Below the pieces are notes generated by a model, which was not told where the DNA came from, searched no databases, and saw only the letters and a program-made list of their open reading frames with translations. A stretch of 64,000 bases of DNA from Dokdonia sp. 4H-3-7-5. GTDB lineage: Bacteria > Bacteroidota > Bacteroidia > Flavobacteriales > Flavobacteriaceae. Of the stretch, positions 1 to 64,000 are shown one piece after another. Position 1 is the stretch's first letter; each line of letters starts with the position of its first letter. Location: assembly GCF_000212355.1 (NCBI RefSeq), contig NC_015496.1, positions 2,698,001 to 2,762,000 on the forward strand, written 5' to 3'. The position numbers were made by a program, and so were the translations under genes.

Positions 1-2
1 AA

Positions 3-932
3 GAAAAAATCTGGGGCGGATCTAAACTACAATCGGTACTTAACAAGAAATGTACTAGCGATACGACTGGTGAGAGCTGGGAAATATCTGGAGTAGAAGG
101 AAATATATCGCAGGTAGCAAACGGATTATACGAGGGAGAATCACTGGTTTCTCTTTTAGAAAACCACACAAGCGAGTTTGTAGGAGCTGCAAATTATGAA
201 CGATTTGGAAATGAGTTTCCGTTGCTTATAAAGTTCTTAGATGCAAAAACTAATCTTTCTGTTCAAGTACACCCAGATGATGAGATGGCACAAAGGGATC
301 ATAACTCATACGGTAAAACCGAAATGTGGTACATCATGGATCACGAAGAAGAAGCAGAGATCATATTAGGCCTTAAAGATAAAAACGCAAATACAGAAAT
401 CTTACGTGATGTAACAGGAGATAACGTATATGATGTATTTAATAAAGAAAAAGTAACAAGAGGTGATGCATATTTTATCCCAGCAGGAAAGGTTCATGCT
501 ATAGGAGCAGGAGTACTCGCAGCAGAGATACAGCAAACTTCAGATATCACTTATAGAGTATATGACTGGGATCGCAAAGATAAAGAAGGTCAAAAAAGAG
601 ATTTGCATCTTGATCAATCTGTTGCCGCAACAAGAGAATTTTATGAGGAGTGTAAAAAAGAATGCCATACAGATGGTAATACTTCGTCAAATGTGGTTGC
701 TTGCGATTACTTTACAACCAACGTGTTACGAGTTAATAAAGCCTATGAAAAGTCTTATGCAAATCTAGATTCTTTTGTAATACTTATGTGTGTAGAGGGT
801 TGTGCCTCTGTAACCGTAAATAATAAGACAGAAATTGTATTTAAAGGTGAGACCGTTTTACTTCCAGCAAATACTAAAGAAGCTTTTTTCTTTGCAAAAG
901 ATGCTCAATTTCTAGAAGTATATATTGATTAA
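3..932 (+). CDS. manA: Mannose-6-phosphate isomerase, type I (5' end outside window)
   Basis: Interconverts mannose 6-phosphate and fructose 6-phosphate, feeding GDP-mannose and surface polysaccharide synthesis. The frame is open from the first bases of the window, so the N-terminus is missing; about 309 residues are present. Near the start it reads KIWGGSKL, then the cupin metal motif VQVHPDD, in which Gln and His are zinc ligands in the family, followed by EMWYIMDHE and the second cupin element YFIPAGKVHAIGAG. The small C-terminal cupin half ends near LEVYID. This is the short single-core form usual in Bacteroidetes and Firmicutes. A hairpin with a T-run follows at 1041-1075. Identification is firm; only the length is limited by the window edge. 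Confidence 0.93.
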   Translation, partial: EKIWGGSKLQSVLNKKCTSDTTGESWEISGVEGNISQVANGLYEGESLVSLLENHTSEFVGAANYERFGNEFPLLIKFLDAKTNLSVQVHPDDEMAQRDHNSYGKTEMWYIMDHEEEAEIILGLKDKNANTEILRDVTGDNVYDVFNKEKVTRGDAYFIPAGKVHAIGAGVLAAEIQQTSDITYRVYDWDRKDKEGQKRDLHLDQSVAATREFYEECKKECHTDGNTSSNVVACDYFTTNVLRVNKAYEKSYANLDSFVILMCVEGCASVTVNNKTEIVFKGETVLLPANTKEAFFFAKDAQFLEVYID

Positions 933-1040
933 TAAATTAAATCTGTACGCAAATTCCTTAGTAAATCTAGGATGTACGTTGTTGTTATTGTTACTTCTAT
1001 TAGATTAAGCAATATTAAGGTTACGTAGAGATTGTATAAT

Positions 1041-1075
1041 AAATCCTCATTGTCATCGGACTGTGAGGATTTTTT
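1041..1075 (+). terminator. Rho-independent terminator after manA
   Basis: Stem AAATCCTCA (1041-1049) pairs with TGAGGATTT (1064-1072) and is followed by a T-run. It lies about 110 bases after the manA stop on the same strand. Confidence 0.75.
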
Positions 1076-1143
1076 GCGTCATCCTAATTTATTAGAAAGG
1101 TCCTAAGTGATTATATGAATTAATAATACTTGTAATAGTTACA

Positions 1144-1157
1144 CTTTCGCGAAAGCG
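1144..1157. repeat. CTTTCGCGAAAGCG palindrome copy
   Basis: A copy of the CGCTTTCGCGAAAGCG family that recurs throughout the window, with the first two bases altered. It sits between manA and the convergent minus-strand cluster. The rest of the 933-1267 gap holds only the two terminators. Confidence 0.85.
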
Positions 1158-1193
1158 TACCACGATTATGCAATAATCTTATGTATAGAAAGA

Positions 1194-1220
1194 CAAAAGC
1201 CCCATACAACGTACGGGGCT
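1194..1220 (-). terminator. Terminator of the YHYH/HupE-like gene pair
   Basis: AGCCCC (1198-1203) pairs with GGGGCT (1215-1220). Read on the minus strand the stem is followed by TTTTG, which fits termination of the minus-strand genes ending at 1268. Confidence 0.7.
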
Positions 1221-1267
1221 CTAACCAAATAAACAAACCAATCAATCAATTATTCCATAATCATTCT

Positions 1268-1903
1268 TTAAGGGTTAATAGTATTCTTTCTGCGCACTAG
1301 TGCAATAAATACTAGTCCAGCAATGAGTATGAAAACAAATGCCATAATAGGCGGAAATAAGCTAGCGCGATGTGCTGTTACTTCAGTAAAATTTTTACCA
1401 TCTACTCGCAGTGATAAGGTGTGATTGTTATCATCATTAAGTACAAAGTGTTTCTTATTAAACCCATCTTTAAGTAGGATTAATGCACTCTGGCTTTTGT
1501 GAATATCAACAAACGCTGTGTTTTCTATAACTGCACTTTGTATAGTGGTAGGCACTCCAATCACTTTAAAAACTACCTTAGTTTCATGCCCTAATTGTAC
1601 AATGCCGTTTAATAGCAATACTTCTTTATTCTCGTCAAAACGTATATGCAGGTTGTTCTTAATATGAGTAAGAACCATTTCTTTAAACTCCTCTGGAGTA
1701 GTATAAGGCGTGTCTGAAAAATGCGTGTTTATCTCTTGCTGAAAAGCAGTGAGAGATGCACTCACTTGTAGCACCCATGTTTGATCTTCTTGCTGCACTA
1801 ACATTGTAGTGGAAGCGTCTGATTGATGTGCAAGTGCTTTAAAGGAAAAACACAATACGCATAGAACAATCAATAATGATTTTAGTTTCTTTCTAGTTTG
1901 CAT
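1268..1903 (-). CDS. Secreted, membrane-anchored protein, HupE N-terminus-like, unknown function
   Basis: A 211-residue protein with a signal peptide (residues about 5-25, ending FKALAHQ) and one C-terminal membrane segment (about 180-203, SLFPPIMAFVFILIAGLVF) followed by RRK. It is therefore probably a periplasmic domain anchored in a membrane with a short cytoplasmic tail. The start of the mature part, AHQSDASTTMLV, and the repeated Thr/Val strands recall the extracytoplasmic part of HupE/UreJ-type proteins, a resemblance from memory only. Its start overlaps the 3' end of the upstream YHYH gene by 11 bases, so the two are co-translated. The neighbourhood (YHYH proteins, SCO1) suggests metal handling. 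I do not assign a function. Confidence 0.75.
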   Translation of the reverse strand: MQTRKKLKSLLIVLCVLCFSFKALAHQSDASTTMLVQQEDQTWVLQVSASLTAFQQEINTHFSDTPYTTPEEFKEMVLTHIKNNLHIRFDENKEVLLLNGIVQLGHETKVVFKVIGVPTTIQSAVIENTAFVDIHKSQSALILLKDGFNKKHFVLNDDNNHTLSLRVDGKNFTEVTAHRASLFPPIMAFVFILIAGLVFIALVRRKNTINP

Positions 1904-2891
1904 AAGCTCCGTTTAAACAGTTAATAAAGTTATTTGCTCCAGCTGCATCTACATGGTAATGATATCCTCTCACATCATCCTCATGACCTCTACAAGCATC
2001 TAGGTCGCTAGGCTCGTTACCATCACTATTAAGTTGTGCATATAGTCCATGTCCATCAAGTGCATAACCTATCATTGCAGCGTGTCCATCTTCTTGGGCT
2101 AGCTGGGTAGTAACTCCTGTAGCTGCATGATAGTGATAACCTGCGTTGAGATTGATATGCCCACCAGCATCATCAAATGGTGCTAGTGTATATGCTCCTA
2201 GTATGGCATCTGTAGGTGCAGGTGCGTCAAAAACTACTCCGTTAAAAGCTACACCTCGCTGTGATGGGCCGTTTCCTCCCATAGGACCTCCGCCACCAAA
2301 ATTAATAGAGCTAGCAACTCGTTGAGGTGTTACAGGGATGAGGTACGTTCTTGTGAGGTCTGCCACGTAAGAGGGCAAACATTCTACACAAAAATTCTCA
2401 TATTCTTCTCCCACGTTTGGGTTTGCGGCATTTGCACAGTCTTCTAGTGAGTCTGTGGTATAAATATCACCGTTGTCGTCATACATAAGCCATGTGGTGT
2501 CATTGTAAAAGGAAGCCATATTCTCAATAAATGCTCCATCTACATCATATACTTGACCGTTTTCTAGCCAGATTCCTCCAGCCTCAGCATCATCTGCAAT
2601 ATTATCTGGACACCATGGGCCCATATTGTGATCTGCTGGTGTACTTGTAACAACAAGTTCGTAGCAATCTGTAGTTACTCCATTAGATAAAGTACACGGT
2701 ACGGTGGTAATAGTAACAGAATTGTCACTAGTATAAAATAGTGATGCATCTACATCTATTACGACACCATCAGTATCTGTAGTTTCCTCTGTTTGAATTG
2801 TATTATCGTCGCTTGAGCAAGAGTTGCATCCTATTAATATCATTGAGGATATAAATAATCCTATGAGTGGTAATTTTGAGAAGTATGACAT
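1893..2891 (-). CDS. YHYH-domain lipoprotein
   Basis: A 332-residue predicted lipoprotein. A hydrophobic stretch ends in LIGCNSCSS, which gives a lipobox Cys near residue 22 followed by an Asp/Glu/Thr-rich tether. The C-terminal half carries the two hallmark histidine pairs of the YHYH family: YHYHAATG and, near the end, RGYHYHVDAAG, with HAAMIGYALDGHG between them. The family is of uncertain function; the paired His/Tyr motifs suggest metal binding. A second YHYH lipoprotein lies at 4906-5676. The gene is preceded by the EF-hand gene and its terminator, so it probably has its own promoter or depends on read-through. It overlaps the next gene by 11 bases. Confidence 0.88.
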   Translation of the reverse strand: MSYFSKLPLIGLFISSMILIGCNSCSSDDNTIQTEETTDTDGVVIDVDASLFYTSDNSVTITTVPCTLSNGVTTDCYELVVTSTPADHNMGPWCPDNIADDAEAGGIWLENGQVYDVDGAFIENMASFYNDTTWLMYDDNGDIYTTDSLEDCANAANPNVGEEYENFCVECLPSYVADLTRTYLIPVTPQRVASSINFGGGGPMGGNGPSQRGVAFNGVVFDAPAPTDAILGAYTLAPFDDAGGHINLNAGYHYHAATGVTTQLAQEDGHAAMIGYALDGHGLYAQLNSDGNEPSDLDACRGHEDDVRGYHYHVDAAGANNFINCLNGAYAN

Positions 2892-2953
2892 ATTTTTTTG
2901 ATTTTATTGGTTGAGGTTTTTTCCAAGTTAGATGGGAGTGATGTTTGTTATTT

Positions 2954-2983
2954 AAAAGCTCTGTGATTACTCACAGAGCTTTT
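2954..2983 (-). terminator. Strong hairpin terminator behind the EF-hand gene
   Basis: A perfect 13-bp stem: AAAAGCTCTGTGA (2954-2966) and TCACAGAGCTTTT (2971-2983) with loop TTAC. The A- and T-tracts make it bidirectional in form, but only the minus-strand EF-hand gene ends into it. Confidence 0.85.
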
Positions 2984-3014
2984 GGCTAATTAAAAACAAT
3001 TCACTTTTTACATA

Positions 3015-3302
3015 TTACTTTTTTTCCCTGCGTTGTGGTTTTGGTGCTTTTTTAAATTCTTTTTCAGAGATGAAACCATCTTCGTTTGTATCTACTTTAT
3101 CAAAGTCATTTTTTAGTGGACCTTTGATTTCAGATTTTGCAAGTTTGCCATCTTCATTCTTATCCATTTGCTCCAATAGTTCAGCATAGGTAGGTGGTTT
3201 TTTTCTATCGTTTCCTCGTTGTGCCTGTGCCTTTGAAACACTTGCAAATGCTACACAAAATATAGCCGTTATTACCGCCGTTTTAAATTTCATAGTTTTC
3301 AT
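3015..3302 (-). CDS. Secreted EF-hand protein
   Basis: A 95-residue protein with a signal peptide (about residues 1-26, cleavage near SKAQAQ) and two canonical EF-hand calcium loops, DKNEDGKLAKSE (about 47-58) and DTNEDGFISEKE (about 71-82). The tail is basic (PKPQRREKK). It probably binds calcium in the periplasm or at the surface. It is a single-gene unit: a strong terminator follows, and its own promoter region carries the same 21-bp-spaced repeats found upstream of the YHYH-MORN-SCO1 operon. This predicts co-regulation with that operon by the neighbouring LytTR regulator. Confidence 0.88.
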   Translation of the reverse strand: MKTMKFKTAVITAIFCVAFASVSKAQAQRGNDRKKPPTYAELLEQMDKNEDGKLAKSEIKGPLKNDFDKVDTNEDGFISEKEFKKAPKPQRREKK

Positions 3303-3334
3303 ATTTCTAGTTTTATGTTACACTTATTTGACAT

Positions 3335-3342
3335 CAAATGTA
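3335..3342 (-). promoter_or_regulatory. -7 box TACATTTG of the EF-hand gene
   Basis: On the minus strand this reads TACATTTG, a perfect match to the Bacteroidetes TAnnTTTG element, 33 bases before the ATG at 3302. No TTTG-type -33 element is visible upstream, which suggests dependence on an activator. Confidence 0.6.
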
Positions 3343-3374
3343 CTAGGTTGTTTAATGGTTATGAGTCACTTTAA

Positions 3375-3410
3375 GTGAATGGGCGCTAGTTTTCTGTGAA
3401 TGGCATTATC
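3375..3410 (-). promoter_or_regulatory. Direct-repeat operator upstream of the EF-hand gene (LytTR-type spacing)
   Basis: GTGAATGG occurs at 3375-3382 and again at 3396-3403, a 21-bp (two-turn) repeat. In the direction of transcription each reads CCATTCAC. The pair begins 33 bp upstream of the TACATTTG box. The same geometry is seen at 5805-5839. Assignment to the LytTR protein at 6917-7597 is inferred from proximity and from two-turn spacing typical of LytTR sites. Confidence 0.55.
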
Positions 3411-3541
3411 TAGCCTTTTTCTTATAATTTGATACTGTGTAAATGTGCTTATTCTAGCCTATAATAGCTATTCATAAAGGTTTCTTTGATTTGTTTGATG
3501 CGTTGTTTTCTTAGATAAATAAGTTGAATTAGCGCATAAAA

Positions 3542-3575
3542 AAAGCTGGGTAATGATTTCTCATTACCCAGCTTT
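3542..3575 (-). terminator. Terminator of the YHYH-MORN-SCO1 operon
   Basis: A perfect 15-bp stem: AAAGCTGGGTAATGA (3542-3556) and TCATTACCCAGCTTT (3561-3575) with loop TTTC. It lies just downstream of the SCO1 stop on the minus strand. The remaining 3411-3541 sequence shows no gene. Confidence 0.85.
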
Positions 3576-3620
3576 CTATAAATGTTTTGTTGCTCTTTAC
3601 AAAGAGCATGTTTTAGTAAG

Positions 3621-4313
3621 TCACTCGAGATTTAATGCCTTTATATCAGTAATGAGTTGAGCAATGGATGATCTATTTAAACCATTATATATCCCTCTTA
3701 TGTGCTTATTACTATCAATGAGGAGAAAATTTTCTGTGTGAAGGAAGTCGTCTATTGTTTTTTCTTCTCCTAAGTCATTTTCTACAAAATAGAAGTCTCT
3801 TCCTAGTGAGTATATATCCTTCTTATCTCCAGTAACGAGATGCCACTTATTATCTATAACACCATTGTCTTCGGCATACTTTTTTAATACTTCGACAGTA
3901 TCAGAGGTAGGCATCACGGAGTGAGATAGCAATACTACGTTAGGGTCGTCTTTAAACGCTTCTTGCACCTTGAACATATTATCTGCCATTTGCGGGCAAA
4001 TACCTGGACACACAGTAAAAAAGAAGTCCGTCACATAAATCTTATTATCAAATGTTTTTTGAGTGATAGTTTCCCCTAACTGATTAGTAAGCGCAAAGTC
4101 AGGAATTGTGTGAAAGTCTTTTTCCTCTTGTGATCCTGGTACAATCCAGTTAGGTGTAAATGACTTCTCATTATAATAGGGTAGATACTCTGTTCTACTA
4201 GTTTCTACTACTTTGACGTTTTCCTTCTTTACTTCTTGATTACAACTAGTGAAAGAGGTAATTGCTAGAAGTACCAAGAGGCTCATTAGTTTATTTTGTG
4301 ATAATAACTTCAT
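3621..4313 (-). CDS. SCO1/SenC family copper-binding lipoprotein
   Basis: A 230-residue thioredoxin-fold protein with a lipoprotein-type N-terminus (ITSFTSCNQE). The copper-binding CxxxC is present as FFFTVCPGICPQM near residue 100. The distant family histidine appears in FLHTENFLLID near residue 190. SCO proteins deliver copper to, or reduce, the CuA site of cytochrome oxidase or related copper enzymes in the periplasm. The start lies 23 bases inside the upstream MORN gene; a second Met at codon 10 is also possible. It is the last gene of a three-gene minus-strand operon with YHYH and MORN lipoproteins. The partner oxidase is not in this window, so the copper target is unknown. Confidence 0.9.
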   Translation of the reverse strand: MKLLSQNKLMSLLVLLAITSFTSCNQEVKKENVKVVETSRTEYLPYYNEKSFTPNWIVPGSQEEKDFHTIPDFALTNQLGETITQKTFDNKIYVTDFFFTVCPGICPQMADNMFKVQEAFKDDPNVVLLSHSVMPTSDTVEVLKKYAEDNGVIDNKWHLVTGDKKDIYSLGRDFYFVENDLGEEKTIDDFLHTENFLLIDSNKHIRGIYNGLNRSSIAQLITDIKALNLE

Positions 4314-4902
4314 CTTCTAATTTATAACAGGAGTTAGCTTTTCTCATTCCAAAAATTCGCCCATTACGAGCTTCATAATTCACGTATAATGTTCCGTTCT
4401 CAAGCCAAGCTTTTTGCAAACCGCTTTCTTGTCCATTGTCTAAGTTCCTTTGCTTTGCAAGCACGCCAGTAGCATACCATTCTCTTTCTACACCTTCCTT
4501 CACTCCTTTACTGTAATTGGATTGAGAAGCCAGAACTCCATTTTCCCACCAGCTTTTATAAATACTATCTAGCCGATTGTTTTTATAGTAAGATTCAATA
4601 CGAAGTGTACCATTTTCTGACCATTTTTGAGCTATTCCTTCTCGTTTACCTTGGATATATCCTATTTTCTCGGCAAGTGTATCGTTAGGATAAAACCTTA
4701 GTGAGTATCCAGAAAATAATTCGTTATTATAATACCAAGCACCTTCTAGCGGATTAAGAACCAGCTCTTTTTTTAATACCTCTATGTCGCTGATAGTTTT
4801 AGGTTCATCAGCATGTATAGCAATATCCATTTCCTGTAATGAATAGTCATTACAGGAAATTAATAGGATGCTTAGTATAATAATAAATGATCTAATAAAC
4901 AT
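4291..4902 (-). CDS. MORN-repeat lipoprotein
   Basis: A 203-residue protein with a short signal ending LLISCNDYS (lipobox Cys near residue 17). Residues about 65-180 hold five or so MORN-variant repeats of the form G-x-W-x-E-N-G-x-L, for example KWSENGTLRIESYY, SWWENGVLASQSNYS and AWLENGTLYVNY. Such repeats resemble the YwqK-type class and usually form a solenoid surface. It starts 3 bases after the stop of the YHYH gene and overlaps SCO1 by 23 bases, so all three are co-translated. It may be a surface scaffold for its partners; that is inference. Confidence 0.82.
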   Translation of the reverse strand: MFIRSFIIILSILLISCNDYSLQEMDIAIHADEPKTISDIEVLKKELVLNPLEGAWYYNNELFSGYSLRFYPNDTLAEKIGYIQGKREGIAQKWSENGTLRIESYYKNNRLDSIYKSWWENGVLASQSNYSKGVKEGVEREWYATGVLAKQRNLDNGQESGLQKAWLENGTLYVNYEARNGRIFGMRKANSCYKLEDEVIITK

Positions 4903-4905
4903 GAT

Positions 4906-5676
4906 TTAGTATCCTTGGTAAGGTCCAGCAAAAGCGATATATGAGCCAGTGTTAGAATATAATTCGTTAATAATGTGGTAGTGATATTCCTCATCTCCTT
5001 GTGTAAATTGTGTGGTAGTAGTGTGACCTCCAGATGCATCTAGATCTGTAGGATACGTTCCTGTAGCATCACATTTTCTACCATAAAGAAAAACACCGTC
5101 TAGCAATACACCTACAAGGTTATCATCATCATTTGTAAATGCTTTTGGTTCTAGGTGATAGTGATATACACCAGGCCCTATGTGAGCTCCTGTCCAGTCT
5201 AAACTTGCTGCAGCTTGATCTAGCGCACCGTTTCCTTCTTGATCATTAAATATTGATGCACCACTCACTGCAATACCAATAGTATTTAATTGCGTCATAA
5301 CAGTGCTACCAGTTAGGTTAGGCGTACCATCTACAGTAATAGTTGTTGCATTATTATTACTACTCATAATAGAAGGCGTCACGGCAACGTCTGGCTCTTC
5401 TCTATACAAGGAATTGCCTTCTCCCCAGTATACGGTCTCATGGTTAGGTAAACCAGTAGTCTCAATCACTACGTTAGATCCATCAATATAAATGGTAGTT
5501 GCTTCTGTGTCAAATGCAGTATAAGCCTGGTGCAGCTCTGTAAGTGCAACTTCATCATCATTATTTGATGCTGTAGTCACATCTCCCTCATCACTACTAC
5601 ATGCGAGAATAGTAATAGCAGTAGTTGCTAAGATTACGGATAGCGGGACGATTTTGTTCATTAGATTCTTTTTCAT
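4906..5676 (-). CDS. YHYH-domain lipoprotein (first gene of the SCO1 operon)
   Basis: About 256 residues from the chosen start MKKNLMNK; an upstream in-frame ATG at 5703 would add 9 residues. The signal ends ITILACSSDEGD, a lipobox Cys followed by an acidic stretch. The C-terminal half carries YHYHLEPKAF and DEEYHYHIINEL, the family signature, with GVLLDGVFLYGRKCD between them. It is a shorter relative of the YHYH protein at 1893-2891. It leads a tight operon (MORN lipoprotein 3 bases downstream, then SCO1). Upstream lie a TACATTTA box and 21-bp-spaced repeats also present before the EF-hand gene. Confidence 0.88.
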   Translation of the reverse strand: MKKNLMNKIVPLSVILATTAITILACSSDEGDVTTASNNDDEVALTELHQAYTAFDTEATTIYIDGSNVVIETTGLPNHETVYWGEGNSLYREEPDVAVTPSIMSSNNNATTITVDGTPNLTGSTVMTQLNTIGIAVSGASIFNDQEGNGALDQAAASLDWTGAHIGPGVYHYHLEPKAFTNDDDNLVGVLLDGVFLYGRKCDATGTYPTDLDASGGHTTTTQFTQGDEEYHYHIINELYSNTGSYIAFAGPYQGY

Positions 5677-5763
5677 CACAAATGGAGTTTTAGCTGTTAT
5701 CATTAAATCTGAATCTTAGAAAAATCATTACGTAAAATTCTTAAATTCAGTCTTTTGTTGAGG

Positions 5764-5771
5764 TAAATGTA
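5764..5771 (-). promoter_or_regulatory. -7 box TACATTTA of the YHYH-MORN-SCO1 operon
   Basis: On the minus strand this reads TACATTTA, seven of eight with TAnnTTTG. No TTTG -33 element is seen at the usual spacing. It lies 34 bp downstream of the repeat pair at 5805-5839, matching the EF-hand promoter. Confidence 0.5.
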
Positions 5772-5804
5772 CATCTTAAAGAGATTTTGATTTGCTATCA
5801 TTCA

Positions 5805-5839
5805 GCGAACCACCGTAAGTTTTAAGTGAATGACCGTAA
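5805..5839 (-). promoter_or_regulatory. Direct-repeat operator, LytTR-type, between the YHYH operon and the kinase gene
   Basis: GAACCACCGTAA (5807-5818) and GAATGACCGTAA (5828-5839) are 10/12 identical and spaced 21 bp. Aligned with the two copies at 3375 and 3396 the shared core is GtGAAtgR. The pair starts 34 bp upstream of the YHYH -7 box. It also lies just before the kinase gene, so it could serve autoregulation. Confidence 0.55.
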
Positions 5840-5921
5840 TTGATAGTTGAGTGCAGATTCTAAGCATTCAAAAATGGCTCATATTGAGAACTGTTACTTA
5901 AGAATAGCTTTAATTTGCGGT

Positions 5922-6920
5922 ATGAAAAGAGCGTCTTACATTCTAATACAGATTATATTTTGGGCCGTCGTTTGGTACCTTATGAGTCTTAATCAAAGAA
6001 ATACTAGTCAGTTTATTCTTGATACAGTACCTACATTTCTATTTCAAATAGGTGCGATAATCTTTGCTACTTATTATCTAATACCACGTTTTCTTTTTAC
6101 TAAGAAATACCTCTATTTTTTGGCAATCTCCGTTCCTTTATTATTAATTTTTGCCTACTTATCTTCTCTTTTTATTAATCCTATAAACCCTGAAGATATA
6201 AGGCCTATGGATCCAAGAAGGCCTTCGCCAGTACTGTTACATTTTCTAGCAATCGCCCTGGCATTTATATTTAATATTCTTATTGAGACTTTTATTTACG
6301 TACAAGAAAAGGAAAAGATGATCGCTTTTGCGAAAGCGGAATTATTAGAAAATGAGCTTAAAATGCTTAAGATGCAGATCAACCCACATTTTCTATTTAA
6401 TGCGCTTAATAATATTTATGCACTTTCTGTAACAAACTCAGATAAAACCCAAGAAAGTATAAGTACGCTTTCTGAAATGTTGCGATATGTCATTTATGAT
6501 TGTGAGCGACCGAAGGTAACTTTACAGAAAGAGGTGGAGTATATTGAAAATTACATTGCTCTTTTTAAGTTGAAAAGCAGCAAGCCTTTTAATATTTCGT
6601 TTGAAAATAATGTGACTAATGCGGGAATGCCTGTAGCTCCTATGTTATTTATACCTTACATCGAGAATGCTTTTAAACACAGTGGTATAGAAAAAGGAGA
6701 GGAGCGCTTCATTAATATTGCTCTTACTACAAGTGATAACCAGATTGAATTCATAGTAGAAAATAGTATTCCAGAAACGCCACAGCATATCGATGGAGTA
6801 GGGGGAATAGGATTGCAAAATGTAGAAAAACGATTAAACATCTATTACCCTGGGAAGCACTCCCTACATATTGAGACAACTCCAAATTATAGTGTACACC
6901 TTAAAGTAACAGTACAATGA
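5922..6920 (+). CDS. LytS/YehU-type sensor histidine kinase
   Basis: About 332 residues from the ATG at 5922. The open frame extends further up, but only to a TTG, and the true start fits MKRASYILIQ directly before the first membrane segment. Four hydrophobic segments occupy the N-terminal third. The His_kinase domain starts at about residue 135 with KMLKMQINPHFLFNALNN, where the phosphorylated His is about residue 156. An ATPase region follows with PYIENAFKHSG and the G-box GGIGLQNVEKRL. It pairs with the LytTR regulator whose ATG overlaps its stop (ATGA). It probably senses an envelope or metal-related signal; the ligand cannot be told from the sequence. Confidence 0.92.
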   Translation: MKRASYILIQIIFWAVVWYLMSLNQRNTSQFILDTVPTFLFQIGAIIFATYYLIPRFLFTKKYLYFLAISVPLLLIFAYLSSLFINPINPEDIRPMDPRRPSPVLLHFLAIALAFIFNILIETFIYVQEKEKMIAFAKAELLENELKMLKMQINPHFLFNALNNIYALSVTNSDKTQESISTLSEMLRYVIYDCERPKVTLQKEVEYIENYIALFKLKSSKPFNISFENNVTNAGMPVAPMLFIPYIENAFKHSGIEKGEERFINIALTTSDNQIEFIVENSIPETPQHIDGVGGIGLQNVEKRLNIYYPGKHSLHIETTPNYSVHLKVTVQ

Positions 6921-7597
6921 AGAAATTGAGATGTATCATCGTAGACGATGAGGAACTAGCAAGAACACTACTCACGACTTACGTCGCTAAGGTTGCCCAT
7001 GTGGAATTACTGGCTTCTTTTGAAAATCCATTACATGCATTATCATATATCAAGGAAAACGAGGTAGACCTTGTCTTTATGGATATACAGATGCCAGAAC
7101 TTAAAGGAACCGATTTTGCCGAACTTATCATAAACGACAATATAAAAGTAATATTTACTACTGCATACTCAGAATATGCTCTCAAAGGATTTGAGCTTAA
7201 TGCCCTAGACTATCTAGCTAAACCTATCACTTTTAAACGTTTTCTAGCAGCAATCAATAAGTTTCCTGTGGTAAGTAAAGAAGCAGAGACTTCGCTAGTA
7301 ATAAAATCTGGTTATGACTTGCATAGAGTCCTTTTTCAAGATATGCTATACATAGAAAGCGATAGTGAGTATGTAAATTATCACTTTGAAGATGGTAAGA
7401 AGATTATGGCAAACCAATCATTGAGTAAATTATTAAATGAATTGCCTTCTCAATTTATAAGAGTGCATAGATCTTATATTGTAAATAAAAATAAAGTCAC
7501 TAGTCTTAAAGGTAGGTCTTTAATGCTTTCTAATACAGAGATACCTGTAAGTGATAGTTATTTTGAAGCTGTAAAAAACACTGTTTTTAATAAATAA
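6917..7597 (+). CDS. LytTR-family response regulator
   Basis: A 226-residue regulator. The receiver domain (about 1-120) shows VDDEE at 9-13, phosphoacceptor Asp56 in LVFMDIQMP, TTAYSEYAL and Lys102 in DYLAKPI. The LytTR DNA-binding domain (about 128-225) contains YIESDSEYVNYHF and FIRVHRSYIVNK. It is co-translated with the kinase through a 4-base overlap. LytTR proteins bind short direct repeats two helical turns apart. Exactly such repeats lie upstream of the kinase/YHYH divergent region and of the EF-hand gene, so this protein is the best candidate activator of the adjacent metal-handling locus. Confidence 0.93.
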   Translation: MKKLRCIIVDDEELARTLLTTYVAKVAHVELLASFENPLHALSYIKENEVDLVFMDIQMPELKGTDFAELIINDNIKVIFTTAYSEYALKGFELNALDYLAKPITFKRFLAAINKFPVVSKEAETSLVIKSGYDLHRVLFQDMLYIESDSEYVNYHFEDGKKIMANQSLSKLLNELPSQFIRVHRSYIVNKNKVTSLKGRSLMLSNTEIPVSDSYFEAVKNTVFNK

Positions 7598-7615
7598 TAT
7601 CAAGGGCTATAAAAC

Positions 7616-7655
7616 AAAAAGGGTCAACATAACAGCTGTTAAGTTGACCCTTTTT
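7616..7655. terminator. Bidirectional terminator between the LytTR gene and pfaD
   Basis: AAAAAGGGTCAAC (7616-7628) pairs with GTTGACCCTTTTT (7643-7655). It lies between convergent genes and serves both strands. Confidence 0.85.
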
Positions 7656-7675
7656 ATTGTAGTTACGTTGGCTTC

Positions 7676-9250
7676 TTAAATAGCTAACTGCATTAACTCA
7701 AGTGGTAAATCTACCCCTTGATTTTTAATCGTGTTGATTCTATGTAGATAAGCTGCACCTTCTAATAAATGAGTAGCAACATCTGCAACTTTTCTATTTT
7801 TAGCTTCGCTTAAATAAGAATTTTTTGTCCACTCATTAAATGCTCCCATTGCTGGGCCACACCATATTTGATAATCCATTACTCTGTCTGGAGTACCTGC
7901 ATTTGCCCAGTTGGAAGACAGTCCTAAATACCATCTAAAAATTAAGGCCATTTTGCGCTTTGGATTTCCTTGCGCTTTTTCTATTTGTTCTGGATCTCTT
8001 TCTTCAAAGAAGCTCACACAACCATCCCAAACTTGTTCTAGTGACATTTTAAAAGTTTTAGTCTCCAGTTTAAGTCTTTCTTCTGCTGGGATATCATCAA
8101 TCCCGTCATAGCGCGTGTAGACCTCATAAAGTTTTTTTGCTCTCGCACCAAACAAGGTTCCACGTTTCAACACTTGTAATTCTACACCAAGTTCAAACAT
8201 ATCTGACGCTGGTGCCATCGTGACATCTGTAGAGGCAACTTTAGAAAGTAATTCCTTTACAACATCAGAAGTTCCAGACTCTACACAGGCCTGATTAATG
8301 GATCCAGTTACTACATAAGCAGCTCCCATAGAAAAAGCAGCTAGGGCAGAGGCTGGAGTCCCTATTCCTCCTGCGGCGCCCACTCTAATTTGCTTTTTGT
8401 AATTGTAGGTTGCCTGAATTTCATCTCGCAGTTGTAAGATGATAGGAAACAACACTACCAGAGGACGATTATCTGTATGCCCACCAGAGTCTGCTTCTAC
8501 CGTAATATCATCTGCCATGGGTACTTTCTGAGCAAGGTCATATTGTTCTTGCGTTATACTTCCAGCAGCCAATAACTTTTCTAAAAATTGAAGCGGAGCT
8601 GGAGACATAAAACGTTGTGCGACTTCTTTTCTAGAAACCTTACCTATTACTTTATTGCCAATCACTATTTCGCCTTGAGCGTCAAGACTCAACCCTACCG
8701 CTCTATACTTTACAATTTGCTCAGATAAGTTCATATAAGCCGAAGCTTCTACCACCTTTACACCGTGTTCTATATATAAATTTACAGCGCCTTCTTCTAG
8801 TGCCTTTTCAATAGGACTGTGTATAAGGTTACACGCATAAGCTTGTGTAGGTAAGGCGTTCTGGATGGTTGCAATGGCTTCCTTAACACGAGCAGGAATC
8901 ATCCCAGCAGCACCAAAAGAACCTATCATCTCGTTCTTTCCTAAAGCGATTACCATATCTGTAGAGGCAATACCGTTTGCCATAGCGCCTCCTTTATAAG
9001 CGTATTTTAACTGGTAATCTTCTTTAAACGAAGTGTCCCCAAAATCGGCAGCAGTAAATGCGGGTACGATGGCTTTTAAAAACAACCCCTTTCCTTTAGA
9101 CTGGATAGTGCCAGTATTTGTAACGCCAGTGCGACCTGATAAATCCTCAACAATATAACAAGGAGTGGCAGTGTTTTTCAATTTTTCAGACATTCCTTGG
9201 ATGTCAAATGAAATCTCTCTCGGAGATCCTATCCATTTTAAGTCAATCAT
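7676..9250 (-). CDS. pfaD: PfaD-type trans-acting enoyl reductase
   Basis: A 524-residue FMN-dependent enoyl reductase of the PfaD family, close to the usual 540 or so. It is a nitronate-monooxygenase-like TIM barrel. Typical stretches include GSFGAAGMIPARVKEA, VEADSGGHTDNRPL (FMN-site region with the conserved His) and RVGAAGGIGTPASALAAFSMGA, followed by the helical C-terminal part ending near WCGPAMGAFNEW. It reduces selected double bonds in trans during polyketide-type polyunsaturated fatty-acid or related lipid synthesis. It is the last gene of the minus-strand pfa locus, but 582 bases of repeat-rich DNA separate it from pfaC, so it may have its own promoter. Confidence 0.93.
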   Translation of the reverse strand: MIDLKWIGSPREISFDIQGMSEKLKNTATPCYIVEDLSGRTGVTNTGTIQSKGKGLFLKAIVPAFTAADFGDTSFKEDYQLKYAYKGGAMANGIASTDMVIALGKNEMIGSFGAAGMIPARVKEAIATIQNALPTQAYACNLIHSPIEKALEEGAVNLYIEHGVKVVEASAYMNLSEQIVKYRAVGLSLDAQGEIVIGNKVIGKVSRKEVAQRFMSPAPLQFLEKLLAAGSITQEQYDLAQKVPMADDITVEADSGGHTDNRPLVVLFPIILQLRDEIQATYNYKKQIRVGAAGGIGTPASALAAFSMGAAYVVTGSINQACVESGTSDVVKELLSKVASTDVTMAPASDMFELGVELQVLKRGTLFGARAKKLYEVYTRYDGIDDIPAEERLKLETKTFKMSLEQVWDGCVSFFEERDPEQIEKAQGNPKRKMALIFRWYLGLSSNWANAGTPDRVMDYQIWCGPAMGAFNEWTKNSYLSEAKNRKVADVATHLLEGAAYLHRINTIKNQGVDLPLELMQLAI

Positions 9251-9320
9251 TTCTTATTTTTTATTTCAGCACTTATGTAAAATCTTAGATTTTTGATGCG
9301 CTGTATTGTTTTATAAATTA

Positions 9321-9770
9321 ATCATCGAATAAGCCTTCCCCAACCCTAAAGGGTGGCTTATTCTTTATCTTTGATTTTCGCTCTCTTTAGGGCAGGGGAA
9401 AATAAAAATCATCGAATAAGCTTTCCCCAACCCTAAAGGGTGACTTATTCATCATCTTTAATTTTTGCTTCCTTCATGGCTGGGAAACAAAAATTGGTTC
9501 AATATTCTAATTTTTTACGCTTTCGCGAAAGCGTACTCAAACTACTAGATTTCGAATAAGCATTCCCAACCCCTAAAGGGTGGCTTATTCATTTACATTG
9601 ATTTTGCTCCCTTCAGGGCTGGGGAAACAAAAAATCATCGAATAAGCATTCCCGAGCCCTAAAGGGTGACTTATTCATTTACATTGATTTTTGCTCCCTT
9701 CAGGTCTGGGGCAACAAAAATCGGCCCTACGTCTTTTTACTCCCTTCAGAGAGGGGAAAACAAAAAATCA
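9321..9770. repeat. Tandem array of ~87-bp REP-like units in the pfaC-pfaD gap
   Basis: Four related units start at about 9321, 9408, 9549 and 9634, with a fifth half unit at 9721-9770. Each has the dyad GAATAAGC...CCCTAAAGGG...GCTTATTC, then a T-rich stretch, a CTCCCTTCAGGGCTGGGG-like block and an A-tract. Lengths are 85-87 bp. Between units 2 and 3 lies a full TACGCTTTCGCGAAAGCGTA. No ORF is supported in the 9251-9832 gap. Confidence 0.8.
9516..9535. repeat. Full 20-bp palindrome TACGCTTTCGCGAAAGCGTA
   Basis: An exact palindrome inside the pfaC-pfaD repeat array, one of the longest copies of the family in the window. Confidence 0.9.
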
Positions 9771-9786
9771 ATTCTATATTTTTTTA

Positions 9787-9820
9787 GCTCCTCCTCTTTG
9801 AAGAGGAAGCTGGGAGGAGA
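9787..9820 (-). other. Hairpin just downstream of pfaC
   Basis: CTCCTCCTCTTTGAAGAGGA followed by AGCTGGGAGGAG can form nested stems immediately after the pfaC stop. It could act as a weak terminator or RNA end-protector; no clean T-run follows. Confidence 0.4.
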
Positions 9821-9832
9821 TGTTTATCTAAC

Positions 9833-12800
9833 CTAACCCTCTTGAATTCCTAGTGCCAAATCTGTCAACTGATAAATTCTTGTACCTTCATTCCAGAGAT
9901 AGGCATTTGCAATTAATACCAGTGTATCTCCTCGTTTTTCGATGGTTTTAAAATGCACTTCTAGATGCATATTTTCTACATTAACTTTAATTTGACCACG
10001 GTATTTCCATTCCGTTTTGTTGTTCTCTACTTGTACAAAACGCGGCTTTTTAAAATCCTTACCTAAATCTTGTTGTAACGCAAATAATTGCATCGCTTGT
10101 GAAATCGCCTCTACGCCTAAAGATCCTGGCATTACTGGGTCAGAATAAAAATGACAGGTAAAGAACCAGTCGTAAGTATGTATTGCTTTAGAACAATGGA
10201 TATATCCTTTACCAAACTCTCCTCCGTTTTTAACCACTAAACCACTGTCTAATAGATCTAGTTGATTTTCGGCCAAGCGGAAGGTATTTGTTTTATCATT
10301 TTCTTTATACAGCTTCATTTTTGCATAAAGAGAATCAAGCTTGATTTGGAAGTAATTTTTGGTGGTCAAGTTGTTTTGCACATACCAAGCTGCGACATCC
10401 TCTCCTTTATCGAGACCGACTTGCTGCGCTAAGGCCTCTTTAGGGAAGAATCCAAAAGAAGAAAATCCTTTATAAAATACGTGTCCATCTACCGATACTT
10501 CAAAAAGGTATTTCTGAATCACAAAACCTCCTAATGAGGTAGAAGACGTTAAAGTCGATTTGTTTGCGATTACTTTTCCTCTAAAATCTGTGCCGGTAGG
10601 CAAGTCAAACATTTCTCCGTCACCATCTAGATTTCTAAAGTATAAATCCTTGTCTGGAAACTGTAGCGTACTTCCTAAATATGCACCTAGTAATCCACAA
10701 GGTTGTAGAGCGATTTCCATCAATACTGCATACGGCATTGTCATAGAGGCATTTTGCTTGTAATACCAAGCATCTTGAGGCACATCATATTCTGTCCAGA
10801 TATTTGTTGGCTTTGAAAAATCAAAACGTTTTCCATCAATCTTAATCACACGGCTTACCACTTGTAAGTCGGTATTAGGTTGACGCGACAACGCTCTATT
10901 ATCATACACCGCATATTCTGGACCAAAGCAATCTGCAAGTCTACCTAAAGCAAATGTTTCAATATCGTTCTCGTTTAAAAGTACATTCTCGGTTATTTTT
11001 TTAGGTTGCTCTAAGTATTTTGGATTGTCTTTTTCTCTTAGTTGTAGTCCTAGATTTTCAAAATGAACGGTAATCACACCATCTACAATAATCTCTAAAT
11101 CACCTATTACATAAGGATCAGGCAATAAGTCAATTTCCTTAATCACTAGACGATATACTAATTTTTTATCAGTAGGCGTCACCTCTTTTCTACATCTTAC
11201 TTTTTGCGGAAGGTCATAAATAGGCTGGAAACGAGCATCTTTTTTAAGACGTTGTAACCCAAGCATCATCATAAAGAAACGCAATAAGTTACCGCCGCCT
11301 TCTGCTTGTAAAGAACCCGCTAGCACTTGGTCATCTCTAAAATGACAAGGAAAATACCAATCGTCTGGACTCAGGTCTTTTTCTGCTATAATTTCTCCTA
11401 AACCATAAGCTCCTCCGTGTACATCTGCTTTGGTAATGCGATCTAGCATCAACATTTTTTCTGGAGCTAGACGTATAGATTCATTTCTACCATTTGGGAA
11501 ATATGAAATATCATCAAAACATTTATGCGCATCTCCATTGATGAGATGTCTTAAATCTTCTATGTCAAAAGCAGTTTTCTTGGTGGTCAAAAAAGGAATG
11601 AATTTTTTCTTTTCTACACCTGCCAGTGCTTTCTTTTCGCTGTCTGTGTATACCACTCCGTTTCCTTTACTCAATTCTTCATCAGTAAAGAAACCAGCAA
11701 CACCATTGGTCATTTTTAAGACCATACGATCTTCTACAAAACACTCGTAGCTAAAGAAAAACAGCAAGTTTCCACCATTTCTTACAAATGAATTGATAGA
11801 TATATCATAGCGTAATGTTTGCCCTTCAAAAGGCAAATCATCTAGAAAAGTAAGCGTACAATCTAGAAGGCGGTACACATACTCTCCTTTATTTTCAAGA
11901 TCAATTCCCAGATAAGAAATCAACATCAAATCACACTGCCCAGACTCTACAGAGACTGCCCAAGGAATTTGGGTGTCGGTTGCATAGCCAGAATTGTATG
12001 GGATATCATATTCGGTTTGCATTGTAGAAGGCTTGTATTCTCCTAGTTTTGCATCAAGACCTGTTACTCTACTCACCAATAAATATGGGTCCATAGGTAA
12101 CATTACTCGCCTTTTATACTGATCAATCACATTGTATTCTGCTCCAAAAACATTACCTATTTTTCCTTCAGAAAATTCAATGAGATCTTCTTTGGTGAAA
12201 ATGATGTTCTTATCTTTTAGATGATTTGGATCATTGTAATCTTGTAATTTCAAACCATTCTCTCCGATTTTAGTCGCAGTTTTTGGCTGTTCTGTATCTA
12301 TCATACTAGCTATTTTTTCTACTCTATGTGTGGTGGTTGGTTTTACGCTTTCGCGAAAGCATATACTTGCATCTTCAGTTTTTTCTAGAGAAGCTGTTTT
12401 TTCTTTTCGTTTGATTGTGGCAAACTGTTGCTTCATCTCCTCAGATAATAACACGTCATATACAGGGTTACCACCTGTTGTTACTTTTTTAGTGAATCGT
12501 TTTTTGACGGGTTCTTGATTAGCATTAGGATATAGCAAGCTCAAATCAATGTCGATCCCGTTTGAAATTAATTGTGCTAGACACTCGTATAATGATTGTA
12601 TAGAACTTGTGCCTTTTTTATCAATCGCACAAGCGGCGTGATTGTTTTGATCTAGTGTATCTTTTATCCAGCCAGTACAGGTACTATTAGGACCAAGTTC
12701 TACAAACGTGCTAAATCCGTTGCTAGACATTCTTTTCGCGAAAGCGGGAAAATCAACGGTTTTATAGCACACTTTTGTTGAATTCTCTGCAATTGTGAGC

Positions 12801-15800
12801 GAATCCTTAGGGATTTTCTCTCCTGTTAAGCTAGAGTAAAAATCAATTTCTGGCTTATTTTCTAATGGGAAATTATGCATTTCAATCAATCCGTCATACT
12901 CTTTTTTACAGAACTCATTGTGGATAATATTTTGAAAAGGCACTAATACTGACGGACAATTAAGCACAGCAATCAATGCTTCACATTGGCTTTTATCACC
13001 AGAAACGATTAATTCTTTTTCGGAGTTTACAAAAGTGATTGACACTTTATCAAAAGCTGAGATTTGTGTTACTACTTTTTCTTTAGTTTCTAGTAAAATC
13101 CAACTCTGCCATCTTGCTTTTGCTTCTTCTGAGCTGATGTTCCATTCTTCGGCTAGGAGTTCTAGATTACCAGAAAACTTGTTTTTAAAAATAGGGGAGT
13201 TGCGGAAAACTTTTGTTCCCTCACCTGGATTCCAAATACCAAAGGAATACCACATGGAGCTACATTCTCCCATAGAATAACCCATCGCAGCTTTGGGTTG
13301 TACACCAAAATAAGAGGTCAATATGTGCGTGTATAAGGTAGAGTACAATACTCCTGCAGACATCATAGAGATAGCGTCTCCTTGAATATTGGGAGAAGGC
13401 GTAGCGCTGTCTTGCTTTTTTGGGAATAAATAGTCCAAGCCAAAGAAGTCTTTCAAGTTGGGGATACGATTTTCAAAATCACTTAACAGATTAGGAAAAA
13501 ACTGAAATAAATCTTGCCCCAAGCCCTCATAAGTAGTTGCCGAACCTGGATATACAAATGCCAAATCGCCTTTTGTACCACTCGGATTTGGGCTAAAGAA
13601 AGAACCGCTAGGTAATTTTATATCTGTATTATCTGCAAAGGACTGCTCGAGTTTTTTATCAATAAAAACGATGTCTTGCGCTATCGTTTTTGTGGTTGAC
13701 GCAATAAGAACAATACTATAGGTTGCTTTTGTGGTCGCAGCTTTATCAAAACAGGCTTGTGCAACAAAAGCTAAGTCATTAGTAAATATATCTTCATTAA
13801 GTTGCTGTAACTGTTCCTTAAGTTCTGCTGGCGAATTTCCTTTTAAAATAAATAAATGCTTCTTTAAGAAATTGTCAATATTGAGAGGTTTAGGTTGTGT
13901 AAATTCTGATAATTTTACACGAGAATGTTGACTCAAATTAACTAGCGCTTGTCTGGGTTGTTCTGTTTCATTAACCCAAGGTCGTGATAGGCTAGGGAAG
14001 TAGTAATTACTGTTTTTGAAAGCATCATTTTTCGCCGATTGCCAATTTGGAATTCCTGGAATAAATTGATGATATACACATAAGGCTGTTTTTACAATAG
14101 AAGCGAGTCCAGCCGTTGCAAACGTATGACCAATGTTTGTTTTTACAGATCCTAAGGCAATTTTACTGACAGGATTAATAGCTAATAGCCGTTCTTGTTC
14201 TAATTGGTTTTCGTGATCAAATCCAGAAGCTACAAGCTCTTGTAAGGCGATATTCTCAGTTGTGGCGATATCTCCTATAGCTTCAATTTTTGCAAAGACT
14301 GTATCGTTCTCATCAATGCGGTCACTTGCTTTCAATACAATCGCAGAGGCTCCTTCTCCTATTAACCAGCCATAATCATCTACATTAAAAGATAAACTTG
14401 GTTGTTTATTTTGATTTATGCTAGTCACTAGATTACGCAACAATACCGCTTCCATACTTGCAGAAAACTCGACGGCTCCCACAACCACAGCATCTACTTC
14501 GCCTAGAGAAAGCATATTTTGTGCAACTTCCAGAGCTCTTGTGGTACCGTTATCACCGTTTGTAATCGTAAATGAAGGCCCATTAAAATCCCATAAAGCA
14601 GAAATACGACTCGACATAATATTACCCACAAAACTAGTGTGCTGACTAGGCGTTTGTACATTGCCTATCTGGTATAATATATTGCGACACTCGGCAAGTA
14701 ATGTTTTTTTTTGTGTTTCCTCTAGTGCAATATCAGCACTGTCCAATGCCTTGTCTAATTGCCACTGACTGTCCCAACGCGCTAGATAATGATGTATCGC
14801 AAGTTCAGGATTCATAGCAATTAGCACCGCTACGTTTTCTCCTCTTTTTAGATTAGATTTTTGAATCGCTTGATCTGCAACTTTGAGAATAAGTGCCTGT
14901 TGTGGCTCCATAGTGCTAATCTCATTAGGCTGGATTTTATAGCGCATCAAATCCATATCAAAGTCCTCTATAAAGTTTCCTTTAATAGGATTTTGAGTAT
15001 TTAGACCAAACGTAGCGAGCAGTTCGTCATTTTTCTCAAAGCCCTTCCATCTCGTAGATGGCATTACAGAGAAGTGCTGTTTCCCATTAAAAATGGATTG
15101 ATAAAACGTTTCCAGATTATCACAATCTCCAAAATGAACTTCCATACTCGTGATGGCCATTTCTTTTAATGAGACATCCGTATGTGTGTTAGTTTCCTTT
15201 TTTTGATGACTCTCAACAACAAGGTGTGCATTAGTTCCTCCAAAACCAAAAGAATTTACTGCCGCTTGTTTATAATTTGTCTTCCATGCTAGCGGCTCTT
15301 CTATGATCTGATCTTGTGTAAACCAGCCGTTTTCAGATTGTATCGCCGTTTCCATATTGATTCCTGGAGGAATACTATTATGCTCCATAGAAAGCAATAT
15401 TTTCATCAAGCTAGGCATTCCTGCCGCCGTAAGCATATGCCCCATATTTGACTTTACAGAACCTAGACGTACTTTCTCTGGATTGTTACCAAAGAAAGTT
15501 TCGAGCGAATTGATTTCTGTAACATCACCCAGCGGCGTTCCCGTCGCGTGGCATTCTATGTAAGAAGTGTCCTCTTTTTTAATGGTGCCATTATACGCTC
15601 TTTCATAAGCAAGTGTTTGACCTTTTGGGTTCGGACTCAATAAGAATTTACCTGCGCCATCGTTTGATAATCCTATTCCAGAAATAACACCTATGATATT
15701 ATCTCCATCTCGCTCTGCATCAGATAAACGTTTTAATAGAATCATTCCAGCCCCTTCAGAAGATACGAGTCCAGCAGAATCTTTATCTAGCGGCGAGTAT

Positions 15801-16537
15801 TTTTTATCGTGTGCCGCATAGGCGTGAAAAATTGAAAAACCCATGTGGATAAACAATTGATCAGACGAGCAAACAGCTCCTGCAAGCATCATATCTGATT
15901 TGCCAGTTAATAGCTCATCACACGCCATTTTTATGGCATATAATGAAGAAGCACACGCAGCATCGAGATCAAAATTGGTTCCTTTTAAACCAAGGGTATT
16001 CTTCACTAATTCTGAAACATCACCTTCAATAGGATTGTTTTCTGGAATCTGAAATTCAGTTGCTGGCATTTCAAAATCATCGACTTTCAACAAGGTTTTA
16101 ATTCCTTTTTCAAGTGTTTTTGTATAGACAGGCGCAAGAATCTTGTGAGAAGACTTTGTGGGAAATGATAAGTTCCCAAAAATAACGCCGCAACGATCTA
16201 AGGCTTCCTCATTTTTCCAATACCCTCCGTGCTGCAAGGCATCTTTAGTTACCTGTAATCCCCATTGGTACATTTGGTCTAAGTTGTCTAAATTCTCAGT
16301 ACCAAAATCTGCGCTATTAAAACTATAATCACGTATATATCCACCACGTAGGGAATAACAACTATCTATAGTTCCTTTATCTTTTTTATAAAATAATTCT
16401 GGGTCTGCGCCAAAATCATCTTTTGTTGCCATACCGGTTAAGTCCTTTTTATCCATAAGGTTATTCCAAAACTCTTGAAGTGTTTTAGACCCTGGAAAAA
16501 GGGATGACATACCAATAATTGCTATTTTTTCTTTCAT
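9833..16537 (-). CDS. pfaC: PfaC-like PUFA synthase subunit with fused AT (KS-CLF-AT-DH-DH)
   Basis: A 2234-residue multidomain protein. KS1 (about 1-450) has active Cys195 in DAACASSL plus ECHATGTPLGD and GSVKSNMGHM. A second KS (about 465-900) has Asp662 in place of the Cys (TNGDNGTTRAL), so it is a chain-length-factor-like domain. An acyltransferase (about 990-1300) has Ser1088 in GYSMGE. The C-terminal third holds FabA-type hot-dog dehydratases, with catalytic His1732 in FPCHFRDDQVLAGS and His2129 in FTCHFYSDPVMPGS. In Shewanella-type systems the AT is a separate protein, PfaB; here it is built in. CGCTTTCGCGAAAGC palindromes lie inside the coding region at 12346 and 12734. It is co-oriented with pfaA, 61 bases downstream of the KR-DH stop. 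Confidence 0.93.
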   Translation of the reverse strand: MKEKIAIIGMSSLFPGSKTLQEFWNNLMDKKDLTGMATKDDFGADPELFYKKDKGTIDSCYSLRGGYIRDYSFNSADFGTENLDNLDQMYQWGLQVTKDALQHGGYWKNEEALDRCGVIFGNLSFPTKSSHKILAPVYTKTLEKGIKTLLKVDDFEMPATEFQIPENNPIEGDVSELVKNTLGLKGTNFDLDAACASSLYAIKMACDELLTGKSDMMLAGAVCSSDQLFIHMGFSIFHAYAAHDKKYSPLDKDSAGLVSSEGAGMILLKRLSDAERDGDNIIGVISGIGLSNDGAGKFLLSPNPKGQTLAYERAYNGTIKKEDTSYIECHATGTPLGDVTEINSLETFFGNNPEKVRLGSVKSNMGHMLTAAGMPSLMKILLSMEHNSIPPGINMETAIQSENGWFTQDQIIEEPLAWKTNYKQAAVNSFGFGGTNAHLVVESHQKKETNTHTDVSLKEMAITSMEVHFGDCDNLETFYQSIFNGKQHFSVMPSTRWKGFEKNDELLATFGLNTQNPIKGNFIEDFDMDLMRYKIQPNEISTMEPQQALILKVADQAIQKSNLKRGENVAVLIAMNPELAIHHYLARWDSQWQLDKALDSADIALEETQKKTLLAECRNILYQIGNVQTPSQHTSFVGNIMSSRISALWDFNGPSFTITNGDNGTTRALEVAQNMLSLGEVDAVVVGAVEFSASMEAVLLRNLVTSINQNKQPSLSFNVDDYGWLIGEGASAIVLKASDRIDENDTVFAKIEAIGDIATTENIALQELVASGFDHENQLEQERLLAINPVSKIALGSVKTNIGHTFATAGLASIVKTALCVYHQFIPGIPNWQSAKNDAFKNSNYYFPSLSRPWVNETEQPRQALVNLSQHSRVKLSEFTQPKPLNIDNFLKKHLFILKGNSPAELKEQLQQLNEDIFTNDLAFVAQACFDKAATTKATYSIVLIASTTKTIAQDIVFIDKKLEQSFADNTDIKLPSGSFFSPNPSGTKGDLAFVYPGSATTYEGLGQDLFQFFPNLLSDFENRIPNLKDFFGLDYLFPKKQDSATPSPNIQGDAISMMSAGVLYSTLYTHILTSYFGVQPKAAMGYSMGECSSMWYSFGIWNPGEGTKVFRNSPIFKNKFSGNLELLAEEWNISSEEAKARWQSWILLETKEKVVTQISAFDKVSITFVNSEKELIVSGDKSQCEALIAVLNCPSVLVPFQNIIHNEFCKKEYDGLIEMHNFPLENKPEIDFYSSLTGEKIPKDSLTIAENSTKVCYKTVDFPAFAKRMSSNGFSTFVELGPNSTCTGWIKDTLDQNNHAACAIDKKGTSSIQSLYECLAQLISNGIDIDLSLLYPNANQEPVKKRFTKKVTTGGNPVYDVLLSEEMKQQFATIKRKEKTASLEKTEDASICFRESVKPTTTHRVEKIASMIDTEQPKTATKIGENGLKLQDYNDPNHLKDKNIIFTKEDLIEFSEGKIGNVFGAEYNVIDQYKRRVMLPMDPYLLVSRVTGLDAKLGEYKPSTMQTEYDIPYNSGYATDTQIPWAVSVESGQCDLMLISYLGIDLENKGEYVYRLLDCTLTFLDDLPFEGQTLRYDISINSFVRNGGNLLFFFSYECFVEDRMVLKMTNGVAGFFTDEELSKGNGVVYTDSEKKALAGVEKKKFIPFLTTKKTAFDIEDLRHLINGDAHKCFDDISYFPNGRNESIRLAPEKMLMLDRITKADVHGGAYGLGEIIAEKDLSPDDWYFPCHFRDDQVLAGSLQAEGGGNLLRFFMMMLGLQRLKKDARFQPIYDLPQKVRCRKEVTPTDKKLVYRLVIKEIDLLPDPYVIGDLEIIVDGVITVHFENLGLQLREKDNPKYLEQPKKITENVLLNENDIETFALGRLADCFGPEYAVYDNRALSRQPNTDLQVVSRVIKIDGKRFDFSKPTNIWTEYDVPQDAWYYKQNASMTMPYAVLMEIALQPCGLLGAYLGSTLQFPDKDLYFRNLDGDGEMFDLPTGTDFRGKVIANKSTLTSSTSLGGFVIQKYLFEVSVDGHVFYKGFSSFGFFPKEALAQQVGLDKGEDVAAWYVQNNLTTKNYFQIKLDSLYAKMKLYKENDKTNTFRLAENQLDLLDSGLVVKNGGEFGKGYIHCSKAIHTYDWFFTCHFYSDPVMPGSLGVEAISQAMQLFALQQDLGKDFKKPRFVQVENNKTEWKYRGQIKVNVENMHLEVHFKTIEKRGDTLVLIANAYLWNEGTRIYQLTDLALGIQEG

Positions 16538-16564
16538 TATTTCTTGTTAGATGTGGCTTTTGTG

Positions 16565-16586
16565 GAGGCGCAATGCAATGCGCCTC
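16565..16586 (-). other. Intercistronic hairpin between the KR-DH ORF and pfaC
   Basis: GAGGCGCA (16565-16572) and TGCGCCTC (16579-16586) form an 8-bp GC-rich stem with loop ATGCAA. No T-run follows, so it is more likely an mRNA processing or stability element, or a mobile REP-like remnant, than a terminator. Confidence 0.5.
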
Positions 16587-16598
16587 TACAGTTTGCCA

Positions 16599-18965
16599 TT
16601 ACCAAACTAATTCTCTTGAAACAGTTAATCCGGCACCTTCCGTAAACAAAATAACATCTTCGTTATCGTCATAAACGGTACAGTCTGCAATCATTTTCGT
16701 CTCCGTGTTTTCTTGAATTTTTATGTGTACGTAGTAACTTTTATTAGCTTGAATTTCTCCATACACCATCCCTTTCAAAGTCTGTAATGGCAGGCTATTA
16801 GCGCCATTATGATATTTTTGTACCCAAACCACCATTCCTTGATATTGAATATCTAAGAAGAATGCATTCAAACTCGTACTAGGGAACTGACCTTGATCTT
16901 CATAAGAAACCGCTGGAGCTTTACATTTTAATAATACCTGCGATTCATCCATCGCAATAACCTCCTCTATGCCTTGGTAAAATGCACCGTGGAATAACGA
17001 ACCATCTTTATAAAAAGTAGCTCCGTCTATTTTATTCTCAACTAGTTTTGGTGTTTTGAATGTTGGTTTTTCAGTACGCTTTCGCGAAAGCGTAACTGTA
17101 GCTCTATAATGATTGAGTGGTAGTTTTGCTCCTTTACTGTACACGCTTACTTCACAGACGATGGTGTCTACTGTTTTTAATTGTTCTTTCACTTTCGTGA
17201 AATACACCTCTTTTTCAGTCCCGTCAAAAACAATTCCTTTGAAAAGTTTTACATCTTCTATGCTTGCCAGTTTATAATCTGGAAATAGTTTCACACAAGA
17301 ATCTGCCATCCAAGCCGTAGCATTTACCATAGGTAATACAGGACTTCCCTGAATTACGTGATGTTGTAAAAACGCATTCTCTTTGAGACTCAAGTTTCTT
17401 TGAATCGTATGCGTTTTTAGATCTCCAGAAATATCTGAAATACCAGCTGGTAATGTACCGCCGATAATCACTTGAGATTGGTTATCATATGCTCCGTTTA
17501 ATTCTTGCACAAAACGAGCAGCGCCTCCAGGGTGATTTACTAGAGAAACACCAGCCTTTTCAAACATTTTTTGTAGCTCTGGACTTACCATTCCGCCTTC
17601 CCAAGCTCCCCAGTTTATTGCGGTAACTTTAGTGTTAGGGTGGTTTGTACTAAATAAATGTGCGGCGGTACTTAAAATTTCATTTGCCATTGCATAATCA
17701 GACTGCCCTACGTTTCCAAAAAAACCAGCAACAGAGGAGAACATAATGAGATGTTTCAATTCATTGATATTAACCATTTTTAGAAGGTTTAATAAACCGT
17801 CCAATTTCACGGAAGTGACATTGTCAAAAATTTCTTCTGTTTTATCTTGAATGAGTTTATCTGCCAGTCGGCCAGCACCGTGTATGATGCCTGTGATTTT
17901 ACCCCATTGCTTTTCAATCTTTAGCAATTCTGGCTTGATGGTTAAGTTTGTCACATCACCAGCTACATATACTGCATCTCCACCAGCTGCTTTGATTGTA
18001 GCAATAGTTTCTTCTATTTCTTTTTTGGCAACATATTTATTGAATAGACTATTTAATCCTTTAATAGAAACTTTCTCTCCGCTAGCTTTCAGATCCTGCA
18101 TAATCGCGTTCTTAAGCTTGGCAGGATTGTTTTCGGTTAACGCATACGCTGGCAATTCAAAATCTAAGGAAGATCTTCCCAACAAGATAAATTTAGTTTT
18201 AAAAGCTGCGTTCATCTCCTTGATACAGGTTGCCGTAACACCTCTACCGCCTCCAGCGACTAAGAAAACATCTTTATCTGTCACCGTTTGTTGGTAATCA
18301 TCTGTCGCAGCAACTTCATTAGGTGTAACCTTATAGGTCATTCTTCCTGTTTCATTAATGGCTACATCTACATAACGAACATCTGCATCGTGTAATTCTA
18401 AAAATAAATTCGTAGCAATTTCTTCTGGGGACAATTCAGGCTGAGCATCAATGGCTCTACAAAAAACAGGAGACCATTCTAAGTTCATACACTTAGTTAA
18501 TCCTGATAATCCGCCTGCGATGATAGAAATATCTGAACGTTTATCCATCCCAAATTTTCCATCTAAACGAGAAACCGTCATAAAGGCTGTGCGCTGTGTT
18601 TTGCTCGTTGTATTTAATGGAGCTTGTAAATGCTTTGCCAATAAGAATGTGGCTTTTAATAAGGTGCGTTCTATCGCAAAATGTTGTGTGAAATTATGAC
18701 CAGAAAAGGTGAAATGTGGGTGTAAATAAATAAAAGCGCCAATTTCATTGTTGGCTAAGATGGTATCTACAGCGTTCTTAATATTTTGATCGTTTATTTC
18801 GGCAATCGAAATTCCATCTTTAATGGACGTATTCTTTTTGATTGCGTTAAATTGAAGTACAATAACTTGATGTCCTTCGTTCTCTAATTTAGTTTTTACA
18901 GCAAGTGTCAAAGGACCTCCTTCATCTGTTATGACAACAGGTTTTAAAGAAGAAATATCTTGCAC
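16599..18965 (-). CDS. pfaA: PfaA C-terminal part: ketoreductase-dehydratase (in -1 frame to the upstream ORF)
   Basis: 788 residues are counted from a GTG at 18965, the only usable start codon in the frame. The frame is in fact open further up, through 19118, where it meets the A10 run of the upstream ORF. The KR has nucleotide-binding VAGGGRG (236-242), GIIHGAGRL, catalytic Ser411 region (IMFSSVAG) and Tyr424 (SDYAMAN), then INWGAWEGG. A PKS-type dehydratase follows with the HxxxGxxxxP motif at His536 (HVIQGSPVLP). The 49 residues upstream of the GTG contain SVPRKSIGLKFIPR, which resembles the linker that precedes the KR in one-piece PfaA proteins (from memory). No ribosome-binding site precedes the GTG. 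I read this as the distal half of pfaA, reached by -1 slippage. Confidence 0.9.
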   Translation of the reverse strand: MQDISSLKPVVITDEGGPLTLAVKTKLENEGHQVIVLQFNAIKKNTSIKDGISIAEINDQNIKNAVDTILANNEIGAFIYLHPHFTFSGHNFTQHFAIERTLLKATFLLAKHLQAPLNTTSKTQRTAFMTVSRLDGKFGMDKRSDISIIAGGLSGLTKCMNLEWSPVFCRAIDAQPELSPEEIATNLFLELHDADVRYVDVAINETGRMTYKVTPNEVAATDDYQQTVTDKDVFLVAGGGRGVTATCIKEMNAAFKTKFILLGRSSLDFELPAYALTENNPAKLKNAIMQDLKASGEKVSIKGLNSLFNKYVAKKEIEETIATIKAAGGDAVYVAGDVTNLTIKPELLKIEKQWGKITGIIHGAGRLADKLIQDKTEEIFDNVTSVKLDGLLNLLKMVNINELKHLIMFSSVAGFFGNVGQSDYAMANEILSTAAHLFSTNHPNTKVTAINWGAWEGGMVSPELQKMFEKAGVSLVNHPGGAARFVQELNGAYDNQSQVIIGGTLPAGISDISGDLKTHTIQRNLSLKENAFLQHHVIQGSPVLPMVNATAWMADSCVKLFPDYKLASIEDVKLFKGIVFDGTEKEVYFTKVKEQLKTVDTIVCEVSVYSKGAKLPLNHYRATVTLSRKRTEKPTFKTPKLVENKIDGATFYKDGSLFHGAFYQGIEEVIAMDESQVLLKCKAPAVSYEDQGQFPSTSLNAFFLDIQYQGMVVWVQKYHNGANSLPLQTLKGMVYGEIQANKSYYVHIKIQENTETKMIADCTVYDDNEDVILFTEGAGLTVSRELVW
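17075..17094. repeat. Full 20-bp palindrome inside the KR-DH coding region
   Basis: An exact TACGCTTTCGCGAAAGCGTA. It falls in the stretch between the ketoreductase and the end of the dehydratase domain, so the protein tolerates it. Confidence 0.9.
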
Positions 18966-19028
18966 GAAAACATCAACTCTAGGAATAAACTTTAAGCCAA
19001 TTGATTTTCTTGGTACACTATGAAAATT

Positions 19029-19074
19029 AGTAGGTAAGGAGAATTCTTGTTGTACTGTATTTTCCTTACCTACT
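19029..19074 (-). other. Perfect 12-bp inverted repeat downstream of the pfaA slippery run
   Basis: AGTAGGTAAGGA (19029-19040) and TCCTTACCTACT (19063-19074) are exact complements with a 22-nt loop. In the mRNA the stem begins 36 nt after the A10 run and 19 nt after the in-frame stop. It lies inside the -1-frame coding segment. The spacing is longer than the 5-9 nt usual for frameshift stimulators. Confidence 0.75.
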
Positions 19075-19093
19075 TTGTTGTTCTGATCTTGAG

Positions 19094-22000
19094 TTACGCT
19101 AGGCTCAGGCTTTTTTTTTTACTTGAAATACCAGCTTTTGCAGAGATGTAGTCAACAATTTCTTGTAAGGTTCTAAGCTCTGTTAAGTCGTTAGGGTTAA
19201 TGTCTGATAGCTTGTCAGATTGCTCTGTAATCGCTCCAAATATCTCCACACGTTTAATAGAATCGATCCCTAGATCTGCTTCCATATCCATGCTTAATTC
19301 TAACATCTCTGATGGATATCCTGTTTTATCTGCGACTACGCTTAACATCAAGTCTAGCATTTCTGAATTACCCTCGTTAGGAGCTGCTGTCTCAACAATA
19401 GGAGTAGAGAATAAATCGGTGCCAACAACTTCTGGAGAAGCTGTGACTGCTGTTTCAACTGTTGCAGCCGTTGTGCTTATTCCTGCTTTTACAGAGATAT
19501 AATCTACAATTTCTTGTAATGTTCTAAGCTCTGTTAAGTCGTTCGGATTGATGTCTGATAGTTTATCTGACTGTTCTGTGATTGCTCCAAATATTTCCAC
19601 ACGTTTTATAGAATCGATCCCGAGATCTGCTTCCATATCCATGCTTAGTTCTAGCATTTCTGCTGGATATCCCGTTTTATCTGCTACAACGCTTAACATA
19701 AGGTCTAGCATTTCTGAGTTGCTAGAAGTTGTTGTTGTCGTTTGTGCTGCAGGAGCGGCAACAGGAGCGGTAACAACCTCTTTTGCCCTTTGTGCAACTG
19801 GAGTTGCGGTTGTACGTATTCCTGCTTTTGCAGAGATATAATCTACAATCTCTTGCAGTGTTCTAAGCTCTGTTAAGTCATTAGGGTTGATGTCTGATAG
19901 TTTATCTGATTGCTCGGTAATCGCTCCAAAAATCTCCACACGTTTAATAGAATCGATCCCTAGATCTGCTTCCATATCCATGCTTAATTCTAACATCTCT
20001 GCAGGATATCCAGTTTTGTCAGCTACAACGCTTAACATAAGGTCTAGCATTTCCGAGTTTCCAGCGGTTGGTGTCGCTTGTGCTACTGGAACAGTAACAG
20101 GAGCTGCGACTACTTCCTTTATAGTTGGAGAAACTGGAGTTGCTGTTGTACTTATTCCTGCTTTTGCAGAGATATAGTTTACAATTTCTTGTAATGTTCT
20201 AAGCTCAGTTAAGTCATTAGGATTGATGTTTGAAAGCTTATCAGATTGCTCAGTAATTGCTCCAAAAATCTCCACACGTTTAATAGAATCGATGCCTAGA
20301 TCTGCTTCCATATCCATGCTTAGTTCTAACATTTCTGCAGGATATCCTGTTTTGTCTGCTACAACGCTTAGCATAAGATCTAGCATTTCTGAGTTACTAG
20401 TGGCAGGAGCAGCAGTTTCAGATACACTAGAAGGAGTAGGGGTTGCAACATTCTTTTCTACACTAGGCTGCACAGCAATAGGAGTCACAATCGGTTTTGT
20501 CACAGCAGCTTCAGGAGCTGGAGTGTCAATAGATAATGGAGCTGTAGGAGCTTCTAGAATATTTTCATCTGGGGCAAAGTTTCCAGATAATAAGTTTAGT
20601 AATTGTGCGGTTTGTTTATTTTGTTCCATCAAGATAGTTTGGAACATATCTAATGTTTTAGATTGATTCTCTTTGATGCCTTCTATGGCACTTTTAATAA
20701 CATCTACCATCATATCTTCTTCTGTTTCTTGGTCTGTAGGATCTTCTTCACTTGTGTATGTAGGAACTGCGTTTATCACTTCTGAGATAACTTCTATTTC
20801 CTTAATATCTTCTTCAGTTTTAATAATATCTGTGGCGCAACTTACTTTGAACCCGTTATTCAACACATCTTTATAGGCTTTTTGCGTTGCTGGACTCACA
20901 TAGTTATTCCCTGCAATTTTAACGGCTACTTTAGGCTCAGTTACAGGCTTCTTTTCTTGACGAGCATTGCGATCAATTGCATTTAATTTACACCCTAGTA
21001 CTTGTAGCTGTATTGCTGCTTCTCTGATTTGTAAGTCACTGTCTTTTGTTGCTTTTGCATTTGTAGTAACTACAAAATGCTCTTTGTCTGCCAGTATATC
21101 TTTTACCAGGTTTGTAAGAATAGACTTAGGTCCAAACTCAACAAAAACCCTCGCTCCTGCAGCATACATATTTTCGATCTCGCTCTTAAAGTCAACTGAA
21201 TTTAAAATATGCTGCCCTAAAATTTTCTTTATCTCACTTGGATCAGTTGGATAAGAATTTCCAGTAGAATTTGAGTATACCGGAATGGTAGGGCTAGTAA
21301 ATTCTATAGTCTCTATACTTTTTTCAAATGGTTTTTGAGCATGACCTACACAATCTGTGTGGAAGGCTGCAGAAACAGGTAATAAGATAGAGCGGTAATT
21401 TTTACTATCTAATAGTGTCTTAGCTTTAGTAATACCTTCTGTGGTTCCTCCTAATACTATTTGACTCGAAGAGTTGATATTGGCAATAGAAACATCTGGT
21501 ATAGCGGTAATCAAAGGTTCGATTTCTGAAGCCGAAGCTTTTACAGCTAGCATTGTACCCGCGTCACCACTTGTATTTTTACCTGCCATGGCATTTCCAC
21601 GTGCGATAGCAAGCGTCATATAATCATCTTGACTTATAACTCCAGAAGCACAAAGAGCTGTAAGTTCACCAAAACTATGTCCAGCGACCATATCACTTAT
21701 AAAACCGGCATCTTTGAATACATTGTAGTACCCTAAACTAATAGCCCCGATTGCGGGTTGTGCAAACTCAGTATTAGTAATGTTTTTTTCTAAAATAGCT
21801 TTATCCTCTTCTGTGAATACAGGTTTTGGATATATTTTATTTGCTAAATCATATCCTTTTTTGGCATCAAAATCTGCAATGGTTTGTTGTATCCTTTCAA
21901 AACTACTGGTAGCTTCTTTTGCCATGTTTGCATACTGCGAACCTTGACCTGAGAATAATGACGCAACTTTTGTAGTGCTTGAAATTCCATTAGGTCTAAA

Positions 22001-23713
22001 GAACACGCCTCTAGGGTGAGACCAAGCATTCTTATTGCTTTCTAATTGTTTGATTGCAATTTCTAGTTTTGATATACAATCAACTAGAGACTCGGCTACA
22101 AAGCCTAAACGAGCTTCACTTTGTTCTGCTGTGCCTTCCTTTGAAATTTCTTTTAAATTGTAAAATGCAGTGTTTCCTTCTTTGCTATTTAAGGAAGTAT
22201 GAGCATTTTTAAGAAGCGTTAATAAGTCTTCTGTATTCGCTCCTTTAATGTATATACTATGAAAAGATTGATGTATTCTATCTGTAAAAGAATTTTTCTT
22301 TTCATATTCCTCCATTGCAAAATGGACATTAACACCACCAAAGCCAAAAGCAGACAATCCCGCTCTACGAGGAACCCCATTTTTAAACCAAGGTCTTGTT
22401 TCTGAATTTACGTAAAAAGGAGAGTTTTCTATTCCAAATTTGTCATGCGGCTTTGTAACATTTATGGTGCCAGGTAAAACTTTATGATATAGCGCTAAGG
22501 CTGCTTTAATCATTCCGGCTGCACCTGCAGCAGCTTTGGTATGTCCTACTTGTGATTTTACAGAGCCTATCCCAATATTATTTTTTGTCGCATTGTTTTT
22601 ACCAAAAACCATTGACATAGACTCAAATTCTGCAGCATCACCAGCTCCAGTAGCAGTACCATGACCTTCTATTAGTCTTACGGTAGAGGCATCATAACCT
22701 GCTTCATCATAGGCGCGTTGCATAGCTAGCGCTTGTCCTTGTGGACGGGGAGCGTAAACCGATTTATAGCGACCGTCACTAGAAGAACCTACACCAGTAA
22801 GTAAACCATAAATTCTATCTCCATCACGCTCTGCATCTTCTAATCTTTTTAAGACAAGCATTCCTACACCTTCGCCTATTAACATACCATCAGAGTCTGT
22901 ATCAAATGGACGAATACTTCCCTTACGAGAGAATGCTGGCGTTTTAGAAAACGACATGTACATAAAAGGAGAATTGTCTGTATCGACCCCTCCTGTTAAC
23001 ATCATATCACATCTTCCTTCTATTAACTCAGAAACAGCCATTTTTACAGCTGAAAGCGAGGCGGCACAAGCAGCATCTACTACAGAGTTAATACCTCCTA
23101 GATCAAAACGATTTGTAATACGGCCAGAAATAACGTTACCTAACATACCTGGAAAAGAATTTTCATTCCATCCTATATATGCTTTCTTCATTTTATCTAC
23201 AATGTGAGGAATGTCTGTATCGCTTATTCCACTACTTCTCAAAGCAGCTTCCCAAATAGGAGCTTGTAATCTAGAAGTAAGTGGGGTAATCAATTTTTGT
23301 CCACCACCTACACCGAGAATTACTCCTGTTTTTTCTTTTAATAACGCTGTAAACTTATCAGATTCTCTACCATAACCCGCATCCTCAAATGCATCTCTAG
23401 CAGCTATTAAAGCTAGTAATTGAGAGGCATCTGTTACTTCCAAAATATTAGGAGGCAATCCAAATTCCATTGGATTAAAGTCTACATCGGGAATAAAACC
23501 ACCTTTTTTGCAGTATGTTTTATCTGCAACCATAGGATCTGCATCGTAATAATCTTCTATTTTCCAACGCGATGCAGGAACATCTACTATACTATCTTTT
23601 TGACTTATAATATTATTCCAAAACTGCTCTACATTTATTGCATCTGCAAACATAGCAGATAAGCCAATAATTGCTACAGGCGTTTTTTTGAGTGAACTAT
23701 TAATAGTGTCCAT
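19094..23713 (-). CDS. pfaA: PfaA N-terminal part: KS-MAT-4xACP
   Basis: 1539 residues to the in-frame stop. The KS (about 8-460) has Cys216 in VDAACAASL, EGHGTATGAGD and GSVKSQVGHTKAAAG. The malonyl/acyl transferase (about 580-890) has Ser680 in AGHSFGEL and the GQGSQYANM motif. After a Glu/Thr/Pro-rich linker come four acyl carrier domains, each with the LGIDSIK phosphopantetheine site, at Ser1143, 1255, 1368 and 1485. The ACPs are nearly identical and separated by Ala/Pro/Thr/Val linkers. Normal PfaA continues into KR and DH; here the frame ends in SSKKKSLSLA just after an A10 run and the rest lies in the -1 frame. It is preceded by 6 bases and the tetR gene, so it is co-transcribed with it. 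Confidence 0.95.
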   Translation of the reverse strand: MDTINSSLKKTPVAIIGLSAMFADAINVEQFWNNIISQKDSIVDVPASRWKIEDYYDADPMVADKTYCKKGGFIPDVDFNPMEFGLPPNILEVTDASQLLALIAARDAFEDAGYGRESDKFTALLKEKTGVILGVGGGQKLITPLTSRLQAPIWEAALRSSGISDTDIPHIVDKMKKAYIGWNENSFPGMLGNVISGRITNRFDLGGINSVVDAACAASLSAVKMAVSELIEGRCDMMLTGGVDTDNSPFMYMSFSKTPAFSRKGSIRPFDTDSDGMLIGEGVGMLVLKRLEDAERDGDRIYGLLTGVGSSSDGRYKSVYAPRPQGQALAMQRAYDEAGYDASTVRLIEGHGTATGAGDAAEFESMSMVFGKNNATKNNIGIGSVKSQVGHTKAAAGAAGMIKAALALYHKVLPGTINVTKPHDKFGIENSPFYVNSETRPWFKNGVPRRAGLSAFGFGGVNVHFAMEEYEKKNSFTDRIHQSFHSIYIKGANTEDLLTLLKNAHTSLNSKEGNTAFYNLKEISKEGTAEQSEARLGFVAESLVDCISKLEIAIKQLESNKNAWSHPRGVFFRPNGISSTTKVASLFSGQGSQYANMAKEATSSFERIQQTIADFDAKKGYDLANKIYPKPVFTEEDKAILEKNITNTEFAQPAIGAISLGYYNVFKDAGFISDMVAGHSFGELTALCASGVISQDDYMTLAIARGNAMAGKNTSGDAGTMLAVKASASEIEPLITAIPDVSIANINSSSQIVLGGTTEGITKAKTLLDSKNYRSILLPVSAAFHTDCVGHAQKPFEKSIETIEFTSPTIPVYSNSTGNSYPTDPSEIKKILGQHILNSVDFKSEIENMYAAGARVFVEFGPKSILTNLVKDILADKEHFVVTTNAKATKDSDLQIREAAIQLQVLGCKLNAIDRNARQEKKPVTEPKVAVKIAGNNYVSPATQKAYKDVLNNGFKVSCATDIIKTEEDIKEIEVISEVINAVPTYTSEEDPTDQETEEDMMVDVIKSAIEGIKENQSKTLDMFQTILMEQNKQTAQLLNLLSGNFAPDENILEAPTAPLSIDTPAPEAAVTKPIVTPIAVQPSVEKNVATPTPSSVSETAAPATSNSEMLDLMLSVVADKTGYPAEMLELSMDMEADLGIDSIKRVEIFGAITEQSDKLSNINPNDLTELRTLQEIVNYISAKAGISTTATPVSPTIKEVVAAPVTVPVAQATPTAGNSEMLDLMLSVVADKTGYPAEMLELSMDMEADLGIDSIKRVEIFGAITEQSDKLSDINPNDLTELRTLQEIVDYISAKAGIRTTATPVAQRAKEVVTAPVAAPAAQTTTTTSSNSEMLDLMLSVVADKTGYPAEMLELSMDMEADLGIDSIKRVEIFGAITEQSDKLSDINPNDLTELRTLQEIVDYISVKAGISTTAATVETAVTASPEVVGTDLFSTPIVETAAPNEGNSEMLDLMLSVVADKTGYPSEMLELSMDMEADLGIDSIKRVEIFGAITEQSDKLSDINPNDLTELRTLQEIVDYISAKAGISSKKKSLSLA
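19111..19120 (-). other. A10 slippery run joining the two halves of pfaA
   Basis: On the mRNA strand the 0-frame reads AGT AAA AAA AAA AGC CTG AGC CTA GCG TAA. The stop is 15 nt after the run. The -1 frame has TAA at 19121-19119, directly before the run, and is then open without interruption to 16599. So both frames can be linked only inside these ten A residues. A AAA AAA is a canonical -1 slippery heptamer in the correct phase. The joined product is 1534 + 837 = about 2371 residues. Confidence 0.85.
19130..20400 (-). repeat. Four tandem ACP-coding repeats
   Basis: The phosphopantetheine Ser codons lie at 20285-20287, 19949-19951, 19610-19612 and 19259-19261, giving periods of 336, 339 and 351 bp. 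The ~240-bp ACP parts are nearly identical in protein and DNA; the linkers vary. This is a natural substrate for unequal recombination. Confidence 0.9.
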
Positions 23714-23719
23714 ATTTTC

Positions 23720-24337
23720 TTATTCTATAGTTAAGTAAAGATGCTTTTGTTTTTCAACTTCCAAAAGACCTTTGTCAGTACATAATCCTCTCAAGTAAGC
23801 AACCATAATACCTTCGGTAAGTCTAGCTTTAGAAAAATGTTCTGATGGAAAGACTTTGTTGTTATTACATAATTTCAAAAGAGTTTGAACCGTAGCCATC
23901 GTAACTTCTGGGTCCAAGTCTTTCCTGAATAACCCATCTTTTACACCCCATTTAGATAAATAGAGTAACTCTCGAAAAGCAAACTCTGCATTCTTTTTAT
24001 AGGAGTCTTTTAATATACTAGGGTAATATTTAAGTACCTCTTTATAAAAGTTAGCGTTGCTGTAATCTGCTCTTTTTAAAATCTGTTGCTGAATCATACC
24101 CATTGCTTCAATAGCAGAGCTAGAGGTATTAATGATATCGTCATTTTTAGTTCTGATTCCTGCAAGATATTGCTCTACACAAGCTTGCATTAAATCAGTT
24201 TTGTCTATAAAGTGATTATAGATAGTACGCTTAGAGGTACTCAACTCCTTACTGATATCTGCCATGGTTACAGATTTTACTCCATTTTTTAAATATAGTT
24301 GAGTTGTTATCTCTATGATATGTTCCCTGGTAATCAT
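23720..24337 (-). CDS. TetR-family regulator of the pfa locus
   Basis: A 205-residue TetR-type protein. Residues about 4-50 form the HTH (REHIIEITTQLYLKNGVKSV, then SKELSTSKRTIYNHFIDK). The rest is a helical ligand-binding domain with no recognisable ligand signature. Its stop is 6 bases before the pfaA start, so it is the first gene of the pfa transcript. Upstream lies a strong inverted repeat (24361-24391) that also precedes the divergent phosphopantetheinyl transferase gene. The simplest model is autorepression plus control of both directions, possibly responding to an acyl or lipid signal. This is inference. Confidence 0.92.
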   Translation of the reverse strand: MITREHIIEITTQLYLKNGVKSVTMADISKELSTSKRTIYNHFIDKTDLMQACVEQYLAGIRTKNDDIINTSSSAIEAMGMIQQQILKRADYSNANFYKEVLKYYPSILKDSYKKNAEFAFRELLYLSKWGVKDGLFRKDLDPEVTMATVQTLLKLCNNNKVFPSEHFSKARLTEGIMVAYLRGLCTDKGLLEVEKQKHLYLTIE

Positions 24338-24360
24338 ATTGTTTTCCTAAATTTGACCAA

Positions 24361-24391
24361 GTGGTACCAAAAAAGTATTAGTTGGTACCAC
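24361..24391. promoter_or_regulatory. Predicted TetR operator in the pfa divergent promoter
   Basis: GTGGTACCAA (24361-24370) and TTGGTACCAC (24382-24391) are a perfect 10-bp inverted repeat with an 11-bp spacer. Each arm contains the palindrome TGGTACCA, and the centres are 21 bp apart, so it could hold two dimers on one face of the helix. It sits between the tetR and PPTase start codons. Confidence 0.7.
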
Positions 24392-24435
24392 AAAAAAAGG
24401 AATTATAAACGAGACTAATTGAGATTTTATCATAA

Positions 24436-25098
24436 ATGTTTTTCAACAATAATAAAATGGGAGAAATTTGGATCGTTAATTTTTCTAATAACAGTCAGCA
24501 ATTCATCGATGAGGAATTATTAAAAAATTTACCTGAGTCCACAGTCAATAGGGCATTAAGGTATCTCAATAAGGAAAGTTTCTTAAGCTTTATAACGGGA
24601 AGATTACTATTGAAAAAAGCAATTTCAGAAAGTGAATATTCAAGTTTTTCAATAGAAAATATCACGTATTCTGATAAGGGAAAACCAAGTTTCACTAATG
24701 TCAATTTTTCAATATCGCATAGTAATGGGTACGTAGTTTTAATTTTTGGTACCGTTTTTCAGGTGGGCATCGACATTGAGAAGAGGAAGGATATAGATTT
24801 AAAGTTATTTAAATATCTCTTCACGGATTTAGAGTGGAGCGATATTAAAGAAGATAATAATCCATTAGATAGATTCTATTGGTATTGGGTAAGGAAAGAA
24901 GCTTTACTCAAAGCAGTAGGTTGTAGTTTGAAGGAAATAAAGAAACTTTTCGTTTTTGAAAAACACGGTATCTATAATAACGAACGATTTTATTTTGAAG
25001 TCTTCAATTTTCATTCTGATTATAATGGTATAGTTGCAATGGAGAAAGAACTATTCCTAAAAGTTAGATGTGTTGAATTAGAAGAGTTATTAAATTAA
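24436..25098 (+). CDS. Sfp-type 4'-phosphopantetheinyl transferase (PfaE-like)
   Basis: A 220-residue enzyme that transfers phosphopantetheine from CoA to the Ser of acyl carrier domains. The family signatures are present: magnesium-binding GIDIEKR (about 110-116) and FYWYWVRKEALLKAVG (about 150-165), plus the upstream SISHSNGYVV CoA-site motif at about 92-101. The ATG at 24436 is used; another ATG at 24457 (MGEIW) is equally plausible, and no clear ribosome site decides. It is divergent from tetR-pfaA and shares the operator. It is the obvious activator of the four PfaA ACPs, the PfaE role in known systems. Confidence 0.92.
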   Translation: MFFNNNKMGEIWIVNFSNNSQQFIDEELLKNLPESTVNRALRYLNKESFLSFITGRLLLKKAISESEYSSFSIENITYSDKGKPSFTNVNFSISHSNGYVVLIFGTVFQVGIDIEKRKDIDLKLFKYLFTDLEWSDIKEDNNPLDRFYWYWVRKEALLKAVGCSLKEIKKLFVFEKHGIYNNERFYFEVFNFHSDYNGIVAMEKELFLKVRCVELEELLN

Positions 25099-25268
25099 TA
25101 TTTGTCTCAGAATTTTCAAAAGCTAGACGTCTCTATTTGGAAAGTTTAAATAAGTTACTTCATAGTTTAATCATTTAGAAGGCGTTAACTCTTGCAAGTT
25201 TAAATGTCTTAATCTTATTAATCAAGCTAGGCTTTCTTTTAATTTTAGGTAAAACTAAAACAACTAAC

Positions 25269-25409
25269 ATGAAATTAATAGGTAAATTATTCAGAATAGT
25301 TACAATCGCTCAATTAGGGTATTACACTTACGATTGGGTAAAAAATAAACGGTCTTTTAAAGAGAAATTTATTCCAAACTTGAGAAAAATTAAAAGAAAA
25401 TTAATATAG
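25269..25409 (+). CDS. Small hydrophobic/basic protein, 46 aa
   Basis: A short ORF that starts MKLIGKLFRIVTIAQLGYYT and ends in a Lys/Arg-rich tail. One weak hydrophobic stretch at the N-terminus suggests membrane association. Ten bases separate it from the next small ORF, and a strong terminator follows that one, which supports a small transcribed unit downstream of the PPTase gene. I do not recognise a family. Confidence 0.5.
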   Translation: MKLIGKLFRIVTIAQLGYYTYDWVKNKRSFKEKFIPNLRKIKRKLI

Positions 25410-25419
25410 CTTAATAATT

Positions 25420-25581
25420 ATGGATACTACAGATAGAGCGGCAAACATCGATAGTAAAGAGCATGGTGTTCATAAAGGAAAGCGCATAAATCAGTATAGA
25501 GATCAAAATGAGTATTCCACCAAAATTAAACGAGATGCTGGGGAATCTAGTAAAATTGGAAGTAAGACTTTATCCAACTAG
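25420..25581 (+). CDS. Small hydrophilic protein, 53 aa
   Basis: A short ORF starting MDTTDRAANIDSKEHGVHKG, rich in Lys, Ser and Asp, with no signal peptide or Cys. It lies between another small ORF and a 19-bp-stem terminator at 25639-25683. Function unknown; coding status is moderately supported by context only. Confidence 0.45.
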   Translation: MDTTDRAANIDSKEHGVHKGKRINQYRDQNEYSTKIKRDAGESSKIGSKTLSN

Positions 25582-25638
25582 GAAAATGCTGTACACTAAA
25601 AAAATCATAAGGTATCAGAACAAAAATTAAAATAATAA

Positions 25639-25683
25639 TTTCAATAAAAAAAGCTTGTATGATGCAAGCTTTTTTTATTGAAA
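25639..25683 (+). terminator. Strong terminator after the small-ORF pair
   Basis: A perfect 19-bp stem from 25639-25657 to 25665-25683 with loop TATGATG and a long A/T tract. The rest of 25582-25944 shows no convincing gene. Confidence 0.85.
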
Positions 25684-25944
25684 TTAATTTAAAAACTTAT
25701 AAAATAAAAAGTCAATATTTATCGTAGAATGGTGATCTCTATAGTTTTGAAATATAAGGATACAGATAGATAAATATAGTTTATTTATGAGACTAAAATT
25801 TCATGTAAGTCTAACAGCTGTAAAAGTTTATCACCTAATCAGTCTTAGGAAACCGATAGGAATTGCTTTTCATTTGCGAACTAACTGTAGTTACCAGCGA
25901 CATGTTAAAGTACAAGAATTCTATTTGATAGATTAACAAATCTA

Positions 25945-26169
25945 TTAGACAACTCCATTACTGTGAAGTAAAACACCTAATTGAAATGATGTTGTAGCTT
26001 TGTATTTTTTCTTAAGTTTCATAACTAGTTTCTCTATGTGAGAAACGCTACTAGGCGACTCATTGTTTGCGGCTAATTTTTTTGAAATCTCTAATTGAGT
26101 CATTCCTTTTGACATCAATTTTAAAATCTTCTTATCAGTCTTGCTAAGTATTAGATTAGTATTACTCAT
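25945..26169 (-). CDS. Stand-alone LuxR/GerE-type HTH protein
   Basis: 74 residues forming little more than a GerE helix-turn-helix: LSKTDKKILKLMSKGMTQLE, then a variant insertion (AANNESPSSVSHIEKLVMKL) and TTSFQLGVLLHSNG. There is no receiver or ligand-binding domain, so it is either an orphan regulator or a DNA-binding module recruited by another protein. A perfect TACATTTG promoter box lies 30 bases upstream. No operon partner is evident. Confidence 0.75.
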   Translation of the reverse strand: MSNTNLILSKTDKKILKLMSKGMTQLEISKKLAANNESPSSVSHIEKLVMKLKKKYKATTSFQLGVLLHSNGVV

Positions 26170-26198
26170 TATGTTAGTATGTTAAGGGTTTGCAATAG

Positions 26199-26206
26199 CA
26201 AATGTA
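26199..26206 (-). promoter_or_regulatory. -7 box TACATTTG of the LuxR-type gene
   Basis: Read on the minus strand it is a perfect TAnnTTTG element, 30 bases before the ATG at 26169. The 26207-26460 stretch upstream shows no gene. Confidence 0.5.
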
Positions 26207-26466
26207 TTCAAATCTATCAATAGAGTTAACTTTACGTCTCATAATTTGAGTTATTGATATTTTTTTAGTATTTCAGTCTGTTATTTGTAAGAAAATGGGA
26301 AGATTTTGAATGAAATTTAATTTCATCTATTAGTTGTAGCAAGTTATTGAGCTATTGTATATTAACTAATGAAGATACGTAGGTAATTCGAAAGTACTTT
26401 GTGGTAGCAGTTGCTACCTTACATTTTGCAGTTAAATCATATTAAACGAAACCATATAAAATAAAA

Positions 26467-26496
26467 AACTGCGCTAATCCTAGGATTAGCGCAGTT
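26467..26496 (-). terminator. Terminator of the tRNA-Arg transcript
   Basis: A perfect 30-bp palindrome made of AACTGCGCTAATCCT and its complement. On the minus strand it is followed by a T-run and lies 26 bases after the tRNA 3' end. Confidence 0.85.
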
Positions 26497-26521
26497 ATGG
26501 TGCTTTTTGCAAAGCTTTTCG

Positions 26522-26595
26522 TGACCTCGACAGGATTCAAACCTGTAACCTCTTGAGCCGTAATCAAGTGCGCTATTCAGTTGCGCCACGAGGCC
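26522..26595 (-). tRNA. tRNA-Arg (anticodon ACG)
   Basis: 74 nt on the minus strand. The acceptor GGCCTCG pairs with CGAGGTC, with one G-U pair. The anticodon stem-loop is CTTGA-TTACGGC-TCAAG, giving ACG. The T-arm is ACAGG-TTTGAATC-CTGT. CCA is not encoded, as is common in Bacteroidetes. Confidence 0.93.
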
Positions 26596-26797
26596 TAATT
26601 GAAAGAATAATTACTTATTCGTTTCGGGGTGCAAATATACAACTGTTTGTTTCATTTAAACAAATAAAATGAAAAAAACATTGCAATTATTTTTTGATAT
26701 CTTTCTATCAAACTTGAAGTCAAATAATTACGCAAATAGAGTAAATAATTAAGATAGCAGTCTCAACGGATTTAATCGAAAATGCTAACTTTACCCG

Positions 26798-27310
26798 ATG
26801 CAAATTTCAGATTACATAAGAGATATTCAAGATTTTCCTAAAGAAGGAATTACGTTTAAAGATATTACCCCATTGTTGGGTGATGCAAACGCTTTCGCGA
26901 AAGCGGAAGAGATTTTATATACACTCGTTCCAGAAATTAATATTGATGTAGTAGTAGGGATTGAGGCAAGAGGTTTCTTCTTTGGTACGTTGCTCGCCAA
27001 AAGACTTAATGCTGGTTTCATACCCGTAAGGAAGCCTAATAAACTACCATCAGAAAAAATATCACAAGAGTACGCCTTAGAATACGGTACAGATATTCTT
27101 GAGATGCATAGTGATGCTATCAAATCTGGAGATAAAGTATTATTACATGATGATGTGTTGGCTACAGGAGGAACAGCCGCTGCCGTAGTAGCACTTATAG
27201 AAAAATTAGGGGGAGAAGTAGTACAGTGTAACTTTCTTATCGAGCTAGACTTTTTAAATGGTAGAGATAAACTAGTTGGAAGGCACGTAGCAGCCGCAAT
27301 TACTTATTAA
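26798..27310 (+). CDS. apt: Adenine phosphoribosyltransferase
   Basis: A 170-residue enzyme that converts adenine plus PRPP to AMP in purine salvage. The opening DYIRDIQDFPKEGITFKDIT and the motif VVVGIEARGFFFG are typical. The PRPP loop is VLLHDDVLATGGTAAA at about 110-125. Length is standard. A full CGCTTTCGCGAAAGCG palindrome lies inside the coding region at 26890-26905, where it encodes part of NAFAKAEE. Its stop codon overlaps the stop of the convergent TonB-receptor gene (27307-27310). Confidence 0.96.
   Translation: MQISDYIRDIQDFPKEGITFKDITPLLGDANAFAKAEEILYTLVPEINIDVVVGIEARGFFFGTLLAKRLNAGFIPVRKPNKLPSEKISQEYALEYGTDILEMHSDAIKSGDKVLLHDDVLATGGTAAAVVALIEKLGGEVVQCNFLIELDFLNGRDKLVGRHVAAAITY
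26890..26905. repeat. CGCTTTCGCGAAAGCG palindrome inside apt
   Basis: A full 16-bp copy read in frame as part of NAFAKAEE. Confidence 0.9.
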
Positions 27311-29601
27311 AAATTATACTGAAAACTAAGGTTTGGTGTAAAGCCAAGTGATTTTACAGTCATTTGCTGGACTTCATTCTTACTGTCAACAAGATAATAG
27401 GTATTAAGAATATTATTGTTGTTTAGTAGATTCCAGATAGATGCGCCTATTTGAGCATCATTCTTAAGTATTTTGAAATTGTATATAGTAGAGATATCAA
27501 ACCTCAGAAAGCTATCTAATGATGAAGAGTTAGGTTTCTCATAAACAATCTGATTATTTTGTAGAATACTTTGATTTTGTGGGCGTGTAAATGGTGTTCC
27601 AGAGCGCCAATTAAATCCTAGCGAAAGTTTAAAACGTTCCAGACTATACGAAGTTCCTGCGCTTATAGAATGTCTTATGTCTTTGTTGTTAGGGAATCTG
27701 CGGCCTTCATTTAATGTGCTAAAAGTATAATTGTTTTTTGAATAGGAATAACTGAGCCAACTAGTAAAAGATTCAAACCGCTTGCGTGCAAGAAAATCAA
27801 GCCCTGTAACATGATAGGATCCAGTAGCATTTGTAAATTGAAATTGGTTCTGAAAGCCTTGACTTCTCGAGGAAATCCCTGCAACTTCTTTTAGATAACC
27901 CTCTATACTAAATAACCATTTGTTTCTAGTATAATCTAGGCTTATAGATGCTTGCTTACTTCTTAATACTGGTAATTTTTCGTTATCTGCCGCGACCCAT
28001 CTTCTTCGTTCAAGTCCTAAAAAATCATTGGGTTGATCAATAATTTGAAAAATAGATTGGTTTTTGCTCTCACCAAGAGCACTTAACTTAAAATAATTTG
28101 AAAACCGCTGGCTAAAACGTAGTCTTGGTTCTAAAATAAGCTTGTTAAAACGCTCTAGGTAGCTTGCTCTTGAGCCCACAATAAATTGTGTAGTATTATT
28201 GTTAGAGAGAAATGAGAGCTCTGTAAATAGCGCTTGAATACGTGTAATGTGTTTCTCATTTCTAAAAAAGAGCGGATTATTAGTTTGTGCAAGGTTTCTA
28301 GTTCCTACCTCTGTAAATTGATATCCATTTCCCCAACCAAAATTATCACCTAGCTTTAATTGTGTGTTTAATGTAAGACCTAGGTCAAGAACTTCGTTTT
28401 CTTGGTCAAGTTGTTGGTTATTTTCTATATTAAAATTACGTGACCTTAAATTGTAGTTTGAGGCATATAAATTAAGATCAGTTTTAAATTGTCGATTCCA
28501 CTGTCTTGCATATTTAATTTTTAAACCTCGGTTTCCTTGATTTATACCACTACGTTCAAAGACTCCTGCCGCCGTCGTGTTTTCATCGTATTCTAACTTA
28601 TTAAATAGTGTGGTAGCACTTACACTTAGATAATCACGATTGTTTATGTTGTAGATGTATTTTGCGCTAATATCATAAAAAAAGAAATTAATATTTGATG
28701 CAGAAATGGGAAGATTTTCGCTCATTTCAAGATCTGTGTCTTGAAAAATACGATTTGTATAATTGCGATATGTAGGCGTTTCGGTTATATCTGTATGAGA
28801 TCTTCTAGCAGATAGGAGCAAAGAAGCTTTCTTGGTGAGCGGTAGTTTAGCAAACCCTTTAACGTGCAGCAAGTTTGCACTTATGCTTCCGCTTTTTTCA
28901 TTAGAAAGGCTGTCCTCTAGTCCTATTTTGAGTACTCCAGAAACACCATCGCCATACCTTGCGCTTGTGCCATTTTTTATGACTTCAACTCGTTTAGTTA
29001 AATAAGGATTAAAAGCAGATATGAGACCGAAAAAATGGCCAGATTGATACATTTTGATTCCATCCCAGAGTATTAGGTTTTGATCGTTTGTTCCTCCTCG
29101 TATATTTAGATTGGATACCGTCTCGTTGGTGCTTATAATTCCTGGTAAGGCTTGGACTGTTTGTAGTACATCTGGCTCTATGACACCAGGGAGAATACCA
29201 AATTGCTTTGGAGCTATTATTGTAACCCCAGAGCTAGATTTAGATATTCCCGAAGTTAGTAGGGATGCGATGTAAATATTATCGAGTTCTTGAATTTCGT
29301 TAGGACGATTGAGATCTCTTAAAACTATAAAACGATTATTAAGTTTATCAAAATCATAGCCTGTATAGTTGGTTATAAAAAGGAGCGCGTCGTCAAGAGT
29401 TTTATCATTTGAAATACGTGGTATTTTAATGGAAGAAACGAGTTCATCTACATATGAAAATCTTACATCATACTTTGTCTCGATGCTTTTTAAAACAGCA
29501 ACCAGAGGTATTCTCTCGCTATTATTCTCTTGAGATCTTACATCAGAAAAAAATAAAAAGAATATTATAAGAAAAAGTATTGAGAAAACTTTTTTAATCA
29601 C
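27307..29601 (-). CDS. TonB-dependent outer-membrane receptor with N-terminal STN domain (FecA-like)
   Basis: 764 residues with a signal peptide (about 1-24) and an STN signalling domain at about 30-95 (VRFSYVDELV, DDALLFITNYTGYDF). The plug follows at about 125-240, including SNLNIRGGTNDQNLILWDGI and EVIKNGTSARYGDGVSGVLK. The remainder is a 22-strand-type barrel ending in Phe. The STN domain lets ligand-bound receptor signal to the anti-sigma factor. It forms a trio with FecR-like (8-base overlap) and ECF sigma genes directly upstream. The substrate cannot be deduced; the trio could sense a siderophore, haem or an oligosaccharide. Confidence 0.93.
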   Translation of the reverse strand: MIKKVFSILFLIIFFLFFSDVRSQENNSERIPLVAVLKSIETKYDVRFSYVDELVSSIKIPRISNDKTLDDALLFITNYTGYDFDKLNNRFIVLRDLNRPNEIQELDNIYIASLLTSGISKSSSGVTIIAPKQFGILPGVIEPDVLQTVQALPGIISTNETVSNLNIRGGTNDQNLILWDGIKMYQSGHFFGLISAFNPYLTKRVEVIKNGTSARYGDGVSGVLKIGLEDSLSNEKSGSISANLLHVKGFAKLPLTKKASLLLSARRSHTDITETPTYRNYTNRIFQDTDLEMSENLPISASNINFFFYDISAKYIYNINNRDYLSVSATTLFNKLEYDENTTAAGVFERSGINQGNRGLKIKYARQWNRQFKTDLNLYASNYNLRSRNFNIENNQQLDQENEVLDLGLTLNTQLKLGDNFGWGNGYQFTEVGTRNLAQTNNPLFFRNEKHITRIQALFTELSFLSNNNTTQFIVGSRASYLERFNKLILEPRLRFSQRFSNYFKLSALGESKNQSIFQIIDQPNDFLGLERRRWVAADNEKLPVLRSKQASISLDYTRNKWLFSIEGYLKEVAGISSRSQGFQNQFQFTNATGSYHVTGLDFLARKRFESFTSWLSYSYSKNNYTFSTLNEGRRFPNNKDIRHSISAGTSYSLERFKLSLGFNWRSGTPFTRPQNQSILQNNQIVYEKPNSSSLDSFLRFDISTIYNFKILKNDAQIGASIWNLLNNNNILNTYYLVDSKNEVQQMTVKSLGFTPNLSFQYNF

Positions 29602-30493
29602 GAGCTAAAGTTACCTTATTTTCCTCTTTGGTATAGGTTAAATTAAAAGGTAGACTTATAGATTTGAGAGCAATATCTATATTGTCGTGTGTAAATGTTC
29701 CCGTGTAAAGCTCTTGAGCAAATACTTCGTCTACATCAACGTGTACTTGATATTGTCTTTCTAATTCTGCAATAACTTCTCTCAAGGGAGTTTTTTCAAA
29801 GGAGCTTTCATTGTGAGTCCACGAAGGTGATTTTATAGTGCTAGCAGTTGTAGTTCCTGTAATAAGTACGCTTTCGCGAAAGCGGTCTCCAGCTTTTAAT
29901 ATTACTTCCTGTGCCGCGGTTGTTACTTTTACAGAACCTTCATAACATACCACGTCAAAGTATTCATTTCTATTTTTGATATTAAATTGTGTACCTAATA
30001 CTGTTACAGTTCCATTTGTAGTTTTCACATTAAAAGTAGTTCCCTTTGCCACTTTGAAATAAGCTTCTCCTTCTAGAGATACATTGCGCTGAGCCTGCCA
30101 AGTATCTTCATCATAAGAAATAGAAGACATCGCGTTGAGCATCACTGTGGAGTTATCGGGTAATGTGATGGTTTCTTTTTGAGCAAATTGTGTATTATGA
30201 TTAGTACCAGTAGATCTTACTGATAGTGCATAATAAACCCCTAGAAATAGTAAAAATACTGCTGCGATACGTAAAAAAGGTTTCAGCGAAATCACTTTAG
30301 ATTTCTTAGCATTCACACGGGTATGTAGCGCCTCAAGTTGCTTGTCTACATGGTAAGTAGGAATCTCTAGATGTTTGACGGTATCAGAAATACGCGTGTA
30401 TTGATGGTACTCTTCAAGATTTTTAAATGCTTGAAGCTCACTCTCGCTAAGCTCATTATCGAGCCATTTACGTATTAATTGTTCTTTTTCCAT
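29594..30493 (-). CDS. FecR-family anti-sigma factor
   Basis: A 299-residue single-pass inner-membrane protein. The cytoplasmic N-terminus (about 1-70, KWLDNELSESELQAFK) binds the sigma factor. One membrane helix lies at about 72-90 (FLRIAAVFLLFLGVYYAL). The periplasmic FecR domain (about 105-205) contains DNSTVMLNAMSSISYD and GTQFNIKNRN. The C-terminal DUF4974-type domain spans about 225-297. The coding region contains a full CGCTTTCGCGAAAGCG palindrome at 29869-29884. It passes the receptor signal to the sigma factor at 30533-31051. Confidence 0.94.
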   Translation of the reverse strand: MEKEQLIRKWLDNELSESELQAFKNLEEYHQYTRISDTVKHLEIPTYHVDKQLEALHTRVNAKKSKVISLKPFLRIAAVFLLFLGVYYALSVRSTGTNHNTQFAQKETITLPDNSTVMLNAMSSISYDEDTWQAQRNVSLEGEAYFKVAKGTTFNVKTTNGTVTVLGTQFNIKNRNEYFDVVCYEGSVKVTTAAQEVILKAGDRFRESVLITGTTTASTIKSPSWTHNESSFEKTPLREVIAELERQYQVHVDVDEVFAQELYTGTFTHDNIDIALKSISLPFNLTYTKEENKVTLARD

Positions 30494-30532
30494 AGCGTTA
30501 CTATATATGTAACAAGGTTGTTGTTATATTTC

Positions 30533-31051
30533 CTACCTGAGCTCTGTGATTTCTTTTTTTAATTTTTTTAGAGCACCATAAATTCTTTTTTCTACTGCCT
30601 TTGTAGAGATGCCTAAAAGCGCTGCAATTTCCTTGTGTTTTTTTCCTTCTACGCGGTTAAGTAAAAAAGCTGTGCGCTGTGCCTCTGTGAGATTTACAAT
30701 CGCTTTTTCAAGTTTTTGTTGGTACTCTTGTTCTTCAAGTACAAATTCTGGAGTCTCATTTGTATAACCTTTAGGGGTATTCTTTTTAAATTTTAAAACC
30801 ACCTTCTGGTGTGCATAGGCGTTAAGCGTAAGGTTATTTGCTATGGTAAACAGATAACTTTTTGCCTTATCTTCTGAAACTTTTGCACAGTTTTCCCAGA
30901 GCTTAATAAAAGCCTCTTGTACTTTATCTTCGGGATTGTAGTCGTTCCCGAATTTATAATAAAGAAAATTAAACAGATTTTTAGAATGCGCCTTAAAGAC
31001 TCTATTGTAAATAGTCTCTTGGCAAACACCCTTTTTATTTTCCTTTTTCAT
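30533..31051 (-). CDS. ECF RNA polymerase sigma factor (FecI-like)
   Basis: About 172 residues from the ATG at 31051; the open frame reaches a TTG three codons earlier. Region 2 shows FNFLYYKFGNDYNPEDKVQEAFIKLW and region 4 shows LTEAQRTAFLLNRVEGKKHK with IAALLGISTKAVEKRIYGAL. It lies 39 bases upstream of the FecR gene and is the first gene of the trio. By analogy with Fec systems it directs transcription of its cognate receptor when released. The divergent lipoprotein at 31146 may share its promoter region. Confidence 0.94.
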   Translation of the reverse strand: MKKENKKGVCQETIYNRVFKAHSKNLFNFLYYKFGNDYNPEDKVQEAFIKLWENCAKVSEDKAKSYLFTIANNLTLNAYAHQKVVLKFKKNTPKGYTNETPEFVLEEQEYQQKLEKAIVNLTEAQRTAFLLNRVEGKKHKEIAALLGISTKAVEKRIYGALKKLKKEITELR

Positions 31052-31145
31052 TATGTACAATAATAGAGAATTGTAAATAATAACTTAAATAGGGTAGGAG
31101 TTTTTTCTTTAAAGATGTTTTATTATTGCAGTACCTTACAAAAAT

Positions 31146-32492
31146 ATGCAAACCACAGTACTCTCATCTTTAAGACCTTTACAGCGGCTATTGTTGCTGG
31201 CATTACTATGTATAACAATAGGTTGTCAAGATGATTTTATTGAAGAAGATTCAAGTCAAACAGGCGTAGAGGATAATGCGAGTGCACAGTTAATGCAACT
31301 AATGTACAATGTCGCTCTTAATGATGGGTCTCACGATGATATCATTGATAGAGCTCCTTGCTTAGAACTTGTGTTACCAGTTACTGTTACTATAAATAAT
31401 GAAATTGTTGTAGTAAATGGCACTGAAGATTTTCAAACGGTAGCAGCACTCTTCGAGCAACAAGGAAATGCAGACGATTATGCCATTAATTTTCCTATTA
31501 CGATACTCACTTCTACACATGAGCAAGTTGCGGTTGCGTCGCAGTCGGCCTTTAATGATCTTATAGGAACTTGTGGACAAACTAACCAAAATGACGCAGA
31601 TATAGAATGCGTTGATTTTGTATATCCGCTTGGATTTAGCACTTTTAATCCAGAATTTACGATAACAAATACAGTAAGTGTGCAAAGCGACAGAGAGTTG
31701 CTTTCATTTGTTAATAGCATGCAAGAAACTAATCTTGTGGCGGCTGTAAACTTTCCTATTGAGATGAGAGCTCATGATGATAGTACTGAGGAGATGTCAA
31801 GCCATAGTATGCTATCATCTTCGCTGGTACAGGCTTCTTCAAGTTGTGATGAAGGTGATACCTATTACTTTGAGGAAGATGTATGTTTAGAGAGTGAGGT
31901 GAATGATTTTCTCATGAATTGTTACTGGCAGATAACTTCTTACAATAATGAGGACACGCTTAGCAACTACGTATTTTCTTTTGGTGCAAATAATTACCTT
32001 CTATATTTTGACGTGAATGTAATTGCAGAGGCTGGATGGAGTACAGCTACAACTACTTCAGGTGTTAGACTTAGCTTTTTTAACCTTCCTATCCTTAATT
32101 CACAAGTGGGAGGTAACTGGACGGTAACGCAGTGTGATGAAGAGATGCTACTATTGGCAAAAGGTGATGATATAATGACACTCCAACGAAATTGCTTTCA
32201 AGAGCCATTAGATTGTTTTGTGAGTGCTGTACTTAACGTTTGTGATAATGGTCAAGAAGGTGAGGCTACTTTTGATCTTACAGAAACACTTTTAGGTTGT
32301 GATACCTCAGAAGTTGATATTGCTTACTACTATACTCAAGAAGATGCGAGTAATCAAACAAACGCGATACCAAATCCAACTAATTACACGACAACTACTA
32401 GTCCAGAGCTCCTATGGGTAAGGGCTACACTTTTAAGTGATGATAGCGAGTTTAAAATAATTTTCATTAGTCTTACTGTTGTTGACTGTTGA
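31146..32492 (+). CDS. Large cell-surface lipoprotein, unknown function
   Basis: 448 residues. The signal ends ITIGCQDDFIEEDSSQ, a lipobox Cys followed by an acidic export signal typical of Bacteroidetes surface lipoproteins. Two related blocks (about 78-135 and 157-205) share the patterns CLELVLPVTVTINNEIVVV and CVDFVYPLGFSTFNPEFTI, suggesting an internal duplication. Several Cys pairs follow in the C-terminal half. It is divergent from the sigma/anti-sigma/receptor trio, with an 85-base gap, so it could be the trio's surface partner. I do not recognise an enzyme family. Confidence 0.8.
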   Translation: MQTTVLSSLRPLQRLLLLALLCITIGCQDDFIEEDSSQTGVEDNASAQLMQLMYNVALNDGSHDDIIDRAPCLELVLPVTVTINNEIVVVNGTEDFQTVAALFEQQGNADDYAINFPITILTSTHEQVAVASQSAFNDLIGTCGQTNQNDADIECVDFVYPLGFSTFNPEFTITNTVSVQSDRELLSFVNSMQETNLVAAVNFPIEMRAHDDSTEEMSSHSMLSSSLVQASSSCDEGDTYYFEEDVCLESEVNDFLMNCYWQITSYNNEDTLSNYVFSFGANNYLLYFDVNVIAEAGWSTATTTSGVRLSFFNLPILNSQVGGNWTVTQCDEEMLLLAKGDDIMTLQRNCFQEPLDCFVSAVLNVCDNGQEGEATFDLTETLLGCDTSEVDIAYYYTQEDASNQTNAIPNPTNYTTTTSPELLWVRATLLSDDSEFKIIFISLTVVDC

Positions 32493-32544
32493 TTTGATTC
32501 CTAGGTAATCTTAATTACATCTTGATTTATTTACCTTTATCTGT

Positions 32545-33111
32545 GTTTCCTTTAGAGCTTATAAGGGGTTACTTAAACGGCGCCACGGCAAATGAATCTG
32601 TGGTTGATAGGAATGGATCAGATTACTGCACATTAGTTTTAACCAAGATGCTTTTACTAATCCTATTACTGCAGAAAATAGTACTGCGCAAGGTTTTGAG
32701 TATTTTGTAAGACTCTAGTCTAAAATACAAATCTCATTCTTTAGTGATGTAGAAATTATGTTTCAGAAGGGTAGAGATCCAAGTCAAGAAGGGCTTGTAA
32801 GAAGTGTATCTAGCTTTAAATACTACTCTTTTTTTTAGATAGTTTTCAATTTGGTGATGAATACACATTGGTATTATCTAGCTATTACCGTAGATGCTAC
32901 AAATGCTATAAAACTTTACAAGGATGCTATCATTCGTAATGAGGTAATTAACGCCACGCTTGGTATAGGAATTGCAGATTTAAATGAATATACACTTGGC
33001 CAGAATTTCCTAGGTCATGTAGATGATCTTAGAGTGTATAAAAACACACTAAATGCTACCGAAATACAACAACTCTTTACTTTAGGAGGTGATTGCTATA
33101 CTTGTCTGTAA
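32545..33111 (+). pseudogene. Decayed LamG-domain protein gene
   Basis: Pieces of a concanavalin-A-like LamG domain lie in different frames: LIRGYLNGATANESVVDRNG, then HISFNQDAFTNPITAENSTA in the next frame, then SDVEIMFQKGRDPSQEGLV, then an open segment (32851-33111) with WYYLAITVDATNAIKLYKDA and FLGHVDDLRVYKNTLNATEI, ending GGDCYTCL. Stops and frameshifts interrupt it several times, so it cannot be expressed as one protein. The 3' end and terminator are duplicated at 33957-34068. Confidence 0.75.
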
Positions 33112-33136
33112 ATCTTTAAAAACAAGACTTTATAAA

Positions 33137-33164
33137 AAAAGGCTAGCTGTATAGCTAACCTTTT
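33137..33164 (+). terminator. Terminator of the LamG pseudogene
   Basis: AAAAGGCTAGCT (33137-33148) pairs, with one mismatch, with AGCTAACCTTTT (33153-33164). Confidence 0.7.
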
Positions 33165-33176
33165 CTTTGTTTTTTA

Positions 33177-33192
33177 CGCTTTCGCGAAAGCG
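33177..33192. repeat. CGCTTTCGCGAAAGCG palindrome copy
   Basis: A full 16-bp palindrome at the end of direct-repeat copy A, with T-tract TTTTTA before it. Confidence 0.9.
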
Positions 33193-33290
33193 TGATACTA
33201 TAAAGTTGATACTCGCGGAATGCTTTTATAGAGTGAATAGTGTACATCTAATATAGAGACACTTTCTACAAGTATCTTTTTCTAGTTATA

Positions 33291-33803
33291 TTACTTGAAA
33301 CGATAGCCTATACTGATTCCCGCTCTACCACTCACTTTATCTTGATTGGTTTCAAAAACGTTTCTTCCCATTCCAAAATTTGCTTGTAAAATGATTCCTT
33401 CTTTTGAAATCCACTTGTAACCTGCGCCTAAACCTAGAAGTAGATTATTATCTGTATCTGGTATAGCATTGGGCTCAAGGATTTTGGTACTGTGAAACAT
33501 TGTAAACCCTTCGACAAAAAGTCCGCTGGCATATTTCTTGCTTAAATAGCGTCTATAAAAACCGTTGATTCCACTGTCATAATCATATGAAAAAGCTGCG
33601 CCGGAGTCATTAAAAGTGGTAAATAATGACGTCCCAAAAGAAGAGTTTTCATTAATTGTTCTTTCAAATTCTACCTCGATTGTACCTAAGGCGGTAGAGA
33701 GCCCGTTTAATTTTAATTCTGAAAAATTTGAATTTTCAAACTGTTCTTGTGCAAACATAGTAGCACAAAATAATAGTAATGATAAAGTGATTAATTGCTT
33801 CAT
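33291..33803 (-). CDS. Small outer-membrane beta-barrel protein
   Basis: 170 residues with a signal peptide (about 1-18, cleaved after FAQ). The mature part shows alternating aromatic/polar strands such as GINGFYRRYLSKKYASGLFV and LLLGLGAGYKWISKEGIILQ. It ends GISIGYRFK with a C-terminal barrel-type strand. The size suggests an 8-stranded barrel of the DUF3575/OmpW-like kind. It is single and flanked by the ~110-bp duplication. Role unknown; a structural or adhesion role is typical. Confidence 0.78.
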   Translation of the reverse strand: MKQLITLSLLLFCATMFAQEQFENSNFSELKLNGLSTALGTIEVEFERTINENSSFGTSLFTTFNDSGAAFSYDYDSGINGFYRRYLSKKYASGLFVEGFTMFHSTKILEPNAIPDTDNNLLLGLGAGYKWISKEGIILQANFGMGRNVFETNQDKVSGRAGISIGYRFK

Positions 33804-33956
33804 GATGAATGAATTATAAAGTTAGTTATAAATTCAAATCTATACGGTTTTCCTTCTTGAAATAGTTAAGAATTTGGTAAATAACATAATGCATAAGCTA
33901 TTTAACTTTTATTTTGGCAATAAGAATATTGTCGTTGTTCGGGAACTTTCTGCTAT

Positions 33957-34068
33957 AAGAGGTGATTGCTATACTTGCTTGTAGATTTTTCAGCAGCAGA
34001 CTTTATCAAAAAAGGCTAGCTGTGTAGCTAACCTTTTTTTTGTTTTTTACGCTTTCGCGAAAGCGTAA
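33957..34068. repeat. ~110-bp direct repeat, copy B (LamG 3' end, terminator, palindrome)
   Basis: It repeats 33085-33195: it encodes RGDCYTCL and a stop, then a hairpin (34010-34037) and a full TACGCTTTCGCGAAAGCGTA (34048-34067). Only the last codons of a LamG-like gene remain here. The 33804-33956 stretch shows no gene. Confidence 0.85.
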
Positions 34069-34077
34069 TTCTATACC

Positions 34078-34269
34078 TTAAAGCAATCTTGCTCTTCTTT
34101 TCTTTCTAAAGTCTCTCACGAAGTACCATGCAGCGCAACTTAAGATGATAACGATACTTATAAGGTTACCAAAGATGAGAGTAAGAAGTAAATAGCCTAA
34201 GTAAAAGGCGCTAGCATAAAAGGCTACCGCTAGTAACATGACTAAGTATAAAGCAATCGTTTTAATCAT
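34078..34269 (-). CDS. Small membrane protein, 63 aa
   Basis: Two hydrophobic segments (about 5-25 and 28-50) with a basic tail (RDFRKKRRARLL), which predicts both ends on the cytoplasmic side. It starts 14 bases after the fumarylacetoacetase stop on the same strand, so it is likely co-transcribed. Function unknown. Confidence 0.65.
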   Translation of the reverse strand: MIKTIALYLVMLLAVAFYASAFYLGYLLLTLIFGNLISIVIILSCAAWYFVRDFRKKRRARLL

Positions 34270-34283
34270 TTATAGACACTTCA

Positions 34284-35576
34284 CTATTTAGTTTTAGGCT
34301 CAAATACAGGAAGTAATTTTGTCGAAACCTCGCCAAAACCTATGCGTGGATAATCCTTTGTTTTTGAGTAACCACGTATAATTACAGTGTCATTATCTTC
34401 AATAAACTTACGATCACCACCTTCTTCAAGTTTAATAGGCTTTTCTCCTCTCCATGATAACTCGAGCATAGATCCGTAAGAATCTGGTGTTTTTCCAGAA
34501 AGTGTACCACTTCCCATCATATCTCCAGCATTTACAGGACATCCATTTACAGTATGGTGTGCGAGTTGCTGGCTCATGTTCCAGTACATATACTTAAAGT
34601 TAGATTTACAAACGGTAGTCTCTTTCTTTCCTTCTGGTTGTAATGCTACTTCAAGATTGATATCAAAACTCTTCTTTCCTTCATATTGTAAGTAAGGAAG
34701 TAGTTCTTTTTTAGGCTTAGGGCCTTCAACACGGAAAGGCTCAAGCGCATCTAGTGTTACGATCCAAGGAGATATTGAAGAGGCAAAGTTTTTTGCAAGA
34801 AACGGTCCTAGTGGCACATATTCCCATTTTTGAATATCACGAGCACTCCAGTCATTAAAGAGTACAAGTCCAAAAATATTTTCCTCGGCATCTGTAGTGG
34901 TGATAGATTCGCCTAAGTTATTTGCATCTGTAGTAATAAAAGCCATCTCTAGTTCAAAATCTACTAATCTTGATGGGCCAAATATAGGCTCTGTAGCTCC
35001 GTTAGGTAATTTCTGACCATTAGGACGGTGTACCGGAATTCCCGATGGTATTACAGAAGAACTTCTCCCGTGATATGCAACAGGTAAGTGCAGCCAGTTA
35101 GGCATCAAGGCATTTTCCTCACCGCGGAACATTGTTCCTACGTTTGTAGCGTGTTCTATGCTTGAGTAGAAGTCTGTATAATCACCTATTTGTACAGGTA
35201 ATTGCATCTCAACTTCTTCCATTTTGAAAATTACAACATCGCGATCTTTCTGATTACCACGTAAAGATTCATTGGTTTCTTCAAAAATTTCGGCAATGCG
35301 GTTACGTACTAGTCTCCACGTTTTACGACCATCTGCAATAAAATCATTGAGCGTGTCTTGTAAAAAGATATCATCTGTAAGTGGGATACCTTCAAAGTAA
35401 CCTAATTGGTGTAAAGCACCAAGATCTATTGCGTAATCTCCTATACGCGTCCCTATTGTAATAACGTCATCACGCGTTAAGAATACACCAAAAGGAATAT
35501 TCTGTATTGGGAAATCTGTATTTTTTGGCGTTTCGAGCCAAGTTTTTCTAGAGGGATCGTTAGCAGATAGTGGCAT
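34284..35576 (-). CDS. fahA: Fumarylacetoacetase
   Basis: A 430-residue hydrolase for the last step of tyrosine/phenylalanine catabolism, giving fumarate and acetoacetate. The N-terminal SH3-like part starts PFGVFLTRDDVITIGTRIGD. Catalytic and metal-site motifs follow: DYTDFYSSIEHATNVG (metal Asp), YHGRSSSV (catalytic His), RLVDFELEMAF (metal Glu), LFNDWSARDIQKWEYVPLGP and GTLSGKTPDSYGSMLELSW. Length matches the family. It lies alone with a small membrane-protein gene downstream; no other homogentisate-pathway gene is in the window. Confidence 0.96.
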   Translation of the reverse strand: MPLSANDPSRKTWLETPKNTDFPIQNIPFGVFLTRDDVITIGTRIGDYAIDLGALHQLGYFEGIPLTDDIFLQDTLNDFIADGRKTWRLVRNRIAEIFEETNESLRGNQKDRDVVIFKMEEVEMQLPVQIGDYTDFYSSIEHATNVGTMFRGEENALMPNWLHLPVAYHGRSSSVIPSGIPVHRPNGQKLPNGATEPIFGPSRLVDFELEMAFITTDANNLGESITTTDAEENIFGLVLFNDWSARDIQKWEYVPLGPFLAKNFASSISPWIVTLDALEPFRVEGPKPKKELLPYLQYEGKKSFDINLEVALQPEGKKETTVCKSNFKYMYWNMSQQLAHHTVNGCPVNAGDMMGSGTLSGKTPDSYGSMLELSWRGEKPIKLEEGGDRKFIEDNDTVIIRGYSKTKDYPRIGFGEVSTKLLPVFEPKTK

Positions 35577-35653
35577 TGTCTATATTTTGATAAGTTGTTT
35601 GTAATTCTCTCTTCAAATATAGGATTTATCGCATACTTAAAAAGTCTTTGTAG

Positions 35654-35661
35654 TATTTTTG
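35654..35661 (+). promoter_or_regulatory. -7 box TATTTTTG of glyA
   Basis: A perfect TAnnTTTG element 25 bases before the glyA ATG, implying a 5' leader of about 20 nt. Confidence 0.5.
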
Positions 35662-35686
35662 TATCACTTTAACAAACAATTTTACT

Positions 35687-36961
35687 ATGCAACGTGATAC
35701 TGCCATTTTTGACCTAATCCAAGAAGAAAAAGAACGCCAATTAAACGGACTTGAGCTTATTGCTTCAGAGAACTTTGTAAGTGACCAAGTAATGGAAGCT
35801 GCAGGTTCTGTGTTAACAAACAAATATGCCGAAGGATACCCGGGAAAAAGATATTACGGTGGTTGTGAAGTAGTAGACGAGGTGGAGACACTTGCTATAG
35901 AGCGCGCAAAGGAACTCTTTGGAGCAGCATATGCAAACGTACAACCACACTCTGGATCACAAGCAAACACAGCAGTATTCCATGCTTGTTTAAAGCCAGG
36001 AGATAAATTTTTAGGTTTTGATCTTGCACACGGTGGTCACCTTACTCATGGATCTCCAGTAAACTTTTCTGGACGTTTATATAATCCAGTTTTTTATGGA
36101 GTAGAGAAGGAGACAGGACTACTTAATTATGATAAAATTCAAGAGATAGCAACAAAGGAACAGCCTAAGATGATTATCGCTGGAGCTTCTGCTTATTCTC
36201 GAGAGATAGATTATAAACGCTTTCGCGAAATTGCAGATTCTGTTGGAGCAATTCTTCTTGCAGATGTTGCACACCCAGCAGGGCTTATTGCAAAAGGAAT
36301 CATTGCAGATCCCATCCCACACTGTCACGTAGTAACAACTACTACACACAAAACCCTAAGAGGACCACGCGGTGGAATGATCATGATGGGCAAGGATTTT
36401 GAAAATCCTTTTGGGATCAAATTAAAGAATGGAAATCTAAGAATGATGTCTTCATTACTTGATAGTGGTATTTTTCCTGGTAATCAGGGAGGACCGTTAA
36501 TGCATGTGATAGGAGCAAAGGCAATCGCTTTTGGAGAAGCACTTACAGATGAGTTTTTACATTATATGGTGCAGGTTAAGAAAAATGCAACAATGCTAGC
36601 TGATGCACTTGTACTTAAAGGTTATGATATTATCTCTGGAGGTACAGATAACCACATGATGCTTATAGACCTGCGCAATAAAAATGTAACAGGTAAAGCA
36701 GCCGAAGAAGCACTAGGAAAAGCAGATATTACAGTAAATAAAAACATGGTACCATTTGATGATAAGTCACCATTTGTTACTTCTGGTATACGTATAGGTA
36801 CAGCTGCAGTGACCACTCGTGGTCTTGTAGAAGGTGATATGCATGAGATTGCAAACTTTATAGATAAAGCAATACAGCATCACGATAATGATGAAGTACT
36901 TGCAAACGTTGCAGCAAGTGTAAACGAGATGATGGGACACAGACCATTGTTTAAAGCATAA
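35687..36961 (+). CDS. glyA: Serine hydroxymethyltransferase
   Basis: A 424-residue PLP enzyme that interconverts serine and glycine and supplies methylene-tetrahydrofolate. Typical motifs are [41 protein letters not shown] and the PLP-binding Lys222 in [14 protein letters not shown]. Length is standard. A partial CGCTTTCGCGAAA copy is read as part of KRFREIAD at 36218-36230. It stands alone, ending in a strong terminator. Confidence 0.97.
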
Positions 36962-36974
36962 CACTTGTCACTTT

Positions 36975-37013
36975 AAAATATAAAAGCCCGCTATATGCGG
37001 GCTTTTATATTTT
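36975..37013. terminator. Bidirectional terminator after glyA
   Basis: A perfect 17-bp stem: AAAATATAAAAGCCCGC (36975-36991) pairs with 36997-37013, loop TATAT. It lies between convergent glyA and the small membrane-protein gene at 37054. Confidence 0.85.
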
Positions 37014-37053
37014 ATAATAGTTTCTTACAGCATGTTATACTGCAGTGATGTTA

Positions 37054-37242
37054 TTAAGGTTTCAGTACGAGTTTTATAATCACAAGTAAAGCGATAAAAC
37101 CCATAAAACCTACCAGCACCCACTTACTTCCTTTGTATTGCTTTTTGTGAAGGGATAAATCCTTTCTATAACTCCATACCATTAGAAGGATGAAAGCCAC
37201 AATAAAAAAAACAACAAATATAATCTGACCAGTACTAAACAT
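37054..37242 (-). CDS. Small membrane protein, 62 aa
   Basis: Two hydrophobic segments (about 6-25 and 42-59) joined by a basic loop (YRKDLSLHKKQYKGSK). There is no signal-peptide cleavage site. It is convergent to glyA and divergent from the MazG-like gene. The pattern is seen in many short flavobacterial membrane proteins of unknown role. Confidence 0.65.
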   Translation of the reverse strand: MFSTGQIIFVVFFIVAFILLMVWSYRKDLSLHKKQYKGSKWVLVGFMGFIALLVIIKLVLKP

Positions 37243-37278
37243 TTAAAGTATTTTAGGAGTTGTAAAAATACGACTGAG

Positions 37279-37298
37279 TACGCTTTCGCGAAAGCGTA
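37279..37298. repeat. Full 20-bp palindrome TACGCTTTCGCGAAAGCGTA
   Basis: An exact copy in the short gap between two divergent genes, about 20 bases before the start of the MazG-like gene. Confidence 0.9.
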
Positions 37299-37315
37299 AC
37301 AAAATAAAATCCTTT

Positions 37316-37702
37316 ATGAAAAATAAAATAGCCGCCGTAACATTATTTCATGACACTTATGGTCTTGATCGAAAAGATAAACCTACTGCAAATCTCCCGC
37401 TATCGAAAAATGAGCTACGCTTTAACCTCATGAAAGAGGAAAATGAAGAATACCTAGAAGCTGCAAACGCTGGTGACCTAGTAGAGGTGGCAGATGCCCT
37501 AGGGGATATGCTTTACATATTATGTGGAACGATCATCGAGCATGGGATGCAAGATAAAATTGAAGAAGTCTTTAATGAAATACAGCGTTCTAATATGAGT
37601 AAACTAGGAGCAGATGGTAAGCCTATCTATCGTGAAGATGGAAAAGTGCTTAAGGGGCCTAATTATTTTAAGCCAGACATTAAGAGTATACTTGACAAGT
37701 AA
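37316..37702 (+). CDS. MazG/HisE-like nucleoside triphosphate pyrophosphohydrolase
   Basis: A 128-residue all-alpha NTP-pyrophosphohydrolase. The metal-binding signature is visible as KEENEEYLEA at about 42-51 (ExxE) and VEVADALGDMLYIL at about 60-73 (ExxxD). The family hydrolyses nucleotide triphosphates or phosphoribosyl-ATP; this short form may be a house-cleaning enzyme. It is monocistronic, with a strong terminator behind it. The exact substrate is not deducible. Confidence 0.85.
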   Translation: MKNKIAAVTLFHDTYGLDRKDKPTANLPLSKNELRFNLMKEENEEYLEAANAGDLVEVADALGDMLYILCGTIIEHGMQDKIEEVFNEIQRSNMSKLGADGKPIYREDGKVLKGPNYFKPDIKSILDK

Positions 37703-37708
37703 TCACAT

Positions 37709-37745
37709 AAAAAAGCCGCTTCTATCTAGTAGAAGCGGCTTTTTT
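37709..37745. terminator. Bidirectional terminator between the MazG-like gene and ompH
   Basis: AAAAAAGCCGCTTCTA (37709-37724) pairs with TAGAAGCGGCTTTTTT (37730-37745), loop TCTAG, between convergent genes. Confidence 0.85.
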
Positions 37746-37763
37746 ATAAAATATAGTGGAAGA

Positions 37764-38276
37764 TTACTCTTCTACTGTGATTCCTAGTTTTGCAAGAACA
37801 GCCATTGTAATATCTGCTGCAGGGTCTGCATATGCAAAGTTGTTATTGTTACCTATAGTAAGGATGTGTGAGTAGCCTTGTTCTTTTGCTACTACAGTTA
37901 CCATTTCTCCTATTTTCTTGTAAAGTGGCTGTACAACTTCAGATTGCTTTAATTGTAAAAGCTGTGCACCATTCTGACGAAATTTTGAGATATCTTCTTC
38001 AAGAGCAATGATTTCTCCTTGTTTTGTTTTCTTGTCTGCATCTGTAAAAGTTGCTTGACCGCTTTGGTATAATTTCACCTTAGCTTCATAGTCTTCAATC
38101 TTTGCTTTCATTTGTGTTTCAAGATCAAGATTGTAAGCTTTCACTTTTTCATTTGCTCCTGTAAGCTCGGGCATTTTTGTGAGGATAAAGTCGGCATCTA
38201 CAGTTCCTATTTTGCTTTGAGCAAAAGCGGTTGTTGTAAATAGCACTACAAACATTCCAAGTACGATTTTTTTCAT
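37764..38276 (-). CDS. OmpH/Skp-family periplasmic chaperone
   Basis: 170 residues: signal peptide (about 1-19, TTTAFAQ), then a short beta part (KIGTVDADFILTKMPELTG) and two long charged helices with coiled-coil character (about 38-110). The protein returns to LYKKIGEMVTVVAKEQGYSHIL at the end. Skp-type proteins form jellyfish-like trimers that hold outer-membrane proteins during transit. SurA-like folding factors are encoded nearby at 38732-42945, which fits an envelope-folding neighbourhood. Confidence 0.92.
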   Translation of the reverse strand: MKKIVLGMFVVLFTTTAFAQSKIGTVDADFILTKMPELTGANEKVKAYNLDLETQMKAKIEDYEAKVKLYQSGQATFTDADKKTKQGEIIALEEDISKFRQNGAQLLQLKQSEVVQPLYKKIGEMVTVVAKEQGYSHILTIGNNNNFAYADPAADITMAVLAKLGITVEE

Positions 38277-38356
38277 TGTATAGTATTTATTAAGATTATC
38301 ATTTGCGCGTGCAAATATATGTGATAGAAGACAATATCTGTGCCAAGTGGTAAGTT

Positions 38357-38599
38357 TTAAGTAAATAGCTGCCCGCGGTGAGGCTTAAGCGCATCTCTTA
38401 CGGGCTTCATCGCTTCTCTATCTACCACTAAAAATGCAATGCTGTGGTCTTCTGTAACTTGTTGGGTACCTGTTATGGGAGTGTTTAATGTCTGTGCAGT
38501 TGCATACTCCTTTAAGTGAATCTCGTGATGTAAAGCAATTTTATGTGCGTCTGGACCTCTAAAATCCCAGATTAGTTTAAGTCGTTCTTCTGTAGACAT
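38357..38599 (-). CDS. Conserved small cytosolic protein, 80 aa, unknown
   Basis: 80 residues starting MSTEERLKLIWDFRGPDAHK, with His-rich ALHHEIHLKEYA and VTEDHSIAFLVVDREAMKPV. It has no signal or membrane segment. The compact beta-alpha pattern looks like a real gene rather than a shadow. It lies between ompH and the divergent PpiC gene. I do not recognise the family. Confidence 0.65.
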   Translation of the reverse strand: MSTEERLKLIWDFRGPDAHKIALHHEIHLKEYATAQTLNTPITGTQQVTEDHSIAFLVVDREAMKPVRDALKPHRGQLFT

Positions 38600-38731
38600 A
38601 ATTTGATTTAATTTCTAGCAAAAATATAGCATATATGTTCTACCTAGCTCAGTAGGTACTAAATATTCTATAATCTCGTTGCTATGGTACAACAGTTCAT
38701 AATACTTATTTTTGCACATACTTAATACACT

Positions 38732-40675
38732 ATGAAGCACCTTTTTTTATTGCTTATTTTCCTTTGTGGATTTTCGTTTGCTCACGCTCAAAAAGATATT
38801 CTTCTTACAATAAATAATGAAGTTATTGATAGTGAAGAGTTTACGAGGGTTTATGAGAAAAATAGCGAACTCATAAAAGAAGATGAGTCTAATGCTCCAG
38901 AAGATTATCTAAAGCTTTTTATAGATTACAAACTCAAAGTCCAAGAGGCCTACAGATTGGGACTTAATAATAAAAAGTCTTATCAAGATGAGTTATCTGC
39001 TTATCGTGCACAACTTGCAAAAAACTATCTCAATGACGTCAAGGTAACAGAAGAGCTTGTAAAGGAAGCTTACGATAGAACTGTAAATGAACTTAATGCA
39101 CGTCACATTCTCGTGAGAGTGAGCCCTGATGCTTCACCTAGTGATACGCTAGTGGCCTACCGAAACATTACTCAAGCGAGGGAACGTATTATTAATGGTG
39201 AAAACTTTGAAAAAGTAGCAAGAGCGATAAGTGAAGATCCATCTGCCAAAAAGAACGGCGGTAACCTAGGATGGTTCAAAGCTTTTAAAATGGTGTATCC
39301 GTTTGAGAATGCAGCCTATAATACCGCAATTAATGAAGTTTCTAAGCCTTTTCGAACCAGTTTTGGATATCATATCGTTCAGCCTATTGCCGCTCGCAAG
39401 TCAAAGGGGAAAGTACAAGTTGCCCACATAATGGTTGCTTTAAATCAAAATGATAGTACTATTATCCCAGAGGAAAGAATTAATGAGGTGTCGAAGCTAT
39501 TAAGTCAAGGCGCTTCTTTTGAGACAGTAGCACTTAATTATAGTGATGATAGGGCGTCTTATAAAAAGGGAGGAAAACTAGAAGAGTTTGAGCAAGGACA
39601 ATTGAGTAGTGCTGCGTTTGAAAAAACAGCATTTTCACTTGAAAATATTGGTGCTATTTCGCAGCCTTTTAAAACTGAATTTGGATGGCATATCATAAAA
39701 TTACTGTCTAAAACTCCTGTGCCAACCTATTTGGATGCTCGAGTTGCACTTACCAATAAAGTAACAAGAGATGCTAGAGCACAGGTAATATCAAACAAGT
39801 TAGACAGCAAGTTGAGAAATAGATATAATGTAGCTCTTAATGAAGGCTTGCAATCATATCTAGAAAGTCTCTTCCCAGAGAAATATTCTGAAACCAAAAT
39901 TGTTCTTAATAACGAACCGGCATTAAGTAATGTGGCATTTACTTTAGGCAAAAAGAAAGCTACATACACCTATAAAATGGTAGCCGACTATTTACTGGCG
40001 AAGTATCCACGTAATAAATTTAGGTCTAGGAGTCAGTTTGTAGAAGAGGGAATTCAATCTTTTGTTAGTGTTGTACTTAAAAATTATCATTTGGAGCACT
40101 TGGAAGAGGAAGATCAGGATTTTGCCGATATATTAAAGGAATACAAAGAGGGTTTATTGTTATTTGATTTACTAGAAACTAATATCTGGAAAAAAGCTCA
40201 ACAAGATAGCATAGGTCTACAAGAATTCTTCTTAAGAAATAAAGAAGATTATAGAAGTGTAAAGACTTATGAGGCTACAGTATGTACTACAAAAAGTAAG
40301 AGTTTAGCGAAAAATTATAGAAAAATTATTTCTAAAGGCCTCTCGCCAGACGAAGCCGTATTATCTTTAAAAAGTAAGAGTGACACTCCTGTGCTATTAT
40401 CTAATAGAGTTTTAACTCAACAAGAATTTCCGAAAGGACAGTATCTATCTATAGGTATAAGTGATTTAATAGAAGATGGAGATAACTTTATAGTCTATGA
40501 CGTTACTGCCATCACAGAGGCAAGAGATCAATTACTAAAGGATGTGAGAGGTGTAGTTATAAGTGACTATCAGAAAGAGTTGGAAAATAAGTTTGTAAAG
40601 AATTTAAGAGATAAAAGCACAATCACTATTAATAAAGAGATTTTAAATAGGTTAATAACGAAATATGAGAATTAA
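38732..40675 (+). CDS. Periplasmic peptidyl-prolyl isomerase with two PpiC domains
   Basis: 647 residues with a signal peptide (about 1-19, SFAHAQ). A SurA-type N-terminal helical region precedes parvulin domain 1 at about 120-225 (NARHILVRVSP, GGNLGWFKAFKMVYPFENAA, SFGYHIVQ) and parvulin domain 2 at about 230-335 (VQVAHIMVALN, KGGKLEEFEQGQL, EFGWHIIKLL). A long C-terminal helical part follows. It helps fold outer-membrane or secreted proteins. The next gene starts within its last codons (11-base overlap), and SurA and MoxR follow, forming a four-gene unit. A TATTTTTG promoter box lies at 38707-38714. Confidence 0.93.
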   Translation: MKHLFLLLIFLCGFSFAHAQKDILLTINNEVIDSEEFTRVYEKNSELIKEDESNAPEDYLKLFIDYKLKVQEAYRLGLNNKKSYQDELSAYRAQLAKNYLNDVKVTEELVKEAYDRTVNELNARHILVRVSPDASPSDTLVAYRNITQARERIINGENFEKVARAISEDPSAKKNGGNLGWFKAFKMVYPFENAAYNTAINEVSKPFRTSFGYHIVQPIAARKSKGKVQVAHIMVALNQNDSTIIPEERINEVSKLLSQGASFETVALNYSDDRASYKKGGKLEEFEQGQLSSAAFEKTAFSLENIGAISQPFKTEFGWHIIKLLSKTPVPTYLDARVALTNKVTRDARAQVISNKLDSKLRNRYNVALNEGLQSYLESLFPEKYSETKIVLNNEPALSNVAFTLGKKKATYTYKMVADYLLAKYPRNKFRSRSQFVEEGIQSFVSVVLKNYHLEHLEEEDQDFADILKEYKEGLLLFDLLETNIWKKAQQDSIGLQEFFLRNKEDYRSVKTYEATVCTTKSKSLAKNYRKIISKGLSPDEAVLSLKSKSDTPVLLSNRVLTQQEFPKGQYLSIGISDLIEDGDNFIVYDVTAITEARDQLLKDVRGVVISDYQKELENKFVKNLRDKSTITINKEILNRLITKYEN

Positions 40676-41534
40676 AAACACTAGGGTCGTTGTATTTCTG
40701 CTGTTTACAGTAGTCTCGCTGTCTATAGTGAGTTGCCGCTATTTCAAGAGTGACAACACAGAAACAATAGTTGCTAGGGTAAATAATCATACATTATCAA
40801 ATCGCACTATTGAAGATGTCATGGCAAAAAATGTGGTGAGTGATAGCGCAGCCTTCGTTCAAAACTATATCAATACTTGGGCTACAAGTCAGCTACTACT
40901 TGATGGAGCATTGAGAAATTTACCAAAAGAAGATCAAGAAGAATTTGAGGCGCTCGTCTCATCGTATCGAAGTGATTTGTACACGCGTTTTTATAAAGAT
41001 GCACTTATTAATAAGCAATTAGATAGTGTTGTTTCTGATAGCGAGGCGATGAAATTTTATGAGAATAATAAAGTAAACTTCTTACTTAATGAGCCGTTAG
41101 TTCAGTTTAAATTTATTCAAGTAGATGAAGATTATCAAAATCTTAAATTGCTCAAATCTTATTTTATCGGTACTGATGAAAAGGATAAGTATGCCTTAGA
41201 TTCACTAAAGTTTCAATACAAGAATTTTTTCTTGAATGACTCTGTTTGGATAAAAAGACGTGTAGTTGTTGATCAAATAAATGCTATAAACAAGGAGAAT
41301 GCAAACAACTTATTAAAAAAAACAAATTTCTTACAACTGCGAGACTCATTAGGATTATATTTGGTAACTGTAAAAAGTACCCTTGAGCGCGGTGAAAATG
41401 CACCGTTGGAATATGTAAGACCAACGATCAATCAGATTATTAAGAATAAAAGGAAATTAGCGCTTATACAAAAGCTTGAAAAGGAGATTAAAGATGATGC
41501 TATTAAAAACAAACAATTTGAAATTTACAATTAA
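40665..41534 (+). CDS. SurA-N-like lipoprotein lacking a parvulin domain
   Basis: 289 residues. The signal ends LSIVSCRYFKSDN, a lipobox Cys near residue 24. The mature part has the helical SurA/PpiC chaperone pattern (ETIVARVNNHTLSNRTIEDV and long charged helices) but none of the parvulin core motifs seen in its two neighbours. It is probably a chaperone-only paralogue anchored in a membrane. It overlaps the upstream PpiC gene by 11 bases and the surA gene begins inside its 3' end, so translation is coupled. Function inferred from fold pattern and context. Confidence 0.75.
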   Translation: MRIKNTRVVVFLLFTVVSLSIVSCRYFKSDNTETIVARVNNHTLSNRTIEDVMAKNVVSDSAAFVQNYINTWATSQLLLDGALRNLPKEDQEEFEALVSSYRSDLYTRFYKDALINKQLDSVVSDSEAMKFYENNKVNFLLNEPLVQFKFIQVDEDYQNLKLLKSYFIGTDEKDKYALDSLKFQYKNFFLNDSVWIKRRVVVDQINAINKENANNLLKKTNFLQLRDSLGLYLVTVKSTLERGENAPLEYVRPTINQIIKNKRKLALIQKLEKEIKDDAIKNKQFEIYN

Positions 41535-42945
41535 TATAGTTGTACTGCTTGCAGCAACACAACTAAGTTTTGCACAAGAAACAACAGTAACTCCAGAAGT
41601 TACAGCGATAACAGAAACAGCAGTAGCTGCTCAAAAGGATACTGTAAAAACTCCTTTTAAGAAATTTAAGGTAGATGGTGTAGCTGGGGTAGTTGGTGAC
41701 TACTTGATTTTAGAAAGTGATATTGATCAAAGTCTTATTGAGATAAAGCAAAGAGGTCAAGCTTCGGCAGATATCACATCTTGCCAAGTTCTAGGAAGCT
41801 TACTAGAAAATAAACTTCTTACACACCAAGCTGTTCAAGATAGTATCGTAGTACAAGATAGTCGTGTAAATTCTGAGGTAGACCAGATGGTGCAGCGTTT
41901 TGCTTCACAACTAGGTTCTGAGCAGAAAGTAGTTGAGTTTTATAGAAAAGAAAGTATGGCAGACTTACGTGCCGAGTTATTTAGCATTAGAAAGAATAAT
42001 ATACTTTCTGATCGTATGAATCAGAAGATAGTGGAATCTGTAGATGTTACTCCAGATGAGATTAAAACGTTTTTTAATAGAATACCAGCAGATGAGCTTC
42101 CTACTTTTGGAGTAGAGCTAGAGATTGCACGTATCGTAATTGAGCCTAAAGCTACTGAGGAAGAGCGCCAGAAGGTTATAGACCGTCTTAAAGGTTTCCG
42201 TAGAGATATTCTTGAAAATGGAAGTAGCTTTGCAACAAAAGCTGTTTTATATACAGATGATGGAGCATCAAGACCTGATGGTGGTTTAATGGTAATAGAC
42301 CGTAAAACACCTTTGGTAAAAGAATTTAGAGATGTAGCCTTTAGTTTACAAGATGGAGAAATCAGTGAGCCTTTTGAAACAGAATTTGGTTTTCACATTG
42401 TTACTGTAGAAAAAACCAAAGGTGAGCGTAAAGACATCAGACATATACTGCTTGTCCCAGAAATCAAAGAAGCTCAAGAAGAGGAAGCAAAAGATCTTGT
42501 AAATAAAGTGAGAAAACGTATCATAGATGGCGAACTAACTTTTGAAGAAGCTGCCAAAGAATTTTCTGATGAGACGGAAACAAAATTTGAAGGAGGAACA
42601 CTGACTAATCCTCAAACATTAGATAAACGTTTTGAACTAGGTAGACTAGATCCGGATATTTATCCTAAAGTAAATAACCTGGCAGATGAGGAGGTATCAT
42701 TAGTTTACACAGACCAAACAAGAACTGGGACTAAACAATTTTTAATATATACGGTAGATAATCGACTTGAAGAACACAAAGCAGATTATGTAAAAGATTA
42801 TATTAAGATTAAAGAACTTGCTCTGCGTGAAAAACAAATTGCTGCAATAGAGAAGTGGCAAAAGGAAAAAATAACAGAGACTTACATCAAAATTAATGGA
42901 GACAATCGTGACTGCGAGTTTGTAAGTAATTGGTTAAAAAAATAA
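41494..42945 (+). CDS. surA: SurA-family periplasmic chaperone/PPIase
   Basis: About 483 residues from ATG 41494, chosen because AAGGAG lies 7 bases upstream, a rare clear ribosome site here. The frame extends 6 codons further, but only to a TTG. Signal peptide about 8-27 (AATQLSFAQ). The SurA N-domain starts VDGVAGVVGDYLILESDID. Parvulin domain 1 is at about 170-280 (RPDGGLMVIDRKTPLVKEF, EFGFHIVTVEKTKG) and a second at about 285-380 (KDIRHILLVPE, GGTLTNPQTLDKRF). It starts 41 bases before the end of the upstream gene and is followed 9 bases later by moxR. Confidence 0.93.
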   Translation: MMLLKTNNLKFTINIVVLLAATQLSFAQETTVTPEVTAITETAVAAQKDTVKTPFKKFKVDGVAGVVGDYLILESDIDQSLIEIKQRGQASADITSCQVLGSLLENKLLTHQAVQDSIVVQDSRVNSEVDQMVQRFASQLGSEQKVVEFYRKESMADLRAELFSIRKNNILSDRMNQKIVESVDVTPDEIKTFFNRIPADELPTFGVELEIARIVIEPKATEEERQKVIDRLKGFRRDILENGSSFATKAVLYTDDGASRPDGGLMVIDRKTPLVKEFRDVAFSLQDGEISEPFETEFGFHIVTVEKTKGERKDIRHILLVPEIKEAQEEEAKDLVNKVRKRIIDGELTFEEAAKEFSDETETKFEGGTLTNPQTLDKRFELGRLDPDIYPKVNNLADEEVSLVYTDQTRTGTKQFLIYTVDNRLEEHKADYVKDYIKIKELALREKQIAAIEKWQKEKITETYIKINGDNRDCEFVSNWLKK

Positions 42946-42954
42946 AAGATATTT

Positions 42955-43908
42955 ATGTCTGACGTTGCGGCTATCAAGAATCTAGTTGAGAAACACAAGA
43001 TTCTAAAAGCAGAAATTTCAAAGATTATTGTAGGTCAAGATAAAGTAATTGATGAGATTCTTTTATCTATATTTTCTGGAGGTCACGCTTTACTTATAGG
43101 TGTTCCTGGGCTCGCGAAAACCTTGATGGTAAATACCATTGCAACAACTCTCGGACTTGATTTTAAGAGAATACAATTTACACCAGATTTAATGCCCAGT
43201 GATATTCTAGGTTCTGAAATTCTGGATGAATCTCGTAAGTTTAAATTTATTAAAGGACCTATATTTTCAAATATTGTCCTTGCAGATGAGATTAACCGTA
43301 CACCTCCAAAAACGCAGGCTGCACTTTTAGAAGCAATGCAAGAGCGCGTGGTAACGGTTGCAGGAGAGCGATACCCACTGTCGCTTCCTTACTTTGTGTT
43401 GGCCACTCAAAACCCAATAGAACAGGAGGGAACCTATCCATTACCAGAGGCGCAATTAGACCGTTTTATGTTTTCTATTAACCTCGATTACCCTTCTTTT
43501 CAAGAAGAGGTAGACGTGGTAAAGGCAACGACATCTGCGGCAAAACCTACGGTAAATGCACTGCTAAGTGCACAAGAGATTATAGATGTTCAACAGCTAG
43601 TAAGACGTATTCCAGTTGCAGACAACGTAATTGAATATGCTGTAAATCTTGTAAGTAAAACCCGACCTAAAACAGACAAGGCGGCTCAGATTGTAAATGA
43701 TTACATAGACTGGGGAGCGGGGCCAAGAGCATCACAAAACTTAATACTAGGAGCAAAAACTCATGCGGCTGTGCAAGGTAAATTCTCACCAGATATTGAA
43801 GATGTTCAGGCAGTAGCCACCGGTATACTTCGCCACCGAATGATAAAAAATTATAAAGCAGAAGCAGAAGGTCTAAGTATAGAAGATATTATTAAGAGCT
43901 TATTCTAA
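42955..43908 (+). CDS. MoxR-family AAA+ ATPase
   Basis: A 317-residue AAA+ ATPase. Walker A is GVPGLAKTL at about 46-54. Walker B with following residues is IVLADEINRTPPKTQAALLE at about 105-124. Sensor region LATQNPIEQEGTYPLPEAQLDRF follows, then the AAA lid domain. MoxR proteins usually assist maturation of a partner carrying a VWA domain, encoded beside a DUF58 protein; neither is present here. Instead the gene closes the PpiC-SurA unit. A partial palindrome (CGCTTTCGCGAAA) starts 2 bases after its stop. Confidence 0.94.
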   Translation: MSDVAAIKNLVEKHKILKAEISKIIVGQDKVIDEILLSIFSGGHALLIGVPGLAKTLMVNTIATTLGLDFKRIQFTPDLMPSDILGSEILDESRKFKFIKGPIFSNIVLADEINRTPPKTQAALLEAMQERVVTVAGERYPLSLPYFVLATQNPIEQEGTYPLPEAQLDRFMFSINLDYPSFQEEVDVVKATTSAAKPTVNALLSAQEIIDVQQLVRRIPVADNVIEYAVNLVSKTRPKTDKAAQIVNDYIDWGAGPRASQNLILGAKTHAAVQGKFSPDIEDVQAVATGILRHRMIKNYKAEAEGLSIEDIIKSLF

Positions 43909-44012
43909 TACGCTTTCGCGAAAAATTGCTGCTGTAATCTCAAAAGTAAGATACCTACGGAAGCAGTCTTTTGATAACAACCTATTTATACGCTAATTTG
44001 CTAAAAATCTTA

Positions 44013-44048
44013 AGCCATTATATCCATCTCGTGATATAATGGCTATTT
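44013..44048 (+). terminator. Possible terminator after moxR
   Basis: AGCCATTATATC (44013-44024) pairs with GATATAATGGCT (44033-44044), followed by a T-rich stretch. It is weaker than others here. The 43909-44409 gap otherwise holds two partial palindromes (43911, 44169) and no convincing gene. Confidence 0.5.
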
Positions 44049-44409
44049 CTATTTCACATAATTTCGGGATTATTGAAAAGGATTCATAAATGTCAATTTT
44101 ACTTCAATTTTCATGCTTTCTAGATAGCATAAGTGTATATGCGTGATATTATATTCAATAAAATCACATTTTCGCGAAAGCGGACCATTACAATGAGGAA
44201 ATTTTATGAGGGTTAAATTGTCAATATGATAATTTGAGTTACTTCTTTTTTTGAATTTGATAATTACTTCGCAATATTTAAGATGGTTTATCAATACGCG
44301 CTATAGGCTAACTATGGGGCTTGCAGCTATTGTTATTCTTTGAGGTATTTTGTATTTTCGTGAACCGCAAATTTGAGCGGTACTAATTAACAACCCTAAT
44401 ACACTATAT

Positions 44410-46683
44410 ATGGCATTTGATATTGATATGATCAAGAAGGTTTATGCAAATATGACTGAGCGTGTAGACGCCGCTCGTGACCTTGTAGGTAAGCCCTTGA
44501 CACTTTCTGAAAAGATTTTATATTCTCACCTATGGGAGGGAAAAGCTTCTAAAGCGTTTACTCGTGGTAAGGATTATGTAGACTTTGCTCCAGATCGTAT
44601 CGCTTGTCAAGATGCTACTGCACAGATGGCATTATTGCAATTTATGCAAGCTGGAAAAGATAAAGTTGCAGTGCCAACTACGGTACACTGTGATCACTTG
44701 ATTCAAGCAAAAGAAGGTGCTGAAAAGGATCTTAAGAACGCAAACGATGTATCTAGTGAGGTTTTTAACTTCTTAGAATCTGTTTCTAATAAATATGGTA
44801 TCGGTTTCTGGAAACCAGGAGCTGGTATTATACACCAAGTAGTTCTTGAAAACTATGCTTTCCCAGGTGGAATGATGATAGGTACAGACTCTCACACTGT
44901 AAACGCTGGCGGACTAGGAATGGTTGCGATAGGTGTAGGTGGAGCAGATGCTGTAGATGTGATGGCTGGAATGGCTTGGGAACTTAAATTTCCTAAATTA
45001 ATAGGAGTTAGACTTACAGGAAAACTTTCTGGATGGACAGCGCCTAAAGACGTTATTCTTAAGGTAGCTGAGATTCTTACTGCAAAAGGAGGAACCGGAG
45101 CAATTGTGGAATATTTTGGCCCAGGAGCTACAGCAATGTCTTGTACTGGTAAAGGTACTATCTGTAACATGGGAGCAGAGATAGGAGCAACAACTTCTAC
45201 TTTTGGTTATGATGAGTCTATGGAGCGTTACTTACGTGCTACAGACCGTGCAGATGTTGCAGACGCAGCAAATGATGTAAAAGAATATCTTACAGCAGAT
45301 AAAGAAGTATATGCAAATCCTGAGCAGTATTTTGATCAAGTAATTGATATTAATCTTTCTGAGTTAGGACCTTTACTTAATGGACCTTTTACTCCAGACC
45401 TTTCTACAACGGTAGGAAAGGATATGACTGAGAAAGCTACTAAAAATGAATGGCCTCTTAATGTAGAGTGGGGACTTATAGGTTCTTGTACAAACTCTTC
45501 ATATGAAGATCTATCTAGAGCTTCATCTATTGCGCAACAAGCACTAGATAAAGGAATAAAAATGAAATCAGAACTTGGGATCAACCCTGGATCTGAGCTT
45601 GTACGTTATACTACAGAGCGTGATGGAATCTTAGGAATCTTTGAAAAACTAGATGCTAAGATTTTTACAAATGCTTGTGGACCATGTATTGGGCAATGGG
45701 CACGTTACAGTGATCCAAAAAATGCTCCTAAAAACAGTATTGTACACTCATTTAATAGAAACTTTGCAAAGCGTGCAGATGGTAACCCTAATACACACGC
45801 ATTTGTAGCTTCACCTGAAGTTACTGCAGCAATTGCAATTTCTGGACGCTTAGATTTTAACCCTATGACAGATACGCTTCTTAATGAAGATGGTCAAGAA
45901 GTTATGTTTGACGAGCCTACAGGATGGGAGCTTCCTCCAAAAGGATTTGAAGTTAAGGATAATGGTTACCTTGCTCCAGTAGAAGATGGTAGTGGTGTAA
46001 TTGTAAAAGTAGCTGCAGACTCTGAGCGCCTTGAGTTATTAACTCCGTTTGAGCCTATCCTTGATAGTGAAATGCAAGGAATGAAATTGCTTATTAAAGC
46101 TTTTGGGAAATGTACTACAGATCACATTTCAATGGCTGGGCCATGGTTACGTTATAGAGGTCACTTAGATAACATTTCTAATAACTGTTTAATAGGTGCT
46201 GTAAATGCATTTGGTAAGAAAACAAACTTTGTTAAGAACCAGATGGATGGAGAATTTGGTGGAGTACCAGATACTGCACGTGCATATAAGAAAGCGGGAA
46301 TTAAAACTGTAGTAGTAGGAGATCATAACTATGGTGAAGGTTCTTCACGTGAGCACGCTGCTATGGAGCCTCGCCACTTAGGTGTAGCTGCCGTGATTGT
46401 AAAATCATTTGCACGTATACACGAGACAAACCTTAAGAAGCAGGGAATGTTAGGTCTCACATTTGCAAATGAAGCAGATTATGACTTAATCCAAGAAGAC
46501 GATACATTCAACTTTATAGATATTGCTAGCTTTGCACCAGACAAGCCACTTACAGTAGAGCTTGTACATGCAGATGGAAGTAAGGATACTATTGAAGTAA
46601 ACCACACGTACAACGATGCTCAGATAGCATGGTACCGTGAGGGAAGTGCCCTTAATTTAATAAAAAAGGAGAACGCTGCATAA
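44410..46683 (+). CDS. acnA: Aconitate hydratase
   Basis: A 757-residue TCA-cycle enzyme that isomerises citrate to isocitrate with a [4Fe-4S] cluster. The cluster Cys motifs are present: [11 protein letters not shown] and [10 protein letters not shown]. Other family motifs include [26 protein letters not shown] and the swivel-domain [16 protein letters not shown]. The length and the start [15 protein letters not shown] resemble the mitochondrial-type aconitase found in Bacteroidetes rather than E. coli AcnA or AcnB, so the symbol is approximate. It is monocistronic, with 500 bases of non-coding DNA before it and a strong terminator after it. Confidence 0.96.
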
Positions 46684-46704
46684 GTAGTAATCTTTTTAAA
46701 CTAT

Positions 46705-46738
46705 AAAAAATCTCCGCTGGTAACAGCGGAGATTTTTT
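46705..46738. terminator. Bidirectional terminator after the aconitase gene
   Basis: A perfect 15-bp stem: AAAAAATCTCCGCTG (46705-46719) and CAGCGGAGATTTTTT (46724-46738), loop GTAA, between convergent genes. Confidence 0.88.
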
Positions 46739-46758
46739 TTTTGAAGTATGAACACTTT

Positions 46759-47271
46759 TTATTCTGCGTAGGCTCCAGAAGAATATGTCAACTCATAACT
46801 GTGAGTGTATATTTCAAATACAATTCCAAAAGGATCTTCTACGTAACACATCTTATAAGGTTTGTCTTTTGGGTAGTACTCTCTTATGGGCATTCTTTGC
46901 TTTCCTCCATAAGAAACAATTTTTTCAATGAGTTCTTCAATATTTGGATCTTGAACGCAAAAGTGAAAAAGTCCTGTATTAAAGGGGTTGAATTCTGGAG
47001 CTTCTTTTACACCGTGAGGGAACGAAAATAACTCTACTCCTATACCATCAGAAGTAGATAGGTGTGCTATCTCAAAAGTTTCCCAATCGTCGCCAAAAAC
47101 ATCAATGCACATTTGACCTATTGCAGTCTCTTTTTCTTTTTTTACGACAGATGGAGGCATAATGACATACCACCCCATAACCTCTGAGTAAAACGCAACC
47201 GCTTTTTTGATATCTGGAACAGATAAACCAATGTGAGAAAATGATTTTGGATAATTCTTAATAGTGCTCAT
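46759..47271 (-). CDS. VOC-family (glyoxalase/dioxygenase-like) protein
   Basis: About 170 residues from ATG 47271; the longer frame starts at a TTG. The opening FSHIGLSVPDIKKAVAFYSE and the C-terminal CYVEDPFGIVFEIYTHSYEL are the paired beta-alpha-beta-beta-beta modules of the VOC superfamily, with metal-ligand His and Glu in the expected places. Substrate unknown; members detoxify or cleave small molecules. The divergent HxlR-type regulator (117 bases away) very likely controls it, a common pairing. Confidence 0.85.
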   Translation of the reverse strand: MSTIKNYPKSFSHIGLSVPDIKKAVAFYSEVMGWYVIMPPSVVKKEKETAIGQMCIDVFGDDWETFEIAHLSTSDGIGVELFSFPHGVKEAPEFNPFNTGLFHFCVQDPNIEELIEKIVSYGGKQRMPIREYYPKDKPYKMCYVEDPFGIVFEIYTHSYELTYSSGAYAE

Positions 47272-47388
47272 AATTATATTTTTCTTCAAAATTAGACTAT
47301 ATTGTTTAAGATGTCAATAACTTACCAAAATGTTATATACATTACTAAAAGAGTAAAATTCTGAAATACAATAATATAAACTTAATAA

Positions 47389-47706
47389 ATGAGTAATAAA
47401 ATTGCCTGCCCGCTTAATTACACTATGAATTTAATAGGTACCAAATGGAAACCATTGGTTTTATTTCACTTAATAGAAGGAGCTTTACGTTCTGGTGTAT
47501 TACAAAAGAAAGTGCCAGGAATTTCCAATAAAATGTTTACACAAACCGTACGCGAATTAGAAAAAGATGGTCTTGTTAATAGAAAAGTTTTCCCTGTTGT
47601 ACCACCGAGGGTAGAGTATAGCCTTACAAAGAGAGGGGCTTCTTTAATACCTATTTTAAAAAGCCTTGATGCTTGGGGAGCTATCGATGGAAATAATATT
47701 TACTGA
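47389..47706 (+). CDS. HxlR-family winged-helix regulator
   Basis: 105 residues: CPLNYTMNLIGTKWKPLVLF at the start with the conserved N-terminal Cys and GTKW, then SNKMFTQTVRELEKDGLVNR (recognition helix) and the wing PPRVEYSLTKRG. HxlR proteins act as dimers and often sense electrophiles or oxidants through that Cys. It is divergent from the VOC gene. The intergenic region holds the short inverted repeat TTACT-AAAAG-AGTAA at 47342-47356, a weak operator candidate. Confidence 0.9.
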   Translation: MSNKIACPLNYTMNLIGTKWKPLVLFHLIEGALRSGVLQKKVPGISNKMFTQTVRELEKDGLVNRKVFPVVPPRVEYSLTKRGASLIPILKSLDAWGAIDGNNIY

Positions 47707-47822
47707 AGTGATTGCTTAATGTAAATAGCAGAATGATTTATAAGAGAAAAAAGAAAGCGCTATTTGTATATAAATAACATAAGATGCAATAAGAAGAATT
47801 TATCACAATTACGAATCCTAGG

Positions 47823-50800
47823 CTATGTAGTTATTTTCAAATGTTTATTTATTGTGTTGGTTAGTATGGTTGTAGAAATTGGTTTTGATATGTAATCATC
47901 AAAGCCAGCATTAAGCATTTTTTCCTTATCTCCTGACATTGCTAGCCCGGTTTGAGCAATGATTGTAAGTTCTTTATTAGTCTTCCTTATTTCCTCTAAT
48001 GCTTCATTACCATCCATAATAGGCATATTGATATCCATCAACACTAAGTCTATGTTAGAATTTTTGTGAACTAGCTCAACAGCCTCTTTTCCATTAATAG
48101 CTCGTAAAATGGTACAGTCATAATCCGAAAGGCAAGCTTGTATATAAAGAAAACTTAAGTTGTCATCTTCTGCTATTAAGATTGTAAAATCACCACTTTC
48201 TAAAGTAGTTTCATTAAATGTATTTGCTAAGTTAGTTTTGCTGACTATTTTTTTATAAGGTATTGTAAAGAAAAATGTTGATCCTTCTCCTATTTGAGAA
48301 TCGATCCACACTTCTCCATTTAGAAGTTTTATGAGACCTTCTACAATAGAAAGGCCAAGACCTACACCGAGGTTATGAGTTTGCTCGCGTCTTCCTTGTG
48401 TAAACCTGTCAAAAATGTTTTTTTGTTCTTCTTCTTCTATTCCAATACCTGAATCTTTTACAAAGAATTTAAGGTTCTTTTCATAAAGGGAGTATCCAAA
48501 TTCAATTGTTCCTTGTTTAGTAAATTTTATAGCATTCTCTAATAAGTTTGATATAATCTGTACTAATTTATTTTCATCTGTTTCAATGAAGCTATCTGCG
48601 TCATCAAGCCCCATTTCTATAATGAGTTTCACTCCTGAATTCTCTAATTTTAAAAGATATTTTGAATAAATATCTTTTATGATAATATTTAGATTAACTC
48701 GTGAATTATCAATATGAATAATGTTTGATTCAATCTTGGAAATATCAACAATGTTAGAAATAAAACTTAATAAGCGATGTCCCTCTTTTTCTATAAGTTC
48801 TAAGTAGATATCTCTTTTTTCTTCTGATATATTTTTTCTCCTCAATAATTCTGAAAATCCCAAAATACCGTTCATAGGAGTACGCATCTCGTGACTTAAA
48901 TTTGCAAGAAAAGCAGATTTTAATCTATCACTTTCTTCCGCTTTTTCCTTGGCACTTATTAATTCTCTAGATAATAATTTTTGTTGTGTGATATCTTGAT
49001 TTGTTCCTGCAAGACTTATGACATTTCCGGCATCATCCATTATAGGTTGGCATATTGCCCGTACAGTTTTTTGAGGATGGTCAGGAATACAAATTCTATA
49101 TTCAATCTTATATGGCGCACCAGAATTAGTGGCTTCATCTACTGCATTTTTAAGTATTTCTCTATCATCTGGATGAACTCTATCAATGACGCTTAGATAC
49201 TCAGGGTTGTCCTTTCCATATTTATAACCCCAAATGTTATACATTTCCTTAGACCATTCCATTTTCATAGTTAATGGCTTAACAAGCCAGCTACCTATTT
49301 TAGCTAGGGCTTGAGCATCACTTAATTCTTTCTCTGTTTTATCTAATAATAACTTAGCTTTTAGTTTGTCTTTTTCATTCTGTCTCTGCGCAGTTATATC
49401 AATGAAAATCATCACAATTTCCTTGATCTCCCCAGTACTACTTAATACTGGGAAGCCATTGAGAGTTACCCAAGTAATATCTTCTTTATCTTCTCGCTTC
49501 AAGCCTATAACTTGGTTTTTTATTGACTCTTTTGTCTTTGCAATTTTATTTACAGGATAATCTGCAATTGCTAGTGGGGATGCATTAAGATTTACAAGTT
49601 TCAGTTCCATACTTTCACCTGTTTTTCCTTGTACATACTTCTCATCAAAACCTAGAATCTGAGATGCTCTATAGTTGCACTGCACAATTGATGTATCTGG
49701 TGCATGAACAACTACACCAGCTTCTAGATTAAGCATTAGTATACGAAAGCGTTCTTCATTTTCTTCTGCACGTTCTTTTGCTTCTTTTATTAAGTTTTCT
49801 GTTTTAAAGCGTTCTGTAATGTCATGTATAACTCCAACGATAAAAATATTTCCGTTAGAATCAATAAAGCGTGTCTTTCTTGTAGAAATTCTTTGAGTTT
49901 CACCCTCTCTTATAGTCAGTGACTCTTCTGTTATGTTTTCTATTCCATCAATTATTAATTGTTTATCTATACTTAAAAAGGCTTCTCTTTCAGCAGGTGA
50001 GACCTCCTCAGCGAGTGTCTTACCAATAATTTCTTGTCTCTCAAATCCAAAAAGTGTGCAGAAGGCTTCATTAACTATTACCAACCTGCTTTGGTCATCT
50101 TTTACAAAGACTGGATCTCCTATATTCTTTATTATACTATTTAAATGATTTTTGCTTTCTTCAGCTTTTTCTTTTGCCTCTATTAATGCTTCATCTATAA
50201 GTTTTTGCTCTGTAATATCTTGACCGGTTCCTTTTAAACCAATAACAGTTCCGTTAGGACCTAGTACAGGTTCACATATACACCTTATTACTTTTTGTGT
50301 TCCATCAGGCAGACATATCCTATGTTCTATATCATATGGAATTCCTTGAGAGCTAGCCCTTTTAATACAACTATCCCACAATTCCATATCATCTGGATGG
50401 ACATGATTAAGCAATACTTTGTAGGGAGGTGTGCCTTGACTTGGATCAAATCCCCAAATGTGGAACATCACCTTAGACCATTCCATTTTTCTTACATCAG
50501 TATTAAATATCCAGCTTCCTACCTTGGCAAGTTTTTGTGCTTCATTTAGATCGTCTTCTATTATTTTCCTATCTGTTATATCTTGAGTTACACCATAAAC
50601 TTTATCCTTTATAAACTCTATACCTAGGATACTTAGATGTCTTATTTCATTGTTTGTCCTTACAATTCTAAATTCGAACGGCTCCATTGATCTTTCGGTA
50701 AAAAGTTTTTTGATAACGTTCTTTACCTTAGATCTATCTTCTTCAAAAATTAACTCCCTTACATTGTCACTAGTAGGATCAAATTCTCCTTTCTTAACAC

Positions 50801-51473
50801 CATAAATTTTATACATTTCATCAGACCAGTAAGCTTCATCTGTTTTCCACTTCCATTCCCAACTACCCATTCTCCCTAATTTTTGAGCCTGTTGTAATTT
50901 TAATATAGATTGTTTCTTGGCAGATTGTACGGCTTTTAATTCACTAATGTCTTGGATAGTGACTGGCACTGATTTTTGTTCTAATAAAGTTTGAGGTATA
51001 CGTACAGATAACAAAGCCTTAAATTCAACTCCCTTTAAGGTTTTATAGTTTACTTCAGAGATGAATGCTTTCTTCTTTTTCCAAATCGCAATTATAAGTT
51101 TTGTAAAAACCTTTGATGCTCCTTTTCCAAATGTGTTTTGAATATTATTAAAAAAATCCTCTTTATTTTCTGCTTTAAACAATTTTAAAGTAGCCCCATT
51201 TACATTATTTACTTTTAACTTTCCTAATAATGTAGATAAGGTCTCAGGGTTTTTCTTAAGATATTTTTTGATATTGGAGACATTGAGAGTTCTAAGTCTT
51301 TCAAGTTCTTCAAATACGAGAGTGAAGTCTTCGTTCCATATAGAAATTGTAGAGTTATCAAACAGCGTTTTATAATCGTGCTCCCTTGCAGATTCTAAAT
51401 CCTCTATTTGTCTTTCTAATTCTTGAAACTTAGACTTTTTATTTATTTCCATATTTGTTATAGCTTCAGCCAT
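47823..51473 (-). CDS. Multi-PAS hybrid sensor histidine kinase with receiver domain
   Basis: 1216 residues without membrane segments. About six PAS-type units fill residues 60-830; three of them share the pattern G-S-W-x-x-x with SDEMYKIYG or SKEMYNIWG, so they arose by duplication. The kinase core follows: H-box His861 in SHEMRTPMNGILGF, N-box NLLENAIKF and G-box GVGLGLSIVEGL. The C-terminal receiver (about 1090-1214) has acceptor Asp1147 in LVLMDINMP and Lys in DYISKPI. It probably integrates cytosolic signals such as redox or light. It is monocistronic with no output partner nearby. Confidence 0.93.
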   Translation of the reverse strand: MAEAITNMEINKKSKFQELERQIEDLESAREHDYKTLFDNSTISIWNEDFTLVFEELERLRTLNVSNIKKYLKKNPETLSTLLGKLKVNNVNGATLKLFKAENKEDFFNNIQNTFGKGASKVFTKLIIAIWKKKKAFISEVNYKTLKGVEFKALLSVRIPQTLLEQKSVPVTIQDISELKAVQSAKKQSILKLQQAQKLGRMGSWEWKWKTDEAYWSDEMYKIYGVKKGEFDPTSDNVRELIFEEDRSKVKNVIKKLFTERSMEPFEFRIVRTNNEIRHLSILGIEFIKDKVYGVTQDITDRKIIEDDLNEAQKLAKVGSWIFNTDVRKMEWSKVMFHIWGFDPSQGTPPYKVLLNHVHPDDMELWDSCIKRASSQGIPYDIEHRICLPDGTQKVIRCICEPVLGPNGTVIGLKGTGQDITEQKLIDEALIEAKEKAEESKNHLNSIIKNIGDPVFVKDDQSRLVIVNEAFCTLFGFERQEIIGKTLAEEVSPAEREAFLSIDKQLIIDGIENITEESLTIREGETQRISTRKTRFIDSNGNIFIVGVIHDITERFKTENLIKEAKERAEENEERFRILMLNLEAGVVVHAPDTSIVQCNYRASQILGFDEKYVQGKTGESMELKLVNLNASPLAIADYPVNKIAKTKESIKNQVIGLKREDKEDITWVTLNGFPVLSSTGEIKEIVMIFIDITAQRQNEKDKLKAKLLLDKTEKELSDAQALAKIGSWLVKPLTMKMEWSKEMYNIWGYKYGKDNPEYLSVIDRVHPDDREILKNAVDEATNSGAPYKIEYRICIPDHPQKTVRAICQPIMDDAGNVISLAGTNQDITQQKLLSRELISAKEKAEESDRLKSAFLANLSHEMRTPMNGILGFSELLRRKNISEEKRDIYLELIEKEGHRLLSFISNIVDISKIESNIIHIDNSRVNLNIIIKDIYSKYLLKLENSGVKLIIEMGLDDADSFIETDENKLVQIISNLLENAIKFTKQGTIEFGYSLYEKNLKFFVKDSGIGIEEEEQKNIFDRFTQGRREQTHNLGVGLGLSIVEGLIKLLNGEVWIDSQIGEGSTFFFTIPYKKIVSKTNLANTFNETTLESGDFTILIAEDDNLSFLYIQACLSDYDCTILRAINGKEAVELVHKNSNIDLVLMDINMPIMDGNEALEEIRKTNKELTIIAQTGLAMSGDKEKMLNAGFDDYISKPISTTILTNTINKHLKITT

Positions 51474-51576
51474 AATGCTGTCATTTAGACGGCTAATTGT
51501 CTTATTACTAATTCAATAAATAAAATTATTAAAAATATATAATATACTACTTACATTAATAAAAAAGATTAGATTC

Positions 51577-51592
51577 CGCTTTCGCGAAAGCG
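51577..51592. repeat. CGCTTTCGCGAAAGCG palindrome copy
   Basis: A full 16-bp copy in the 51474-51823 gap between divergent genes. Nothing else in that gap is identifiable. Confidence 0.9.
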
Positions 51593-51823
51593 TAAAAACG
51601 TCGCAAACGTTTGTAGAATTTAATGCTTTATCGGCTTGTAAATGCGATAGATTAAGATTAATTTTAAATCATTTATCTGTTTGGGCTGATAGAATATAAG
51701 CATCATTTTTTTAATAATCTTTAATAGTTGTAAAGATTGTTTTCTTTTATTTTTGTAAGAAAAGACAATCAAATACTCTCTGCGACACCGTGTATTTAGT
51801 ATTTAAATATATAACTACTTCTT

Positions 51824-52420
51824 ATGGAAGATACCCAGTCTCACCTAGCACTTTATAATGAAGCAGAAAAGTTTATTTACTGTCTAGAGGCGGTTTCAGA
51901 TGTGGATCACGAGATTACTACAGAGGTAATTACTACGTTAGAAGATATTGCTTTAAAACAAGGAATCGCTAGTATTTATAAAACCTGTGATTCTATAGAA
52001 AGCCTAGAGGAAAGCCTCAATATCCTCATCTATGATGACCATAATTTTAAGGATTATGAAATTATTTACCTTATTATGCCAGGCCAGCCTAATAATATCA
52101 TGCTCAATGATTATTACTACAGCATTGAAGAAATTGCCGAAATTTTTGAAGGAAGAATGACAGGTAAAATCATTCATTTTTCAAATAAAAAAGCACTCGA
52201 CTTAACTGACGAAGAATCACAATACTTTCTTGATGTTACTGGTGCCCGTGCAATCTCTGGCTATGGATCTAGCAAGAACACATTATCGAGCACAGATACT
52301 ATAGATAGAGTGTTTTTTAGTATGTTTCAAGAAAACGAAGACTTTAAAGAAGTGGTGGAGGAGATGTTTCAAAAACATTATAAACTCTGTAAACTGCTTG
52401 ATTTTAGATTGTATTATTAA
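51824..52420 (+). CDS. Unrecognised 198-aa cytosolic protein, possibly caspase/CHAT-fold-like
   Basis: 198 residues without signal or membrane segments. The middle shows the alternation YEIIYLIMPGQPNNIML, DYYYSIEEIAEIFEGRMTGK, IIHFSNKKALDL and YFLDVTGARAISGYG. That succession (strand, helix, strand ending in a possible catalytic turn, then a TGA-A-SGYG strand) recalls caspase-like or CHAT folds. However, the expected His-Gly and Cys are replaced by Pro-Gly and Ser-Asn, so it would be inactive as a protease. The resemblance is from pattern only. It stands alone between a sensor kinase and a small membrane protein. Confidence 0.7.
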   Translation: MEDTQSHLALYNEAEKFIYCLEAVSDVDHEITTEVITTLEDIALKQGIASIYKTCDSIESLEESLNILIYDDHNFKDYEIIYLIMPGQPNNIMLNDYYYSIEEIAEIFEGRMTGKIIHFSNKKALDLTDEESQYFLDVTGARAISGYGSSKNTLSSTDTIDRVFFSMFQENEDFKEVVEEMFQKHYKLCKLLDFRLYY

Positions 52421-52450
52421 TCGTTACTTAAAGTGTGATTTTGTAAAATT

Positions 52451-52463
52451 CGCTTTCGCGAAA
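52451..52463. repeat. Partial palindrome CGCTTTCGCGAAA
   Basis: A truncated copy of the 16-bp palindrome between convergent genes. Confidence 0.8.
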
Positions 52464-52571
52464 ATGTGAAAAATCAACATTATCTTCTCATTCATTAAGC
52501 ACATTAATAACAACGGAATGATAAACTCGATATCATTATAATTGTTGAAATATAGTATACTAGAAAGCGCT

Positions 52572-53042
52572 CTAAAGTAACAGCATAATAAGATTCCCTA
52601 CTGTTAAAACTTGCAGGACAAAAAGCAGGATGCTCATATCTTTTTTAAAGCGATAACTGATGCCTATTGCAAGAAGAACAAGCAGTGGAAGCACCAGTCC
52701 AAAAACTACTCTAAAAGAGTAGATTTGATTCTTATTTGATGAAGCTAGCTTGTACCCATTAACTTCTTTAAAGAGCAAAGACAGTGCATAATCAATTTGT
52801 TTATCTTCTGCAGTAGTAGCAACATCCTTTGAAACCGAAAACTGACGAGTAGCAGTCACTACATGATACGTATTGTGCGAGTTTCCGCCAGCATTATAAT
52901 ATTTTTCTTTGTTTTTAGATATGGATACCACATCTTCCGTATACCGAGTTCCAGGCAAGGCAAAATCCATTAGTACCACCAGTGTTATAAGTATGGTAAT
53001 GCCATGTATTATGCGGTTTGGGAGTGATAGTCGGCTCTTCAT
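52572..53042 (-). CDS. Membrane protein of unknown function, 156 aa
   Basis: Three hydrophobic segments: one near the N-terminus (about 12-30, HGITILITLVVLMDFAL) and two close together at the C-terminus (about 108-127 and 133-155). A soluble loop of about 75 residues lies between them (NAGGNSHNTYHVVTATRQFS). The topology suggests an extracytoplasmic loop domain. No family is recognised. The upstream 53043-53484 stretch carries only the Fur-like site of the next gene. Confidence 0.65.
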   Translation of the reverse strand: MKSRLSLPNRIIHGITILITLVVLMDFALPGTRYTEDVVSISKNKEKYYNAGGNSHNTYHVVTATRQFSVSKDVATTAEDKQIDYALSLLFKEVNGYKLASSNKNQIYSFRVVFGLVLPLLVLLAIGISYRFKKDMSILLFVLQVLTVGNLIMLLL

Positions 53043-53395
53043 AATAAGTTGAAAACTACTATTAATTTGTTAACTCTATAATATCAGGATTTACTTGTTT
53101 TATTATGGAAGCTAGGTTGACTTTTTATTTGTCTCGCTATTCAAATATTGTTACAATCTTCAAGTTTTCGAGTCAGAGAAATCATTAGCAAAAGCTTAAA
53201 TAACTGGCTTCCTATAATCTATTAGCGTACTATTAATCTTCTATCGCGAGACTTTAGACTTTATGGATTTAGTAGTCTCTTAAGTGTAAATATGAGTTGT
53301 TATACAATTGTCGTTGCCGTTTTACTCTTTCAACCTTCTCAATCTTTATCAAACATATTCATTCTTAATACATTAATCATAATTATAAAAAAATA

Positions 53396-53414
53396 ATTTA
53401 GATTAATTCTAAAT
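53396..53414 (+). promoter_or_regulatory. Fur-like iron box upstream of the siderophore-type receptor
   Basis: ATTTAGA-TTAAT-TCTAAAT is an exact 7-1-7-type inverted repeat with a 5-bp spacer, 71 bases before the ATG at 53485. A second partial copy, TTTAATCTAAATA, lies at about 53461-53473. It fits the Bacteroidetes Fur pattern with TAGAT/ATCTA arms. Confidence 0.55.
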
Positions 53415-53484
53415 AGCTTTTTTGCTAAAAGGAATCATGCTAGTTTTGCGATCTATTTATATTTAATCTAAATAAAAACAAATA

Positions 53485-55863
53485 ATGAAATATTTATTAC
53501 TTTTCACGCAATTACTTTTTCTATCAGTCACAATGGCTCAGACAAATCCTACTATCGAAGGAACCGCAAAAGGAAAACATAAGGAGGCAATACCATTTGC
53601 AAATATTTATATTCCTACTCTCAAACAAGGTACAATGGCAGATGAGGAAGGTATGTACACACTTACTATAAAGAATGAAGGTATTTATAAAATTGAGATA
53701 AGTGCCATCGGTTTTGTAACAAAAACCATAGAGGCAAGCTTTATATCAAATCAAATAAACACTTATAATATTGTACTAGAATTTGATAATTCGCTTGAAC
53801 AAGTGGAAGTCTTTGGAAGACGTAATAGTCATCCAGATAAAATAGAAGCTTTAACTAGGTTACCGTTAGCTCCACACGAACAGATACAAAGTATATCTGT
53901 TATTTCTGAAAAACTTATAGAAAAGCAAGGAGCTTTGACAATCTCTGATGCAACAAAAAACGTACCTGGAGTTTACACATTTGCCACATATGGCAATAAA
54001 AGAGAAAGTATTTCTTCCAGAGGCTTCAGAGGAATTCCAATTTTAAAAAATGGCGTTCGTGTGCATTCAGATTTTAGAGGTGTGGGTATCCTTACAGATA
54101 TGCAAGGAGTAGATAATATTCAAGTTCTTAAGGGAGCTGCTGCTATAACTCAAGGTGTAGCTACAGATCTAGGAAGCCCAGGTGGAGTCGTCAATATTGT
54201 TACTAAAACTCCTAAATACCGCTTTGGAGGTCAGGTTTCGCAACGCTTAGGGAGTTATGGACTCACACGTACAACAGTAGATGTTTATGGACCGCTTAAT
54301 GAAAAAGAAACTATAGCTTACAGATTCAATGGGGCTATTCAAAGATCAGATAGTTACCGTTCTGGAATTTCATCACAGCGATTTTATATCAATCCCTCAC
54401 TTGAGTTTAAGATAGATGATAAGTCAAAACTTACCCTAGAACTTGATCATTTTTATGATAGTCGTACTCCTGATATAGGAACGGTAAATCTTGACGAGAA
54501 TGATACAAATGCAATTTATGACTTGCCCCATCATCAATTTTTAGGTTTTGAAAATGACAAAGCAATTACCAAGAATACAACATATTCTGTACGATTTGAT
54601 CGTATTCTCTCAGATAAGCTCACTCTTAAAGCAGCTTACTATGCATCACAGTTAGACCTCCAAGATAAAGGGGCAAGTCTAGGCGGGGCTATTGCTACAA
54701 ATGATGAGATACAGTACAATCTAAGACAGAGAGGTTACTCAAATTCATATAGAAAAGATGATAACAGTACTTTACAATTAGACTTAGTGGGTAAGGATAT
54801 TCAAACTGGCGCCATAAAGCATACATTTCAAATAGGTTTAGACTACAGGACAACAAACGCTTCTACTGGTAGTGAAACTATAAATGTAGTAGATACCCTC
54901 AATGTATTTAAAGCTAACAGTAGCGTATTACCTAGTATAAGTTTTCAAAATGAAAATCTAAGTTTTGCCGAGACCAATGCTCTAGGGTTTGTAGTACAAG
55001 ATGTTATTTCTTGGAATAAATGGCTTAACACGTTTATTGGTTTGCGCTATAGCACTACAGAAACAATAACTGTTAATGAAATTACAAGTAGCGACACATT
55101 TAGTCCTCTTGTAGGTTTTGTAGTGTCACCAGTATCACATCTTAATGTTTTTGCTTCATATACAAATAGTGCCTACCCTCGTACAGGTAGTAGAATAGAT
55201 ATTAATGGTAATGCATTAGGAAATGAACGTTTTGACCAATTTGAAGCAGGTCTAAAAACGAGCTGGTACAACGATCGACTACGTTTTAATGCAACCTATT
55301 TTAAAATAAATAATCGTAACATTAATTTACCAGTTTATGACAGCAACTTTATCGCAACAGGATTTTATGAAAAGGGAGGTAATGACCAGAGACAAGGTAT
55401 AGAATTAGAACTTACTGGTCGTATATTAGAAAACCTAACGGCAGTAGCTGGGTATTCATTCATAGACGCGCAATATAAAGAGCATACTTCATTTGTGTAT
55501 GGTTCTTCACCTCTCAATACACCTAGTCATACAGCAAATCTTTATTTAGATTATAACTTTACAAATAAGCTCAAAGGCTTAGCATTAGGTGGAGGTATTT
55601 ATTATACTGGAGATAGACCTGTGAATGATTGGTCTGCAGGAGCAATAAGCCATGAGGGAATTATACCTAACCAAGAGCCGTTTAACATAGCATCTTTTAC
55701 TCAAGTAGATCTTCAAGCATCATATACCTTTAATGAGCATTGGAGTGGGAGATTATTAGTCAATAACCTTTTTGATGAGATTGGATATAATGCTTATAGA
55801 ACAAGATTTATAAACCAGACAGATCCTAGAACGCTATCTGCGGTTATAAGCTATAACTTCTAA
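53485..55863 (+). CDS. TonB-dependent siderophore-type receptor with N-terminal carboxypeptidase-regulatory domain
   Basis: 792 residues: signal peptide (about 1-18, SVTMAQ), then a CarboxypepD_reg-like beta domain (about 22-105, GKHKEAIPFANIYIPTLKQG and ISAIGFVTKTIEA). The plug (about 125-245) has SISSRGFRGIPILKNGVRVH and GSPGGVVNIVTKTP. The barrel ends RTLSAVISYNF with terminal Phe. The FhuA/FecA-like plug sequence (DATKNVPGVYTFATYGN) indicates a ferric-siderophore transporter. The Fur-like box upstream supports iron regulation. No export or siderophore synthesis genes are nearby. Confidence 0.92.
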   Translation: MKYLLLFTQLLFLSVTMAQTNPTIEGTAKGKHKEAIPFANIYIPTLKQGTMADEEGMYTLTIKNEGIYKIEISAIGFVTKTIEASFISNQINTYNIVLEFDNSLEQVEVFGRRNSHPDKIEALTRLPLAPHEQIQSISVISEKLIEKQGALTISDATKNVPGVYTFATYGNKRESISSRGFRGIPILKNGVRVHSDFRGVGILTDMQGVDNIQVLKGAAAITQGVATDLGSPGGVVNIVTKTPKYRFGGQVSQRLGSYGLTRTTVDVYGPLNEKETIAYRFNGAIQRSDSYRSGISSQRFYINPSLEFKIDDKSKLTLELDHFYDSRTPDIGTVNLDENDTNAIYDLPHHQFLGFENDKAITKNTTYSVRFDRILSDKLTLKAAYYASQLDLQDKGASLGGAIATNDEIQYNLRQRGYSNSYRKDDNSTLQLDLVGKDIQTGAIKHTFQIGLDYRTTNASTGSETINVVDTLNVFKANSSVLPSISFQNENLSFAETNALGFVVQDVISWNKWLNTFIGLRYSTTETITVNEITSSDTFSPLVGFVVSPVSHLNVFASYTNSAYPRTGSRIDINGNALGNERFDQFEAGLKTSWYNDRLRFNATYFKINNRNINLPVYDSNFIATGFYEKGGNDQRQGIELELTGRILENLTAVAGYSFIDAQYKEHTSFVYGSSPLNTPSHTANLYLDYNFTNKLKGLALGGGIYYTGDRPVNDWSAGAISHEGIIPNQEPFNIASFTQVDLQASYTFNEHWSGRLLVNNLFDEIGYNAYRTRFINQTDPRTLSAVISYNF

Positions 55864-55896
55864 TTTCCAAATAAATTAATTTACTAAAAATAAAAT

Positions 55897-55935
55897 AGAA
55901 TGGTCATCTCTTTAAGGTGATCATTCTCATTTTAT
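55897..55935 (+). terminator. Terminator of the siderophore-type receptor gene
   Basis: AGAATGGTCATC (55897-55908) pairs, with a mismatch, with GTGATCATTCT (55917-55927), followed by a T-rich run. Confidence 0.6.
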
Positions 55936-56114
55936 ATAATTTATGACAGCCTATGTTTTATTTACTCAAATAAATCTTCTATGAGTTTTTTTTCTGTCCT
56001 TATGCCAAAAGGCAAAAAGGCTACACATATTATATATGAAAGTGAGAACTAGCTATATGTTCTAATCATTTTCTTTTTTTTGAGCTTCTAAAATCACATC
56101 AGTTTCAAAATATT

Positions 56115-57179
56115 TTATTTTACAAATCTATTTTGAATATTTATATCTATTGTGTTCTCATCATTAGTGTACCACTCTACGAATGCGTCATATTCTTTTT
56201 GATGAGTATCTAACCATTCATTGTATTCTTTTTCGTTACCAATTTGGAACAAGTAATGATTATAAGCGTCAAATAGATTTTTATCAAGAAGCTCTTTTTG
56301 ATAAGCAAAAAGTATATTTTGATGTATGCTCAAATCTTCTTGGTAGTAATTCTCAATAAATCGTTCTCTTATTCTTGATAGTGAATTTAAAGTAATTTCT
56401 TTTTCTTCAATTATAGCTAGGGTAATATTCTTACCAAAAATGCCGCAAAATGGAAGATTTACAGGCTCGTCAATATTTACTTTTGTTGCATCAATGTTAA
56501 TCTCACAGAAATCAATAGAGATATCTGTATCTCCAAAAGTAATGGAGGATTTATAGGTCTCATAGAGAAGCTCACTCATCTCGATGGTGCGGTCGGTGGT
56601 TCTTTCTAAGTTCATGAATATCTCTCCATCAATTAGACCTGAAAGCTTATCAGGAGAATTTAAATAGAGCTTAGCAAGTCTAAAGTAGTTGGAAGCAAAT
56701 GTAGGATCAACTTCAATCCCTTTTTGATAGTTGACTATTGCCTGATCATATTCTTCTTGATGGTGATATACGTTTCCTTTTTCAAGATGTAAATTACCGG
56801 CATTAGGAAAGCGTTCCATTCCCTCTTCATATTCTTTAATAGCCCTTTCTGGTTTGCCTAAATAACTATAGCAGTTACCAGACATTTGATAGACTTGGCT
56901 ATTTAAAGTGTCATATTTCTTTATTTTTTTTAGAATTTTTAAAGCTTGGTTGTAGTCTTTAGTTAACACATGGGCGTAAGCAATCTCATAGGGGTAGGAA
57001 TAGTTTATAGGATCGAGCTTCTGGCTTTCTTCCAAAAGCTTAATGCTTTCATCAATTCTACCCTCATCCATTATAGTGATGGCCTCCTTTGCTTTTTCTA
57101 GAGCTAGCTCTTTATTGGTTTGAGCGAAAGCAGTAAATACAATGAGTTGAAGAATGATAAATAGAACTATTTTATTCAT
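56115..57179 (-). CDS. Secreted tetratricopeptide-repeat protein
   Basis: 354 residues with a signal peptide (about 1-19, FTAFAQ). Five TPR units span about 20-195, for example DESIKLLEESQKLDPINYSY, PERAIKEYEEGMERFPNAGN and DQAIVNYQKGIEVDPTFASN. The C-terminal half (about 200-354) is acidic and helical with no repeat. It probably scaffolds an envelope complex. It lies 39 bases downstream of the 175-aa gene, so the two may be co-transcribed. Confidence 0.85.
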   Translation of the reverse strand: MNKIVLFIILQLIVFTAFAQTNKELALEKAKEAITIMDEGRIDESIKLLEESQKLDPINYSYPYEIAYAHVLTKDYNQALKILKKIKKYDTLNSQVYQMSGNCYSYLGKPERAIKEYEEGMERFPNAGNLHLEKGNVYHHQEEYDQAIVNYQKGIEVDPTFASNYFRLAKLYLNSPDKLSGLIDGEIFMNLERTTDRTIEMSELLYETYKSSITFGDTDISIDFCEINIDATKVNIDEPVNLPFCGIFGKNITLAIIEEKEITLNSLSRIRERFIENYYQEDLSIHQNILFAYQKELLDKNLFDAYNHYLFQIGNEKEYNEWLDTHQKEYDAFVEWYTNDENTIDINIQNRFVK

Positions 57180-57218
57180 AAGATGGTATTGTTATAAAAA
57201 GTCAAATTTATATTTAGT

Positions 57219-57746
57219 TTAATTATTGGGGTTATCCAAAACTCTTTTATCTAATAGTGCTTTTTCATAACACGTTCCAAACCCAATATAACTAATAGCA
57301 TTTATTTTAATTTTTTCATTTTCAATCCATTCCGCATTTTCATTTATTAATTTTAATTCCACTTCGTTTTCAGATATATTTTCAATTCTTCCTACATAAT
57401 ATGAATCATCATCAGTTTCTGTAAACACTGTAATCAACTCTTCATTCTCTAATATCAACAAGCACTTAAAGAAATTATTCATTTTTTCGAGCGGTAGTTT
57501 TCCAATAAAATTCGTGTAATTGTTATTCTTTATTTCACTTAATTCGTTGTCGTCCCATTCTCGATATTTTTGTATTTCAAAATTCCTAATTATTGCGAAA
57601 CCATCGTATTCTTTTGAGTCATCATTAAAATTGATAAAGACAAAAATATTATTATTCGATTTTAGGTAAATTCCAGAATAAACTTCATTTCGATTTGGAG
57701 CTAAGTCAACGTGAATTGGAATTCGATTTTTAATTATCTTTTGCAT
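57219..57746 (-). CDS. Unrecognised 175-aa cytosolic protein
   Basis: 175 residues, visibly AT-richer and more Asn/Ile-rich than its neighbours. The N-terminal half starts IPIHVDLAPNRNEVYSGIYL; the C-terminal half has YYVGRIENISENEVELKLI and ISYIGFGTCYEKAL, the strand pattern of a small SH3/Sm-like barrel. No signal peptide. The base composition suggests acquisition from elsewhere. It could belong to an immunity-protein-like family, but nothing in the sequence proves it. Confidence 0.65.
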   Translation of the reverse strand: MQKIIKNRIPIHVDLAPNRNEVYSGIYLKSNNNIFVFINFNDDSKEYDGFAIIRNFEIQKYREWDDNELSEIKNNNYTNFIGKLPLEKMNNFFKCLLILENEELITVFTETDDDSYYVGRIENISENEVELKLINENAEWIENEKIKINAISYIGFGTCYEKALLDKRVLDNPNN

Positions 57747-57967
57747 TTTTATAATTTGAACAAATTTTTGTTAATTCCCTAAAATTACAAAACGATTGTA
57801 CCTTAATGACTGTGTAGATATCTGATTTAAAAATATTTAGAGTATAGGCTGTGGGATTAAACATACAATAAATTTTAAAGTTATGTGCCGCGCATAATAT
57901 TACAAATAAAGCTTTAACATCATCTCAATAGATGTCAAAATAACACATCAACCACTTCTTAAAACCC

Positions 57968-58000
57968 AAAAAGGAGTTGTTAAACATACAACTCCTTTTT
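57968..58000 (-). terminator. Terminator of the glutamate-synthase-like gene
   Basis: A perfect 13-bp stem: AAAAAGGAGTTGT (57968-57980) and ACAACTCCTTTTT (57988-58000), loop TAAACAT. The 57747-58084 gap otherwise contains only a partial palindrome at 58067-58079. Confidence 0.85.
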
Positions 58001-58084
58001 ATTATTTACATACGGTTATCCGTATTATGGTGGTATTTAATGCAATTATGTGATTAGGATTCACATTTTCGCGAAAGCGTACTT

Positions 58085-59686
58085 TTAATAACGCACGTCT
58101 TTCATATCAATTTCGTCGGCAACTTCTGCTTTGTTATAGTTACCTCCTAGATCTGGGCATGCCATGAGGGTAGCGGCTCCTTTAAAGGGTACGGCTACTT
58201 TATTGTATCCATACACATCTGCTAGGGTCTGGGTGAGGTTTTTATCTCCTAGATTAATATCTACATCGTCCATGGTGAGCTGGCAAGGGTGCTCATAGCC
58301 GCAGGCGCGAGTGATTTCTAGTAGTTCTTTCTTGAAATTTTTAAAGTAATAGTGTGTGCGCTCTGCCTTATCTGGAATATCTATACCGCGCTGTAACCAC
58401 TTGTTTTGGGTCGCAACACCAGAAGGGCAGGTATTGTTGTGGCATACCTTTGCTTGTATACAACCTACGGCAAGCATGGCCTCTCGGGCTACATTGATAC
58501 AGTCTACACCCATCGCAAAAGCCATGGCGGCTTTAGCTGGGAATCCTAACTTTCCTGAGCCTATAAATACCACACGCTCTGTGAGCTGGTATTCCTTAAA
58601 AATTTTATAAATATCTGAGAATCCATAAACCCAAGGTAGCGCCACATGATCTGCAAAACTTGGCGGGGCAGCGCCGGTTCCTCCTTCACCACCATCTATG
58701 GTTATAAAATCTGGTCCTTTACCAGTAGTTGCCATTATTTTTGCTAGTTCGCGCCACGCATCCAGTTTTCCTATGGCAGCTTTAATTCCTACTGGGAGTC
58801 CTGTTTCATGAGCGATACTTTCTACAAAGTCAACCAATTCTGGCACATTAGAAAATGCTTTATGGTTAGGAGGAGAGAGTACATCTTTGCCCACTTCCAC
58901 ACCACGTATTTCGGCAATTTCCTTAGTAATTTTTGATCCTGGGAGTACACCTCCTTTTCCAGGTTTGGCTCCTTGTGAGAGTTTTACTTCTATGGCGCGT
59001 ACTTGTGGGTTCTCGTCTACAAGTTTTTTCATTTTTGGCATAGAGAATCCGCCGTCTTCGGTGCGCACTCCAAAATAACCTGTTCCAAAATGAAACACTA
59101 CATCACCGCCTTTTTTATGGTAAGGGGAGAGTCCGCCTTCACCAGTATTGTGATAGGCGTATGCTTTTGCACAACCTCGATTTAAAGATTCTACCGCTTT
59201 CGCCGAAAGGCTACCATAACTCATAGCACTTACGTTAATAATAGAACTAGGTCTGTAAGGGCGCGCTCTTCTGCCAGCCCCCATCACTTTTGCACATGCA
59301 AGGAAGTAAGGGTCTTTTGCATTAGGGTGATTTTCTTCCACCTTGTAGGGCATCATCGCATTATTAATAAAGATATAATGCGACTGGTTGATGTCACGGT
59401 CGGTACCAAAACCTTCGTAGTTATTTTCATTTTTGGCAGAGGCATAAATCCACCCACGTTCAATACGATTAAAAGGAAGTTCCTCACGGTTATTTGCGAC
59501 AATATACTGGCGTAACTCTGGTCCAATACTCTCAAGCATATACCTAAAATGTCCCACAACTGGGAAGTTGCGCGTAATAATATGCTTTTTGTTGAAAAAT
59601 ATATCTCGTATAGCGACAATTATTACCACCAAAATCAGCCACATCCACCATGAGATATTACCTAAAAACTCAAGAACTCCTTCCAT
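58085..59686 (-). CDS. FMN-binding glutamate-synthase-family protein, membrane-anchored
   Basis: About 533 residues from ATG 59686; the longer frame begins at TTG. An N-terminal membrane segment (about 8-27, ISWWMWLILVVIIVAI) anchors it. The catalytic domain resembles the GltB FMN/alpha-subunit barrel: SAMSYGSLSAKAVESLNRG, NTGEGGLSPYHKKGGD, EVKLSQGAKPGKGGVLPG, ITIDGGEGGTGAAP and a Cys cluster region VGCIQAKVCHNNTCPSGVAT that may bind an Fe-S centre. There is no amidotransferase domain, so it is a stand-alone GltB-like oxidoreductase of unclear electron partner and role. Confidence 0.88.
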   Translation of the reverse strand: MEGVLEFLGNISWWMWLILVVIIVAIRDIFFNKKHIITRNFPVVGHFRYMLESIGPELRQYIVANNREELPFNRIERGWIYASAKNENNYEGFGTDRDINQSHYIFINNAMMPYKVEENHPNAKDPYFLACAKVMGAGRRARPYRPSSIINVSAMSYGSLSAKAVESLNRGCAKAYAYHNTGEGGLSPYHKKGGDVVFHFGTGYFGVRTEDGGFSMPKMKKLVDENPQVRAIEVKLSQGAKPGKGGVLPGSKITKEIAEIRGVEVGKDVLSPPNHKAFSNVPELVDFVESIAHETGLPVGIKAAIGKLDAWRELAKIMATTGKGPDFITIDGGEGGTGAAPPSFADHVALPWVYGFSDIYKIFKEYQLTERVVFIGSGKLGFPAKAAMAFAMGVDCINVAREAMLAVGCIQAKVCHNNTCPSGVATQNKWLQRGIDIPDKAERTHYYFKNFKKELLEITRACGYEHPCQLTMDDVDINLGDKNLTQTLADVYGYNKVAVPFKGAATLMACPDLGGNYNKAEVADEIDMKDVRY

Positions 59687-59759
59687 GTATTCAATTTTTG
59701 CACTAAAATACAATTTACTATCTCCTAGTCTGAAATTTTAATTCAAGTTTATTACTTAC

Positions 59760-59960
59760 TTCTCTGGGGAAGTTTTGGTTGATGTACTATACGTAACATC
59801 TCCCTGACTCCCTCTTCAATGACGGACACTGTTGTGGGGTTTAAGTTTTTTTGCTGCGCAAAAAGAACTTCTTTAGTTCTCCTCTTCCTTGCCTCCGACG
59901 AGGGAGAAACGACCGAGAGGAATGCATAAGGTTAGGGGAGCGTTGAGTTCGAGTGAGTAC
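59760..59960. repeat. REP-like hairpin-rich non-coding stretch
   Basis: A hairpin TTTTTGC-TGC-GCAAAAA (59848-59864, with outer AAGTT/AACTT) lies among GGGGAAG, CTCCCTCTTC and GAGGGAGAAACG blocks. The style resembles the pfaC-pfaD repeat array but the copies are too worn to align by eye. No gene is seen in 59714-60050. Confidence 0.45.
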
Positions 59961-60050
59961 GTAGCATCACATCACATCAAACCACTCACACCCTCACAAA
60001 TCAAATAACTTATCATAAATTTACGGAAGACTATAAAGAGCACATCTACA

Positions 60051-61148
60051 TTGAAAAAACATAAAACCTTATTAATTATTGGCTTACTTCTCATTCCGCA
60101 GATGGTCTTGGTTCGCTGGCTGGCGAGTTACCCGCAACTGGTAGAGCAATATTATAGCAACGGATTGTATCCTATCATGTCAAAGGCGTCTCGATATGCT
60201 TTTGGCTGGCTGCCGTTTTCATTTGGTGAAATCATGTATGCTGTGCTTATTGTGCTCGCTTTGCGCGAAATTGTACTACTCATTAAAAACAAGTTTAGAG
60301 GATTTAAAACCTTTCTTCTAAAAATGCTAGCCATTACTTCTATAGTGTATGGTGCTTTTAATTTGCTTTGGGGGATGAATTATAATAGGCTTCCCTTGCA
60401 CGAATCTTTAGGTATCGGTAATGAGTACACCACCGAAGAGCTAGTACAACTTACAGAGAAGCTCATTACAAATAGCAATAACCTCCACAATCAACTTGCC
60501 GAAGATGAAAATAGCCGAGTGGTTTATTGTGACAATACAGAAGGTGAAAGTACTTGTCTTCAAGAAATATTTAAGGGAACGCTTAATGGTTATGAGACGC
60601 TTAAAACTCAGTTCCCAAAGCTTAGTTACCCACCTCAGGGTATTAAGAATTCGCTATTGCGATACCCTCTGTCTATAATGGGGTATAGTGGTTATCTCAA
60701 TCCTATTACTAATGAGGCGCAAATTAATGGAATGGTGCCAGCTCATCGATGGCCAGTGATTTCTTCACATGAGCAAGCACATCAGCTCGGTTTTGCAAAG
60801 GAAAATGAAGCCAACTTTATTGCTGTGATGGCAACGCTTAATAACGAGGATTTATATTTTCAATATTCAGGGAGTATTTTTGCGTTGCGCTATGCGCTCA
60901 ATGATGTGTACAGCCGTGATAAGGAATTAGGAGAAGACTTGAAAGCACGTCTTAATCCAGGTATTTTAGTAAACTATCAAGACTCTAGAGATTTCTGGGA
61001 TGCGATGGATAATCCGCTGGAACCACTGTTTGATCTGTTTTACAGCAATTACTTAAAGGCAAATAATCAACCAGGTGGATTAAAGAGCTATAGTTATATG
61101 GTAGCACTTTTGGTTAACTATGATCAGCGTTTTCCAGATACATTCTGA
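60051..61148 (+). CDS. DUF3810-type membrane metallopeptidase-like protein
   Basis: 365 residues from a TTG start; no upstream ATG fits, and the first codons MKKHKTLLIIGLLL read as a proper N-terminus. Three hydrophobic segments occupy about 5-120. The C-terminal part carries SSHEQAHQLGFAKENEANFI at about 238-257, an HExxH-type zinc site with the downstream Glu (ENEANF) of a gluzincin. It is probably an inner-membrane protease-like protein; the substrate is unknown. It precedes the amidohydrolase gene by 82 bases on the same strand. Confidence 0.85.
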   Translation: MKKHKTLLIIGLLLIPQMVLVRWLASYPQLVEQYYSNGLYPIMSKASRYAFGWLPFSFGEIMYAVLIVLALREIVLLIKNKFRGFKTFLLKMLAITSIVYGAFNLLWGMNYNRLPLHESLGIGNEYTTEELVQLTEKLITNSNNLHNQLAEDENSRVVYCDNTEGESTCLQEIFKGTLNGYETLKTQFPKLSYPPQGIKNSLLRYPLSIMGYSGYLNPITNEAQINGMVPAHRWPVISSHEQAHQLGFAKENEANFIAVMATLNNEDLYFQYSGSIFALRYALNDVYSRDKELGEDLKARLNPGILVNYQDSRDFWDAMDNPLEPLFDLFYSNYLKANNQPGGLKSYSYMVALLVNYDQRFPDTF

Positions 61149-61230
61149 TGTTAAAAGTCTCTTAAAAGTTTCCTAAACCTTAATAGAACGTTAATACGGT
61201 GGCTATCTTTAGGATCTAAACTTTCAACCT

Positions 61231-64000
61231 ATGTTCTTTAAAAAATTACTTGTCTTTGGGCTAGTAAGCTGCTCATTTACGATGTATGGGCAAGATTATT
61301 TTCCAGCAAACGCTGGAGTCAAGTCCAAAAACCAAAATTACACGGTGTTCACAAACGCCACCATTCACACCACTCCTACAGAAACCATTAAAAATGGAAC
61401 GCTTGTAGTGCAAGATGGAAAAGTGGTCTCTGTAGGCAAATCTTCATCATATGCAAAAAATGCTATTGTTATAGATCTTAATGGTAAACATGTCTATCCA
61501 TCCTTTGTAGACATCTATACTAATTTTGGTATCGATAAGCCTAAGCGTGCAGGAGGATCTGGACGTGCTTCACAATATGATAACTCTCGCGAGGGAGCTT
61601 ACTGGAATGATCACATCTTATCTGAGCAAGATGGATATCAAGATTTTAAATACGACTCAAAAAAAGCATCCGAATATCTTGAGGCTGGTTTTGGCGTAGT
61701 TGTAACACATCAACACGATGGTATTGCACGTGGTACAGGAGCGCTTATCGCACTTAATAATGATGGAAATACTGCAAACCGCGTGATAGAAGATCGCCTT
61801 GGTCAGTATTTCTCATTTGATAAGAGTGTAACCTCACGTCAGTCATATCCATCTTCTAAAATGGGAGCAACAGCATTACTACGCCAGTTGCAGCATGATT
61901 TAGACTGGTATGAGAAAGGAAATATAGACACTAAGGATCTTTCTTTGGAGGCGCTTTCGCGAAACAAAGGTCTTCCGCAGTTTTTTGAAGGTGATGGTTT
62001 ATATGATGACCTTCGTATAGATAAACTAGGAGACCAGTTTGGTATCGACTATGTAATTATTGCCGGTGGTGATGAGTATAAGCGTATCGGAGAAGTTAAG
62101 GCGATGAATCGTAAGATGATTCTCCCACTTAAATTTCCAGATGCCTACGATATGGAAAACCCATATGCCGCCGAATATGTAGCGCTTTCTGATATGAAAC
62201 ATTGGAATCAAGCACCTACTAATCCTAAGGCATTACAAGATGCAGGCGTGACATTTGCACTTACTACATTCTCACATAAATCTCCAAAAGATTTTAAAGA
62301 CCACTTGATGAAGGCAATCAAGTATGGTCTTTCTAAGGAAAGAGCGTTAGAAGCACTCACTACTATTCCAGCAACAATGATTGGAAAGAGCGGTCAGCTA
62401 GGAGTTCTTAAAACAGGAGCTTGGGCAAACTTTATGATTACTTCTGGAGAAGTATTTGAAAAAGACACAGAGCTTTATGAGCACTGGATTCAAGGTAACA
62501 AAACAGTTATCAAGGATATGAACACAGTTGATATTGACGGTGTTTATACCATGAATATTGATGGAGCAGCATATGAGCTTGAGATTAAAAATTCAACAGA
62601 AAAAGCAAAAGCTAGTCTCAAAAAAGAAACAGAAGATGTAAAAAGCGAATTTTCATATAGCGATGAATGGGTAACAGTAACCTTCCCTCAAAGCGAAGGA
62701 AAATTTGTACGTCTTGTAGCAAGAGCATCTGCAGATGGTCTAAGAGGTAAAGCAATTCTTGCAGATGGTTCTGAGAAAAACTTTACTTCTACTAAGAAAG
62801 CATTAGACGCAAGTAAAGATAAAGACGATAAGAAAGAAGAGGACAAACCTCTTACGGTTATGCCACTTACCTTCCCTAATATGGCTTTTGGTTTTGAAAC
62901 AAGACCGACACAGCAAGATATTTTAATCACAAATGCCACTGTGTGGACAAATGAAGCCGAAGGTATTCTAGAAAATACTGATGTCTTAATAAAAGATGGA
63001 AAGATTAGTGCAATAGGTAAAAACCTTTCTGCTCGTGGTGCTATGGTAGTAGATGGTACTGGTAAGCATGTAACTTCTGGTATTATAGATGAGCACTCTC
63101 ACATTGCTGCATTTGCAATCAACGAGTCTGGTCATAACTCTACGGCAGAGGTTCGCATGAGTGATGTAGTTAACCCAGACGATTCTGATATTTACCGCAA
63201 TCTTGCTGGTGGAGTTACAGCTATTCAATTATTACACGGATCTGCAAATCCTATTGGAGGACAGAGTGCAGTAATGAAATTAAAGTGGGGATCACCTATT
63301 GATGAGATGGTGATTTCAGATAAGAAGTTTATCAAATTTGCTTTGGGTGAAAACGTAAAGCAAGCAAACTGGAATAGCTTCTCAAGATTCCCACAAACGA
63401 GAATGGGAGTAGAGCAAGTATTTGTGGACTACTTTACAAGAGGAAAAGAATACGAAGCAAAGAAAAAGAGCGGTCAACCTTATCGCATGGATGAGGAGAT
63501 GGAAACTATTGTAGACATCCTTAATATGGATCGTTTAATTTCTTGTCACTCCTATGTGCAAAGTGAAATTAACATGACCATGAAAGTGGCAGAGCAGTTT
63601 GGTTTTCATATCAATACATTCACACACATACTTGAAGGATATAAAGTTGCAGATAAAATGGCAGAACATGGTGTAGGAGGATCAACATTCTCAGACTGGT
63701 GGGCTTACAAATATGAGGTAAATGACGCTATTCCTTATAATGCAGCAATCATGCATAGAGCAGGAGTAACCGTTGCTATTAACTCAGATGATGGTGAGAT
63801 GTCTAGACGTCTTAATCAAGAAGCTGCAAAAATTCATAAGTACGGTGGTATCTCTGAAGAGGATGCTTGGAAAATGGTAACTCTTAATCCAGCAAAACTA
63901 TTACACATGGATGATCGCGCAGGTAGTTTAAAGCCTGGTAAAGATGGAGATGTTGTCATATGGACGGATCACCCACTTAGTATAAAAGCGAGAGCAGAGA
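61231..64000 (+). CDS. Two-module amidohydrolase (3' end outside window)
   Basis: The first 923 codons of a large secreted protein with a signal peptide (MFFKKLLVFGLVSCSFTMYG). The N-terminal module (about 40-430) follows the amidohydrolase plan (TIHTTPTETIKNGTLVVQDG) but the usual HxH is replaced by DIYTNFG, so it lacks the metal site. The second module (from about 555) is complete: TVWTNEAEGILENTDVLIKD, metal-binding DEHSHIAA, ISCHSYVQSE, NTFTHILEG and NSDDGE. Such double-module proteins are common periplasmic enzymes in Bacteroidetes; the substrate (imidazolone, dipeptide or similar) is not clear. A partial palindrome lies at 61952-61964 inside the gene. Confidence 0.9.
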   Translation, partial: MFFKKLLVFGLVSCSFTMYGQDYFPANAGVKSKNQNYTVFTNATIHTTPTETIKNGTLVVQDGKVVSVGKSSSYAKNAIVIDLNGKHVYPSFVDIYTNFGIDKPKRAGGSGRASQYDNSREGAYWNDHILSEQDGYQDFKYDSKKASEYLEAGFGVVVTHQHDGIARGTGALIALNNDGNTANRVIEDRLGQYFSFDKSVTSRQSYPSSKMGATALLRQLQHDLDWYEKGNIDTKDLSLEALSRNKGLPQFFEGDGLYDDLRIDKLGDQFGIDYVIIAGGDEYKRIGEVKAMNRKMILPLKFPDAYDMENPYAAEYVALSDMKHWNQAPTNPKALQDAGVTFALTTFSHKSPKDFKDHLMKAIKYGLSKERALEALTTIPATMIGKSGQLGVLKTGAWANFMITSGEVFEKDTELYEHWIQGNKTVIKDMNTVDIDGVYTMNIDGAAYELEIKNSTEKAKASLKKETEDVKSEFSYSDEWVTVTFPQSEGKFVRLVARASADGLRGKAILADGSEKNFTSTKKALDASKDKDDKKEEDKPLTVMPLTFPNMAFGFETRPTQQDILITNATVWTNEAEGILENTDVLIKDGKISAIGKNLSARGAMVVDGTGKHVTSGIIDEHSHIAAFAINESGHNSTAEVRMSDVVNPDDSDIYRNLAGGVTAIQLLHGSANPIGGQSAVMKLKWGSPIDEMVISDKKFIKFALGENVKQANWNSFSRFPQTRMGVEQVFVDYFTRGKEYEAKKKSGQPYRMDEEMETIVDILNMDRLISCHSYVQSEINMTMKVAEQFGFHINTFTHILEGYKVADKMAEHGVGGSTFSDWWAYKYEVNDAIPYNAAIMHRAGVTVAINSDDGEMSRRLNQEAAKIHKYGGISEEDAWKMVTLNPAKLLHMDDRAGSLKPGKDGDVVIWTDHPLSIKARAE

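Follow-up and report, generated by a model that had tools for sequence, protein, structure and literature searches.

A probable programmed -1 frameshift site between the ACP and KR domains of the split PUFA synthase gene pfaA in Dokdonia sp. 4H-3-7-5 and related Bacteroidota

The pfaA gene of the PUFA synthase cluster of Dokdonia sp. 4H-3-7-5 lies in two reading frames, and comparison with related loci suggests that it is very probably a single gene carrying a programmed -1 frameshift site. A sequence-only reading of this DNA had proposed that -1 slippage restores a one-piece PfaA and that the A-run and the split should be compared in relatives. The comparison strongly supported this proposal: a -1 split directly after the last ACP was found in 47 of 54 non-redundant loci, the window counted, and an in-phase heptamer of the form X XXY YYZ lies in the frame overlap of all 47. 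The window is the whole stretch of DNA analysed, 64,000 nucleotides in length, and all positions refer to it unless stated otherwise. At the level of sequence, the comparison demonstrates the position, phase and conservation of the site, its replacement by other heptamers and, in the lineages with short sites, a hairpin behind it.

The pfa locus and the junction within pfaA

The genome of Dokdonia sp. 4H-3-7-5 is a single 3.39 Mb contig. The 0-frame ORF of pfaA (19094-23713, minus strand) encodes a short PfaA of 1539 aa with the order KS-MAT-4xACP; Pfam assigned KS, AT and four ACPs to this first piece, and KR and a weak DH to the second. The ORF finder begins the second piece at a GTG (16599-18965, minus strand, 788 aa, with Pfam support), although this KR-DH part is most likely translated only within a frameshift fusion. 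The same strand carries pfaBC (9833-16537), with two KS-type domains, two FabA-like DH domains and a weak AT under the Pfam cut-off, and pfaD (7676-9250), in which Pfam recognised the PfaD_N domain of an enoyl reductase. The arrangement corresponds to that of Type D pfa clusters, with KS-AT-ACPn and KR in separate frames, a fused pfaBC and a host in the Bacteroidota, the AT on pfaBC being below the Pfam cut-off. A gene for a TetR-type regulator (23720-24337, minus strand; Pfam) immediately precedes pfaA on that strand, the two ORFs being 6 bp apart, and a pfaE-like phosphopantetheinyl transferase gene (24436-25098, plus strand) is divergent. The genome contained one KR-DH match at E<=1e-30, all 7 candidates having been scored; two other matches within the genome were weak, and the listed one spans 91 residues.

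The two pieces of pfaA meet at an A10 tract (19111-19120, minus strand) directly behind the fourth ACP, which holds A AAA AAA in phase. In the 0-frame the junction reads AGT AAA AAA AAA AGC CTG AGC CTA GCG TAA. The split at A10 is as the sequence-only reading described it. The stop TAA (19094-19096, minus strand) begins 14 nt past the run, and the TAA that closes the -1 frame upstream straddles the start of the run (19119-19121, minus strand). For KR-DH, the -1 frame alone is open, beginning within the run: it extends for 839 codons on the minus strand, from 19118 as far as the KR-DH stop (16599-16601). A-runs of eight or more are not rare across the window (15 overlapping matches on both strands, against a shuffle mean of 28), and the A10 run alone is therefore unremarkable; what stands out is its position, its phase and its conservation. 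An A9 run in pfaBC (14704-14712) was considered as a comparable slippery site and rejected, its -1 stop lying 63 nt on.

Conservation of the split in relatives

A scan of genome contigs yielded 34 pfaA loci. Added genome searches covered 299 genomes of the family to which Dokdonia belongs, 248 of the family of the Saprospiraceae locus L011 (44 matched) and 18 of the same genus (6 matched). In a class sample searched at E<=1e-30, 7 of 395 matched (the window, five genomes of family f24 and one remote match), and in a phylum sample searched at E<=1e-60 the window itself was the only match among 395, with no further case. In total 86 loci were entered, 11 of which were skipped as truncated, remote or without an ACP anchor; the 75 usable loci comprised 54 non-redundant ones, including the window, which span Flavobacteriaceae, Saprospiraceae and other Bacteroidota. 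One of the skipped loci (L093) was judged by eye to be split with A10.

The 47 split loci (27 from the contig scan and 20 from the added searches, many of them MAGs) are relatives and not independent samples, with KR-DH identities down to 47%. Cultured strains among them are Psychroserpens jangbogonensis, Maribacter antarcticus and Patiriisocius marinus. The remaining seven of the 54 loci comprise five f24 loci and L020, which are fused, and L023, which is split with a +1 offset.

An A10 run is a typical place for a sequencing or assembly error, and the sequence-only reading had named such an error as the main rival. The same split recurs, however, in 47 non-redundant loci, including one on a contig of 7.3 Mb (L079) and those of two same-genus, single-contig genomes with the identical A10 split (L112 and L113). 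It also occurs at sites without a homopolymer (L092, L094 and L116). The comparison thus rules out error as the cause of the split for the family, and we give a homopolymer error practically no chance. L023, found in one MAG, may be a single such case: it has an A9 run, and one extra A would make it match the other loci, so that its run was probably miscounted. Either L023 has a miscounted A10, which is the likely reading, or it is a broken or switched-off copy.

The A10 run is present in all four Dokdonia loci that hold the junction (L005, L039, L112 and L113), which represent different species; a 96%-identical Dokdonia MAG was matched in the contig scan and recurs as a same-genus genome.

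The slippery heptamer and its replacement

At the heptamer density of the upstream parts of these ORFs (132 per 37,250 codons), 2.3 of the 47 split loci would carry an in-phase heptamer by chance, a figure whose contrast with the 47 found is no formal probability, because the loci are related. The 0-frame stop follows the heptamer after 0-7 sense codons. Long runs occupy the site in 38 of the 47 loci (A9 in 13, A10 in 24 and A11 in one) and contain no interrupting G, even though upstream 26% of lysine codons are AAG; four of the 38 end in AAG. The other nine loci have short sites, which are A AAA AAG in seven (for example, TCA AAA AAG GGA TAA) and G GGA AAG in two (GTG GGA AAG TAG/TAA).

Changes of tract length are compensated in the relatives with A9, A10 and A11, in that the -1 phase is retained in all 38 long-run loci. 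This bears on phase variation, in which a change of tract length would switch PUFA synthesis on and off within a population, as the sequence-only reading had suggested. The long A-run, the out-of-phase A9 of L023 and the fused genes with A11 in L020 and L118 would suit such a switch. The suggestion is nevertheless unsupported, given A10 in each of the four Dokdonia junction loci and a -1 phase kept by the A9, A10 and A11 relatives other than L023, and short sites are unable to vary in tract length. We therefore regard phase variation as very improbable.

The A9-A11 runs, A AAA AAG and G GGA AAG occupy the same position, so that across divergent species the heptamer has been replaced rather than lost. 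An A-run exchanged for heptamers of equivalent form points to slippage of tandem tRNAs on the ribosome. Short heptamers are too short for slippage by RNA polymerase and are suited to tandem tRNA slippage, whereas runs of A9-A11 are long enough for transcriptional slippage, as in Thermus dnaX. If the polymerase slipped on the A-run in Dokdonia and the other carriers of A9-A11, mRNAs with one extra A would encode the fusion. In favour of this alternative, 38 of the 47 split loci carry 9-11 A, and the hairpin described below is mostly absent from the long-run loci. Transcriptional slippage would require a run of about nine or more in all members; the window itself has one, but short heptamers occupy the site in nine of the 47 loci, as A6G or G GGA AAG, and G GGA AAG is also found in Persicobacter (L116), while the hairpin lies mostly at ribosomal spacing. 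Slippage by the polymerase is accordingly an unlikely explanation, although it deserves more weight than any other alternative considered here. The ribosome would more likely be the agent in Dokdonia as well, with some chance left for polymerase slippage on its A10.

A hairpin downstream of the short sites

A 30-nt stem-loop begins exactly 6 nt past the heptamer in eight of the nine short-site loci, a spacing within the 5-9 nt or so expected of a stimulatory structure, and seven of the nine reach p<=0.05 against 60 shuffles. The stem of L038 (p 0.083) is shared with L017 and L018. The exception is L085 (p 0.40), which keeps 3 of 9 pairs and whose 60-nt fold also begins at 6 nt. Six distinct stems could be compared: pairs 1, 2, 6 and 7 are formed in all six and pairs 4 and 9 in five, all with changes on both sides, and the match vanishes when the stretch is slid by one base. 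The independent changes are few, since the stems derive from few lineages. A short heptamer followed at 6 nt by a compensated hairpin bears the marks of programmed -1 ribosomal frameshifting, as far as these can be read from the letters.

No hairpin was detected downstream of the site in the window (z +0.6; the anchored stem was equalled by 25% of shuffles), and the long-run loci had no consistent stem, 5 of 38 reaching p<=0.05. Of the 47 downstream segments, 10 had z below -2, as did 17 of the 226 control segments. Some A9 and A10 loci (L016, L021, L028, L105 and L014) also have very stable folds behind the site (z to -5.4), partly at other spacings.

The segment between the slip site and the GTG

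The KR body is preceded by a single possible start, a GTG at 18963-18965 (minus strand). The sequence-only reading had recognised this lone GTG at 18965 but placed it 49 codons into the -1 frame, where we count 51; the next start codon is a TTG 18 codons further. If pfaA1 and pfaA2 were two genes, KR-DH would be translated separately, by internal initiation or re-initiation. The published description of Type D clusters is of this kind in the sections that define them (PMC3098273, PMC4882568), the window does contain the GTG, and in many relatives a GTG or TTG is present somewhere in the stretch, at places that vary. Against two genes, the GTG at the position of 18965 is shared by just three of the 47 split loci, the window counted, and five of the 47 lack any ATG, GTG or TTG over the tested stretch, which runs from the slip site as far as about codon +25. 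An in-phase heptamer in all 47 loci would also be needless.

The segment upstream of the GTG argues in the same direction. It had been taken for a plausible ACP-KR linker, and the stretch from slip site to GTG (18966-19118, minus strand) is indeed conserved coding sequence in the -1 frame, with a disordered linker followed by the first KR strand (residues 37-45 of P0002). Residues V35, R37, P46 and D49, all of which precede the GTG (V52), do not vary among 37 sequences, and in the last 24 codons before the GTG the variable sites of nine Flavobacteriaceae are distributed 7/2/17 by codon position. An AlphaFold model of the -1-frame KR-DH (mean pLDDT 86.3) aligns with polyketide ketoreductases, for example 5d2e and 2fr0; residues 1-24 are below 50, and a confident strand at 37-45 lies ahead of the GTG at residue 52. 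According to this model, a protein initiated at the GTG would be without that strand. Conserved coding and a KR strand upstream of the GTG disfavour a separate KR-DH gene, and we consider the two-gene explanation improbable.

Fused genes, Persicobacter and outlying loci

The split is not universal, since eight loci (L069-L073, L020, L117 and L118) are fused in the 0-frame. Those of L020 and L118, in two genomes, have A11 with a -1 stop 18 nt on. The fused f24 genes retain A10, and the -1 stop follows 6 nt on in L069, L072 and L073 and 35 and 56 nt on in L070 and L071, respectively. By themselves these nearby stops are weak evidence of a mirror-image switch, in which the short product would come from the -1 frame, as the background rate of a -1 stop within 15 nt is 36% of tested codons.

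In Persicobacter psychrovividus (NZ_AP025293.1, L116) the gene is split at CCG GGA AAG ATC ATG GCC TGA, with KR-DH in the -1 frame and a stem at +6 that is equally stable in 3.5% of 200 shuffles. Persicobacter sp. JZB09 (CP012852.1, L117) shares the G GGA AAG and has a stem at +5 (0.5% of shuffles), with the frames swapped: KR-DH continues the 0-frame, whereas the -1 frame ends with GGG AAA GCT TAA. The KR-DH identity for Persicobacter is 43%. The heptamer and stem retained in JZB09 are better evidence of a mirror switch than the nearby -1 stops. The PUFA synthases of both strains are on plasmids, of 1.07 Mb (L116) and 1.58 Mb (L117), and the PLSDB gene table has no gene there.

In a quick tree of 57 KR-DH proteins, with L023 scored as split, the fused or split state needs three changes and the short or long site four. 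The Flavobacteriaceae KR-DH form one starred clade that groups with L011 among the Saprospiraceae, which suggests that the pfa cluster (7676-23713) was transferred between families.

One of the skipped loci, a pfa-like locus of another Flavobacteriaceae genome (L044, minus strand) with a KR about 30% identical, ends its ACP at ATT AAA AAA AAA AGC TTG ATT TAG, the run being at 249-258 of the reverse complement; its KR opens in the -1 frame and a KS-type ORF follows. Because the layout of ACP, A10, stop and -1 KR is the same, a second, remote type of synthase shares the site.

Proposed mechanism

Ribosomes coming off the last ACP would encounter A AAA AAA. Some would keep the frame and stop five codons later, producing KS-MAT-ACP4, and others would slip back one base into KR-DH, producing KS-MAT-ACP4-KR-DH, of 2371 aa by count. 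We infer that the two products are most likely made in a set ratio. The slip site would set the ratio of short to long PfaA, and hence how much ACP/KS the PUFA synthase has relative to KR/DH, with the short PfaA adding KS/ACP capacity without KR-DH.

The ratio itself may be the conserved purpose, in that Bacteroidota PUFA synthases would need a KS-MAT-ACP 'carrier' together with the full KS-MAT-ACP-KR-DH, whichever is the default. We propose this tentatively, giving it slightly less than an even chance, because the Persicobacter pair shares G GGA AAG and a hairpin with the frames swapped, because the fused f24 and BB22-type genes retain A10 or A11, and because L044 has the same site. If the proposal is true, PfaA is a megasynthase whose processing domains are made optional by frameshifting, and whether iterative synthases need extra carrier-only subunits becomes testable. 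Perhaps, as a speculation, the frameshift ratio is tuned by temperature.

The number of ACPs is reported to set PUFA output (PMC5067506). According to the same paper, E. coli with the pfa genes of Aureispira made very little arachidonic acid, and output rose 48-fold with a one-piece Shewanella PfaA as subunit A (PMC5067506). A fusion that is absent or poorly made in E. coli could explain the low Aureispira output, among other explanations.

The dnaX gene of Dokdonia sp. 4H-3-7-5 (L120, G000:C1:3256387-3257409) reads GAA AAA AAA AAT at about codons 365-366, with a -1 TGA directly behind, an arrangement that resembles tau/gamma frameshifting. With an in-phase A AAA AAA and a -1 stop in dnaX, Dokdonia may use poly-A slippage elsewhere too.

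Comparison with known systems

The sequence-only reading had taken PfaA to be known as a single polypeptide, but descriptions of a split PfaA in Bacteroidota go back to 2011: the Type D section of Shulse and Allen (2011; PMC3098273) divides pfaA into pfaA1 and pfaA2. In the passage of a 2016 review on Aureispira marina, the KR region is likewise separate from pfaA (PMC4882568). The clusters described in these sections (Psychroflexus torquis, Ulvibacter SCB49 and A. marina; PMC3098273, PMC4882568) resemble the Dokdonia cluster in having KS-AT-ACPn and KR on separate ORFs, a fused pfaBC and hosts in the Bacteroidota, the likeness of P. torquis and A. marina being one of published description and not of junction sequences. 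They differ in being published as two genes with five ACPs (Shulse and Allen), whereas Dokdonia has four ACPs and probably one gene with a frameshift. Among the matches listed from open-licence PMC literature, none linked pfaA, PUFA synthase or fatty acid synthase to frameshifting, and the main text of the GeneTack survey (PMC3711429), so far as it was available, contains neither 'ketoacyl' nor 'fatty acid'. The split of pfaA and the class of mechanism are thus already known, and the frameshift reading appears to be new. If it is true, the published account of pfaA as two genes in Type D clusters is overturned, and a lipid/polyketide megasynthase joins the chromosomal genes of bacteria in which -1 frameshifting is conserved.

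In E. coli dnaX a -1 frameshift yields the tau and gamma products. The short-site pfaA genes resemble it in their A AAA AAG, in a hairpin about 6 nt downstream and in two predicted products with a common N-terminus, and JZB09 has the dnaX polarity, with a long 0-frame and a short -1 product. In contrast, pfaA usually has the short product in the 0-frame and the long one in the -1 frame, encodes a lipid megasynthase and carries A9-A11 runs mostly without a hairpin. Transposases of the IS3/IS1 type slip by -1 at A AAA AAG or an A-run and produce a long fusion from overlapping frames; the -1 slip proposed for pfaA would make a long fusion in the same way, in a chromosomal metabolic gene and not a mobile element. 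In Thermus thermophilus dnaX, transcriptional slippage on an A9-type run gives two products, whereas relatives of the Dokdonia pfaA use short heptamers that polymerase slippage would not explain.
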